Source: an uncultured Clostridium sp.
Lineage (GTDB): Bacteria; Bacillota; Clostridia; Peptostreptococcales; Peptostreptococcaceae
Length of the DNA stretch: 49,028 nucleotides
Direction of reading: 5' to 3'
NCBI GenBank assembly: GCA_945931665.1
Contig: CAMEPL010000010.1
Span: forward strand, 1 to 49,028
In this document: positions 1-49,028 of the stretch, piece after piece
Position numbering within the stretch: position 1 is the first letter of the stretch
Layout of the letters: each line of letters starts with the position of its first letter
The notes under the pieces: generated by a model
Told to the model about the DNA's origin: nothing
Database searches by the model: none
Seen by the model: the letters and a program-made list of their open reading frames with translations, nothing else
Made by a program: the position numbers and the translations under genes

Positions 1-20
1 AAAAAATAATATTATTATAT

Positions 21-57
21 AAATAAAAGCTATGTTCAAATAACATAGCTTTTATTT
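21..57 (-). terminator. Rho-independent terminator after argH
   Basis: An inverted repeat of 16 bp (AAATAAAAGCTATGTT and its complement) with a 5-nt loop lies just past the argH stop. The A-rich and T-rich flanks would let it work in both directions. Confidence 0.8.
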
Positions 58-80
58 ATATATAGAATTTACTAAGTTTA

Positions 81-1397
81 TTATTTTAAATTTTTCTTAA
101 TTCCCTTTTCAATTATATTATTATAATCGATAAAATCATATATATCCTCTTCAAATACTGGACTAAATTGTAATAATTCGTCTAATTTTAATTCTTCAAT
201 AGCCTTATCACGATCTTCACAATATATAACTATTTGTCCAACTATACTGTGAGCATCTCTGAACGGCACGTTTTTATTAACTAAATAATCAGCAACTTCT
301 GTAGCATTTAAAAATCCGCCTTTAACAGCTTTTTTCATATTATCTTCTCTAACTTTTAAAGTTCCTATCATACCCTCCATTATTTGTATACACATTTCAA
401 GAGTTTTTACACTATCAAAGAATCCTTCTTTATCTTCTTGCATATCTTTGTTGTAAGCAAGTGGTATACCTTTCATTACAGTAAATAATGCAAATAGGTT
501 TCCATAAACTCTACCAGTTTTACCTCTTATAAGCTCTGCTCCATCAGGATTTTTCTTTTGTGGCATTATAGAGCTTCCTGTAGTGAATAAGTCATCCATT
601 TCTATAAATTTAAATTCTTGAGAACTCCATAATATTAACTCTTCGCTTAATCTACTTAAATGCATCATTATTATAGAAAAATCACTCATAAGTTCAAGAA
701 GGTAGTCTCTATCACTTACACCATCCATAAAGTTATCCATTGGTTTTTTAAATCCTAATTTTTGTGCAGTTATATTTCTATCTATATTGTGAGTGGTACC
801 TGCAAGTGCACCACATCCTAAAGGAGATTCATCTAATATTTCTAAAGCATTTTTTATTCTCTTTTCATCTCTATCAAACATATTATAATATGCCATTAAA
901 TGATGTTTAAATGTAACTACTTGTGCTCTTTGTAAATGAGTATAGCCTGGCATTATAACTGAATTATTATCTGCTACTTCTTTTATTGTTTGTTTTAAAC
1001 TAGCAATATGACATACCATATCATTTGCTTTTTCCCTTGCATATAATCTCATATCTACAGCAACTTGGTCATTTCTGCTACGAGCAGTATGTAGTTTTTT
1101 ACCTACATCCCCTATTCTTTCAATTAAGTTTATTTCGACAAAGCTATGTATATCCTCATAATCACCATTTAGAGGTAGTTTACCTGATTCAATGTCTTCT
1201 AGTATTCCTTCAAGCCCTTCTGTTATTTGTCTTCCTTCTTCTTCTGTTAAAAGTCCAACTTGTACTTGCATATATACATGTGCCAAACTTCCCTCTATGT
1301 CTTTTTTATATAAAACATAGTCAAATCCAAAAGATTTATTAAACTCCTCCATTAATTTATTTTCGCCTTTTCTAAAACGTCCACCCCATAATTTCAT
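81..1397 (-). CDS. argH: Argininosuccinate lyase
   Basis: Cytosolic enzyme that splits argininosuccinate into arginine and fumarate, the last step of arginine synthesis. The protein opens with the family hallmark KLWGGRF and carries the fumarase/lyase signature GSSIMPQKKNPD. At 438 residues it is slightly shorter than the usual 450-470. The ORF track begins at a TTG three codons upstream, but GAGAGG almost touches that TTG and sits about 10 nt before the ATG at 1397, so I start there. No argG is adjacent. The upstream neighbour is a HAD phosphatase about 100 bp away with no terminator between them, so the two may be co-transcribed. The function call is secure. Confidence 0.95.
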   Translation of the reverse strand: MKLWGGRFRKGENKLMEEFNKSFGFDYVLYKKDIEGSLAHVYMQVQVGLLTEEEGRQITEGLEGILEDIESGKLPLNGDYEDIHSFVEINLIERIGDVGKKLHTARSRNDQVAVDMRLYAREKANDMVCHIASLKQTIKEVADNNSVIMPGYTHLQRAQVVTFKHHLMAYYNMFDRDEKRIKNALEILDESPLGCGALAGTTHNIDRNITAQKLGFKKPMDNFMDGVSDRDYLLELMSDFSIIMMHLSRLSEELILWSSQEFKFIEMDDLFTTGSSIMPQKKNPDGAELIRGKTGRVYGNLFALFTVMKGIPLAYNKDMQEDKEGFFDSVKTLEMCIQIMEGMIGTLKVREDNMKKAVKGGFLNATEVADYLVNKNVPFRDAHSIVGQIVIYCEDRDKAIEELKLDELLQFSPVFEEDIYDFIDYNNIIEKGIKKNLK

Positions 1398-1504
1398 ATA
1401 CTTCAATCCTCTCTATATTTGTATATATTGTATAAAACTTATATTATTTAAATTTTTAAACAGTAAAAATTTTTAATATAATCTCCCTTAAATTAATTTA
1501 TAAA

Positions 1505-2326
1505 TTAAACTTCTAAAAATTTATAAATTGCCTTTGCTACTCCATTTTCTATATTTGTAGAAGTGACATAATCACCTTGTTTTTTAACAGCATCATCTGC
1601 ATTTCCCATAACTACTCCCATTCCCGCAAATTTTAGCATATCTAAATCATTATAGTTATCTCCAAATGCAATAACTTCTTCTCTCTGTATTCCCAGATAT
1701 TTTACTAATTCTTTTAATGCTTCTCCTTTATTTACACCTTTATGCATAATTTCTACATTATTAAACCAAGATGAAGTAGTTTCAATATCTTCTATTTCAT
1801 TAAGTTCACTTTTAACTCTCTTTAATTTATCCATATCATGGTCATCTATAGCAATAATTTTTAAAATTTGATGCTTTCCTACCTCTTCTTTTAAATCATC
1901 TCCAAAATGAATATTTATATCATCATTAAAAAAGTTTTTTAATCTCTCTTGAGTTTTCTTTTTATCTTCTTTACTTAGATTTTTACACATCATAGTATTT
2001 TCAGAATAAAGTTGATAATATATTTTATTTTTTTCAAATACATCTATTATTTTTAAACAAATATCATTTGGAATACTATTTTTATAGATAAGCCTATTAG
2101 TTTTGGTTTCTTTGATTATAGCTCCATTACATGCAATTAAAGGTGTATTTATATCTAAAAAATCAAAGTGTTCTCTAGCTGAATTATAAATTCTACCACT
2201 AGCTGGTACTATTTTGACACCTTTTTGAAGTGCTTTACTTAAAGCTATTTTATTTTCTTTTGTTATTTTGTGATTATCCCCAAGTAGCGTTCCATCCATA
2301 TCTGAAACAATTAATTTATATTCCAT
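1505..2326 (-). CDS. Cof-type HAD-IIB family phosphatase
   Basis: A 273-residue haloacid dehalogenase-superfamily hydrolase of the Cof/YidA group, soluble and Mg-dependent, probably acting on sugar phosphates or other small phosphometabolites. Motif I is DMDGTLL near residue 9 with the nucleophilic and acid/base aspartates. A conserved lysine lies in the middle region, and motif IV is GDNYNDLDML near residue 220. The large insertion between motifs II and III is the C2B cap typical of this group. Shine-Dalgarno AGGAG precedes the ATG. The substrate cannot be told from sequence. It probably shares a transcript with argH downstream, with no evident pathway link. Confidence 0.88.
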   Translation of the reverse strand: MEYKLIVSDMDGTLLGDNHKITKENKIALSKALQKGVKIVPASGRIYNSAREHFDFLDINTPLIACNGAIIKETKTNRLIYKNSIPNDICLKIIDVFEKNKIYYQLYSENTMMCKNLSKEDKKKTQERLKNFFNDDINIHFGDDLKEEVGKHQILKIIAIDDHDMDKLKRVKSELNEIEDIETTSSWFNNVEIMHKGVNKGEALKELVKYLGIQREEVIAFGDNYNDLDMLKFAGMGVVMGNADDAVKKQGDYVTSTNIENGVAKAIYKFLEV

Positions 2327-2385
2327 TCGAGCTCCTCATTTGCATATTAATATTATTTACAACAATTCCCATTACCCTATTATAG

Positions 2386-2394
2386 ATTATAACA
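2386..2394 (-). promoter_or_regulatory. Extended -10 promoter before the HAD gene
   Basis: On the minus strand TGTTATAAT gives a perfect -10 with the TG extension about 60 bp upstream of the HAD start codon. The -35 region is poor. No other good promoter lies in this gap. Confidence 0.45.
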
Positions 2395-2481
2395 TAAGAG
2401 TTTTTATTTTAAAATAACACTTTAGATGACTTAAAATATAGAAATAAAAATCTAAGGCTAAATATTAATTTTTATAATAAA

Positions 2482-2521
2482 AAAATACTGTCCTAACTCG
2501 AAAGTTAAGACAGTATTTTTT
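2482..2521 (-). terminator. Terminator after ridA
   Basis: A long hairpin (AAAAATACTGTC paired with GACAGTATTTTT, plus an inner TAACT/AGTTA stem around CGAA) begins a few bases past the ridA stop and ends in a T-run on the minus strand. Confidence 0.85.
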
Positions 2522-2525
2522 ATTA

Positions 2526-2906
2526 TTATAATACTGCTATTAATTCTATTTCAACTTTTACGTCTTTTGGAAGTCTAGCAACTTCTACACAAGCTCTAGC
2601 AGGTTTATTTTCTCCAAAGTATTCAGCATATACTTCATTTATTTGTGCAAATTCGTTCATATCTTTTATGAATACTGTAGTTTTAACTACATTTGAGAAA
2701 TCTGCTCCAGCTTCTTTTAATATAGCTTGAAGATTTTTTAATGATTGAGCTGTTTGAGCTTTTACATCTCCTTCTACTATTTCCATTGTTTCAGGAACGA
2801 AAGGAACTTGTCCTGATACGAATAATAAGTTACCAGCTTTTACAGCTTGAGAATATGGTCCTATAGCTGCTGGTGCATTTTCTGTATGTATTATTTGGTT
2901 TGCCAT
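2526..2906 (-). CDS. ridA: RidA family enamine/imine deaminase
   Basis: A 126-residue protein of the RidA/YjgF/YER057c family, the usual length. Members form trimers and hydrolyse reactive 2-aminoacrylate and other imines released by PLP enzymes, which protects targets such as transaminases. The C-terminal block [22 protein letters not shown] holds the family's conserved arginine (ARACVEV) and glutamate. AGGAGG stands 7 nt before the ATG. It appears monocistronic: its own promoter lies upstream and a strong terminator follows. Some family members lack deaminase activity, so the exact substrate is inferred. Confidence 0.93.
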
Positions 2907-2963
2907 TAAAATAACCTCCTATAATCTATTAATTATTTATATAATTTTTTATATTGCTACTTA

Positions 2964-2992
2964 ATAGTACCTTATATTTATTTTTTAGTCAA
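2964..2992 (-). promoter_or_regulatory. SigA-type promoter of ridA
   Basis: Minus-strand TTGACT, a 17-nt spacer and TACTAT lie about 60 bp before the ridA ATG. Confidence 0.7.
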
Positions 2993-3065
2993 CCGCTTAG
3001 ATGGGTGGTATTATTTGTATATTATCAACCTAGTTAAGATACTCTTCCCTATAAATATAATTTAT

Positions 3066-3770
3066 TTAATAAATATTTAAATATTCTTCTAACGTAGTAT
3101 TACCTTCTCTTAATCTATAACTTATATTTGCCCCAACATATCTATAATGCCATGGTTCGAATTTATAACCTGTTATGTCTGACTTACCTTTAGGATATCT
3201 CAATATAAATCCATATTTGTATGCATTTTCTTTAAGCCATTCATATTCTTTTGTATATTCAAATTTATCTTTTACAGATGTTTGTGGGTCTGCACCATTT
3301 AAGTCAAATGCTAGTCCTGTTTGGTGTTCACTATATCCTGGTTTTGCAGAAAAAGTATCTACATCAGAGTTTTTTTCTCCATAGCATTTATATAAATAGT
3401 CTTGTACATCATAACTTCTATATCTACTAACTATATTTAAAGATATTCCATCTTTTTGTGCATCTTTTTGCATATTATTAAATGCTTCTGTAGCATTATC
3501 AAATAATTCTTGGTTGTCTTTATATGTATAATTTTTCTCTAAACCATATCTCTTATTTACAATTATAGTACCTAATACGTTGTATGCGCCATTTTTATTT
3601 TTTGTTATTGTAGTTGTCTGTGCATTTACTTTTTCACTTGTTTGAGTATAAAGTGAATTTTGTGTTGATTTAATAGTTATATATTGTTTTGCCTCAAACC
3701 CTGTAAATATAGATATTATAAAGAGAGATAACAGTAATATTATTATTATTTTCTCATTTATTTTTTTCAT
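3066..3770 (-). CDS. VanY/DacB-type D-alanyl-D-alanine carboxypeptidase (M15B)
   Basis: An envelope zinc peptidase expected to trim terminal D-alanine from peptidoglycan stem peptides. The 234-residue protein has one N-terminal membrane anchor (IIIILLLSLFIISIF) followed by an extracellular M15 domain. The zinc site is seen as SEHQTGLAFD near residue 150 and EPWHYRY near residue 205. The ORF track starts 44 codons further up, but that stretch overlaps the terminator of the preceding gene and has no ribosome site, whereas AGGAGTG lies 5 nt before the ATG at 3770. Sequence does not separate housekeeping carboxypeptidase from a glycopeptide-resistance VanY; the absence of other van genes favours housekeeping. 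Confidence 0.88.
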   Translation of the reverse strand: MKKINEKIIIILLLSLFIISIFTGFEAKQYITIKSTQNSLYTQTSEKVNAQTTTITKNKNGAYNVLGTIIVNKRYGLEKNYTYKDNQELFDNATEAFNNMQKDAQKDGISLNIVSRYRSYDVQDYLYKCYGEKNSDVDTFSAKPGYSEHQTGLAFDLNGADPQTSVKDKFEYTKEYEWLKENAYKYGFILRYPKGKSDITGYKFEPWHYRYVGANISYRLREGNTTLEEYLNIY

Positions 3771-3882
3771 ATTCTCACTCCTATATATAAAACAGTATTT
3801 TTTCCTATTTTTACTGTATTTAGGAGTATATCCATAAAATAAAATTTTATAACATTGCATAAATACAAATATAATTTTCATA

Positions 3883-3921
3883 AAAAAATAACTGGATACC
3901 ATTTTAGGTACTCCAGTTATT
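3883..3921 (-). terminator. Terminator after the SH3/3D gene
   Basis: AATAACTGG..TACC and GGTA..CCAGTTATT form a hairpin followed by a T-run on the minus strand. It falls inside the spurious 5' extension of the VanY ORF. Confidence 0.85.
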
Positions 3922-3939
3922 CTTCCTAATAAATATCTA

Positions 3940-4821
3940 TTATTTTAATATTTGAATCTCTATGTTTCTAACGCCCCAAGAATTACATGCTGATTCACTA
4001 GCCATAAATATATCTATTTTATTTCCTTTTATTGCGCCACCACAGTCTTCTGCTACATAAACACCACCAAGTGCTGGTATATAAACTCTTGTTCCATAAG
4101 GAATTACACTTGGATCTACTGCTATTGTTCTACCTACTTTAGGTATTGCACCTGTAGATGTTATTCCATCACCTGCATATGCAGTTGCACTTACTGTCAT
4201 AGTTCTTGCTACATTTAATCCTGATGATTGAGCAGTTGAAGTAGATGTAGTTTGTGATGCTGTCGAATTTGTATTTTGAGTTGTTGTGTTTGTAGTTTCT
4301 ATAGATGTATTATATAAATCACTATAGTCGTGCTCATTTTCAACTTTAGTATCTACATATTTTCCACATATAAATCCTGTTTCATCATCTTCTAACTCTA
4401 TTTCATACCATCCATTTTCAAAAGCTTTTAATACTTTTACTGTATCTTCTTTTAATTTAGTTCCAACTATATCATATGATGTATCTGGTCCTTTTCTTAT
4501 ATTTAATTTATCTGCTGTTACTTCTCCGGCTAAAGTTATATATTGTCCATTTGTCCATGCTATTTTCCCATCTTCCATTTCGATTTTATACCATCCATTT
4601 TTTATAGATAATAGGTCTACTCCATCATTTTTTGAAAATGACCCAACTATATCATGTGAAGTTGATGGTCCACTTCTCACGTTTAATTTATCTGCTGTTA
4701 CTATTGCTGCTGATTCTTTTGTTTCTGAATCATTATTACTTTGCGCAAATACTGCTCCTGTGTTTAACATTGTAAGTATAGCCATTGTGGCGACTGTTGT
4801 TGTTTTTAAATATTTAATCAT
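3940..4821 (-). CDS. Secreted SH3b-SH3b-3D domain cell-wall protein
   Basis: A secreted 293-residue protein with an Ala-cleaved signal peptide ending near AVFAQS. Two bacterial SH3 domains follow (VTADKLNVRSGPST and VTADKLNIRKGPDT at about residues 45-100 and 105-165), then a Ser/Thr/Asn/Gln-rich linker and a C-terminal 3D domain (AVDPSVIPYGTRVYIP, then AEDCGGAIKGNKIDIF) with the three family aspartates. 3D domains resemble the MltA/Rpf-type lytic transglycosylase fold, so a wall-remodelling role is likely; SH3b repeats bind wall. GGGAGG precedes the ATG at 4821, which I prefer to the track start five codons earlier. About 350 bp of unexplained leader lies upstream. Confidence 0.88.
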   Translation of the reverse strand: MIKYLKTTTVATMAILTMLNTGAVFAQSNNDSETKESAAIVTADKLNVRSGPSTSHDIVGSFSKNDGVDLLSIKNGWYKIEMEDGKIAWTNGQYITLAGEVTADKLNIRKGPDTSYDIVGTKLKEDTVKVLKAFENGWYEIELEDDETGFICGKYVDTKVENEHDYSDLYNTSIETTNTTTQNTNSTASQTTSTSTAQSSGLNVARTMTVSATAYAGDGITSTGAIPKVGRTIAVDPSVIPYGTRVYIPALGGVYVAEDCGGAIKGNKIDIFMASESACNSWGVRNIEIQILK

Positions 4822-5176
4822 AATATTTCCTCCCATTTTAAAAGTTACAATTTTGTTACTTTTCTGTTCGTTGATATTAATTATATTACAACTTTGTCAT
4901 TTTTAAAATACTTTTTTGGCAAAAACCTAATCTCCAACCCCTAAAAGCCACAATTTTTAATCTACAATTTTATGTTACAGGCCAGTATTTGCAATAGATA
5001 CATGGGTTGTTATTTTTATACATAAGATTTCTTATTTTCTTTTTCCATAATTTCATTTATTTATATGTATTTCATAATTATAGTAAAAAACTATATAATT
5101 TTACCCTATCATAACTTTAAATTTAATTACAAAATTATTACTTAAAGTGATAAAAATATATAATTTCATTACAATA
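4822..5176 (-). other. Noncoding leader region of the 3D gene
   Basis: No gene is visible here. The minus strand has a perfect -10 (TATAAT) about 65 bp before the ATG, with a weak -35. Further up, CAACCC (5009-5004) can pair with GGGTTG (4940-4935) around a 63-nt loop containing a GGCC and GTGGC pair. I could not match it to a known riboswitch class. Confidence 0.4.
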
Positions 5177-5232
5177 AAAAAGAGACTGATATTTATAGAT
5201 TTTATATTAATCCAATAATATCTGTCTCTTTT
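5177..5232 (-). terminator. Terminator after mtnN
   Basis: AAAAGAGAC-(T)-GATATT pairs with AATATC-(T)-GTCTCTTTT across one mismatch, with a T-run on the minus strand. Confidence 0.8.
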
Positions 5233-5261
5233 AATTTATAAATATTTTTATATAAATAAAA

Positions 5262-5966
5262 TTATAATGCTCTTAACATCCTAAGTACTATATCTTTAGA
5301 ATTTTCAGCTGCTTTGTCTACGAACTCTTCATATGTTACATCAGCACTTCCATCAGCTTTGTCAGACATTGCTCTTATTATTACAAATGGTATATTATTT
5401 ACTGTACAAGCATGAGCTATTGCTCCACCTTCCATTTCACCACAGTAAGCTTTGAAGTCATTTTCAAGCTCTTCTTTTAATTCTTTTGAGCTTATAAATA
5501 TGTCACCAGTTGCAACTCTTCCTTTAACTATTTTAAAATCTTCACCTTCTGCTTGTTCTAAACTAGATTGATAAGCTGTTTCCATTAATGTTTCATCAGC
5601 TTTGAATACTGAGTTTTCCATTTGAGGTATTTGACCTTTTTTATAACCAAAAGCTGTTGCATCTACATCATATTGTATAGCTTCTGTAGATATTACTATA
5701 TCATTTACATCTAATGATGAATGTATCGCCCCTGCAACTCCTGTATTAACAACTGCATCAACATCAAATTCACTTATTAATATTTGAGCACATAATGCTG
5801 AATTTACTTTTCCTATTCCACATTGAACTAATACAACATCTTTTCCTTCTAATTTACCTATATAGAATTTTAAACTTGCTTTATCTACTGTTTTTTCTAT
5901 GTCCATCATTTGGATAAGAGTTCTTACCTCTTTATCCATAGCTCCGATTATTCCTATTTTTTTCAT
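5262..5966 (-). CDS. mtnN: 5'-methylthioadenosine/S-adenosylhomocysteine nucleosidase
   Basis: A cytosolic 234-residue nucleosidase that releases adenine from methylthioadenosine, S-adenosylhomocysteine and 5'-deoxyadenosine, feeding methionine salvage and the activated methyl cycle and clearing inhibitors of radical-SAM and methyl transfer. The start GIIGAMDKEV contains the catalytic-base glutamate of the family. MEGGAIAHAC binds the ribose, and the catalytic aspartate is in RAMSDKAD. Length is as expected. AGGAGG lies 6 nt before the ATG. A terminator-like hairpin sits just upstream of the ribosome site, so expression may depend on attenuation or on readthrough from degV. Confidence 0.95.
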   Translation of the reverse strand: MKKIGIIGAMDKEVRTLIQMMDIEKTVDKASLKFYIGKLEGKDVVLVQCGIGKVNSALCAQILISEFDVDAVVNTGVAGAIHSSLDVNDIVISTEAIQYDVDATAFGYKKGQIPQMENSVFKADETLMETAYQSSLEQAEGEDFKIVKGRVATGDIFISSKELKEELENDFKAYCGEMEGGAIAHACTVNNIPFVIIRAMSDKADGSADVTYEEFVDKAAENSKDIVLRMLRAL

Positions 5967-5994
5967 GTGATCCTCCTAAGATTCTTCTTTGTCT

Positions 5995-6023
5995 AAAAAA
6001 AATCGCTCTAATACAGAACGATT
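5995..6023 (-). terminator. Terminator-like hairpin in the mtnN leader
   Basis: On the minus strand AATCGTTCT and AGAGCGATT form a 9-bp stem with one G-U pair, a 5-nt loop and an eight-T run. It ends about 20 nt before the mtnN Shine-Dalgarno and lies beyond the separate degV terminator, so it is either a second degV terminator or an attenuator. Confidence 0.65.
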
Positions 6024-6042
6024 CCTTCATAATATATTTAAT

Positions 6043-6073
6043 AAAAAAGATATTATACTGTCAATATCTTTTC
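6043..6073 (-). terminator. Terminator after degV
   Basis: AAAAGATATT, an 8-nt loop and AATATCTTTT form a perfect hairpin with a T-rich tail on the minus strand. The loop also holds TTGACA, a possible -35 for mtnN (17 nt to TTAAAT). Confidence 0.65.
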
Positions 6074-6095
6074 TAAATTTTATTTTAAGGTTTTC

Positions 6096-6935
6096 TTATA
6101 ATACTGCTCCTAAAACTGCTCCTTGAGAAGTATATGTTCCCATTACAGGCCCAACTTCACTTATATACACTTCATCAAATTTATGAGTTTTCTCTATTAT
6201 TGAAAGTAGTTTCTGTGCTTTTTCTGGGCAATTTGCATGCATAAGGCATAATATTTTGTCTTTAGTATCTTCTATACTTGCAGTTATATTATTAGCAACT
6301 TTTTTAATACTATTACTTTCTCCTCTAGCCTTGTCTATAGGTTTAACAGCCCCTTCTTTTACCTGTACTATTGCTTTAAAATTTAATGCTCCTATTATTT
6401 TACCTGCTAGTGGACTTATTCTTCCACCTTTTATAGCATTTTCTAAAGTTTCTAATGTTCCATAGAATGAAATCTTATCTTTTAAATTTTCTATAGTATT
6501 AACTATTTCATCTATATCTTTGCCTTCAGAAATCATTTTAGATGCTTTTATCAATAAAAGACCTACTCCTATACTTCCAGTGTTAGAGTCAATTACTCTA
6601 ATTTCTTTTTCCTCATGATCTGATAAATATAAATCTCTTGCAAGTACAGCACTATTGTATGTTCCTGATAATTTAGCTCCTAAAGTTATTACAATTACTT
6701 TTTCTTCGCCTTGATATTCTTTAGAAAAACTTTCTGGAGATGGACAAAATGTTTTTGGCAGTTCTGCGCTTTCCTTCATTTTAGCATAAAACGTTTTATT
6801 ATCTATATCAACTCCAGCAGTATAATGTTCTTCCCCAAAAGATACACCAAGTGGTACTACATTAATATTAAATTTATTTAAAACTTCATCTGAAAGATCA
6901 CAAGAACCATCAGTTATCAGTTTAATTTTATCCAT
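6096..6935 (-). CDS. DegV family fatty-acid-binding protein
   Basis: A soluble 279-residue DegV/FakB-type protein. The family binds one fatty acid in a buried pocket, and FakB members present it to the kinase FakA for phosphorylation and use in phospholipid synthesis. Visible features are the N-terminal ITDGSCDLS, the central SGTYNSA motif and the C-terminal ligand-loop region. I start at the ATG at 6935 because GAGAGG is 6 nt upstream; the track start seven codons earlier lacks a site. A 16-bp palindrome between promoter and start suggests repression by the divergent TetR gene. No fakA is in the window, so the lipid role is family-based. Confidence 0.88.
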   Translation of the reverse strand: MDKIKLITDGSCDLSDEVLNKFNINVVPLGVSFGEEHYTAGVDIDNKTFYAKMKESAELPKTFCPSPESFSKEYQGEEKVIVITLGAKLSGTYNSAVLARDLYLSDHEEKEIRVIDSNTGSIGVGLLLIKASKMISEGKDIDEIVNTIENLKDKISFYGTLETLENAIKGGRISPLAGKIIGALNFKAIVQVKEGAVKPIDKARGESNSIKKVANNITASIEDTKDKILCLMHANCPEKAQKLLSIIEKTHKFDEVYISEVGPVMGTYTSQGAVLGAVL

Positions 6936-6971
6936 TTTTCTTCCTCTCTTATACATAATTATTTTTTTCAG

Positions 6972-6987
6972 TCGGTCGTACGACCGA
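6972..6987. promoter_or_regulatory. Perfect 16-bp palindrome, candidate TetR operator
   Basis: TCGGTCGTACGACCGA is fully self-complementary and GC-rich in an AT-rich gap. It lies about 6-21 nt downstream of the predicted degV transcription start, a classic operator or roadblock position, next to a divergent TetR gene. Confidence 0.75.
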
Positions 6988-6999
6988 TTTTATAATAAT

Positions 7000-7028
7000 A
7001 TTTTATTCTTTTATGTATTAAAAGTCAA
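7000..7028 (-). promoter_or_regulatory. SigA-type promoter of degV
   Basis: Minus-strand TTGACT, 17 nt, TAAAAT. Confidence 0.75.
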
Positions 7029-7059
7029 CATATTTAACAAAGTGTTTATATCACTTAAT

Positions 7060-7088
7060 TTGACTTTATTTTCATATACTATTATAAT
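7060..7088 (+). promoter_or_regulatory. SigA-type promoter of the TetR gene
   Basis: Plus-strand TTGACT, 17 nt, perfect TATAAT, about 50 bp before the ATG. Confidence 0.8.
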
Positions 7089-7141
7089 TTAAATAAATTT
7101 ATAAGATTATTTTTATTGTAAAAAAGGAAAGGTTATATTAT

Positions 7142-7696
7142 ATGAAGCCGACTAATATGAAAGCAAATATTCTAGCGGCCTCTACAAAATTAATGGCTAA
7201 ACAGGGGATAAAAAACACTAGTCTTTCAGATATAGCTAAAGAAGTTGGTATTAGCAAAGGTACTTTATATTATCATTACTCTAGTAAAGATGATATCGTT
7301 TGTGATATGGCTGATATGCATTTAAATATAATCACTAATTCACTTATTGAATGTCTGCAAAATGCGGACTTTCACTCTAGTACCGAAGAGTTTGTATCTG
7401 TTATACTAAATAAAATATCCGAAATAAAAAACCATGGAAGAATACATATGTATCTAATTTGTGAGGCTGTAACTAGCAACGAAAAACTTAGAGAAAGATT
7501 TAAAATTAAATATATACAATGGAGAAAAGCCTTAGAATTAGAAATCAAAAATACAACTAGTTTTAAAGAGGATTCTTTCCCAATTTCATTTTTATTGATA
7601 TCTATCGTAGATGGATTGGTAATACAAAGTTTATTAAAAACAGAGCAAATACCTTATGATGAAATTTCTAGATTTTTAATTACTTCATTAAAGTAA
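7142..7696 (+). CDS. TetR/AcrR family transcriptional regulator
   Basis: A 184-residue one-domain-plus-ligand-pocket repressor and the only convincing plus-strand gene in the window. The N-terminal helix-turn-helix is plain: TSLSDIAKEVGISKGTLYYHYSSKDDI at about residues 27-53. The C-terminal half is helical and variable, as usual for the ligand-binding and dimer domain. GGAAAGG precedes the ATG by 9 nt. It is divergent from degV and shares a short intergenic region with a GC-rich palindrome, so the likely target is degV. A fatty acid or acyl-CoA ligand is an inference from DegV function only. It converges on ileS and shares a bidirectional terminator with it. Confidence 0.9.
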   Translation: MKPTNMKANILAASTKLMAKQGIKNTSLSDIAKEVGISKGTLYYHYSSKDDIVCDMADMHLNIITNSLIECLQNADFHSSTEEFVSVILNKISEIKNHGRIHMYLICEAVTSNEKLRERFKIKYIQWRKALELEIKNTTSFKEDSFPISFLLISIVDGLVIQSLLKTEQIPYDEISRFLITSLK

Positions 7697-7735
7697 AAAT
7701 TTTTTATATTAATTTAAATATCTTTTAGTTATATC

Positions 7736-7777
7736 AAAAAAGAGTCGATTTGAAATATTTCAAATCGACTCTTTTTT
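7736..7777. terminator. Bidirectional terminator between the TetR gene and ileS
   Basis: A perfect 42-bp palindrome (AAAAAAGAGTCGATTTGAAAT and its complement) with A and T tracts on both sides terminates the convergent transcripts. Confidence 0.9.
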
Positions 7778-7794
7778 ATATTTTGATATAAAAA

Positions 7795-10700
7795 TTATTT
7801 TTTAGTTATTTTTATACCAGTTTCATGACCATTTAAGTCATATTTTTCAAAGTCAGTATCATCTACAGCCTTTATTTCAACTGCTAATGTTTCTGTTTTT
7901 ATATAGTTTTTAAATGCTTCTACAGCCTTAGCTATAGCTTCATCTGAATTAAATTCTATATCTATATTATCTAAAACTTCGAAGTTGCTTGCTTTTCTTA
8001 TTTGTTGAACTTTAGATATGAATTCTCTTACATATCCTTCGTTTATTAACTCTTCAGTTAAGTTAGTATCTAATATAACAAATATATTATTTGCCATAGC
8101 AACATCGAATCCTTCTTTAGCATCTATGTTAACTAAAACATGTTCTTTATCGAATTCGAATGCTTCTCCATCTAAATCAACAGTAACTTTTTCTCCTGCT
8201 TCTAATTTAGGAACAACTTCATTTGCATTAAGTTTAGCTAATGCTCCTGCGAATAATTTCATTTTTGATCCTAATACAGGTCCTAATACTTTGAAGTTTG
8301 GTTTTAAGCTGAAGTTCATGTATTCTTCTAAGCTCTTAGCAAATACAACTTCTTTAACGTTTAATTCTTCTTTTATTAAGTCTACAACATCGCTTATTAC
8401 ATCTTCATATTTACCATCAACTAATACTTTTGATACTGGTTGACGAACTTTTATTTTACTGTCTTCTCTTGAAGCTCTACCTAAAGCAACTAAAGCTTTA
8501 GTTAATTCCATTTTTTCTTCAAGTTTAGCATCTATTAAGCTTTCATCGCATTTTGGATAGCTTGCTAAGTGAACTGATACTTCACCTGTTAAATCTCTAT
8601 ACATTTCTTCTGACATGTATGGAGCAAATGGAGCTATTAATCTGCATAATCCAGTTAATAATTCATAAGTTGTATTGTAAACAGCTTTTTTGTCTTCTGT
8701 TAATTCAGTAGCCCAGAAACGTCTTCTAGATCTTCTTATATACCAGTTAGATAAATCATCGTTTAAGAATGCTTGTATATTTCTTATAACTCTGTTAACT
8801 TCGAATATTTCTAAGTTTTCTACAGTTGTTTTTACTAAACTGTTGTATTTAGATAATATCCATCTGTCTAGTTCTGGTCTATCTTTGTATTCAACGAAGA
8901 AGTCTTTTGGATCTATATCATCAGTATTTGCATATAATGTGAAGAAGTTATATACGTTTTTCATAGTTCCTAAGAATTTACTTTGTATTTCTCTAAGTCC
9001 AGCTTCGTCAAATCTGATTGGAGTCCATGGTGGTGATACATATAATAAGTACCATCTTAAAGCATCTGCTCCGTATTTATCGAATAATTCAAATGGATCT
9101 ACTGTGTTTCCTTTTGATTTACTCATTTTTTTACCGTTTTTGTCAAGAACTAAGTCGTTAACAAGTACGTTTTTGTATGGTGCTTTCCCCATTACGAATG
9201 TTGATATAGCAAGTAATGAATAGAACCATCCTCTAGTTTGGTCTATACCTTCACAGATATAATCTGCCGGGAATAATCTTTCGAATTTTTCTTTGTTTTC
9301 AAATGGGTAATGATGTTGAGCAAATGGCATAGCACCACTGTCAAACCAGCAGTCTATAACTTCTTTAACTCTTGTCATTGGTTTACCACATTCTGAACAA
9401 GCTATATGAATATCATCTACATATGGTCTATGTAATTCTACTGTAGCTGGATCTACATTTTCTATAGCTCTTTCTGCAAGCTCAGCTCTAGATCCTACTG
9501 AATCAGTATGACCACATTCACATCTCCATACGTTTAGTGGAGTACCCCAATATCTAGTTCTTGATACTGCCCAATCTTTTACGTTTTCTAGCCAGTTACC
9601 AAATCTACCTTCACCTACGAATTTAGGATACCAGTTTACTGTGTTGTTGTTTGCAACTAATTGGTCTCTTAATTTTGTCATTTCTATATACCAGCTTGGG
9701 TTTGCATAGTATACAAGTGGAGTACCACATCTCCAGCAGTGTGGGTAATTATGTTCCATTTTTTCTTTAGAGAATAATTTTCCTTCTGCTGCTAACCATT
9801 TTATTATTTCAACATCTATTCCATCTTCCATTACGAAGTGACCTTCCCATGGAGTAGCTGTAAATTTACCATTTGAATCAACTGGTTGTATAACTGGTAA
9901 ACCGTATTTTCTACCACAGTTGTAGTCATCTTCACCAAATGCTGGTGCAGTATGAACTATACCAGTACCATCTTCTGTTGTTACATAATCAGCACAAGTA
10001 ATGAAAAATGCTTTATCTGTAACTTCTACGAAAGGCATTAATTGTTCATATTCCATATATTCTAAATCTTTACCTTTCATAGTTTCAAGAACTTCATAAG
10101 TTCCTTCACCTAATACTTTGTTAGCTAAGTCTTTGCAAACATAGTATACTTCGCCATCTTTAGCAACTTTTATATAGTCTACTTCTGGATTTACTGTTAA
10201 TGAAACGTTTGATGGTAAAGTCCAAGGAGTAGTTGTCCATGCTAAGAAATATTCATTTTCAGCATCTTTTTTCTTGAATTTACATATTACTGTATTAGTT
10301 TTTACCTCTTTGTATCCTTGTGCAACCTCGTGTGAAGCAAGACCTGTTCCACATCTTGGGCAGTAAGGTACTATTTTATGCCCTTCATATAGATATCCTT
10401 CTTTGTTGAATTTATCTAATATCCACCAAACTGATTCTATATAGTCGTTATCTAAAGTTATATATGGGTTATCTAAGTCAACTTCATATGCCATTCTTTC
10501 AGTCATGTTTCTCCATTTTGCTTCATAAGAGAAAACTGATTCTCTACATTTTTGGTTGAATTCTTTTATACCATATTCTTCTATTTGTTGTTTATTTGTA
10601 AGTCCTAATTCTTTTTCTACTTGTAACTCAACTGGTAAACCATGAGTATCCCATCCAGCTTTTCTTTGAACTTGGTATCCGCTCATAGTTTTGTATCTAC

Positions 10701-10908
10701 AAACCCAGTCTTTTAATGTTCTAGCCACAACGTGGTGTATACCTGGGTTACCATTAGCTGTTGGTGGTCCTTCGTAGAATACGTAACTTGGATCATTTTC
10801 ACCTTTTTCTAGTGTTTTTTCTAATATATTTATATCGTTCCAATATTTTGACACTTCTGCTTCTGCATCTTTGACAGAAGAATCAACAAGAGGCTTAAAT
10901 TTAGCCAT
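7795..10908 (-). CDS. ileS: Isoleucyl-tRNA synthetase, IleRS2 type
   Basis: A class Ia synthetase of 1037 residues charging tRNA-Ile in the cytosol. The Rossmann catalytic domain is split by an editing domain (about residues 200-400). The KMSKS loop is present as KMSKSKGN near residue 600 and a tRNA anticodon-binding domain follows. The long form, the CPRCGTG zinc motif near residue 185 and the lack of a C-terminal cysteine zinc finger fit the eukaryote-like IleRS2 branch, known for natural mupirocin tolerance. The HIGH signature reads GIHH at residues 56-59, the swapped GXHH form. The gene is monocistronic behind an Ile T-box leader. Confidence 0.97.
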   Translation of the reverse strand: MAKFKPLVDSSVKDAEAEVSKYWNDINILEKTLEKGENDPSYVFYEGPPTANGNPGIHHVVARTLKDWVCRYKTMSGYQVQRKAGWDTHGLPVELQVEKELGLTNKQQIEEYGIKEFNQKCRESVFSYEAKWRNMTERMAYEVDLDNPYITLDNDYIESVWWILDKFNKEGYLYEGHKIVPYCPRCGTGLASHEVAQGYKEVKTNTVICKFKKKDAENEYFLAWTTTPWTLPSNVSLTVNPEVDYIKVAKDGEVYYVCKDLANKVLGEGTYEVLETMKGKDLEYMEYEQLMPFVEVTDKAFFITCADYVTTEDGTGIVHTAPAFGEDDYNCGRKYGLPVIQPVDSNGKFTATPWEGHFVMEDGIDVEIIKWLAAEGKLFSKEKMEHNYPHCWRCGTPLVYYANPSWYIEMTKLRDQLVANNNTVNWYPKFVGEGRFGNWLENVKDWAVSRTRYWGTPLNVWRCECGHTDSVGSRAELAERAIENVDPATVELHRPYVDDIHIACSECGKPMTRVKEVIDCWFDSGAMPFAQHHYPFENKEKFERLFPADYICEGIDQTRGWFYSLLAISTFVMGKAPYKNVLVNDLVLDKNGKKMSKSKGNTVDPFELFDKYGADALRWYLLYVSPPWTPIRFDEAGLREIQSKFLGTMKNVYNFFTLYANTDDIDPKDFFVEYKDRPELDRWILSKYNSLVKTTVENLEIFEVNRVIRNIQAFLNDDLSNWYIRRSRRRFWATELTEDKKAVYNTTYELLTGLCRLIAPFAPYMSEEMYRDLTGEVSVHLASYPKCDESLIDAKLEEKMELTKALVALGRASREDSKIKVRQPVSKVLVDGKYEDVISDVVDLIKEELNVKEVVFAKSLEEYMNFSLKPNFKVLGPVLGSKMKLFAGALAKLNANEVVPKLEAGEKVTVDLDGEAFEFDKEHVLVNIDAKEGFDVAMANNIFVILDTNLTEELINEGYVREFISKVQQIRKASNFEVLDNIDIEFNSDEAIAKAVEAFKNYIKTETLAVEIKAVDDTDFEKYDLNGHETGIKITKK

Positions 10909-11092
10909 ATTATCACCCTTTCTTATTTTTAAATTGATATTATTTACCCATTTCTCTTAACTTTCAAGTTATACATACAAATGCTAGTTATTAATATACA
11001 CATAAATTATATACATATATTTAATAATCTATAAATTTTAAAATTAAAATATAATTGATATTATTATGTTAATATTCAATTATTTACCCAAT

Positions 11093-11345
11093 AAAAAAAA
11101 CTCCTCCCTATACAAAGGGACGAGTTATAATCGCGTTACCACCCTAATTTTACATATCAAAAATAAATATGTAACACTCTATAGTTTAACGGCACTAACC
11201 GGTTCAGCTTAATAGATAAAATCGTTCAGCCTACAGCTCCAGAGTGATTTTCAACTTTCTCATAAATATTGGCTTTCACCTAACCCAACTCTCTGTAAAG
11301 TACTTAAAAGTCTACTCTCTCTATCACAGCTTTTATTTTTTCAAT
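11093..11345 (-). ncRNA. T-box leader (isoleucine) controlling ileS
   Basis: A minus-strand 5' leader that senses uncharged tRNA. The T-box sequence AGGGTGGTAACGCG lies at 11145-11132. The 3' end is a terminator hairpin (AACTCGTCCC with GGGAGGAGTT, then a T-run) at 11127-11093, which the T-box antiterminator would disrupt. In the stem I specifier loop the triplet after GAAA is ATC (11248-11246), an isoleucine codon matching ileS downstream. About 180 nt separate the terminator from the ileS start and hold nothing else I can identify. Confidence 0.93.
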
Positions 11346-11356
11346 TATACTTGATA

Positions 11357-11385
11357 ATTATACAATAATTAACTTATTTCGTCAA
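11357..11385 (-). promoter_or_regulatory. SigA-type promoter of the T-box/ileS transcript
   Basis: Minus-strand TTGACG, 17 nt, perfect TATAAT, immediately upstream of the T-box leader. Confidence 0.8.
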
Positions 11386-11491
11386 TAAAAAACATAATCA
11401 ATTAATAATGTTATGATATTTTATATCATTGCCAATATTTATTATTATATACATTTTATTTTAGTTTTTTTAAAATAATCCATACAGATTA

Positions 11492-12100
11492 TTATTCATT
11501 TGTAACAGTATCATCATTAGAGTCTTCATTTTTTGATAAATTAGTATCTGCTTCTTCTTCAACTGCTATTTCTTCAGTAAATAAATCGGCAGTATCTTCT
11601 ATATCTTCTTTTATGTAGCTACACTCTCTAAAAGGCATTTCACAACTTTCATCTACATCATAAAAAATTTCATCTAATGTATCTAGTTCTTCTTTTATTA
11701 ATGATTTAAATCTATTTCTAAATACTTTAAATTCTCTTACTAAGTTATCGTATTCTTTTTTTAATTCTAAAATACGGTTATTAGTTTCATCTATAATATG
11801 CTTTGATTGAAGTTGAGCTTCCTCAACTATTATTTTTGCTTTTTTATTTGCAGCTACACATGTATCTTCTGCAGCACTTTGAGCCGTAATTAAAGTTGCA
11901 TTTAATGTTTCTTCTATACTTTTATATCTGCTAACTTGTTCTTGATATAAATTAACCTTTTCTTTAAGGTCCATATTTTCTTTGTATAAGCTTTCAAAAT
12001 CTTCAGTTACTATTTTTAGAAAGTCATCAACTTCATCTTCACTATACCCTCTAAAAGCTCTTCTAAATTCTTTATTTTGTATCTCAATTGGAGTTATCAT
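11492..12100 (-). CDS. divIVA: DivIVA domain cell-division protein
   Basis: A 202-residue peripheral membrane protein that binds negatively curved membrane at poles and septa and recruits partners. The N-terminal DivIVA lipid-binding domain is clear (TPIEIQNKEFRRAFRGYSEDEVDDFLKIV), followed by a long coiled coil to about residue 140 and an acidic, probably disordered tail. AGGAGG lies 7 nt before the ATG. It is the last gene of the HlyD-like/yggS/sepF/ylmG/ylmH operon, the usual place for divIVA in Firmicutes. A weak hairpin (AATAATC/GATTATT) overlaps the stop codon and may end the transcript. Confidence 0.93.
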   Translation of the reverse strand: MITPIEIQNKEFRRAFRGYSEDEVDDFLKIVTEDFESLYKENMDLKEKVNLYQEQVSRYKSIEETLNATLITAQSAAEDTCVAANKKAKIIVEEAQLQSKHIIDETNNRILELKKEYDNLVREFKVFRNRFKSLIKEELDTLDEIFYDVDESCEMPFRECSYIKEDIEDTADLFTEEIAVEEEADTNLSKNEDSNDDTVTNE

Positions 12101-12125
12101 CCTCTAACCTCCTATATAAAAATCT

Positions 12126-12908
12126 TTATAAAATAATTTTTGCTTTTACTTTTGTTCTACCCTTTTTTGTTAAATCTCCTACTTCGACAATAGTCCTTCC
12201 ATATCCTCTTACAGATATAAGACTATTAGACTTTATTTCTCTTGATGGAGACGTTATTTTTTCATAATCTACATTTACTCTTTCACCTTTTATTAGCTTA
12301 ACACTTTCGTTTCTAGATAAGTTATAAACTCCACTTATAATTGAATCTACCCTTAAAGACGAAACTGTAAAAGATATCTCCTTAAAGTTTTGTTCACTTT
12401 GTATGATATCTTTTACAGTTATTTCTTTAACCTTTACTTTATTTCTAGAAACTTTATCTAAATTAATAATTATAAAGTCGCATATATCTTCACTTACAAC
12501 TACTTGACAGAAGTTATCGTGTATTAATATATCTCCAATTTTTTCTCGTTTTATACCTAAATTTAATAAAGCACCTAAATAATCTCTATGAGAAATACTT
12601 TTAAATTTAAAGTTTCCTTCAATTTGTATTACTCTTAGATCACTTTCTAAGTTATCTTCCTCAATATAATATGGAAAAATATATATTAGTTGTCTTTCTG
12701 CATTTTTATATCCCCCGTCTACTTTATATTTTAAATCTGATTCAGAATTTAAAATATCTATAGCATTCTTAACTTCAAATGGGTTTAAAAATTCCGTAGC
12801 TTTTATATCATAATTCTTTATACAACTATTTGCCTTATCAATTACTTTGTACATTTTATTTTTAAGTTCTATATCTTTGATATGCGCTGTAAGTTTTAAT
12901 TTTTCCAT
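12126..12908 (-). CDS. YlmH-type S4 domain RNA-binding protein
   Basis: A 260-residue protein of the YlmH family. The C-terminal 70 residues form an S4 RNA-binding domain (SLRVDSIISGVYNLSRNESVKLIKGERVNVDYE), and the N-terminal two thirds match the YlmH-specific RRM-like and central domains. Family members associate with ribosomes and have been linked to rescue of stalled nascent chains and, through operon position, to division. It starts only a few bases after the ylmG stop with a poor ribosome site, so translation is likely coupled to ylmG. The position between ylmG and divIVA is conserved in Firmicutes. Confidence 0.88.
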   Translation of the reverse strand: MEKLKLTAHIKDIELKNKMYKVIDKANSCIKNYDIKATEFLNPFEVKNAIDILNSESDLKYKVDGGYKNAERQLIYIFPYYIEEDNLESDLRVIQIEGNFKFKSISHRDYLGALLNLGIKREKIGDILIHDNFCQVVVSEDICDFIIINLDKVSRNKVKVKEITVKDIIQSEQNFKEISFTVSSLRVDSIISGVYNLSRNESVKLIKGERVNVDYEKITSPSREIKSNSLISVRGYGRTIVEVGDLTKKGRTKVKAKIIL

Positions 12909-12913
12909 TTTCT

Positions 12914-13174
12914 TTACCAGAATATAATATATACTATTCTTTGTAATAATTGTATTAATAAAATTGCTACTATCGGTGAAAAATCAACTGGTATTGACAC
13001 ATATCTATATTGAACTTTTCTTATTGGTTCTTCAATAGGGTCAGTAATTATGCTTAAGGCTTCATAAAGCTTGCTCATTCTAATTGAAGGTATCCAACTT
13101 AATACGCATTGTATAACTATGATGAATGATATTACATCTAATAATCTTATTAGTGATATTCCCAATACGCTCAT
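12914..13174 (-). CDS. YggT/YlmG family membrane protein
   Basis: A small integral membrane protein of 86 residues with two transmembrane helices (about 3-23 and 62-82) around a short loop containing SWIPSIRMS and DPIEEPIRK, the conserved YggT-family pattern (W-P, then DPxxxPxR). Homologues in bacteria and plastids affect division and nucleoid or envelope organisation, but the biochemical role is unknown. AAAGGAG lies 6 nt before the ATG. It sits between sepF and ylmH in the division operon, as in Bacillus and streptococci. Confidence 0.9.
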   Translation of the reverse strand: MSVLGISLIRLLDVISFIIVIQCVLSWIPSIRMSKLYEALSIITDPIEEPIRKVQYRYVSIPVDFSPIVAILLIQLLQRIVYIIFW

Positions 13175-13194
13175 ATTATTGCTCCTTTATTTAA

Positions 13195-13671
13195 TTATTT
13201 TTGCCAAGGGAAAAAGGCTTTACTTTCTAGCTCTTTTTTCATATTTGCATCTATATCAACATTACTTGGTGCTAATATAAATATTGCTCTAGATACTTTT
13301 TGTATTGTTCCATCTAATACATAAACTGCTCCACTCATAAAGTAGAATATTGCTTTTCTAGTATCTACATCTTGAGCTAATCCTTCTAAATTAACTATTA
13401 CTGTTCTTTTTTGTTTTAAGTGATCTGCTATTACTGTTACATCTTCATATTTTTTAGGTTCTACTATTACAACCTTCATTGAACTTGTTGTATGTAAATT
13501 TACTACTTTGCTAGTTGCACTAGCCTTAGCTGACGATTTTATAGAGGTCATATCGTTACCTACCATATCCTCTTCATTTTCTTCTAATTCAGCGTCTATT
13601 TCTTCGTCATCATAATAATCATCATCTTCTGTCATCCAGTTTTTAAATTTTGAAATTAGACCATTTGACAT
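13195..13671 (-). CDS. sepF: Cell division protein SepF
   Basis: A 158-residue FtsZ partner and membrane anchor. The N-terminus (MSNGLISKFKNWM) can form the amphipathic membrane helix, an acidic linker follows, and the C-terminal SepF/DUF552 domain (VVIVEPKKYEDVTVIADHLKQ to ILAPSNVDI) makes the rings that bundle FtsZ. Of two in-frame ATGs I choose the second, at 13671, because AAAGGAGG abuts the first and lies 9 nt before the second. No ftsA is seen beside ftsZ in this window, so SepF may carry much of the FtsZ anchoring; that last point is inference. Confidence 0.92.
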   Translation of the reverse strand: MSNGLISKFKNWMTEDDDYYDDEEIDAELEENEEDMVGNDMTSIKSSAKASATSKVVNLHTTSSMKVVIVEPKKYEDVTVIADHLKQKRTVIVNLEGLAQDVDTRKAIFYFMSGAVYVLDGTIQKVSRAIFILAPSNVDIDANMKKELESKAFFPWQK

Positions 13672-13758
13672 TATTTCCATCCTCCTTTAAATTTATAATA
13701 AATATTAAATATTTTAATTATATTTTTTTATTAATATAATCCTTATCGTAAATTAATT

Positions 13759-14457
13759 CTACTTATTGTAATTTCTAGGTCCAAAAATAGCTGTTCCTAC
13801 TCTTACAATAGTTGCTCCATGTTTTATAGCTATATGATAATCATGGCTCATTCCCATAGATAAAGTATGCATGTCTACATTATTTAAAGAAAGTGAAGCT
13901 ATTTCTTCAGATAAATCTTTTAATCCTTTAAATACAGCTTCTATAATTTCTTCATCTTCTACAAATGGAGCCATCGTCATAAGACCTTTTATTCTTATGT
14001 TTGGATATTTTTCTGATACCATCTTTATAAAGTCAATAACATCATCTTTATAAAGACCGTGCTTTGTTTCCTCTTTTGATATATTAACTTGAACTAGACA
14101 ATCTATTATTCTGTCTATTTTTTCTGCTCTTTTTTGAATTTCTTCACATAATGCCTCTCTATCTAAAGAGTGAATCATTGTAACTTTATCAATTATGTAC
14201 TTAACTTTATTAGTTTGCAAAGTTCCTATTAAATGCCAGTTTACTTTATCCCCTATAACTTCATATTTTCTCGCTAATTCTTGGGGTTTATTTTCACCAA
14301 CATCTGTTATTCCTGCATCTATAGCTTCAAGAACCGCATCAACATCAACTGTTTTTGTAACAGCCATTAGATTAACATCTTCTGGATTTCTACCACAATC
14401 ATTACATATTGATGCAATTTCACCTTTAATGCTTTCTATATTTGATTTTATACTCAT
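13759..14457 (-). CDS. YggS family pyridoxal phosphate homeostasis protein
   Basis: A 232-residue single-domain PLP-binding TIM barrel of the YggS/PLPBP/YlmE family. It has no known catalysis; it carries PLP and balances B6 and amino-acid pools. The PLP lysine is in MAVTKTVD at about residue 35, and the phosphate-binding end shows SMGMSHDYHIAIKHGATIVRVG and GPRNY. Length is typical. It starts 9 nt after the stop of the HlyD-like gene and precedes sepF, the standard placement of ylmE in Firmicutes division operons. Confidence 0.92.
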   Translation of the reverse strand: MSIKSNIESIKGEIASICNDCGRNPEDVNLMAVTKTVDVDAVLEAIDAGITDVGENKPQELARKYEVIGDKVNWHLIGTLQTNKVKYIIDKVTMIHSLDREALCEEIQKRAEKIDRIIDCLVQVNISKEETKHGLYKDDVIDFIKMVSEKYPNIRIKGLMTMAPFVEDEEIIEAVFKGLKDLSEEIASLSLNNVDMHTLSMGMSHDYHIAIKHGATIVRVGTAIFGPRNYNK

Positions 14458-14466
14458 TTATTAGTG

Positions 14467-15543
14467 TCACCTGCTTACTTTAATATTTTTATTTATAAAA
14501 TTGGGATATAATAATATTCTATCATATAAATTCAATTTATTTTCATCCTTATTTTTATTATAATCCACATAATAATATTTTGCATCTTTATAATAATTTT
14601 TACCTAAAGCTACAAACTCTGGCATATTATTTTCTTCATTTATTACATAAACACCTAATTTATTATTTTTTTCTACAACTGACTCCACGGGTATTTTAAA
14701 TCCTTTTATATTTTTATATATTATATCAAATTCTTGAACTCTTGTATTGTAAATTGACGTATTTTGTTCCATAATTTTTATTACTATTACGTCTTCATCT
14801 TTTTTTTCATATATTTTATCTATTTTTGCATTTATTGCTTGTCCATTTAGAACTATTTTTAAATCTTCAGATTCTTTAAAATGACCTTTATCTTTATCCT
14901 GGAATATACATATATAGGTTTCATTTGGATTTATTATTCTAAGCACTACTTCTGATGATTTTACTTTTCGACTTTTACTATTTATTTGTATAAAGTTATT
15001 TTCTAAAGAATCAAGCATGTCTGAATTTATATCATCTATTTTATCTATTTTTATTTTTTCATAATCATTATCATATTTAAATGATATTATTCCAGAAATA
15101 AGTGCTGGATACTCTGTGTAGTATTTTTGTTTTTGATTTTCTAATATTTTTAACTCTTCTTTTTTATTTAAAATTATATTAGAGTTCATGATATTTTTAG
15201 ATCTTTCTAAATCATTTATTTCATTTTTTAAATTTTCTATTCTCTCTATTACTTCTTCATTTTGCCTTGATTGGCTTATTGTAAACAGAAGTTTATCTTT
15301 TTTAATTTTTTCATTATCAGCTACATTATATTTTATAGTTCCATCTTCATTTGCCTTAACTATAGTTTCATCCATCACTATTATACCCTTTTTTCTCATT
15401 TGCAGGTCTATATCTTCTTCTTCTAATACCATAGTCTTTGTAAAATAGCCAATTGTCCAGATTACAACTTGAACTAAAATATAAAATAACACTATGAGCA
15501 AAAATAAATTCGTGAACTTTATTTTAGTTTTTTTCTTAGTCAC
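14467..15543 (-). CDS. HlyD-like membrane adaptor protein
   Basis: A 358-residue protein with a short basic cytoplasmic tail, one transmembrane helix (NLFLLIVLFYILVQVVIWTIGYF), a biotinyl-lipoyl-like first half (VKANEDGTIKYNV), a coiled-coil hairpin at about residues 95-140 and a beta-rich remainder. This resembles HlyD/MFP adaptors of exporters, but no ABC or RND partner is nearby. I start at GTG 15543, since AGGAGG lies 7 nt upstream; the track TTG start reads through that site. It heads the yggS-sepF-ylmG-ylmH-divIVA operon, which hints at an envelope or division role. The true function is unknown. Confidence 0.75.
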   Translation of the reverse strand: MTKKKTKIKFTNLFLLIVLFYILVQVVIWTIGYFTKTMVLEEEDIDLQMRKKGIIVMDETIVKANEDGTIKYNVADNEKIKKDKLLFTISQSRQNEEVIERIENLKNEINDLERSKNIMNSNIILNKKEELKILENQKQKYYTEYPALISGIISFKYDNDYEKIKIDKIDDINSDMLDSLENNFIQINSKSRKVKSSEVVLRIINPNETYICIFQDKDKGHFKESEDLKIVLNGQAINAKIDKIYEKKDEDVIVIKIMEQNTSIYNTRVQEFDIIYKNIKGFKIPVESVVEKNNKLGVYVINEENNMPEFVALGKNYYKDAKYYYVDYNKNKDENKLNLYDRILLYPNFINKNIKVSR

Positions 15544-15680
15544 ATCTACCCCTCCTAAAACAACCAATTATATTATAATTTGTTTTTTTTAATTACTTCT
15601 CCTTTAAATTGAGCTAAAGCAAATTATTAAAAATACAAACATCATCTAATCTTTTCTAACATAATTTAATGTTTTTATAC

Positions 15681-15728
15681 AAAAAAAATTACTGCAAAAC
15701 GATTAAAAAAATCATTTCACAGTAATTC
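15681..15728 (-). terminator. Terminator after the DUF711 gene
   Basis: A 17-bp stem with three G-U pairs (ATTACTGTGAAATGATT with AATCGTTTTGCAGTAAT) and an eight-T run on the minus strand. Confidence 0.85.
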
Positions 15729-15744
15729 TTGTATAATATTAATA

Positions 15745-17100
15745 TTAATTTTTAAATGAATGTATTGGAGCTGGTATTTTCCCACCCCTATCTATAAAAT
15801 CCTTAGATGAATATTTATTTACTTCCATTACAGGTGCTCTACCTAACAAACCTCCAAACTCAACCATCTCACCAACTTTACAACCTGGTGCTGGTATTAC
15901 TCTAACTGCTGTTGTTTTATTATTTATCATTCCAATTGCCGCTTCATCAGCTATCATAGCAGATATTGTTTCAGCTGGGATATCTCCTGGAACAGCTATC
16001 ATATCTAATCCTACAGAACAGATTGCAGTCATAGCTTCTAATTTTTCTAAACACAATGATCTATTTAGTACTGCATCTATCATACCAGCATCTTCTGACA
16101 CAGGTATAAAAGCACCGCTTAATCCTCCAACTCGAGAACAAGCCATAACACCGCCTTTTTTAACTGCATCATTTAACAATGCTAGTGCAGCGGTTGTTCC
16201 ATATGCTCCTACAACTTCAACTCCCATTTCTTCTATTATATTTGCTACCGAATCGCCAATTGCTGGTGTTGGTGCTAATGATAAATCCACTATCCCAAAA
16301 GGAACACCTAAACGTTTAGAGGCTTCTTGTCCTACTAATTGTCCCATTCTAGTTACTTTAAATGCTGTATTTTTTATTGTATCTGCTACAACATCAAAAG
16401 GTTCACCCTTTACTTTTTGTAAAGCTCTTTGAACAACTCCAGGACCACTTACCCCTACATTTATAACTGTATCTGCTTCCCCAACACCGTGGAAAGCTCC
16501 AGCCATAAATGGATTGTCTTCAACTGCATTACAAAATACAACTAATTTTGCACATCCAAATCCTTTTTGATCTTTTGTAAGTTCAGCAGTTTGTTTTACG
16601 ATTTGACCCATTTGTTTTATTGCATCCATATTCATACCAGATCTTGTTGAGCCAACATTAACTGATGCACAAACTTTCTTAGTACACGCTAAAGCCTCTG
16701 GGATTGATTTTATCAATATTTCATCACCTTTAGTATATCCTTTTTGGCATAAAGCAGAAAATCCACCTATAAAATCTATTCCTAACTCTTCAGCTGCTTT
16801 ATCTAGAGTTTTTGCAAACTCCACATAATCCTTATCATCACAAGCTCCTGCAACTATTGATATAGGTGTTACAGAAACTCTTTTATTTACTATTGGTATT
16901 CCAAATTCACTTTCAATCTCTTTACCTACTTTTACTAAATCTTTAGCACAAGTAGTTATTTTTTTATATATTTTTTCTCTTGCTTTTTCTCCATCGGAAT
17001 CAATACAATCAAGTAAAGATATACCCATTGTTATAGTTCTGATATCTAGTTTTTGTTCTTCTATCATGCTGATAGTCTCTAGTATATTCTTAACGTTCAT
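15745..17100 (-). CDS. UPF0210/DUF711 family PFL-like protein
   Basis: A 451-residue soluble protein of the UPF0210 (DUF711) family. Structures of the family resemble the ten-stranded barrel of pyruvate formate-lyase and ribonucleotide reductase, but no activity is established and I see no glycyl-radical signature. Conserved features include the Gly-rich [33 protein letters not shown] and the C-terminal GGRIPAP-like segment (here [13 protein letters not shown]). GGGGG lies about 6 nt before the ATG. It follows the ACT-domain gene by 14 nt, a conserved pair in which the ACT protein probably senses an amino acid for the larger partner. Confidence 0.9.
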
Positions 17101-17114
17101 GTTTTCCCCCTGAA

Positions 17115-17384
17115 TTAAATTCTATGCATTTTATTAAATATTTCTTCTCTTTGAATTCTAGTTTCTACACCTATAGACTCTCCTCTTTTTCGTAAAGCCT
17201 CTTTGATTTCATCAAAAGATTTAGGACTTTTTTCTAAATCAACCATAACTACCATTGTAAAGAAATCATCCATTATAGTTTGTGTTATATCAATGATATT
17301 AACATTTAATTTAAATAATTCATCAGATATTGCTGCTACTATTCCAACTTTATCTCTTCCTATTACAGTTAAAAATGCTTTCAT
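17115..17384 (-). CDS. ACT domain protein (UPF0237)
   Basis: An 89-residue stand-alone ACT domain. ACT domains bind small ligands, usually amino acids, at subunit interfaces. The start [32 protein letters not shown] shows the typical beta-alpha-beta pattern with the ligand-contacting glycine and aspartate. The track start 17 codons earlier is rejected: a GGGGG site lies before the ATG at 17384, and 89 residues is the family length. It sits directly upstream of the DUF711 gene, and the two are presumably co-transcribed. The ligand is unknown. Confidence 0.9.
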
Positions 17385-17574
17385 AATACGATTTCCCCCT
17401 TTATATTGATGATTTAATTCTATGACTATTTCCATATATTGTCAAAGTTTTCTTGTCTTATTTTTATGCATAGTTGTGATTTTTAACCACATAATATTTT
17501 TTATATGTTATTTTTCATATTCAATCTATTAAGATATATCTACAATTTAAAAATAAATAAAATTTCCTTAAAAT

Positions 17575-17624
17575 AAAAAAGAATGCTATAAATAAACTAA
17601 AGTTTATTTATAGCATTCTTTTTA
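17575..17624 (-). terminator. Terminator after serS
   Basis: A perfect hairpin of about 23 bp (AAAAGAATGCTATAAATAAAC and complement) with a 3-nt loop and T-run. The symmetry could make it act in both directions. Confidence 0.88.
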
Positions 17625-17656
17625 AATGAGTCAAATTTAATTATTTAAATTAAATA

Positions 17657-18997
<1,341 letters not shown>

Positions 18998-19010
18998 CTA
19001 ATTTAACTAT

Positions 19011-19039
19011 ATTTTATTCATTTAAAATTATCTTGTCAA
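19011..19039 (-). promoter_or_regulatory. SigA-type promoter of serS
   Basis: Minus-strand TTGACA, 17 nt, TAAAAT. Confidence 0.75.
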
Positions 19040-19615
19040 TTCCCTTACAAAATATAGTTTATGTAGCATATAATAAATTGTCTTCCCTAAAATATAAAAA
19101 TTAAATATAATTCCCATTATGCATTCTCGACACTCTACAAAGTAAGTACGTTACTTCCCAAGAAAATCTGCCTTTAATTCCTTGAAAAAGATTTCCTTAT
19201 ATACAATGCAATTTACACCCTATATAAAATTATAATCAATCTCAGAAAAATTTCCATACATAATTCTAATATAAATAAATATTTTTCTATTTTATGTCCA
19301 TTTTTTTTAATTTTTATACTTATTTGGTAAAATATTTATTTATTTTAAGTATAAAACACTCATATCACACAATATTACTATTTTTTCCATACAACAAAAT
19401 ATCCTAAAATAAATTAGAATTATTTATAATTATCGATGAATAGAATTGTATATGTGTTATAAAATAATAAAATAGATATTTACCACTTTTCTATATATTA
19501 AAAAGAGGATACTTAAATTAATATGCATCCTTCTTTTATTTTTTATTCTATTTTTGCTAATTTATTAAATATTTATCAATATATGTTTTTTATTAAAAAA
19601 CTTAAACTTCTTTAC

Positions 19616-19648
19616 AAAAAAATTTCCTTAATATTATAAGGAAATTTT
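19616..19648 (-). terminator. Terminator after spoIVA
   Basis: AAAATTTCCTTA, a 6-nt loop and TAAGGAAATTTT form a 12-bp perfect stem followed by a T-run on the minus strand. Confidence 0.8.
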
Positions 19649-19711
19649 AAAATATATTTATTTAAATAAATATCAAATAACAATAAGTTTCTTTACAATT
19701 AATAATATAAA

Positions 19712-21181
19712 TTACAGGATAATTGTTATTATATTATTGCTACCTTCATTTATAATTTTTTGTAGTGTCTTTTGAATCTTAAATCTAATTTCATCTGGCA
19801 TCATATATAGTTTGCTTTGTAATTGTTCTTTTACTAAATCATTTAGTGATTTACCAAACATATTTGATTCCCATAACTCACTAGGATTTTGTTCAAATTC
19901 ATTTAATAGGTATTTAACCATTTCTTCACCTTGGTCTTGGTTACCTACTATTGGAGATACTTCTGTAGATATATCAGCTTTAATAATATGAAGTGATGGT
20001 GCATTTGCTTTTAGTTTAACTCCATATTGTTTTCCTTGTTTTATAATTTCAGGTTCTTCTAAACTAAGTTCGCTAAGTGATGGTGCAACAACTCCATATC
20101 CAAAAGTCTTAGCATCATTTAATGCTACTTCTATTTTGTCATATTCTCGTTTTACTTTAGATAAAGTTGTAACTAAATTTAATAACTGGCTATCACCTTC
20201 AATTTTAAATCCACTCTTTTCTTCTAATACTGTATAGAACAATTCTTGTTTTGTAGTTAATTGAACATTTATTACACCTTCGCCTAGTTCTACACTATCT
20301 ACATTTACACCTTCTAAAAATTCTAATTCTTTAAATCCATTTATAATATCATCAATATCTCTTATTTTTTGTAAGCTAGCTATACATTCTTTCAATGTAG
20401 CTATTATACTTTGTTTTATCCAATGATTTTTTTCTAATCCTTCAACCCATTTAGAAATATTTATTCTTATTTCATTTACCGGGAAGTCATATAATACTGT
20501 TTCTAATATATTTTCTATATCAGATTCATTCATTTCTTCAACATTTACTGGCAATATAGGAACTTCATATTTTTCTTCTAATTCTTTTCTAAGAAGTTCT
20601 GTCTTTTCTTCTTTAGGTGTCATACTATTTAAAACTACTACAAATGGTTTTTGAATAGATTTTAATTCATCTATTACTCTTTCTTCAGCATCTATATAAT
20701 TACTTCTTTCTATACCTGTTACACTTCCATCTGTTATAACTACTACACCTATAGTTGAGTGATCTCTTATAACTTTCTTTGTGCCTATTTCTGCAGCTTC
20801 TTCAAAAGTCATAGCGTCTTTTGACCATGGTGTGGATACTAATCTTTGCTTACCATTTTCTTCATGACCCAATGCTCCATCAACTATGTATCCCACACAG
20901 TCGACCATTCTAACTTTTAGAGAAACAGCATCTTTTAATTCAATAACTACGCCATCCGCAGGTACAAACTTTGGTTCAACAGTCATAATAGTTTTTCCTG
21001 AGCCACTTTGAGGTATTTCATCTCTAGTTCTATCTCTTTTAAATTCATTGTCTATATTCGGTAAAACTAATGTTTCCATAAACTTTCTTATAAATGTTGA
21101 TTTGCCTGTTCTGACAGGGCCAACAACCCCTATATATATATCACCTTGAGTTCTTTTTGCTATATCCTCATAAATGTTCAT
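19712..21181 (-). CDS. spoIVA: Stage IV sporulation protein A, spore-coat ATPase
   Basis: A 489-residue mother-cell ATPase that polymerises on the forespore outer membrane and forms the basement layer of the coat. The N-terminal P-loop GPVRTGKST lies at residues 21-29, switch and Walker B regions follow (VRMVDCVGY), and the C-terminal targeting region ends near IITIIL. Length matches Bacillus SpoIVA (492). I start at the ATG at 21181, with GGAGGG 7 nt upstream. It is monocistronic between the gpsA terminator and its own. A loose SigE-like promoter upstream fits the expected mother-cell control. Confidence 0.97.
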   Translation of the reverse strand: MNIYEDIAKRTQGDIYIGVVGPVRTGKSTFIRKFMETLVLPNIDNEFKRDRTRDEIPQSGSGKTIMTVEPKFVPADGVVIELKDAVSLKVRMVDCVGYIVDGALGHEENGKQRLVSTPWSKDAMTFEEAAEIGTKKVIRDHSTIGVVVITDGSVTGIERSNYIDAEERVIDELKSIQKPFVVVLNSMTPKEEKTELLRKELEEKYEVPILPVNVEEMNESDIENILETVLYDFPVNEIRINISKWVEGLEKNHWIKQSIIATLKECIASLQKIRDIDDIINGFKELEFLEGVNVDSVELGEGVINVQLTTKQELFYTVLEEKSGFKIEGDSQLLNLVTTLSKVKREYDKIEVALNDAKTFGYGVVAPSLSELSLEEPEIIKQGKQYGVKLKANAPSLHIIKADISTEVSPIVGNQDQGEEMVKYLLNEFEQNPSELWESNMFGKSLNDLVKEQLQSKLYMMPDEIRFKIQKTLQKIINEGSNNIITIIL

Positions 21182-21211
21182 TCTTATTCCCTCCTGCATA
21201 CATTTCTTATT

Positions 21212-21240
21212 AAAGTATATTGAACAGTTTCTAAATTTAT
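21212..21240 (-). promoter_or_regulatory. Possible SigE-type promoter of spoIVA
   Basis: Minus-strand ATAAATT, 14 nt, TATACTTT loosely fits the SigE pattern (A-rich -35, ATAC in the -10). The spacing is right but the match is only partial. Confidence 0.35.
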
Positions 21241-21294
21241 AACAAAAATATTAATGTGCTAAAATTAAAGAAAGTAGTAAAAATATAAAAAAAT

Positions 21295-21345
21295 AAAACC
21301 TACGTAGATTTAAGTTTTATTATACTTAAAATCAATGTAGGTTTT
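21295..21345 (-). terminator. Terminator after gpsA
   Basis: AAAACCTAC..GATTTTAAGT pairs with ACTTAAATC..GTAGGTTTT with an internal mismatch and bulge, followed by a T-run on the minus strand. Confidence 0.8.
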
Positions 21346-21354
21346 ATATATAAA

Positions 21355-22380
21355 TTAATTATGTACAAATCCGTTATTAACGACTTCTTCCATTTCATTT
21401 TTCTTATGTCTAGTCATAAGTGCTTTTACAGTTTCTTCCGTATCTGCACCTTCATACAATACTGAATAAATAGCATTAGTTATTGGTAAGTCAATATTTA
21501 ACTTTTTACCAACTTTATAAGCAACCTCTGTAGCTACAATACCTTCAACAACCATGTTAACCTCATCTAGTGTTTCTTCTAGAGTCTTACCTTGTCCCAT
21601 AAGTATACCAGCTCTTCTATTTCTACTATGCATACTCGTACAAGTTACGATTAAGTCTCCAATACCAGAAAGTCCTGTAAAAGTTGTTACATATGCCCCC
21701 ATAGCAACTCCAAGTCTTCCTATTTCAGTAATACCTCTAGTCATTAATGCTGCTTTTGCATTATCTCCATATCCAAGTCCATCACACATACCAGCTCCAA
21801 ACGCTATTATGTTTTTTAGAGCTCCACCTAATTCAACACCTATTATGTCTGGATTAGTATAAACTCTAAGTACAGGACTCATAAATGCATCTTGTACAAT
21901 TTCAGCTATTTCTAAATTTGGAGATGCTGCTACTAATGTAGTCGGCATAAATTTAGAAACTTCTTCAGCATGAGATGGCCCAGATAATGTAACATATTCA
22001 TTATTTGGTAGTTCTGACTTAACGACTTCTGATAATCTAAGTCCTGTTTCTCTTTCAAGACCTTTAGCTACATCAACTATAATTTGATTATCTTTTATAA
22101 AAGGCTTTATCTTTTTACATACACTTCGTACGGCTTGCGATGGTACTGCTAATACTACTATTTTACTGTCTTTTATTACACTTTCTAAATCAGTAGATAT
22201 TCTAATCTCTTTTGGGAAAATAATACCTGGTAAAAATCTAGAATTTTCTCTTGTAGTATTAATCTCATTTGCTTGAGATTCATCTCTTGTCCACATATCT
22301 ACTTTATATCCGTTTTTACAAAGAGCTAGGGCAAGTGCACTCCCCCAACTTCCTACACCTACTACACATACCTTTTCCAT
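21355..22380 (-). CDS. gpsA: Glycerol-3-phosphate dehydrogenase [NAD(P)+]
   Basis: A 341-residue cytosolic enzyme that reduces dihydroxyacetone phosphate to sn-glycerol-3-phosphate for phospholipid backbones. The N-terminal Rossmann motif is GVGSWGSALA, and the C-terminal substrate domain holds ELGGALKNIIAFGAG with the catalytic lysine, and MGAYVTTFTGLSGIGDLIVTC. I start at the ATG at 22380, preceded by GGTGG; the track start would overlap plsY. It follows plsY by about 20 nt. PlsY uses the glycerol-3-phosphate made here, so the pair forms the first steps of phosphatidate synthesis. Confidence 0.95.
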   Translation of the reverse strand: MEKVCVVGVGSWGSALALALCKNGYKVDMWTRDESQANEINTTRENSRFLPGIIFPKEIRISTDLESVIKDSKIVVLAVPSQAVRSVCKKIKPFIKDNQIIVDVAKGLERETGLRLSEVVKSELPNNEYVTLSGPSHAEEVSKFMPTTLVAASPNLEIAEIVQDAFMSPVLRVYTNPDIIGVELGGALKNIIAFGAGMCDGLGYGDNAKAALMTRGITEIGRLGVAMGAYVTTFTGLSGIGDLIVTCTSMHSRNRRAGILMGQGKTLEETLDEVNMVVEGIVATEVAYKVGKKLNIDLPITNAIYSVLYEGADTEETVKALMTRHKKNEMEEVVNNGFVHN

Positions 22381-22399
22381 AATGACACCACCTAGTTTA

Positions 22400-23005
22400 T
22401 TATTTTTTTTCACCAAGTTTTCTTTCTGTTCCGTTTATTAGACGTTTTATATTTGCTCTATGCGTATACACAACTGATGCTGATAAAAATAAAGTAACCC
22501 ATATACCTTTTGTATTGTGGTTTATAAGCATAAACACAGGAGACAAACATATACTTAAAACAGAACCTAAAGAAACATATTTACTAACTAGTACTATTAT
22601 TATAAATGCTGCTAAACATGTAAGAGCTACTATAGGATTTATAGCTAACATTGCGCCTAAAGAAGTTGCCACTCCTTTACCTCCTTTAAATCCTAAAAAT
22701 GCCGGCCAATTATGTCCTATTACAACAGCTACTACAGCTATATAAGCACAAGTCACTTCATCTGCTTTCATGTAATGAGCTAATACCCTAGCAAGTCCAA
22801 CTGCAATTGCGCCCTTTAAAACATCGCCACCAAAAGTCATAGCGCCTGCTTTTTTTCCCATAGTTCTAAGTACATTCGTCGATCCAGCATTACCTGAACC
22901 TTGAGTTCTTATATCTACACCTGCAATTCTTTTGCCAATAATATATGATGTTGATATATTACCCAAAAGATAAGCAACTACTATAATAATTAAATAAACT
23001 AACAT
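22400..23005 (-). CDS. plsY: Acyl-phosphate:glycerol-3-phosphate acyltransferase
   Basis: An integral membrane acyltransferase of 201 residues that moves an acyl group from acyl-phosphate to glycerol-3-phosphate, giving lysophosphatidate. The three conserved loops of the family are present: GSGNAGSTN near residue 36, GHNWPAFLGFKGGKGVAT near residue 97 and a third cytoplasmic loop near the C-terminus. Five hydrophobic helices can be drawn. GGGGG precedes the ATG. It lies between der and gpsA in one apparent operon. Confidence 0.95.
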   Translation of the reverse strand: MLVYLIIIVVAYLLGNISTSYIIGKRIAGVDIRTQGSGNAGSTNVLRTMGKKAGAMTFGGDVLKGAIAVGLARVLAHYMKADEVTCAYIAVVAVVIGHNWPAFLGFKGGKGVATSLGAMLAINPIVALTCLAAFIIIVLVSKYVSLGSVLSICLSPVFMLINHNTKGIWVTLFLSASVVYTHRANIKRLINGTERKLGEKK

Positions 23006-23026
23006 CTCTGGCCCCCTATATTTTTA

Positions 23027-24355
23027 TTATCTTCTTTTATTTTTTTCTCTGTACTCGAATTGTACTGAAGTTCCTTCAAATCCAAAGTTCTCTCTTATTT
23101 TATTTTCAAGATATCTTTGATAAGAGAAGTGAGTAAGTTGTTTATCATTTATAAATAATGTAAATTTAGGTGGTTTAGTTCCTGTTTGTGAACCATAATA
23201 AATTTTAAGTCTTTTACCTTTATCTGATGGCGGTTGATTAAGCATAACTGCCTCACCTATAACATCATTTAATGCTGATGTGCTAACACGTTTAGCATGC
23301 TCACTAGCAACATAATTTACAGTTTCTAATATTTTATTCATTCTTTGGTTAGTAAGAGCAGATACAAATAATACTGGTGCATACATCATGAATGGGAATT
23401 TCTCTCTTATTTCTTTTGTATAGTTTCCTAATGTTTTGTTGTCTTTTTCAATTAAGTCCCATTTATTTACGATGAATATACATCCTTTACCTTCGTCATG
23501 AGCTATACCAGCAACTTTAGTATCTTGTTCTGTAACTCCTTCAGTTGCATCTATAACTATTAAAACAACATCAGCTCTTTCTACAGCACTCATAGATCTT
23601 ATGACACTGAATTTTTCAACTCTTTCATATACTTTACTTTTTCTTCTTATACCTGCTGTATCTATTAATAAATACTGTTGTCCGTCTTTTTCAAAGTATG
23701 TATCTATAGCATCTCTTGTAGTACCTGCAATTGGACTTACTATAACTCTATTTTCTCCTAAAATATTATTTAATATCGAACTTTTTCCTGCATTTGGTTT
23801 ACCTGTTATTGCTACCCTAATTATATCTTCGTCATACTCAGTGTTTAATCCTTTAGGGAATTGTTCTACAACTTCATCTAATAAGTCTCCAAGACCCATA
23901 CTATTTGCACTTGATATTGCATATGGATTACCTAAACCTAATTCATAGAAGTCATATATGTTGTCCATTTGATTTATACTATCTATTTTATTTACAGCTA
24001 ATAATACTGGTTTATTTGTCTTTCTAAGTATTTGTGCTACTTCTTTATCAGCTGCTGTAATACCAGCTTTTCCGTCAACAACAAAAATTATGATATGTGC
24101 CATATCTACAGCTAACATAGCTTGGTTTCTCATTTGAGATAATATTACATCTCCGTTATCTTTTTCGATACCACCTGTATCTATTAATGTAAAATATTTG
24201 TTTAGCCATTCTACTTCTGCAAATATTCTATCTCTTGTAACTCCTGGTGTATCTTCTACTATTGATATCCTCTTTCCTGCTAATTTATTAAACAGTGTTG
24301 ATTTTCCTACGTTTGGTCTACCAACTACTGCTACAATTGGTCTATTATCACTCAT
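23027..24355 (-). CDS. der: Ribosome biogenesis GTPase Der
   Basis: A 442-residue tandem-GTPase needed for 50S ribosomal subunit maturation. Two G domains are visible: the first P-loop is GRPNVGKST with switch DTPGVTRD and NKID near residue 120; the second is GKPNAGKSS near residue 182 with DTAGI and NKWD. A C-terminal KH-like domain follows and ends in basic residues (REKNKRR). Length is typical. GGGAG lies 6 nt before the ATG. It starts 13 nt after the DUF512 stop, so the DUF512-der-plsY-gpsA operon is clear. Confidence 0.96.
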   Translation of the reverse strand: MSDNRPIVAVVGRPNVGKSTLFNKLAGKRISIVEDTPGVTRDRIFAEVEWLNKYFTLIDTGGIEKDNGDVILSQMRNQAMLAVDMAHIIIFVVDGKAGITAADKEVAQILRKTNKPVLLAVNKIDSINQMDNIYDFYELGLGNPYAISSANSMGLGDLLDEVVEQFPKGLNTEYDEDIIRVAITGKPNAGKSSILNNILGENRVIVSPIAGTTRDAIDTYFEKDGQQYLLIDTAGIRRKSKVYERVEKFSVIRSMSAVERADVVLIVIDATEGVTEQDTKVAGIAHDEGKGCIFIVNKWDLIEKDNKTLGNYTKEIREKFPFMMYAPVLFVSALTNQRMNKILETVNYVASEHAKRVSTSALNDVIGEAVMLNQPPSDKGKRLKIYYGSQTGTKPPKFTLFINDKQLTHFSYQRYLENKIRENFGFEGTSVQFEYREKNKRR

Positions 24356-24368
24356 TTTAATCTCCCTT

Positions 24369-25694
24369 CTAGTTTATGATTTTTTCTACAAAATCTTTTC
24401 CTTCATTTTGACAAGTTATTACTTGAACATTTAATTTTTCTGATAATTCTTCTAATGTTATATCATCTAAAAATACTTCTTCATCGCTTTTTAACATAGA
24501 TCTAGTTATATATAAAGCACTTCCTAAATCTTTATCTTTTAATTGTTTGATTATATCTGTAGCAGTTATAAGCCCTGATACAGTTATTGTATGACCGAAA
24601 TAATCATTTCTTATCTTATATACGTTTATTTTTACATTTTTGAATTTTTCCATAACCTTACCAGCCATCTCGCTTATAAATTCATAAGCTGAACTTCCTG
24701 TAGCTATAGAAACAGTCTTTTTGATGCTATCGTCTTCATCTAAAGTATCTAAGTAGTTTATAATTTCTGTTCCTTGTTTACGAATCATACCTACTCCGTC
24801 TTCAAATTGTAAAAACCCTTCATATTCATCATAATCTAATAGTGGTCTTTTCGCTATTATATAAAACTCATCTGATAAGAAAGCAAATCTTGTATTTAGT
24901 TCTTTTAAATACTTCTCTTGTAGAGCATGTACTTGGTCAATAGTTTCATTTGCACTTTCATAGTCGAAAATTTCTAATTTTGCTAAATTTTCTCTATATT
25001 TAGTAATACCTACAGGTACTATAGCAACACTATTTACATAAGGATAAAGACTAGATAAATCACTTAAAGTTCTATCTAATTCTTCTTTGTCATTATATCC
25101 AGGACATAACACTATTTGACAGTTCATTTCGATATGTGCATCTGCTAATCGCTTCATAGTACCAATTAATTTTCCAGCATGCTTGTTTGTTATCATTTTT
25201 CTTCTAAGCTCTGGATTCGTTGTATGAACTGATATATTTATAGGACTTATTCTGTATTTTATTATATTATCTATATCCTCTTCACTCATATTTGTTAAAG
25301 TGACAAAATTTCCTTGTAAGAAAGAAAGTCTTGAATCATCATCTTTGAAATAAAGAGTTTCTCTCATACCTTTAGGAAGTTGGTCTATAAAGCAAAAAAC
25401 ACATTTGTTTCTACAACTCTTTGCTTTATCGATTATAGGGTTTACGAATTCTATACCTAATTCTTCATCAAAATCCTTTTCGATTTCGTATATATAGATT
25501 TCTCCATCTCTTTTTTGTATTTCTAACTCTATATACTCATCACTTATTAAAAATTTATATTCTATAATATCGTGAATTTCTTCGTCATTAACAGCTATTA
25601 ATAAGTCTCCTACTTCTATTCCAATTTCTTCAGCAATAGAACCCTTATAAACTTTACTTATGATGTTGTTGCTATTTTTTACGTTGACTTCCAT
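24369..25694 (-). CDS. DUF512 PDZ/radical-SAM-like protein
   Basis: A 441-residue protein with an N-terminal PDZ-like domain (residues 1-70, SIAEEIGIEVGDLLIAVNDEEI) and a radical-SAM-like barrel carrying CRNKCVFCF, a CxxxCxxC cluster for a [4Fe-4S] centre, near residue 92. The C-terminal DUF512 region includes TGSSAYEF and FGHTITVSGLITATDI. The family is widespread in Clostridia, often beside der, with no defined reaction. It heads the operon with der, plsY and gpsA behind its own SigA promoter. GGGTG lies upstream of the ATG. The radical-SAM chemistry is inferred from the cysteine motif only. Confidence 0.88.
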   Translation of the reverse strand: MEVNVKNSNNIISKVYKGSIAEEIGIEVGDLLIAVNDEEIHDIIEYKFLISDEYIELEIQKRDGEIYIYEIEKDFDEELGIEFVNPIIDKAKSCRNKCVFCFIDQLPKGMRETLYFKDDDSRLSFLQGNFVTLTNMSEEDIDNIIKYRISPINISVHTTNPELRRKMITNKHAGKLIGTMKRLADAHIEMNCQIVLCPGYNDKEELDRTLSDLSSLYPYVNSVAIVPVGITKYRENLAKLEIFDYESANETIDQVHALQEKYLKELNTRFAFLSDEFYIIAKRPLLDYDEYEGFLQFEDGVGMIRKQGTEIINYLDTLDEDDSIKKTVSIATGSSAYEFISEMAGKVMEKFKNVKINVYKIRNDYFGHTITVSGLITATDIIKQLKDKDLGSALYITRSMLKSDEEVFLDDITLEELSEKLNVQVITCQNEGKDFVEKIIN

Positions 25695-25729
25695 AAATCT
25701 TTCACCCTTCTCTAAAAATACATCATCTT

Positions 25730-25758
25730 ATAATATCGTATAATTTTAAGTTAGTCAA
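25730..25758 (-). promoter_or_regulatory. SigA-type promoter of the DUF512-der-plsY-gpsA operon
   Basis: Minus-strand TTGACT, 17 nt, TATTAT. It separates this operon from the YIEGIA genes upstream. Confidence 0.7.
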
Positions 25759-25783
25759 ATATATAAATTTGTATACATTAGTT

Positions 25784-25981
25784 TTAATGTTTAACTATTA
25801 TTAAGGTTTCTTTTGCTATTTCATGAACAACTCCATCTACACATTTAGCCATTAACATCGCTTTATTCTGCATATCGTCATCATTATTCGCATAAAATAT
25901 AGGACATCCTCCTGCAGATGTCATATTTTTATCAGTTGTTATTATTGCTAAGGTAAAATCATTTATAGACATATCTGACAT
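25784..25981 (-). CDS. Small capping-subunit-like partner of YIEGIA
   Basis: A 65-residue soluble protein with no signal peptide or membrane helix. Its best match from memory is the small family named as a capping-complex subunit for YIEGIA, found next to YIEGIA genes in spore-formers. Visible features are the N-terminal AIITTDKNMTSAGGCPIFYA and a C-terminal helix/strand ending ETLIIVKH. The ATG lies one base after the stop of the YIEGIA gene, with AAGGAAGG upstream, so translation is tightly linked. Function is unknown; a role as a cytosolic cap on the membrane protein is inference. Confidence 0.75.
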   Translation of the reverse strand: MSDMSINDFTLAIITTDKNMTSAGGCPIFYANNDDDMQNKAMLMAKCVDGVVHEIAKETLIIVKH

Positions 25982-25982
25982 A

Positions 25983-26915
25983 TTACTTACCTTCCTTTCT
26001 TCCTATTACGTAATTTTTTAAGGATATATTTTTTCCTCTAGCACTTGAAACTATTGGTGTTGATTTAACTGTTTGTATAACTGCGTCAATATTTTTTTCA
26101 ATAGGCAAATATGCAATTACTATACTTTCATTTTTAGGATTTCTTCTTGGTATAGGAGTAAAAACTGGTTCATTTTTTTGTCTATACAGTCCCAATCTGC
26201 TGTACAGAGTATATGCTATTGTCTGTCTTTGTCCCGGGTCTTGTATTATTGAAGCATTTATATAATTATTGTCTTTTGGAACTATTTCTATTCCGACTCC
26301 ATATTTTAAAAACTTTTCTCTTTCTGACTTTAGACCTACATTTGTTATTCCACTCAAAGAACCAACTTTAAGTATGCTGTCATTTTCAAATGATATATCT
26401 ACTATGTTTACATCGGCTATATCTCCGATGGAATCTCTTCTTATAAGTCTTTTTAAAATAAATGCCAAGATAATTCCAAATATAGTACTTATAAGTAAGC
26501 TTATACCTTGACTCATTTTGAATTCAGATGTAATTAAGTAGTAACAACCAACTGTAAAAAATGATGATATTATACACATATAGTTTCTTACTTCATACGT
26601 CTTTGCAATCTCTTCTATAAATGCATTTCCTCTTTGTACTAGCTGTTTTGCTTCTAATTCGGTAAGTGTATCTCTTCGATTTTCTCTTACTTGTCTAAAT
26701 TGTTCTGCTGCTAAAGATAAAAAGGTAATTGATGTATATGATCTTTCAATCAATGCAGGAACTAGTAATGCCCCTAGTGCAGATGCAATAAAAGCTAATA
26801 CTAATTGTGTGATTAAAACATTTGGTTGTGTGGGGTATTGTTTTTGCTCTAAATTAAGCATAATTAATCTCGTTAATATCCCTATTATTATTCCGATTAA
26901 AAAAACTTTGTCCAT
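25983..26915 (-). CDS. YIEGIA family sporulation-associated membrane protein (copy 1)
   Basis: A 310-residue membrane protein with four predicted helices (about 4-20, 33-55, 117-135, 140-162) and a soluble C-terminal domain of about 150 residues. The family motif appears as FIEEIAKTYEVRNY just before helix 3, close to the YIEGIA consensus. The C-terminal half carries IRRDSIGDIADV and EREKFLKYGVGIEIVPKD, shared nearly block for block with the neighbouring paralogue. GAGAGG precedes the ATG. The family tracks with endospore formation, but I know of no defined biochemical role. It forms an operon with the second copy and the 65-aa gene. Confidence 0.82.
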   Translation of the reverse strand: MDKVFLIGIIIGILTRLIMLNLEQKQYPTQPNVLITQLVLAFIASALGALLVPALIERSYTSITFLSLAAEQFRQVRENRRDTLTELEAKQLVQRGNAFIEEIAKTYEVRNYMCIISSFFTVGCYYLITSEFKMSQGISLLISTIFGIILAFILKRLIRRDSIGDIADVNIVDISFENDSILKVGSLSGITNVGLKSEREKFLKYGVGIEIVPKDNNYINASIIQDPGQRQTIAYTLYSRLGLYRQKNEPVFTPIPRRNPKNESIVIAYLPIEKNIDAVIQTVKSTPIVSSARGKNISLKNYVIGRKEGK

Positions 26916-26934
26916 TTTTCACCTCTCAAATCTC

Positions 26935-27867
26935 TTATTTTATTAAACATTGATAATTACTTTGTTTTCCTTTTGCTGCTTCTAAAATAGGTGTACTACC
27001 TGCCACCTGTTTTATAAGTTCCATATCGTTTAGAATTGGCATAAACACTATTAATACACTTTTTGTCTTTAAATCTACTTTTGAGGTTGAAACTATATCA
27101 TGTTCATCTACATCTTTATCTATACCAGTATGAATAAATATATTGTATATAATTGCATCCCTTTGTCCTAAATCATTTATAACACCAAAATCTTTTTCGT
27201 CCTTTGGCACAACTTCAATTGCAATTCCATTTTTTAAAAATCTTTCTCTAGTATCTTTTAGACCTATATTAGTAATAACTACATCGTTTACTTTCATTAT
27301 CGGTCCATCAAAATAAATTTTAGCTTCTTTTATATCTGCTATATCATTTATACTATTTCGTCTTAATACTTTTCTAAATATTAAACCAACTATTGCTGCA
27401 ACAACTATTGCTGCTAATGTGCATATTATTATATTTTCACCAAATCTTTTTGCAATTAGAACATATGCTATTGATGACCCAAGACCAGCAAATAAACTTA
27501 CATAACTTCTAACTTCATAAGTAGAAGCTATTTCATCAATATAAGTTGCACCCTTTTTTACTATTTCATCCTCATCTATATTATTTAATGTTATTTTCTC
27601 TTGTTTAGATAAGCCTTGGAATTGTTGCACCCCTACAGCTAAAAATGTCAATGCTGCAAATTCTTTGTCCATAAGCGCTGGTAATGCAATTCCTCCTAGT
27701 GCTGAAGTAAGCCCCGCCATTATAATTTGTTCTATATAATCTTGCGGTCTTGTTGGGTATTGTTTGTCTTTTATTCTGAGCACTAAAAACCTACATAGCG
27801 TTCCAAGTAAAACAGCTACTAAAAATGAATGTCTAAACAGAGCCTCATCTAATACACTTTCCTTCAT
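26935..27867 (-). CDS. YIEGIA family sporulation-associated membrane protein (copy 2)
   Basis: A 310-residue paralogue of the gene just downstream, with the same plan: four membrane helices, the motif YIDEIASTYEVRSY before helix 3 and a C-terminal domain with LRRNSINDIADI and RERFLKNGIAIEVVPKD. I start at the ATG at 27867, because AAGGAG lies 8 nt upstream while the track GTG overlaps that site. It is first in the operon, downstream of the histidine-kinase terminator. I see no strong SigA promoter ahead of it, which would fit a sporulation sigma factor. The two copies have diverged enough to suggest a hetero-oligomer rather than a recent duplication. Confidence 0.82.
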   Translation of the reverse strand: MKESVLDEALFRHSFLVAVLLGTLCRFLVLRIKDKQYPTRPQDYIEQIIMAGLTSALGGIALPALMDKEFAALTFLAVGVQQFQGLSKQEKITLNNIDEDEIVKKGATYIDEIASTYEVRSYVSLFAGLGSSIAYVLIAKRFGENIIICTLAAIVVAAIVGLIFRKVLRRNSINDIADIKEAKIYFDGPIMKVNDVVITNIGLKDTRERFLKNGIAIEVVPKDEKDFGVINDLGQRDAIIYNIFIHTGIDKDVDEHDIVSTSKVDLKTKSVLIVFMPILNDMELIKQVAGSTPILEAAKGKQSNYQCLIK

Positions 27868-27935
27868 AAAATACACTCCTTTTTAAAATAAATTTCAACT
27901 TTCTTAACGTTATAAATTTATTTTGTACAAAAGAA

Positions 27936-27985
27936 AAAATCTTATGTAAACTTTCTATATTGATAGATTATTTACATAAGATTTT
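27936..27985 (-). terminator. Terminator after the histidine kinase gene
   Basis: AAAATCTTATGTAAA and TTTACATAAGATTTT form a perfect 15-bp stem with a 20-nt loop and T-run on the minus strand. Confidence 0.85.
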
Positions 27986-28005
27986 ATTATTCAAATATTC
28001 AATTT

Positions 28006-29307
28006 CTATTTTGTATCCAGAGGAATTGTAACTATAAAGTCGCTTCCAACTCCCAAAATACTTTCAACTTCTATAGTTCCACCTAAGGATTTTACCATGT
28101 GTTTAGTAATAGCAAGACCCAAACCTGTTCCCCCTATATCTCTACTTCTAGCTTTATCAACTCTATAAAATCGTTCAAATATTCTATTTAGAGATTCTTT
28201 TGGTATACCTATTCCATTGTCCTTAAATTCTAATATTATATTCTGTTTATTTTCATCATAATGTTGAAGAACTTCAATTCTTCCATTTTCAGGTGTATAT
28301 TTTATACCATTGTCTACTAGATTTAAAAATATTTGTTTTACATTATCTCTAACTGCTAATATATGTACATCCTTATCTTCAAAGTTGTATGATACTGTTA
28401 TATTTTTAGATGATGCAATATATTGTGTAATCTCGTATACTTCTTTAAATACATCAAATAATTTAACTTGTTCATATGATAAATCTTGGCCATTTTCAAT
28501 CGAAGAAAGCAATAATATATCTTCTATAAGGCCTTTTAATCTATTTGACTCTTTTTCAATTATATCTAAAAAGTGATTTCTAGTATCTTTGTCTATATCA
28601 TCATTTATTTTTAAGGTTTCTACAAATCCAGTTATTGATGTTAAAGGTGTTTTTAACTCATGGCTTACATTTGCCACAAAATCTCTTCTCATATTTTCTA
28701 GCTTAACAAGTTCTGTTATATCTTCAATATTTATGATAGAACCTATTATTGCGTGTTTTGAATCTTGTAAATAAACAGGGTCTATTTTTATTCTATAAAC
28801 TAAATTATCTCTTATATCTAATTCTATTACTTCATTTTGAGTACTACCTACATACTTATGAAAAATTTCTAATATATTTTTATCTTTTACAATAAATTTA
28901 AAATTTGATCCTTCTACATTAGCTTTTACATCACATTTTAACATTTCCTTAGCTATATCGTTAATAAGGAGAATGTTTCCTTTAACGTCAATTGCTAAAA
29001 TTCCATGAGATATACTCTTTACAATAGAGGTCAATTGGAGATGCTTGTATTCAACTTCTTCAATTGTACTATCCATTATTTGAATCATATAGTTAAAATT
29101 CTTAGATAACTCCCCTAGCTCCCCTTTAACATATGTGTTGAATCGTGTATGAAACTCTTTATTACTTACTTTTTTAGAAACTCTAGTAAATTCTTTTAAA
29201 TATCTACGTAAAGTTACCGTATATCTTACGAGTAATATAGCTAAAGCTGATGTAATAAGCATTACAAAGAAATATACACCATTTAATTGCTGTAAATTTG
29301 AATTCAT
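28006..29307 (-). CDS. PhoR/WalK-like sensor histidine kinase lacking an extracytoplasmic domain
   Basis: A 433-residue membrane kinase. One helix (residues 11-28) is followed directly by HAMP (about 30-85), a PAS domain (about 90-195), the dimerisation/phosphoacceptor domain with VSHELKTPL (His216) and a HATPase with N box VDNGIKYTPENG, G1 DNGIGIP, F box RIFERFYRVD and G2 GGTGLGLA. PhoR and WalK relatives have two helices around an outer sensor; here only about ten residues could be outside, so sensing is probably through PAS, the membrane or a partner. It follows the regulator by 17 nt, leaving no room for a longer N-terminus. The signal is unknown. Confidence 0.92.
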   Translation of the reverse strand: MNSNLQQLNGVYFFVMLITSALAILLVRYTVTLRRYLKEFTRVSKKVSNKEFHTRFNTYVKGELGELSKNFNYMIQIMDSTIEEVEYKHLQLTSIVKSISHGILAIDVKGNILLINDIAKEMLKCDVKANVEGSNFKFIVKDKNILEIFHKYVGSTQNEVIELDIRDNLVYRIKIDPVYLQDSKHAIIGSIINIEDITELVKLENMRRDFVANVSHELKTPLTSITGFVETLKINDDIDKDTRNHFLDIIEKESNRLKGLIEDILLLSSIENGQDLSYEQVKLFDVFKEVYEITQYIASSKNITVSYNFEDKDVHILAVRDNVKQIFLNLVDNGIKYTPENGRIEVLQHYDENKQNIILEFKDNGIGIPKESLNRIFERFYRVDKARSRDIGGTGLGLAITKHMVKSLGGTIEVESILGVGSDFIVTIPLDTK

Positions 29308-29324
29308 AAATATTACCTCAACTT

Positions 29325-30008
29325 TTAACTAATTTTATATCCTATTCCTCTAATTGTTTCTATATATTTTTCTTCATCAGTTTCAATCTTTTTTCGTAAA
29401 TATCTAATATGTACATCAACAGTTCTTGTTTCTCCAAAATATTCATACCCCCATACTTTGTCTAATAAATAATTACGGGATAATACTTTACCTTTGTTTT
29501 GAAGGAGTAATTTAAGTAAATCAAATTCCTTAATAGTTAAATCGATTTTCTTATCTTTTTTAGTTACTTCGTGCTTTATTAAGTCCATTTTTATGTCTTT
29601 AACACTTAATACGTCTTCTACTTTATTTGCAGTTTTATTATATCTTCTAAGAACTGAATTTATTCTAGCTAAAAGTTCCTTTATTCCGAAAGGTTTTGTT
29701 ATATAATCATCAGCGCCTTCTTCTAGTCCTTTAACTTTATCTCTCTCCATATTCTTTGCCGTAAGCATTATAACAGGTGTATCTTTTAATTCTTCATCAT
29801 TTCTTATTTTTTTTAATACATCCATACCACTTATATTAGGTAACATCCAGTCTAAAAGTATTAGATTCGGCTTAAATTCTTTTGCCTTATGATATCCATC
29901 AAAACCATCTAATGAGTAGTCAACCGCATATCCATTTACCTCTAAATTAAATTTTAAAAGCTCTACTATATGCATTTCATCATCTATAACTAATATTTTC
30001 TCCTCCAT
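29325..30008 (-). CDS. OmpR/PhoB family response regulator
   Basis: A 227-residue two-domain regulator. The receiver domain has the acidic pair in VIDDE, the phosphorylated aspartate at about residue 53 (LLDWMLPN), the threonine of MLTAK and the lysine of TKPFG. The C-terminal winged helix shows LTIKEFDLLKLLLQNKGKVLSRNYLLDKVWGY and RTVDVHIRYLRKKI. GGGGG precedes the ATG. It is paired with the kinase downstream and follows pgeF by 12 nt. It resembles PhoP/WalR-type regulators, but the regulon cannot be read from the window. Confidence 0.95.
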   Translation of the reverse strand: MEEKILVIDDEMHIVELLKFNLEVNGYAVDYSLDGFDGYHKAKEFKPNLILLDWMLPNISGMDVLKKIRNDEELKDTPVIMLTAKNMERDKVKGLEEGADDYITKPFGIKELLARINSVLRRYNKTANKVEDVLSVKDIKMDLIKHEVTKKDKKIDLTIKEFDLLKLLLQNKGKVLSRNYLLDKVWGYEYFGETRTVDVHIRYLRKKIETDEEKYIETIRGIGYKIS

Positions 30009-30020
30009 AACAATACCCCC

Positions 30021-30743
30021 TTACTTTATCTCAATGAAGGTTCCTATTCTTTTTGGTGTTTTATCATGCTTTCTATATGAGAAAAATCTATCACAATTAC
30101 AACTTGTGCAGATATTCATATTTATTATATTCGACTTTAATACCCCAAATTCTTTTAATATTTGTGTATTTATTTCCCATAAATCAAGATAATACTTATC
30201 ATCTCTTATTTCATATATTTTTTCATCCGCATTTGGAAGAAGTGCACTGAACTTTTCAACTAAATCATAAGATACTTCATAACAGCACTTACCTATAGAT
30301 GGCCCTATAATTGCTACTACATCTTCTGGTTTTGTATTATAATTTTCTTTCATAGATTGAAGTGTTTCTGCACATATTTTCCCGTATGTACCTCTCCAAC
30401 CTGCATGTGCAAGTCCAACTGCTTTATTTATTGTATCAACTAAAACTACTGGTACACAATCAGCTGTTAAAATTAAAAGTGGAACGTTTTTCTCATTTGT
30501 TATTATTGCATCTCCATCTATTATTTGTCCTATATTGTCTTTATCCACTTTATTTACTATATTAGAATGTATTTGCTTGTTTTTACTTAAATTTTTTAAA
30601 GTAAATACATCTTTGAATACATTATTTATATCATCTAGATTTTTTGCATCCACATTAGTAGTTGTAATAGCTATATTTACAAAGTCTAACTCCTCTTTGT
30701 TTATTGTTAAGTAATCTTTTTTATCTATTATAGTCTGTGTCAT
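30021..30743 (-). CDS. pgeF: Peptidoglycan editing factor PgeF
   Basis: A 240-residue protein of the YfiH/DUF152 family, formerly called laccase-domain or polyphenol oxidase. In E. coli the homologue removes wrongly inserted residues from peptidoglycan precursors. The zinc-site motifs are visible: TADCVPVVLVD near residue 98, GLAHAGWRGT near residue 115 and GKCCYEVS near residue 150. The ATG lies one base after the nrdR stop (TAATATG), so translation is coupled. It sits next to nrdR and ylmC upstream and the two-component genes downstream. Confidence 0.92.
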   Translation of the reverse strand: MTQTIIDKKDYLTINKEELDFVNIAITTTNVDAKNLDDINNVFKDVFTLKNLSKNKQIHSNIVNKVDKDNIGQIIDGDAIITNEKNVPLLILTADCVPVVLVDTINKAVGLAHAGWRGTYGKICAETLQSMKENYNTKPEDVVAIIGPSIGKCCYEVSYDLVEKFSALLPNADEKIYEIRDDKYYLDLWEINTQILKEFGVLKSNIINMNICTSCNCDRFFSYRKHDKTPKRIGTFIEIK

Positions 30744-30744
30744 A

Positions 30745-31203
30745 TTAATCTCCCTTTTCCATTAAAATATTTTTTAATTCACTTACAAAAGTATTTATAT
30801 CTTTAAATTGTCTATATACAGATGCAAATCTAACATATGAAACTTCATCTATATCTTTTAATTTATCCATTACCATTTCACCGATTTTATCAGTATTTAT
30901 TTCACTTATATAATTTTTATTTATTTCATTTTCTACATAAGAAATTATACTTTCTATTTGTTCTATTGAAACAGGTCTTTTTTCACAAGATTTTATTATA
31001 CCTTTTTTTATTTTTTCCCTATCAAATAGTTCTCTACTGTTATCTTTTTTAACGACCATTATAGGTGTTGTCTCTATCACTTCATAAGTGGTAAATCTTT
31101 TTTTACAAGATTCACACTCTCTTCTTCTTCTAATAGACTTGCTATCTGTATGTCTTGAATCAACTACTTTAGACTCTTTGTAGTTACAATATGGGCATTG
31201 CAT
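30745..31203 (-). CDS. nrdR: Transcriptional repressor NrdR
   Basis: A 152-residue nucleotide-sensing repressor of ribonucleotide reductase genes. The N-terminal zinc ribbon is CPYC..CESC with the basic stretch [19 protein letters not shown], followed by an ATP-cone ([20 protein letters not shown]). It binds NrdR boxes when (d)ATP is abundant. Length is typical. AAGGAGG lies 6 nt before the ATG. No nrd genes are here, so its targets lie elsewhere. It is part of the ylmC-nrdR-pgeF-regulator-kinase operon. Confidence 0.96.
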
Positions 31204-31236
31204 TGTTTTCCTCCTTAGCTAACTAAGATTTAGAAT

Positions 31237-31497
31237 TTAGATATCTATTTGATTTTTATCAAAATTTGATCCTATACTTACAATAATAGTATCACAACCT
31301 ATTCTCAAAATATCCCTCCAAAATACAGTATCAATTTCAGCTCCTCTAGAAAAGAAGTTGCCTGTAGATCCTGTTATTGAAAAAGATGATACTTTACCAT
31401 TTTCGACATCTAGATCTATATCTGTTATAAAACCTAGTTTTTTACCATTTTTCACATTGATTATTTCTTTTTCCATAATATCTGATATTCTCATCAT
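31237..31497 (-). CDS. YlmC/YmxH family PRC-barrel protein
   Basis: An 86-residue PRC-barrel protein of the YlmC/YmxH sporulation-associated family. The PRC core is seen in MEKEIINVKNGKKLGFITDIDLDVENGKVSSF, and the C-terminus ends with a short strand region (DTIIVSIGS). Its function is not established; in Bacillus and Clostridia it lies next to sporulation sigma genes or nrdR. GGAGG lies before two adjacent ATGs, and I keep the first. It is downstream of the sigG terminator and upstream of nrdR by 33 nt, so it probably heads that operon. Confidence 0.88.
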   Translation of the reverse strand: MMRISDIMEKEIINVKNGKKLGFITDIDLDVENGKVSSFSITGSTGNFFSRGAEIDTVFWRDILRIGCDTIIVSIGSNFDKNQIDI

Positions 31498-31696
31498 AGT
31501 AAATTCCCCTCCTATGTATATTCATCATTGAAACCCTAACTAAAAATTTTTAAGATAAGGATTTCTTATATAAGTTTATTATTTATAACTAGAAAAAATT
31601 CACTATGATGTCATCTATAATCTTTATAATTATTTTCCTATTATTTTTATTTTACACATTATTAAAAAATAATCAAATACTTTAGTGATATGTAAA

Positions 31697-31746
31697 ATAA
31701 AACTGCCGTAAAGTAAACAATTAAATTACTAATACGACAGCTTTAA
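31697..31746 (-). terminator. Terminator after sigG
   Basis: AAGCTGTCGTA..AGTAA pairs with TTACT..TACGGCAGTTTT (one G-U pair) and leads into a T-rich tail on the minus strand. Confidence 0.8.
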
Positions 31747-31763
31747 TTTTTAATATTTTGTTT

Positions 31764-32537
31764 TTAGATGTATTTTCTCATATTTTTTAAGGCATTCTTT
31801 TCTATTCTAGAAACTTGAGCCTGAGAAATACCAATTTCATCTGCTACTTCTATTTGAGTTCTTCCTTTATAAAATCTTAAATCAAGGACCAACTTTTCCC
31901 TTGAACTCAATTTTTTTATAGCTTCTTTTAGAGCTATTTCCTCTAGCCAATTTTCATCTGTATCTTTTTTATCTTGGACTTGATCCATTACAAATATTGC
32001 ATCACCATTATCTTGATATACTGGGTCAAATAATGATATAGGGTCTTGTATTGCATCAAGAGCCATCACTACAGATTCAACCTCCATATCTAATTCTTTT
32101 GCTATTTCCGATATTGTAGGCTCTTTTGAATTCGTTCTGATTAATTTTTCTCTTACTTGTAATGCTTTATAAGCTATATCTTTTAATGAACGCGAAACCC
32201 TAATTGGATTATTATCCCTAAGATACCTTCTTATCTCACCTATAATCATAGGTACAGCATAAGTAGAAAATCTTACATTTTGACTTAAATCAAAATTATC
32301 AATAGCTTTTATAAGTCCAACACATCCTATTTGAAATAAGTCGTCTACGTTCTCTCCTCTGTTATTAAATTTTTGTATAACACTTAAAACTAATCTCAAG
32401 TTGCCCTTTACAAATTTCTGTCTTGCTTCTTCATCTCCTTGTTTAATTTTAACTAGCAGCTCTCTCATTTGATCAGCTTTTAGTACAGGAAGTTCGGATG
32501 TATTTACACCACAAATTTCAACCTTATTTATAATCAT
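31764..32537 (-). CDS. sigG: RNA polymerase sporulation sigma factor SigG
   Basis: A 257-residue late-forespore sigma factor. The N-terminus NKVEICGVNTSELPVLK is the SigG signature. Region 2 shows GNLRLVLSVIQKFNNRGENVDDLFQIGCVGLIKAIDNFD, region 3 IRVSRSLKDIAYKALQVREK, and region 4 GRTQIEVADEIGISQAQVSRIEKNAL is the helix-turn-helix for the -35 element. GAGAGG precedes the ATG. It follows sigE by about 90 bp, the conserved spoIIGA-sigE-sigG order; the gap may hold a SigF/SigG-type promoter (GTATA at 32602-32598), which I cannot confirm. Confidence 0.97.
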   Translation of the reverse strand: MIINKVEICGVNTSELPVLKADQMRELLVKIKQGDEEARQKFVKGNLRLVLSVIQKFNNRGENVDDLFQIGCVGLIKAIDNFDLSQNVRFSTYAVPMIIGEIRRYLRDNNPIRVSRSLKDIAYKALQVREKLIRTNSKEPTISEIAKELDMEVESVVMALDAIQDPISLFDPVYQDNGDAIFVMDQVQDKKDTDENWLEEIALKEAIKKLSSREKLVLDLRFYKGRTQIEVADEIGISQAQVSRIEKNALKNMRKYI

Positions 32538-32626
32538 AAATTTCAGTCCTCTCTTAAAAGATTCTATATATGAAATTATTTACACATCATATATTTTTAT
32601 ACTTTTAATAAGGATTTATTTATCTA

Positions 32627-33361
32627 TTAAACAAATTTCTTCATTTCTTTTTTCAATCTAGAAATTATCTTTTTTTCTAATCTAGAAATGTAAGATTGAG
32701 ATATTCCAAGTATGTTAGCAACTTCTTTTTGAGTTTTTTCTTTGCCTTTTGTACTCAAACCAAATCTTAATTCCATAATTTGCTTTTCTCTATCTGACAA
32801 CTTATCTAATGCCATAAATAATAGGTTTTTATCAATTTCTTCTTCAATTATCTTATAAATTTCATCATTATCAGTTCCCAATACATCCGATAACAAAAGT
32901 TCATTTCCATCTAAATCTACATTTAATGGTTCATCAAAAGATACTTCAGATTTTTTCTTATTATTTTTTCTAAGACACATTAATATTTCATTTTCTATAC
33001 ATCTAGATGCATACGTAGCTAATTTTATATTTTTATCTAAATTAAATGTATTTACTGCCTTTATAAGTCCTATTGTACCTATTGAAATTAAATCTTCCAT
33101 ATCTATTCCTGTATTTTCAAATTTACGTGATATATAAACTACCAATCTAAGATTTCGTTCTATTAAAATAGTTTTTATATTTTCATCATATTCTAATTTT
33201 TGTAAAAGTTCTTTTTCTTCCTCAAGTGTCAATGGTGGCGGAAGTACATTTACACCTCCCATATAATAACAGCTATCAGGCTTTATTAGTTTTAGCTTAT
33301 TGCCTAATTTAATTAATTTCATAAACAATAATCTTTTTAGTTTTTGTATTTGTAATATCAA
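32627..33361 (-). CDS. sigE: RNA polymerase sporulation sigma factor SigE (pro-form)
   Basis: A 244-residue early mother-cell sigma factor made as an inactive precursor. The basic, hydrophobic N-terminus up to about residue 32 is the pro-sequence; cleavage near DSCYYMGG by SpoIIGA would release the active factor. Region 2 is [40 protein letters not shown], and region 4 is [25 protein letters not shown]. The start is TTG at 33361, with AAGGAGG 8 nt upstream, while the internal ATG at codon 14 has no site. It lies 16 nt after spoIIGA. Confidence 0.96.
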
Positions 33362-33377
33362 TTAAAAGTCCTCCTTT

Positions 33378-34205
33378 TTAATATAATATTCTCGGATTCA
33401 AAATTGCACTATATTCTTTATCATCAAAATTAGATATTCCGAGAATAATATTGCTTATTTTTTTATTATCTACATCGAGATAATCTGCTTTTATCCCCAA
33501 AATCATTCCAGCATTATTGTCGCCTACATGCTTGTAAGGTATCACTCTTACCCTGGCTGAAAGCTTTGGTTCTAAATGATTAGTTAAACTTTGGATATCT
33601 GAAATATCCATTTCTTCAAAATTATAATCTTCTGGTAAAAAATTTTCTAAAAGACTTGCCTTGATTATTACAACATCACTTTTACTAATAGGATCTTGCA
33701 ATAGATTTCCACTATCTAATAATGCCATACATTCTATATTTTTATCTAATATCTTTATTCTTATTTTTTTAGTTATATCATCTATGTGTTTTAATAATCT
33801 AAAATCATTAACTATTTTTTTCAATAATTTACAGCTAATATAAGAACATATTATAAAAAAAGATATAGTCATATGACTGATACCTGTAAAATAAATAATA
33901 AAATAAGTGCTTCCGGATATAAATATATTCACTAGATAAAAATTAAAAAGTACCTTTAAAAACTCTTTTCTATCAGTTATATTGAAAGAGATTAGAACTA
34001 TTATTATAAAAAATATAAATTTAGAAGGAAGTGTAAAAAAGATTTCTAATCCTTTATAAATATACATCACACTATAGATAGTTCCTATTATTGCCCCAGC
34101 TATTTGTTTAGATTTTTTTGTGTATATTTTTGTTATATATGTAGTACAATTTATTATAATATAGTTAATCAGTAAGTTTTCTAAAATATAATAATCTAAA
34201 TACAT
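33378..34205 (-). CDS. spoIIGA: Sporulation sigma-E factor-processing peptidase
   Basis: A 275-residue membrane aspartic protease that cleaves the pro-sequence of SigE at the sporulation septum. The N-terminal 130 residues form about five hydrophobic helices. The soluble C-terminal half holds the catalytic ALLDSGNLLQDP, with the aspartate at residue 164. It is somewhat shorter than Bacillus SpoIIGA (309). Activation in vivo needs the forespore protein SpoIIR, which is not here. GAGGAG lies 6 nt before the ATG. Its own promoter lies downstream of the ftsZ terminator, and it is co-transcribed with sigE. Confidence 0.94.
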   Translation of the reverse strand: MYLDYYILENLLINYIIINCTTYITKIYTKKSKQIAGAIIGTIYSVMYIYKGLEIFFTLPSKFIFFIIIVLISFNITDRKEFLKVLFNFYLVNIFISGSTYFIIYFTGISHMTISFFIICSYISCKLLKKIVNDFRLLKHIDDITKKIRIKILDKNIECMALLDSGNLLQDPISKSDVVIIKASLLENFLPEDYNFEEMDISDIQSLTNHLEPKLSARVRVIPYKHVGDNNAGMILGIKADYLDVDNKKISNIILGISNFDDKEYSAILNPRILY

Positions 34206-34282
34206 TATACTTCTCCTCTTTCTTACTTAATCACATAATGTACTAAAATCTATGACTGTTTTTAAAATTTTTTCTTAAATAT

Positions 34283-34329
34283 ATTATAGAATACTTCATT
34301 TAAATATTTTGTCATTTTCAACAGTCGAA
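34283..34329 (-). promoter_or_regulatory. Candidate Spo0A-dependent promoter of spoIIGA-sigE
   Basis: The minus strand has a perfect TATAAT at 34288-34283 and ATGACA at 34315-34310, separated by 21 nt. That over-long spacer recalls the Bacillus spoIIG promoter. On the plus strand AGTCGAA (34323-34329) matches the Spo0A box TGTCGAA at six of seven bases, and a poorer TTGTCAT overlaps the -35. Confidence 0.5.
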
Positions 34330-34364
34330 TTCAAAATACTTTTCCTAAAAATGAGCAAAAAAAT

Positions 34365-34397
34365 AAAAAAACCTCCAATATTATTGAAAGTTTTTTT
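34365..34397 (-). terminator. Terminator after ftsZ
   Basis: AACTTTCAA, TAATA and TTGGAGGTT form a stem with two G-U pairs on the minus strand, followed by a T-run. Confidence 0.75.
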
Positions 34398-34409
34398 ATG
34401 TATTATTAA

Positions 34410-35579
34410 TTATCTTCTTTTATTTCTTAAGAAAGTTGGTATTTCCATTTCATCATCCCAGTCGTTATTTCTAACTGGTTCAGGTCTTTTTTCTATTTTT
34501 GGTTCAATTACTGGTTCAGGCTCTTGAACTGGTTCATGATGAGCTACAGTTCTAGGCTCTGGTTTAGCAACTGGTGGTATTTCATTCTTTTTAATTGGTG
34601 TTGGTTCAACATATCCACCTTGAGGAGCTTCATTAAAACCTGTAGCTATAACAGTTATCATTATTTCATCTTCTAAATCTTCTCTTATAGATGCCCCGAA
34701 GATGATGTTTGCATCTGGATCACATGATTCAGTTATTAAGTTAGATGCTGCATTTGCTTCGAATAATGATAAGCTAGGTCCTCCTGTTACATTAAGTAAT
34801 ACGCCTTTAGCACCTCTTATAGAAGTTTCTAACAATGGTGATTGTATTGCTTCTTTAGCAGCTTCTATAGCTCTATTTTCACCACTTGCATTACCTATAC
34901 CCATATGAGCTAGTCCTTTGTCTTTCATTATAGATGTAACGTCAGCAAAGTCTAAGTTTATAAGTCCTGGAACTTTTATTAAGTCAGATATAGATTGTAT
35001 ACCTTGTTTTAATACGTTATCAGCTATAGAGAATGCTTCTACTATAGATGTATTTTTTTGAACTACTTCAAGTAATCTGTCATTTGGTATAGTTATTAAT
35101 GTATCTACATTAGCTTTTAGCTCTTCAATACCAGCTTCTGCATTTTTCATTCTTACTTTACCCTCAAATCCAAAAGGTTTAGTAACAACACCTACAGTTA
35201 AGATCCCTTTTTGTTTTGCTAATTGTGCAACTACTGGAGCTGCCCCTGTACCTGTTCCACCACCCATTCCGGCAGTAACAAATACCATGTCTGTATCTTG
35301 TAGTAATTGTTCTATTTGTTCTTTACTTTCTTCGGCTGCTTTTCTACCTACTTCTGGATCAGCACCTGCACCTAACCCTCTAGTAAGTTTTTCTCCTATT
35401 TGAATTTGATTTTCTGCTTTCGATGTAATTAATGCTTGTCTATCAGTATTAATTGATATAAACTCAATTCCTTTTATTTTTTCTTCGATCATTCTATTAA
35501 CAGCGTTGTTTCCACCGCCACCAACGCCAAACACTTTTATCTTAGCATTATTATCAGTTTCTAAATCAAAGCTTAGCAT
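34410..35579 (-). CDS. ftsZ: Cell division protein FtsZ
   Basis: A 389-residue tubulin-like GTPase that forms the Z ring. The GTP-binding domain holds [14 protein letters not shown] near residue 17, the tubulin signature [13 protein letters not shown] near residue 105 and the T7 loop region (NLDFADV). A Pro/Glu-rich linker of about 55 residues leads to the C-terminal partner-binding peptide [21 protein letters not shown] precedes the ATG. It is monocistronic by its terminator, with an extended -10 promoter just upstream. No ftsA lies between divIB and ftsZ. Confidence 0.98.
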
Positions 35580-35624
35580 ATATCGAAACCTCCCTCTCTT
35601 GTAATTATTTCTGTATATATATTA

Positions 35625-35633
35625 ATTATATCA
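35625..35633 (-). promoter_or_regulatory. Extended -10 promoter of ftsZ
   Basis: Minus-strand TGATATAAT lies about 45 bp before the ftsZ ATG with a weak -35 (TTAAAT). A second TGATATAAT lies at 35774-35766. The 299-bp gap holds no gene. Confidence 0.45.
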
Positions 35634-35878
35634 TTTAATATTTAAATATTTAATGTATATTTATCAAAATAAATATATTTTATTATTTATATTTATTTTG
35701 ACTGTTACACTATACCTAAAACATCTTATGTACCATAAAAATCTATTTTTAATTATAACATTTATATTATATCATTTATTTTATTTAATTTGTTAAACTT
35801 TTTATAATATATGTAACTTATACACTAAAAAACTTAAAATTATATCTATTTTCACTTTTTCCACTTATTTTTTGCATG

Positions 35879-36619
35879 TTATTTATAAGTATATAGTGTA
35901 TATTTTGAAAAAGTCATGTCAATTTTTCCGTAATTTATATTTTGACTTTTCAAATCAATTAAAATTTGTGTCAGTTTTGCCATGTCATGTTTCATATTTC
36001 CGTTCTTATCTATTATTACTTTTATTCCCTCCTTTGTTTTCATACTAATTGTATTATCATCTAAAAATATAATACTAGCAATTTTATTACTTAGTCCTTC
36101 TCTTTTAATGTTTTTTAGCAATAATATTAATTTATCTTTGTCTTTTTTATTCTCAAAATATACTTCATTATCTTTTATAGTAAAGTCGGCTTCAACTATA
36201 GGACAATTGTTCTTTATTTTTTCATATTTTACTTTATCTATATATTTCATATCATCATCAATATAATAATAGTTATCTCCTTCATCTTTTAAGGCACAAC
36301 TAATGCTTTTTTCTTTTACATCTATTATTATTGAATGTGGAATGCCCAGTTTAACTTTTACATTTTCTATATATCTACTTTCATTAATATTTGCTTTGAC
36401 TTTTTTTAAATCATATGAAAATAAATTTTTGCCTTTTACAATCTTTGATAAATCTTTAATTTCTGTTTTTGAAAGAACTTCATTATTTACAACTTCTACA
36501 TTTTTTAAACAAAAGAAATCACTTTTTATAAATAATATAAAACAAAAGCAAAATAGAAATGCAAATAGAAATAGCATTATCAATCGATTTATTCTTATTT
36601 TCCTTTTCTTCTTTTTCAT
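35879..36619 (-). CDS. Cell division protein DivIB/FtsQ
   Basis: A 246-residue bitopic septal protein. A basic cytoplasmic tail (KKKKRKIRINR) precedes one membrane helix (LIMLFLFAFLFCFCFILFI, about 13-31). The POTRA domain follows (FCLKNVEVVNNEVLSKTEIKDLSKIVKGKNLFSYDLKKV) and then the beta domain that contacts FtsL/DivIC and the septal synthase. The sequence is divergent, as usual. AGGAG lies 7 nt before the ATG. It follows murG in the dcw order but is separated from it by a terminator, so it has its own transcript. Confidence 0.88.
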   Translation of the reverse strand: MKKKKRKIRINRLIMLFLFAFLFCFCFILFIKSDFFCLKNVEVVNNEVLSKTEIKDLSKIVKGKNLFSYDLKKVKANINESRYIENVKVKLGIPHSIIIDVKEKSISCALKDEGDNYYYIDDDMKYIDKVKYEKIKNNCPIVEADFTIKDNEVYFENKKDKDKLILLLKNIKREGLSNKIASIIFLDDNTISMKTKEGIKVIIDKNGNMKHDMAKLTQILIDLKSQNINYGKIDMTFSKYTLYTYK

Positions 36620-36873
36620 AAAATCACTCCTGAAAATCTAAGTTTATAAATCAAAAATACTACACGGATGCCCTCATTTCCTACGTATCAATTAAATTTT
36701 TCTAAGCAAATTAATACTAAATCTTTTTCTTATTTATATAAAAAAGATGAAATATATTGAGTTTTGTCTTTTATACACTAAATACATTTCAAAGATACAG
36801 TTTTTTTCAAATTATACTGGTGAAAATTATATTTACCTATATCCTAAAAATGAATATCGTTTCTTTATATTAT

Positions 36874-36924
36874 AAAAAAAGATATAAGATAAATCATTTT
36901 ATTATGATTAATCCTATATCTTTT
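36874..36924 (-). terminator. Terminator after murG
   Basis: AAAAGATATA..GAT..AATCAT pairs with ATGATTTATC..TATATCTTTT across one mismatch, followed by a seven-T run. It ends the mraY-murD-spoVE-murG transcript. Confidence 0.82.
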
Positions 36925-36945
36925 AGATTGACATTTTATTTAAGC

Positions 36946-38163
36946 TTATTTTTTCTTTATACCTATAACCTTAGGTTCTTGAGCAGATTGTTGCGCTACA
37001 TTTTCTTCTTGAACTTCAACTTCTTCTTTTTGTTTTTTATTTTTCTTTTTAGAACCCATAGCTTCATTGTATGATTTCATTATTTCATTGTATATTAAAT
37101 CAATTGCTTCTGGCTTACCTATTTTCTTTGCATTATTGGCCATATCTATTAGTAATTCTTTATCTCCAAGTAATTTAAATACAGCTTCATTTAAAGATTC
37201 TGGTGTTAAATCTTTTTCTAAAATGGCAATCCCTGCACCTTGAGATTCTATACTTTTTGCATTGTATTCTTGGTGATTTTCTGCTGTATAAGCTTTTGGA
37301 ATTATTATTGAAGGTTTACCAAGGGCAGTTATCTCTGCTAAAGATATTGCACCTGCACTACCAATTACTATGTCACTTGCTGCAAGCCCATCAGCCATAT
37401 TATCTAAATAAGGCATTACTCTTTGGTAAGGTTTAAGTTCTATATCTTTTATAGTTTCTATAAATTCATCATAATAAACCTTTCCTGTTGCAAATATAAA
37501 TGCAACATCTTCTTTTACCATATTTTCTATAACAAGTCTCATAGCATCGTTTATTTCTTCTGAACCACCACTACCTCCGTAGCATAGTACCATTTTTTTA
37601 TCTTCACTAATACCTAAGTTCTTTCTCGCTATAAACTTTCTAGCATTTAATATTTCTTTTCTTACTGGATTACCTGTAAGAACTAACTTGTCTTGGCTAG
37701 CTTCTGGGAATCTCTTATGTGAATCTTCAAAACTTGTAAGAACTTTTGTAGCAACTTTAGATAATATTTTATTTGTAACCCCTGGGAAAGAGTTTTGTTC
37801 ATGAACTATAGTTACTTTTTTGCTCATAGCTGCATTAAATAAAACTGGTCCACTTACATATCCTCCAGTACCGATTACGATATCTGGTTTATATTTTTTT
37901 ACGATTCTTCTAGATTGTTCTAAACCTTTACATAGTTTAAATACTCTCTTTATATTGTCTAAATCTATTTTTCTTTTAAAACCTTGAACTGTGACTGTTT
38001 TTAATTCAAAACCTGCTTTTGGAACTATTTCAGATTCTATACCATTTTTAGTCCCAACAAATAAAATTTCACAATCAGGATTATGTTCTTTTATTTTATT
38101 TGCTATAGCTATAGCTGGGTACACATGGCCTCCAGTACCGCCACCGGCTAATAATACCTTCAC
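36946..38163 (-). CDS. murG: UDP-GlcNAc:lipid I transferase MurG with a charged C-terminal tail
   Basis: A membrane-associated glycosyltransferase that adds GlcNAc to lipid I, giving lipid II. The N-terminal GGGTGGHVYPAIAIA is the diphosphate-binding loop, and the C-terminal domain has YGGSGGSEEINDAM, GSAGAISLAEITALGKPSIIIP and NHQEYNA for the UDP-GlcNAc site. The conserved core ends near residue 365. About 40 further residues form a Lys/Glu/Gln-rich tail (KKKNKKQKEEVEVQEEN, ending VIGIKKK) not usual for MurG. The start is GTG at 38163, after GGAGATGATGAA. It lies 14 nt after spoVE. Confidence 0.95.
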   Translation of the reverse strand: MKVLLAGGGTGGHVYPAIAIANKIKEHNPDCEILFVGTKNGIESEIVPKAGFELKTVTVQGFKRKIDLDNIKRVFKLCKGLEQSRRIVKKYKPDIVIGTGGYVSGPVLFNAAMSKKVTIVHEQNSFPGVTNKILSKVATKVLTSFEDSHKRFPEASQDKLVLTGNPVRKEILNARKFIARKNLGISEDKKMVLCYGGSGGSEEINDAMRLVIENMVKEDVAFIFATGKVYYDEFIETIKDIELKPYQRVMPYLDNMADGLAASDIVIGSAGAISLAEITALGKPSIIIPKAYTAENHQEYNAKSIESQGAGIAILEKDLTPESLNEAVFKLLGDKELLIDMANNAKKIGKPEAIDLIYNEIMKSYNEAMGSKKKNKKQKEEVEVQEENVAQQSAQEPKVIGIKKK

Positions 38164-38177
38164 TTCATCATCTCCTG

Positions 38178-39314
38178 TTAATTAATCTTTACTTTCTTTG
38201 AGATGTTTAACACAATTCCAATTTCGCCCATCAACACCGTGAGTGAGGTTCCTCCATAGCTTATAAATGGGAGTGCAACCCCTGTAGCGGGCATAGAAGA
38301 TGTCGCAACAGCTATATTAAAAGCTGCTTGTATTCCTATTTGAGCTCCAATTCCTATCACTACCATACATGCAAATATATCTTTTGATTTCATAGCTATC
38401 TTAACACATCTATATACTAGTATTACAAATAACATTATAACTAAAATACAACCTATAAGACCTAACTCTTCACCTATTATAGCGAAAATAAAGTCATTTT
38501 GAGGTTCTGGTATGTAAAAATATTTTTGTCTACTCTTACCAAGTCCAAGTCCAAAGAGACCACCAGACCCGATTGCATAAAGACTCTGTATAACTTGGTA
38601 TCCACTTCCAAGAGGATCTTGAAATGGATCTAAAAATGCTGTAAATCTTTTTAATCTATATGGTTCTGCTATGACTAAAACTCCAAATAATCCAATACCT
38701 GCAATTAACATAGTCATTACAAATCTCATATTCATTCCTGCTACAAACAACATAATAAATACAACTATTATTAAAGTACCAGCTGTAGACATATTAGGTT
38801 GTAACATTATTAATATAAAAAATATCGATGGAATTATTAAAATTGGTATAACACCTTTTGTCAAAGATTTTATATTTTCATATCTCTTTTCTATAACTTT
38901 TGCCGTAATTACTATCGTTACAAATTTTGCTATATCAGACGGTTGAAAAGTAGCTCCTCCTACTCCAAGCCATCTTTTAGCACCGTTAGCTTCTATACCT
39001 AATGGTGTCAAAACTAACGCCAAACATATAACAGTAAATATACAAAGTGGCAATGAATTCTTCTTCCAAAAATTATAATCTATATTAGACATAAACATCA
39101 TTCCCACAAACCCTAGCACTGCATATATTATATCCCTTTTTAAAAAGAAATAGCCATCATGGTGTTTAAATGATGCTTGAACGTAACTAGCACTAAACAC
39201 CATGACTATACCAAATAATACTAAGGCTATTGTTGTATAAAAAATTACTAAATCAAACTCCGTCTTCATCCCCTTTGTAATTTGCTTTTTAACTTTCAAA
39301 CTTTCATTAGGCAT
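38178..39314 (-). CDS. spoVE: SEDS peptidoglycan polymerase SpoVE/FtsW
   Basis: A 378-residue polytopic glycosyltransferase of the SEDS family that polymerises lipid II with a class B PBP. About ten helices are seen, with family motifs GANGAKRWLG near residue 105, PEPQNDFIFAIIGEELGLIG near residue 270 and ATGVALPFISYGGTSL near the end. Near spoVD this is the sporulation-type pair SpoVE/SpoVD, as in C. difficile, though FtsW would look alike. The start is uncertain: the track ATG lacks a site; I use the ATG at 39314, where AGGAGGGTGG is somewhat distant. Confidence 0.9.
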   Translation of the reverse strand: MPNESLKVKKQITKGMKTEFDLVIFYTTIALVLFGIVMVFSASYVQASFKHHDGYFFLKRDIIYAVLGFVGMMFMSNIDYNFWKKNSLPLCIFTVICLALVLTPLGIEANGAKRWLGVGGATFQPSDIAKFVTIVITAKVIEKRYENIKSLTKGVIPILIIPSIFFILIMLQPNMSTAGTLIIVVFIMLFVAGMNMRFVMTMLIAGIGLFGVLVIAEPYRLKRFTAFLDPFQDPLGSGYQVIQSLYAIGSGGLFGLGLGKSRQKYFYIPEPQNDFIFAIIGEELGLIGCILVIMLFVILVYRCVKIAMKSKDIFACMVVIGIGAQIGIQAAFNIAVATSSMPATGVALPFISYGGTSLTVLMGEIGIVLNISKKVKIN

Positions 39315-39368
39315 ATGAATGACTACCACCCTCCTCATCGCTATTAGCTTCGAAGGAAGAGGTTTAAA

Positions 39369-40724
39369 TTATAAATTGTTTACATTATCTTTGAAGTCTC
39401 GTCCTCTCACTTCAAAGCTTGTGTACATATCCCAACTTGCACATGCTGGTGAAAGTAAGACCACATCTCCTTCATTTGCAAGTTGAGCAGAAGTTTCTAC
39501 TGCTTCTTTCATATTTTTTACTATTTTTATAGTTTTAAATCCTTTAGCTTTTGCACAAGCCTCTATTTTTGGTGCAGTTTCACCTAATAATACTAAAGCT
39601 TTTACATTTTGTTTTGCAATATCTAAAAGTTCATCATAAGTACTATCTTTGTCATATCCTCCAGCTATTAATACAATCGGCTTTTTATAAGAAGTTACTG
39701 CTTTAATAGTTGAATCTGGATTAGTACCTTTTGAGTCATTTACGTACATAACTCCATCTACAGTTTTTACATATTCTAGTCTATGTTCTACTGCTTTAAA
39801 AGTTTTTAATACTTCTCTTATTACATCTATATCTATACCTGAAACATATGCACCTAAAGTCGCTGCCATACAATTTTCTAAGTTATGTCCTCCAGGTAAG
39901 CTAAGTTCATCTTCATGAAGAAGTACTATTTCTTTATCTATATTTATTACTATATTTCCTTCATCGTTTACATATACTCCTCTCACACCTTGGTTTTTTC
40001 TTGAGAAGTATAAAACTTGAGAGTTACATTTACTTGCTAAAGCTCTAACAGCTTCATCATCGTAATTTAATATTGTAAAATCATTTTCGTCTTGATTTTT
40101 AAATATATTAGCTTTTGCCATTATATAATTTTCCATCGTATGGTGTCTATTTAAATGGTCTGGTGAAAGATTAAGTATCATACTTACTTTCGGTTTAAAA
40201 TCTACTATACTTTCTAATTGGAAGCTACTAAGTTCTGTAATTAAGAAAGATTTTTCATCAGCTATACCAACAGTTTCTATAACTGGTTTTCCGATATTTC
40301 CAACCACATATGTGTCACATTTAGCTGCTTTAAATATTTCTCCTACTAAAGATGTAGTAGTTGTCTTTCCATTTGTACCTGTTATACCTATAAAAGTAGG
40401 ATTATTTGACAGTTCATATGCTAATTCTACTTCACCAACCACTTTTATATTACTAGAATATAATTTTTGTATGAATGGTAAGTCAAGAGGTACTCCAGGA
40501 GATACTACTGCTAAATCTATATGATCTACTTCTTCTGGATGGTATCCAAGTATATAAGTTGCATTTTTTATATCTTTTAATTCTTCTAATATATCTGCTA
40601 ATTTTTCTTCAGTTTTTATATCATTTACTGTTATATTAGCTTCTAATTTATCTAATAATTTTATAGTTGATATACCAGTCTTTGCTAAACCTATAAGTAA
40701 AACATTCTTTCCTTTTAAATCCAT
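39369..40724 (-). CDS. murD: UDP-N-acetylmuramoylalanine--D-glutamate ligase
   Basis: A 451-residue cytosolic ATP-dependent ligase that adds D-glutamate to UDP-MurNAc-L-Ala. The N-terminal Rossmann-like domain binds UDP (LLIGLAKTGIST). The ATPase loop is GITGTNGKTTTTSL near residue 115, and LSPDHLNRHHTMENY and the C-terminal VNDSKGTNPDST contain Mur-ligase family residues. SPACASWDMYTSFEVRG near the end is typical of MurD. GGGGG lies 8 nt before the ATG. It sits between mraY and spoVE, in one transcript. Confidence 0.97.
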   Translation of the reverse strand: MDLKGKNVLLIGLAKTGISTIKLLDKLEANITVNDIKTEEKLADILEELKDIKNATYILGYHPEEVDHIDLAVVSPGVPLDLPFIQKLYSSNIKVVGEVELAYELSNNPTFIGITGTNGKTTTTSLVGEIFKAAKCDTYVVGNIGKPVIETVGIADEKSFLITELSSFQLESIVDFKPKVSMILNLSPDHLNRHHTMENYIMAKANIFKNQDENDFTILNYDDEAVRALASKCNSQVLYFSRKNQGVRGVYVNDEGNIVINIDKEIVLLHEDELSLPGGHNLENCMAATLGAYVSGIDIDVIREVLKTFKAVEHRLEYVKTVDGVMYVNDSKGTNPDSTIKAVTSYKKPIVLIAGGYDKDSTYDELLDIAKQNVKALVLLGETAPKIEACAKAKGFKTIKIVKNMKEAVETSAQLANEGDVVLLSPACASWDMYTSFEVRGRDFKDNVNNL

Positions 40725-40743
40725 TTTAATTTACCCCCATCAC

Positions 40744-41709
40744 TTAAAATACTGCTAAAACACCTATCCAGCATAAAACTACAGTTGCAATCCAGAATAT
40801 AAATACAACTCTTGTTTCTGGCCATCCACATTGTTCAAAGTGGTGGTGTAATGGCGCCATTTTAAATATTCTTTTTCCATGAGTTAATTTGAAATAAGTT
40901 ACTTGTAACATAACAGATAAAGCTTCTGCTAAGTAGATAAATCCTACTATTACTATTAATAGTGGTGAATTAGTAAGAGTAGCAAATGCAACTACTGCTC
41001 CACCTAATGCCATTGAACCTGTATCTCCCATAAATACTTTTGCAGGATATGAGTTAAATCCTAAGAATCCTAAACAAGCACCTGCTGTTGCTGCAGCAAG
41101 TATAGCTACGTCAGAATTAGATATTGATACTGCAAATAGTATAAAGAAACATGATACTATTAAAGTAACACCTGATGCAAGCCCATCAAGTCCATCTGTT
41201 AAGTTTACTGCATTTACAGTTCCTATTATGAATATCATCATAAATGGTATATACCATATTCCTAAATTGATTATATGGTTTGTAAATGGTATAACAAGTT
41301 GTGTTGCGCTTGGTGATGCACTATATTGATAATATGCAATATATAAAGCAAGAGCAAACTGTAGTATTATCTTTTGATAAGCTTTAAGTCCTAGCGATCT
41401 TTTCATTTTTATTTTTATAAAGTCATCTAAAAATCCTACAAAACCAAATCCTACTATACAAATAAGCCCAACTATTAGTCCCTGACTTATTTTTGCTCTT
41501 GTAAGCCCTGTAATTAATATAGCTACTATCATCATAACACCACCCATTGTTGGTGTTCCGTTTTTTGCTAAGTGTGATTGAGGTCCTTCATCTCTAACCG
41601 TTTGACCAAATTTAAATCTAGCAAGCATTGGTATAAATATTGGTCCAAGTATTACTACTATTAAGAAACCAATCATTGCTGTATACGTAAGTTCTTTAAT
41701 TCCTAACAT
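40744..41709 (-). CDS. mraY: Phospho-N-acetylmuramoyl-pentapeptide transferase
   Basis: A 321-residue membrane enzyme that transfers phospho-MurNAc-pentapeptide to undecaprenyl phosphate, making lipid I. Ten helices can be drawn. Active-site motifs are DEGPQSHLAKNGTPTMGG near residue 37, DDFIKI near residue 95, NAVNLTDGLDGLASG near residue 165 and the cytoplasmic PLHHHFEQCGW near residue 290. GAGGAG lies 9 nt before the ATG. It starts the mraY-murD-spoVE-murG transcript behind a good SigA promoter and a long leader. The murF gene often found before it is missing here. Confidence 0.97.
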   Translation of the reverse strand: MLGIKELTYTAMIGFLIVVILGPIFIPMLARFKFGQTVRDEGPQSHLAKNGTPTMGGVMMIVAILITGLTRAKISQGLIVGLICIVGFGFVGFLDDFIKIKMKRSLGLKAYQKIILQFALALYIAYYQYSASPSATQLVIPFTNHIINLGIWYIPFMMIFIIGTVNAVNLTDGLDGLASGVTLIVSCFFILFAVSISNSDVAILAAATAGACLGFLGFNSYPAKVFMGDTGSMALGGAVVAFATLTNSPLLIVIVGFIYLAEALSVMLQVTYFKLTHGKRIFKMAPLHHHFEQCGWPETRVVFIFWIATVVLCWIGVLAVF

Positions 41710-42046
41710 TATTAAAACTCCTCTCCCTGTTGTTTCATCTTTTTTAATTAATTATTTTTCATTTGCGATTATTAACTTTTTTTATGCTAAATATTCCTAT
41801 TTATACATTTTAATCTTAAAGTTTTGTGTGATGACTGTAAAAATTTTGGTTGTGATATTATGTTTCCAAGTTTAAAAACTTATTTATAATACTATCTACA
41901 TCTCCAATCTTATTAATTATATACCAAATTGATTCATTTTTGAAGATATTTATAATATAAGTATCACGTCGTAACGATTTCATTTACTATATCTTAATAA
42001 TCTTAAAAACGTCTAGAGTTTTATAATGTATTTGCTTGCTGTATAT
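41710..42046 (-). other. 337-bp gap before mraY, long untranslated leader
   Basis: No ORF or murF remnant is seen. A promoter lies at 41916-41944, so the mraY transcript would start with about 200 nt of AT-rich leader with no class I recognise. No convincing terminator follows spoVD, so readthrough from spoVD is also possible. Confidence 0.5.
41916..41944 (-). promoter_or_regulatory. SigA-type promoter of mraY-murD-spoVE-murG
   Basis: Minus-strand TTCAAA, 17 nt, perfect TATAAT. Confidence 0.6.
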
Positions 42047-44035
42047 TTATTTATTATTGTTGTAGTATAGGGTTATACTTGAGCCTTCATTTACTTTTAC
42101 CCCTGGTTTTGGAAACATATCTGTTACTATAGTTTTTCCATCCACTTCTATATCTGTGTCTAAATTTGATTCTAAGTTACTTTCTTCTAAGACCTTTGTA
42201 GCTTCTTTTATTGTTAAGTTTCTTACATCTGGAACTTTAACTTGTTTCTTTTCATTTTCTTTTTTCTCTTCTTCTGTATAAACTTTTTTAACTCCTAAAT
42301 ATTCTAAGCTTTGGCTCATTACTTCTTTTATAATAGGACCTGCTGTGGTTGACCCGAAAGCTACTACATCTGTAGGTTCATCTACTATTGCCAATACTAC
42401 TATTTGAGGATCATCAACAGGGGCCACACTGACAAAAGAACATATATACTTACCTTGTGCATATTGTCCATCTATAACCTTTTGAGCTGTTCCTGTCTTT
42501 CCTCCTAGTCTATACCCTGGTAGATAAGCTATTTTACCTCCACCGTCAGTAACAACAGATTCCATAACCTTTAACATTTTTTGTGATGTTTCTTTTGAAA
42601 CTACCTGTCTTACAGTTTTGGGCTCAACTTCTTTCGTAACATTACCTTCATTGTCTGTATATGCTTTGACTAGTCTCGGTTGCATTAATTTTCCGTCATT
42701 TGCTATTGAGGATACTGCTGTTATTAACTGAATAGGTGTTACTGATATTGATTGACCAAAAGAAATAGTTGCAAGTTCTACTGGACCTACATCTTTTTCT
42801 TTATATAATATACTGTTGGCCTCACCAACTAAATCTATACCAGTTTTACTTGTAAGTCCAAAAGCTTCTATGTAATCATATAATCTACTCACGCCAAGTC
42901 TTTTTCCTAACTCAACAAATACTGGGTTGCATGAGTTTTGAACTGCTTGTTCGAAAGTTTCACTTCCATGTGGTCTATAAGATCTCCAACATTTAATTTT
43001 TCTACCTTCTACAGTTACACTACCTGTACATGTGAATTTTTCATTAGGTTTGATTACATTTTCTTCGACAGATGATGTAGCTGTTACTAGTTTGAAAGTG
43101 GAACCTGGTTCATATGTATCACTTATAAGGGTATTTCTCCACATTTCATAATAGGCATTTATTTTTTTATCATCGTCATAACTATCTAATAACTCTTCAA
43201 AATATGGATATATAGCTTTTGTAGGTTGATTTGGATCATAATCTGGCTTTGATGCCATTGCTAAAACATCACCTGTTTTAGGGTCCATCGCTATTATTTT
43301 AACCCTCTTAGCATTATTTAATTCATATGCTCTTTGTGCTGCTTTTTCAGCATAACTTTGAATTACCTCATCTATTGTTAGAACAATACCATTACCTTGA
43401 ACTGCTTCATAATATTGTTCAACACCTTGGTTTATTTCTCTACCAGATGCATCAGTACTTACAATTAATTTTCCATCTTCACCTTTTAATGCTTTATTAT
43501 ATTGAAGTTCTATTCCAGTTACACCTTCTCCATCTGATGATGTGTGACCTAATACATATGGTGCAAAATTTCCATATGGATAATATCTTTGTGGGTCTTC
43601 AGATATCCATATTCCCGGAATAGATGCATTTTGGATTTTATCTGCAACATCATCATCAACCCATCTTTGAATTCTAACTAGTGCTTGATTTGTCTTAGAT
43701 AATAATTTCAATACTTCATCATAGTCTTTATCTTTTACAATTTCTGAAATCTTTTTAGCTGCTTCTTTTTTATCCTTTACTTCAACAGGTTTACACCAAA
43801 TAGTGTATTTTGTGACGCTGACTGCCATCTCCTTCATATTTCTATCGTATATAGTTCCTCTCTTAGATTCGACTGGTATTTCTCTAGTTTGTTGTTCAGA
43901 TGCTTTTGTGCTCAACCATTCCCCTTTAACAAGCTGTAAATAACATGTTCGGACTATTAATACTAAGAACAAGGAACATGCACAAACAAGGACTAATACT
44001 AGCCTTTTTTTGCTTCTGATTCTTATCTTCTTCAT
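42047..44035 (-). CDS. spoVD: Class B penicillin-binding protein SpoVD
   Basis: A 662-residue bitopic transpeptidase. A basic tail and one helix (about 11-30) precede the pedestal domain with the RGTIYDRN motif near residue 59. The transpeptidase domain has STFK with Ser312, SCN near residue 370 and KTG in GGKTGTAQ near residue 525. One PASTA domain (KVPDVRNLTIKEATKVLEES) ends the protein, as in SpoVD of spore-formers, where it makes cortex or septal peptidoglycan with SpoVE. I start at the ATG at 44035, since AGGAGG abuts the first track ATG. The FtsL-like gene lies just upstream. Confidence 0.95.
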   Translation of the reverse strand: MKKIRIRSKKRLVLVLVCACSLFLVLIVRTCYLQLVKGEWLSTKASEQQTREIPVESKRGTIYDRNMKEMAVSVTKYTIWCKPVEVKDKKEAAKKISEIVKDKDYDEVLKLLSKTNQALVRIQRWVDDDVADKIQNASIPGIWISEDPQRYYPYGNFAPYVLGHTSSDGEGVTGIELQYNKALKGEDGKLIVSTDASGREINQGVEQYYEAVQGNGIVLTIDEVIQSYAEKAAQRAYELNNAKRVKIIAMDPKTGDVLAMASKPDYDPNQPTKAIYPYFEELLDSYDDDKKINAYYEMWRNTLISDTYEPGSTFKLVTATSSVEENVIKPNEKFTCTGSVTVEGRKIKCWRSYRPHGSETFEQAVQNSCNPVFVELGKRLGVSRLYDYIEAFGLTSKTGIDLVGEANSILYKEKDVGPVELATISFGQSISVTPIQLITAVSSIANDGKLMQPRLVKAYTDNEGNVTKEVEPKTVRQVVSKETSQKMLKVMESVVTDGGGKIAYLPGYRLGGKTGTAQKVIDGQYAQGKYICSFVSVAPVDDPQIVVLAIVDEPTDVVAFGSTTAGPIIKEVMSQSLEYLGVKKVYTEEEKKENEKKQVKVPDVRNLTIKEATKVLEESNLESNLDTDIEVDGKTIVTDMFPKPGVKVNEGSSITLYYNNNK

Positions 44036-44074
44036 AATCATCCTCCTTTTTATAAGGTATAAAAATCATATTAT

Positions 44075-44422
44075 TTAATCGTCCACGGAAATATATTTTT
44101 TTTGATATTCTGTAGGATAAATCATATTGAGTTTCTTGATAGCATCTTTTTCTATTTTGTTTGAATTTTGATTTACCCTTTTTTCTACTTCTAATGTTTG
44201 TAATTTATTTTGTTTTTCTTTTAAATCTTTTTCTAGATAATATATATCATATTTTAGACTAGAAGAAATTTGATATATACACAAATCTCCTATTCCAAAT
44301 GCTACAATCAAAACAAGAACTAATATTCCGGATTTTCTCTTAAATATACCTCTTTTATTCTTATTCTTTTTCCTCTTCTTATATGCTTTAAAACTCTTTA
44401 CTTTTTCGTTTTTTTCCTTCAT
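44075..44422 (-). CDS. FtsL-like cell division protein
   Basis: A 115-residue bitopic protein. A strongly basic cytoplasmic part (KAYKKRKKNKNKRGIFKRKSG) is followed by one membrane helix (ILVLVLIVAFGIGDLCIYQI, about 33-52) and a heptad coiled coil (YLEKDLKEKQNKLQTLEVEKRV), ending with IKKLNMIYPTEYQKKYI, a typical FtsL/septum-initiator tail. FtsL proteins join DivIB and DivIC and activate the class B PBP. GGGGGCGGTG precedes the ATG. The position directly before spoVD is conserved. Sequence is too divergent for certainty on name. Confidence 0.85.
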   Translation of the reverse strand: MKEKNEKVKSFKAYKKRKKNKNKRGIFKRKSGILVLVLIVAFGIGDLCIYQISSSLKYDIYYLEKDLKEKQNKLQTLEVEKRVNQNSNKIEKDAIKKLNMIYPTEYQKKYISVDD

Positions 44423-44605
44423 ATCACCGCCCCCTTAATTAAAATAAATTTAAGTAAATAACTTTCCAAAATTTATAACCCTATCATTAAAGAATTATTT
44501 ATTTTAGATATATCTTCCTCTAAAAAAATTTCTCTAAAAACATACATATCTATTCAAATTTAGCTTTTTTTCAATATAATTTTTCTCTATATTTTTTATT
44601 TAAAC

Positions 44606-44648
44606 AAAAAAATATGCCCTGTTAAATTTATTAACTGAGCATATTTTA
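44606..44648 (-). terminator. Terminator after the ABC exporter operon
   Basis: AAAATATGC..GTTAA pairs with TTAAC..GCATATTTT around a small internal loop, with a seven-T run on the minus strand. Confidence 0.82.
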
Positions 44649-44683
44649 TAGCATATATGAAATTATAATTATTTATATATGTT

Positions 44684-46582
44684 TTACTCTAATTCAAAAG
44701 CACCAGTATATAATTGATAATACTTGCCGCCTTTTTCTATTAATTCATCATGGTTACCGCGTTCGATTATTCTTCCTTGTTCTAAAACCATTATAACGTC
44801 AGAGTTTTTGATAGTTGATAATCTATGTGCTATTACAAATACTGTTCTACCTTCCATCAATTTATCCATACCATCTTGAACTATTTTTTCTGTTCTAGTA
44901 TCTATACTTGATGTAGCTTCATCTAGTATTAAAACTGGTGGGTTTGCTATTGCTGTTCTAGCTATTGATAAAAGCTGTCTTTGACCTTGAGATAAGTTAC
45001 TTCCGTCTCCTGTTAACACTGTATTATATCCATCTTTTAGATGTTCTATAAATCCGTGAGCATTTGCAAGTTTAGCAGCGGCAATTACTTCCTCATCAGT
45101 TGCGTCTAATTTACCGTATCTGATATTTTCCATAACTGTTCCTGTAAACAAGTGCGTATCTTGAAGAACTATACCAAGTGATTTTCTTAAATCATCTTTT
45201 TTAATCTTACTTATGTTAATCCCATCATATCTGATTTTACCTTCTTGGATATCGTAGAATCTATTGATTAAGTTTGTTATTGTAGTTTTTCCAGCTCCTG
45301 TAGCTCCTACGAAGGCTACTTTTTGTCCTGGTTTTGCATACATGTTTATATCATGTAATACTATTTTATCGTCATTATAGCCGAAGTTAACATCTTCAAA
45401 TACAACATCTCCAGTTAGTTTAGTATATGTTACAGTTCCTTCAGCTTTATGTGGATGTCTCCACGCCCAAGTTCCTGTGCGCTCTTTTACTGGTTTAAGT
45501 TTTCCATCTTCTTCTACAGCATTTACTAATGTAACATATCCGTCGTCTACTTCTGGTTTTTCGTCTATTAAGTTAAATATTCTCTCAGCACCAGCAAGAG
45601 CCATTATTATAGAGTTAAACTGTTGTGATACTTGAGCAACTGGCATATTGAAACTTCTTGTTAATTGTAAGAATGATGCTAATGCTCCTAATGTCAAGTT
45701 TCCTACTCCGCTTATTGCAAGTACAGCACCTATCGCCACTATTAAAACATAACTTATATTACCTATATTACCCATTATCGGCATAAGCATATTTGCAAAG
45801 CTGTTTGCATTGTCAGCACTGTTAAATAATGAGTCATTTAATTCATTAAATTTCTTTTTAGAATCTTCTTCATAACTGAATACTTTAACGACTTTTTGAC
45901 CTTCCATCATTTCTTCAATATATCCATTAACTTTACCAATATCTCTTTGTTGGTTTCCAAAGAAGAATGCACTTTTAGATCCTAATCTTCTCATTACTTG
46001 ATACATAACAAATACCATAATAACTATTAATATAGTAAGCAGTGGACTTAGTACTATCATAGAAACAAAAGTCCCTACTATAGTTATTATAGAAGAAATA
46101 AGTTGAGGTATACTTTGACTTATCATCTGTCTTAATGTATCTGTATCATTTGTATATATACTCATTATATCTCCGTGAGCATGTGTATCAAAATATTTTA
46201 TTGGAAGTTTTTCCATATGTTCGAATAAATCATCACGGATATTTTTTAATGTTCCTTGAGATATATTAACCATAAGTCTACTATATACATATGTTGATAT
46301 TACACCAGTATAGAAAATAGCAGACATTATAGCTAAAGCTGTTAATAATGCCTTAAAGCTTGGGTTATTGTGTCCTAATAGTGGAACTATATAATCATCT
46401 ATTAATGTTTTTAAGAATAAGTTTGCTACAACTGAAACAATAGAACTAATAAATAATGTTATTAAAACTATAAAGAATAAGAATTTATAATCTCTGAATA
46501 TATAGCTAATCATTCTTTTTAAAGTTTTCATAGGGTTATTTCCTGGAGCTTTTTTATTTCCTTTAGCGAATTCTTTACTCAT
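44684..46582 (-). CDS. ABC exporter subunit with the canonical catalytic site (BmrD-like)
   Basis: A 632-residue fused membrane/ATPase half-transporter. The N-terminal type IV exporter domain has six helices (about 35-335), then an insert of about 40 residues with WAWRHPHKAEGTVTYTKL, a feature of YheH/BmrD-type partners. The ATPase has Walker A GATGAGKTT, signature LSQGQ, Walker B VLILDEATS with the catalytic glutamate, and the switch His in IAHRLST. I start at the ATG at 46582, with AAGGAG 9 nt upstream; it overlaps the preceding gene by 8 nt. It likely exports drugs or lipids as a heterodimer with that gene product. Confidence 0.92.
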   Translation of the reverse strand: MSKEFAKGNKKAPGNNPMKTLKRMISYIFRDYKFLFFIVLITLFISSIVSVVANLFLKTLIDDYIVPLLGHNNPSFKALLTALAIMSAIFYTGVISTYVYSRLMVNISQGTLKNIRDDLFEHMEKLPIKYFDTHAHGDIMSIYTNDTDTLRQMISQSIPQLISSIITIVGTFVSMIVLSPLLTILIVIMVFVMYQVMRRLGSKSAFFFGNQQRDIGKVNGYIEEMMEGQKVVKVFSYEEDSKKKFNELNDSLFNSADNANSFANMLMPIMGNIGNISYVLIVAIGAVLAISGVGNLTLGALASFLQLTRSFNMPVAQVSQQFNSIIMALAGAERIFNLIDEKPEVDDGYVTLVNAVEEDGKLKPVKERTGTWAWRHPHKAEGTVTYTKLTGDVVFEDVNFGYNDDKIVLHDINMYAKPGQKVAFVGATGAGKTTITNLINRFYDIQEGKIRYDGINISKIKKDDLRKSLGIVLQDTHLFTGTVMENIRYGKLDATDEEVIAAAKLANAHGFIEHLKDGYNTVLTGDGSNLSQGQRQLLSIARTAIANPPVLILDEATSSIDTRTEKIVQDGMDKLMEGRTVFVIAHRLSTIKNSDVIMVLEQGRIIERGNHDELIEKGGKYYQLYTGAFELE

Positions 46583-48308
46583 TATCATCAGCTCCTTTCA
46601 CTTGTGATTCATAAACTTCTCTATATATGGCGTTGTTTACTTTTAATTCATCATGTGTTCCAATAGCATCTATTTTACCGTCATCTAAAACTATTATTTT
46701 ATCACTAGCTTCTATTGATGATATACGTTGAGCTATTATTATTTTAGTTGTAGATGCTATATCATTTTGAAGCGCTGCTCTAATTGTAGCATCTGTTTTT
46801 GTATCAACTGCACTTGTTGAATCATCTAAAATTAATATTTTTGGTTTTTTAAGTAATGCTCTAGCGATACAAAGTCTTTGCTTTTGACCACCAGATACAT
46901 TTGCACCACCTTGTTCTATATAAGTATCATATCCATCTGGGAATGTTTGAATGAATTCATCTGCACATGCTTTTTTACATGCATCTACTAATTCTTCATC
47001 TGTTGCATTTTTATCTCCCCATCTTAGATTTTCTTTTATAGTACCTGAGAACAATACATTCTTTTGTAAAACCATAGAAACTTCATTTCTAAGAGTATCT
47101 ATATCATAATCTCTAACATCTACTCCGCCGACTTTTATACTTCCTGAAGTAACATCATAAAGTCTTGGTATTAACTGAACTAATGTAGATTTTGCACTAC
47201 CTGTTCCCCCTATAATACCTATTGTTTCACCAGATTTTATTTCTAAGTTTACATTTTCTAAGTTTAATTTATTTTTGTCATTAGCATAAGAGAAATCTAC
47301 ATTTTCAAATGATATAGATCCATCTTTTACTTCTTTTATAGGATTTTTAGGATTTTTTATAGTACTTTCCTCATCTAAAACTTCAAGTATTCTCTCTGCT
47401 GAAGATTTTGCCATAGTTATCATAACAAATACCATAGATAACATCATTAAACTCATAAGTATTTGTGTTGCATAAGTGAAGAAACTCATAAGTTGTCCTG
47501 TTGTCATAGTACTTGAAACTATCATTTTAGCTCCTAACCATGATAAAAGTAATATACATGTGTACATAGTAATTTGCATTACTGGTGCATTTAGCACTAT
47601 TAGCTTTTCTGCAAAAATAAAGCTATTTTTTACATCTCCCGAAGCATTTTTGAATTTATTTATTTCAAAATCTTCTCTTACTGCTGATTTTACAGTTCTT
47701 ATCCCTGTTAAGTTTTCTTGTACACTTGCATTTAATGCATCGTATTTTTTGAAAACAGCTGTGAATCTAGGGAATGCAAATTTTATTATAATCGCTAATA
47801 TTAATCCTAAGAATACTACTGCACCTAAAAATACTAGTGATAATCTTGGATTAATTAAAATAGACATTACCATTGCAGATATAAGCATAATCGGTGCTCT
47901 AACAAGCATTCTCAAAATCATTTGATATGCATTTTGCACATTTGTTATATCTGTTGTAAGTCTTGTTACTAAACCTGCTGTTGAATATTTATCAATATTT
48001 TCAAAAGAAAAATCTTGTATATTTTCAAACATTGCACGTCTTAAATTTCTCGCATAACCTGCTGAAGCATTGGCAGCAAATTTTGCGCCTAATGCACCAC
48101 AAGTAAGTGATAGCATAGCTACTACAAACATAAGTAGCCCTATTTTGGCTACATATCCCATATCGCTATTGTTTAGACCATTGTCTATGATCATTGCCAT
48201 TAAAAGTGGTATTATAACTTCGCATATACATTCTAATACCATAAATATAGGCGTTATGATAGAATTCTTTTTGAATTCTCCAATATACGACGATAATTTT
48301 CGTATCAT
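46575..48308 (-). CDS. ABC exporter subunit with a degenerate catalytic site (BmrC-like)
   Basis: A 577-residue half-transporter with six helices (about 15-305) and a C-terminal ATPase. Walker A is GGTGSAKST, with Ala for the usual Gly. The signature is VSGGQ. Walker B reads ILILDDSTS, with Asp in place of the catalytic Glu, and the switch His is replaced by Gln (IAQRISS). This is the pattern of the non-hydrolysing half of heterodimeric exporters, completing the canonical partner encoded next. I start at the ATG at 48308, with GGAGG 7 nt upstream. The MarR gene lies about 80 bp upstream with no clear terminator between. Confidence 0.92.
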   Translation of the reverse strand: MIRKLSSYIGEFKKNSIITPIFMVLECICEVIIPLLMAMIIDNGLNNSDMGYVAKIGLLMFVVAMLSLTCGALGAKFAANASAGYARNLRRAMFENIQDFSFENIDKYSTAGLVTRLTTDITNVQNAYQMILRMLVRAPIMLISAMVMSILINPRLSLVFLGAVVFLGLILAIIIKFAFPRFTAVFKKYDALNASVQENLTGIRTVKSAVREDFEINKFKNASGDVKNSFIFAEKLIVLNAPVMQITMYTCILLLSWLGAKMIVSSTMTTGQLMSFFTYATQILMSLMMLSMVFVMITMAKSSAERILEVLDEESTIKNPKNPIKEVKDGSISFENVDFSYANDKNKLNLENVNLEIKSGETIGIIGGTGSAKSTLVQLIPRLYDVTSGSIKVGGVDVRDYDIDTLRNEVSMVLQKNVLFSGTIKENLRWGDKNATDEELVDACKKACADEFIQTFPDGYDTYIEQGGANVSGGQKQRLCIARALLKKPKILILDDSTSAVDTKTDATIRAALQNDIASTTKIIIAQRISSIEASDKIIVLDDGKIDAIGTHDELKVNNAIYREVYESQVKGADDNE

Positions 48309-48387
48309 TTTATTCCTCCTCAATATATAAATTTTTATAATTAAATAAATTATTTAATTTTTAGATTAAAAAAAATCCTAAAAAATT

Positions 48388-48813
48388 TTATTTAAAATTG
48401 TTTAGAATTTTACACAGAAATTTAGATAATTGTTTTCTTTCATCTTCAGAAATACCCGTCAACATCTGTGCTTCTAATTGTTGAATATATAAATAAGCAT
48501 CTTTTAATACTGCCCTACTTTTTTGAGTCATTTTTATAATTTTTGACCTTTTATCATTTAAATTTTGCTCTCTAATTATTAAATTTTTTTCCTCTAATCT
48601 ATTTAAAATCCCTGTAACTGTTGGATTTTTTAATCTTAGTCCGGCTTCTAAATCTCTTTGAGTAACTATAGAGTCTTCATGCTTTTTTAAATATAAAAGC
48701 ACATCCATTTGAGACTGAGTCAAATTATAATTTTGTAAATTCTTATTACAACGCGCTTCAAATGCTATGTGTATTTGTTTAAATAAAAACCCTAGCATTA
48801 TTTTTTCTTCCAT
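48388..48813 (-). CDS. MarR family transcriptional regulator
   Basis: A 141-residue dimeric winged-helix repressor. The DNA-binding part is LTQSQMDVLLYLKKHEDSIVTQRDLEAGLRLKNPTVTGILNRLEEKNLI, with the wing RSKIIKMT near residue 95; the end helices form the dimer. AAGGAG lies 8 nt before the ATG. Its own promoter is covered by a 22-bp inverted repeat, so autorepression is very likely, and the two ABC genes downstream are probably in the same transcript. This arrangement typically gives ligand-induced export. The ligand is unknown. Confidence 0.93.
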   Translation of the reverse strand: MEEKIMLGFLFKQIHIAFEARCNKNLQNYNLTQSQMDVLLYLKKHEDSIVTQRDLEAGLRLKNPTVTGILNRLEEKNLIIREQNLNDKRSKIIKMTQKSRAVLKDAYLYIQQLEAQMLTGISEDERKQLSKFLCKILNNFK

Positions 48814-48827
48814 AATTTATTCTCCTT

Positions 48828-48849
48828 AATATATAGCTTGCTATATATT
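48828..48849. promoter_or_regulatory. Inverted-repeat operator of the MarR-ABC operon
   Basis: AATATATAGC and its exact complement are separated by two bases. The repeat overlaps the -10 box and transcription start and abuts the ribosome site of the MarR gene, as expected for an autoregulatory MarR operator. Confidence 0.8.
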
Positions 48850-48875
48850 TTATTTACTTTTCTATTTTTTGTCAA
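48847..48875 (-). promoter_or_regulatory. SigA-type promoter of the MarR-ABC operon
   Basis: Minus-strand TTGACA, 17 nt, TAAAAT. Confidence 0.82.
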
Positions 48876-48930
48876 TATAGTTATTTTTATTTGTATTATT
48901 TTGTTTATTGATAAAAATACATCTTATACA

Positions 48931-48973
48931 TAAAAATAGAGATTTATCTTTGATTTATAAATCTCTATTTTTA
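48931..48973 (-). terminator. Terminator of the gene beyond the window end
   Basis: TAAAAATAGAGATTTAT and its exact complement form a 17-bp stem with a 9-nt loop. It would end a minus-strand transcript entering from beyond 49028 and insulate the MarR promoter. Confidence 0.8.
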
Positions 48974-49000
48974 TATTATAAAATTTATCTCATAGTTTAT

Positions 49001-49028
49001 TTATTTTATTTCATCTTGTATACCTGGT
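49001..49028 (-). CDS. Possible C-terminal end of a minus-strand gene
   Basis: The last 28 bases read on the minus strand as PGIQDEIK and a TAA stop, followed at a normal distance by a terminator. This suggests the end of a gene that continues outside the window. Too little is present to identify it, and other frames also stop here. Confidence 0.3.

What the first reader, a model, noticed from the sequence alone, without database searches (positions are those of the whole stretch)
25784..27867. Three-gene YIEGIA module: two diverged membrane paralogues plus a 65-aa partner
Sequence shows two adjacent 310-aa proteins with the same plan (four helices, the YI(D/E)EIA-TYEVR motif, a shared C-terminal block ending in VPKD), followed one base later by a small soluble protein. 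Between the paired genes and the der operon there is a fresh SigA promoter, while no strong SigA promoter precedes the module. The family is known to track with endospore formation but has no assigned mechanism. Inference: the paralogues form a hetero-oligomeric membrane complex capped on the cytosolic side by the small protein, used in sporulation.
Basis: partly seen in the sequence, partly recalled or inferred. Interest (0 to 1): 0.65.

Follow-up and report, generated by a model that had tools for sequence, protein, structure and literature searches.

The report
Paired spore membrane proteins with cap
This is a three-gene unit in a spore-forming gut bacterium: an ancient duplicated pair of membrane proteins of unknown function and a tiny partner that always accompanies them. 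It is probably made inside the developing spore, and the family is known but its job is not.

Summary
On the minus strand lie two adjacent 310-aa YIEGIA proteins (PF14045, 352 and 344 bits), then a 65-aa PF21835 protein, already named in Pfam as "Capping complex subunit for YIEGIA". Two details were wrong: VPKD is mid-domain, not the end, and the model has five long helices. The host is an Intestinibacter.

New here: YIEGIA and cap co-occur without exception (114 of 250 phylum genomes, 37 of 61 relatives), and YIEGIA follows spore genes, exactly so within the window's family (30/30 versus 0/7). The tandem pair comes from one duplication in Peptostreptococcaceae; both copies are kept in all 25 descendant genomes, with one cap. 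Independent second copies elsewhere each carry their own cap. The copies separated in charge (A positive, B negative), which suggests but does not prove a heteromer. Both replaced a near-invariant His with Gln. A conserved CAAA(A/C)TA box follows the phoR terminator. Published C. difficile data put the orthologous operon under σF/σG, i.e. the forespore.

Mechanism stays unproven: no solved fold matches, and the B. subtilis homologue YphB is reported as dispensable for sporulation and germination. I favour a cap-restrained forespore-membrane effector built from A+B.

The parts
26935..27867 (-). YIEGIA copy B (CD2636-type), 310 aa, first gene of the unit
   Evidence: ORF; PF14045 344.5 bits; orthologue group B monophyletic, SH-aLRT 100
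25983..26915 (-). YIEGIA copy A (CD2635-type), 310 aa
   Evidence: ORF; PF14045 352.3 bits; group A monophyletic, SH-aLRT 98; AF2 model pLDDT 84.7, pTM 0.78
25784..25981 (-). Cap protein (CD2634-type), 65 aa
   Evidence: ORF; PF21835 77.6 bits; AF2 model beta-beta-alpha-beta-beta, pLDDT 88.8; invariant P27, H53 and C-terminal H65
27936..27985 (-). Intrinsic terminator of phoR that separates the unit from the upstream genes
   Evidence: Hairpin then U-rich tail, -19.4 kcal/mol, z = -4.8; a terminator at the same place in relatives
27919..27925 (-). Candidate -10 element CAAAATA (with ACATA at 27943-27947, 17 nt upstream) of a sigma-F/sigma-G-like promoter
   Evidence: CA[ACT]A[AC]TA found upstream of copy B in 25/27 tandem-pair loci; shuffles mean 3.5, max 9; pattern defined after viewing the alignment; coordinates
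25730..25758 (-). SigA-like promoter of the following radical-SAM/der transcription unit (boundary of the module, not part of it)
   Evidence: TTGACT-N17-TATTAT, 10/12; a TTG...TA...T pattern in this intergenic region in 31/32 loci

Best explanation
The unit is a forespore transcription unit encoding a membrane effector and its obligate small partner. Shown: one ancestral YIEGIA gene, always with a cap gene, was duplicated once in the ancestor of most Peptostreptococcaceae; both copies and a single cap have been kept ever since. Inferred: A and B assemble with each other (rather than as two homomers) in the forespore membrane, later the spore inner membrane, with their C-terminal alpha/beta domains in the cytosol, and cap binds that cytosolic face and holds the complex inactive until a signal releases it. 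What the released complex does is a weaker inference. My first guess is a regulated attack on, or control of, a cytosolic target during entry into or exit from dormancy. An unverified recollection of mine points to regulated proteolysis of translation initiation factor IF2 under cyclic-dinucleotide control; I could not find any such source in the library and give that specific step about 0.3.
For: Perfect co-occurrence of YIEGIA and cap in 250 phylum genomes (114/114) and 61 relatives (37/37) (Fisher p about 3e-74). Five genomes with a second, independent YIEGIA also have a second cap, and the second pairs sit at unlinked loci, so cap behaves as an obligate partner. The tandem pair has only one cap. 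A and B are sister clades from one duplication; 25/25 pair genomes in 15 genera keep both and all 26 named pair loci have the order B-A-cap. Charge separation: residues 73-82, singles +0.8 to +1.0, A +3.1, B -0.5, sum 2.6 against 2.0 for two copies of the nearest singles; C-domain, singles -0.7, A +1.5, B -2.6. Published: C. difficile CD2636-CD2634 reduced in sigF and sigG mutants, with CD2635 and CD2634 marked as spore-associated (PMC3789822); CD2635 seen in spores (PMC6174930); a B. cereus YIEGIA-domain protein among spore inner-membrane proteins (PMC8624511); B. subtilis YphB under sigma-F (PMC12017682). Conserved promoter-like box and flanking terminators.
Against: No direct evidence of any A-B or YIEGIA-cap contact; no complex could be modelled. 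The aggregate test for complementary loss of invariant residues fails (P about 0.94, i.e. in the wrong direction). The A-B distance correlation is matched by phoR. The charge argument rests on one evolutionary event and was found after looking. YphB is reported non-essential for sporulation and germination in B. subtilis. No catalytic motif was recognised and no fold match found.
Confidence: 0.5

Rival explanations
1. Active/scaffold split: A is the working subunit and B is a degenerate YIEGIA that only scaffolds or regulates A. This is a special case of the heteromer.
For: B lost more residues that are invariant in single-copy proteins (D23, R74, R77, R95, N111, P254 in A numbering) than A did (A62, E80, Y99, E290); A lies next to cap in every locus; B evolves faster (mean distance 0.52 against 0.44).
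Against: Both copies lost the same near-invariant His37, Y30, R25 and G41, so A is not simply the ancestral-type protein; B keeps E80, Y99 and E290, which A lost; dN/dS of B is as low as that of A.
Confidence: 0.3
2. Two separate homo-oligomers: A and B form independent complexes with different roles, and cap serves only one of them.
For: 34% identity between A and B; aggregate residue losses are not complementary; independent YIEGIA copies elsewhere evidently stand as separate units.
Against: Those independent copies each have their own cap, whereas the tandem pair has one. No pair genome has lost A or B alone, and A-B adjacency and order never vary.
Confidence: 0.25
3. A spore inner-membrane channel or germination component, as suggested for CD2635/CD2636 from their sigma-G control.
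For: PMC3789822 suggests that sigma-G-controlled membrane proteins, CD2635 and CD2636 among them, may be involved in germination. Several transmembrane helices and conserved Pro/Gly in TM2.
Against: No fold similarity to known channels (best E 0.3); YphB reported dispensable for germination in B. subtilis; 103 of 216 SpoIVA-positive phylum genomes lack YIEGIA, so sporulating lineages can do without it.
Confidence: 0.15

Closest known systems
PF14045 YIEGIA family (B. subtilis YphB; C. difficile CD2635/CD2636)
   Same: Full-length family matches, same C-terminal GQR motif and YI(E/D)xIA helix, same forespore sigma control in published data, same der/spoIVA neighbourhood in Clostridia.
   Different: Two copies with one cap instead of one copy with one cap. 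Both copies replace the near-invariant His37 by Gln and change Y30/R25/G41, a combination seen only in this clade among the sequences aligned; His to Gln alone also occurs in one distant single copy, G192.
PF21835 YIEGIA_cap
   Same: 77.6 bits, invariant P27, H53 and C-terminal H65; always beside YIEGIA.
   Different: Carries GGCP at the family's central loop where most single-copy caps have S/T/G-xP (listing). No functional consequence known.
Effector-inhibitor pairs in general (works like, not a member)
   Same: The partner is never found without the other, and each new copy of the large gene brings its own small gene.
   Different: Core chromosomal, developmentally timed and apparently vertically inherited rather than mobile; no toxicity shown.

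Membership tests
PF14045 YIEGIA | Whole-protein HMM score above the gathering cut-off (27 bits) | tested here: met
   352.3 and 344.5 bits over nearly all 282 positions
PF14045 YIEGIA | Name-giving YIEGIA motif followed by (F/Y)ExRNY | tested here: met
   A: FIEEIAKTYEVRNY; B: YIDEIASTYEVRSY; degenerate at the G, as in the order's single-copy proteins (YIEDIA)
PF14045 YIEGIA | Near-invariant DYRQYPxYP...H segment of single-copy members | tested here: not met
   D/Y/R/Y/H replaced wholly or partly; His to Gln in 37/37 A and 38/38 B sequences. This is a feature of single-copy members found here, not a published criterion, so membership stands
PF21835 YIEGIA_cap | HMM score above the cut-off and adjacency to YIEGIA | tested here: met
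   77.6 bits; one base from A
Sporulation-linked family | Occurs only in genomes with sporulation genes | tested here: met
   113/114 YIEGIA-positive phylum genomes have SpoIVA; the exception G127 has Spo0A and SpoIIP beside YIEGIA
Forespore (sigma-F/G) regulon | sigma-F/G-dependent expression | tested here: inconclusive
   Conserved CAAA(A/C)TA box but no match to a strict B. subtilis-type sigma-G consensus in 23 loci; expression data exist for C. difficile, not for this species
Membrane protease controlling translation (recollection) | Proteolysis of IF2, ligand-controlled cap | not testable with these tools
   No source found in the library; no active-site motif recognised

The most novel reading that the evidence does not exclude
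The Peptostreptococcaceae pair is an obligate heteromer that arose by duplication of a homo-oligomeric spore membrane protein, with the two subunits separating in charge and jointly abandoning a near-invariant, probably extracytoplasmic His. That would be a bacterial case of a symmetric machine becoming asymmetric, under a single shared cap.
Probability: 0.45. Interest if true: 0.58.

Novelty: new variant of a known kind. Interest (0 to 1): 0.42.

Why it matters
YIEGIA is a conserved forespore protein of many spore formers, C. difficile included, without an established role in the literature I could reach. The strict YIEGIA-cap rule says which two parts must be studied together. The tandem pair gives a natural genetic handle: residues that A alone or B alone kept mark the surfaces or sites worth mutating, and species with one copy (Tepidibacter, Alkalithermobacter) are the comparison.

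Tried and rejected
Aggregate complementary-loss test of invariant residues: not significant, slightly in the other direction. Mirror-tree correlation of A, B and cap: strong for A-B but equally strong with phoR, so non-specific. Strict sigma-G consensus upstream: 0/23; only the -10-like box is conserved. Solved-structure searches by sequence and by fold: nothing above chance; the E = 2e-4 hit of the cap profile to an engineered ankyrin protein has no significant stretch and was rejected as chance. Natural YIEGIA-cap fusions to model the complex: none; G277's long cap frame and G222's long YIEGIA frame are only open reading frame extensions. Guilt by association from second copies: neighbours differ at each locus. 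Literature on YIEGIA function, SeaA/YphB and cyclic dinucleotides: nothing mechanistic in the library.

Full report
What is there. On the minus strand of the window, in transcription order, are copy B (26935-27867, 310 aa), copy A (25983-26915, 310 aa) and cap (25784-25981, 65 aa), with one base between A and cap. Pfam assigns B and A to PF14045 YIEGIA (344.5 and 352.3 bits) and the small protein to PF21835, 'Capping complex subunit for YIEGIA' (77.6 bits). NCBIfam has no matching model. The closest named genomes are Intestinibacter (A 94% to Clostridium sp. 1001270J, 88% to I. bartlettii DSM 16795). All three genes are under purifying selection, dN/dS 0.03-0.07 against these relatives.

Corrections to the reading. 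VPKD lies at residues 212-215 of A and 220-223 of B; about 90 residues with the conserved GQR motif follow. AlphaFold2 of A (85-sequence alignment, pLDDT 84.7, pTM 0.78) gives five long helices (3-26, 33-56, 60-88, 97-131, 136-157) and an alpha/beta domain from about 160. From the distribution of positive charges I infer N-in, C-in topology, with the QYPTxP loop outside and helix 60-88, the YIEGIA helix and the C-domain inside; this is inference. Cap is predicted as beta-beta-alpha-beta-beta, pLDDT 88.8.

YIEGIA and cap are inseparable. In 61 relatives both occur in the same 37 genomes; in 250 genomes sampled across the phylum both occur in the same 114. Five of these (G094, G130, G161, G186, G276) have a second YIEGIA, and each has a second cap; the second pairs sit at unrelated loci with unrelated neighbours. 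Each YIEGIA locus therefore brings one cap. The exception is the tandem pair of the window's family: two YIEGIA, one cap.

Link to sporulation. SpoIVA is present in 113 of 114 YIEGIA-positive phylum genomes and in 103 of 136 negatives (Fisher p 8e-9). The one exception, G127, has Spo0A and SpoIIP beside its YIEGIA. In the window's own family the match is exact: 30 genomes with both, 7 with neither (p 1e-7). Related species are not independent, so these p-values overstate. The converse does not hold: 103 of 216 SpoIVA-positive genomes lack YIEGIA, so it is not a universal sporulation part. The B. subtilis control genome has both genes.

Published expression. The gene order around the window matches the C. 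difficile region CD2629 (spoIVA) to CD2637 (histidine kinase). PMC3789822 lists CD2636, CD2635 and CD2634 as one operon reduced in sigF (0.20, 0.33, 0.27) and sigG (0.34, 0.5, 0.65) mutants, with 'sigma-G?' for CD2636 and with CD2635 and CD2634 marked as found in spores; qRT-PCR of CD2636 also shows strong reduction. PMC6174930 reports CD2635 in spores. PMC8624511 finds a B. cereus YIEGIA-domain protein among uncharacterised spore inner-membrane proteins. PMC12017682 states, citing Decatur and Losick 1996, that B. [quoted passage not shown] This places the module in the forespore and argues against an indispensable role, at least in B. subtilis.

Transcription unit. Upstream of copy B is the phoR terminator (27936-27985; z = -4.8). 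Directly after it, in 25 of 27 tandem-pair loci, comes CA[ACT]A[AC]TA (shuffles mean 3.5, max 9), in the window CAAAATA at 27919-27925 with ACATA 17 nt upstream. It resembles a sigma-F/G -10 element, but a strict B. subtilis-type sigma-G consensus is not matched and the pattern was defined after viewing the alignment. In most relatives cap is followed at once by a terminator-like hairpin and then a SigA-like promoter for the radical-SAM/der genes. The window itself lacks an obvious hairpin there.

History of the pair. In a tree of 88 proteins, A and B are each one clade (SH-aLRT 98 and 100) and are sisters (99); the single copies of Tepidibacter and Alkalithermobacter fall just outside. One duplication therefore occurred inside the family after those genera split off. 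All 25 descendant genomes sampled, in 15 genera, keep both copies, and all 26 named pair loci have the order B-A-cap.

What changed. Among residues conserved in at least 95% of 85 single-copy proteins: lost in both copies are R25, Y30, H37 (to Gln in 37/37 A and 38/38 B), G41 and F107 (to Tyr). Lost mainly in A: A62, E80, Y99, E290. Lost mainly in B: D23, R74, R77, R95, N111, P254 and some hydrophobic positions. H37 to Gln also appears in one distant single-copy protein (G192), so it is not unique to the pair. The aggregate overlap of losses is not lower than chance, so residue losses as a whole do not show subfunction partitioning. The charge pattern is more suggestive: in residues 73-82 singles carry +0.8 (nearest singles +1.0), A +3.1, B -0.5, sum +2.6; in residues 91-113 A 0.0, B -2.1, sum equal to twice the nearest singles; in the C-domain A +1.5, B -2.6, sum -1.0 against -1.5 for two singles. 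The external loop does not follow this rule. This is what packing of A against B would favour, but it is one event seen after the fact. Distance correlation between A and B is high after control for neighbours (0.75) but equally high with phoR (0.67-0.75), so it says nothing specific.

Structure comparison. Neither model matches a solved structure significantly: best E 0.3 for YIEGIA, 0.48 for cap, with weak SepF and Smr hits. The viral library gives nothing, and sequence profiles find no solved relative.

Mechanism. The strict pairing, the forespore timing and the inferred cytosolic position of the conserved helices fit a membrane effector held by a small cytosolic partner. Cap as a brake rather than an activator is inference from the rule that no YIEGIA goes without one; a structural subunit would give the same pattern. 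For the target I have only an unverified recollection of a claim about IF2 proteolysis and cyclic dinucleotides, which I treat as a lead; nothing in the library supports or refutes it.

Verdict. The module is a real, sporulation-linked, already named family pair; the tandem duplication sharing one cap is a lineage-specific variant that I have not found described.

Noticed in passing
L191-L195 (second YIEGIA copies in G094, G130, G161, G186, G276): Five Clostridia-type genomes carry a second YIEGIA with its own cap at loci unrelated to der/spoIVA, with different neighbours each time (P-type ATPase, SBF transporter and PAS/GGDEF, MatE, M23 peptidase).
   Followed up: partly
window 24369-25694 and 77 of 80 named loci: A PDZ-radical SAM protein (DUF512) follows cap in nearly every locus from Peptostreptococcaceae to Desulfotomaculum relatives, ahead of der-plsY-gpsA-spoIVA; its function is not obvious.
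   Followed up: no
L160 and L153: MAGs labelled Actinobacteria and Armatimonadetes carry YIEGIA plus cap. L160 has the clostridial der-plsY-gpsA context, so it is probably misbinned; L153 is unclear.
   Followed up: no
L196 (G192) YIEGIA: A distant single-copy YIEGIA lacks the DYRQYP segment (GRSHYP) and has Gln in place of the conserved His, as in the tandem pair; a PrkA gene lies beside it.
   Followed up: no
L197, L198, L202: In deep-branching lineages a DUF3189 protein follows the YIEGIA/cap genes, and SpoIIP precedes YIEGIA in L198 and L200.
   Followed up: no
L115, L119, L122, L132-L135 downstream of cap: The stop codon of cap overlaps or abuts a GGTACC-type terminator hairpin in many relatives.
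   Followed up: partly
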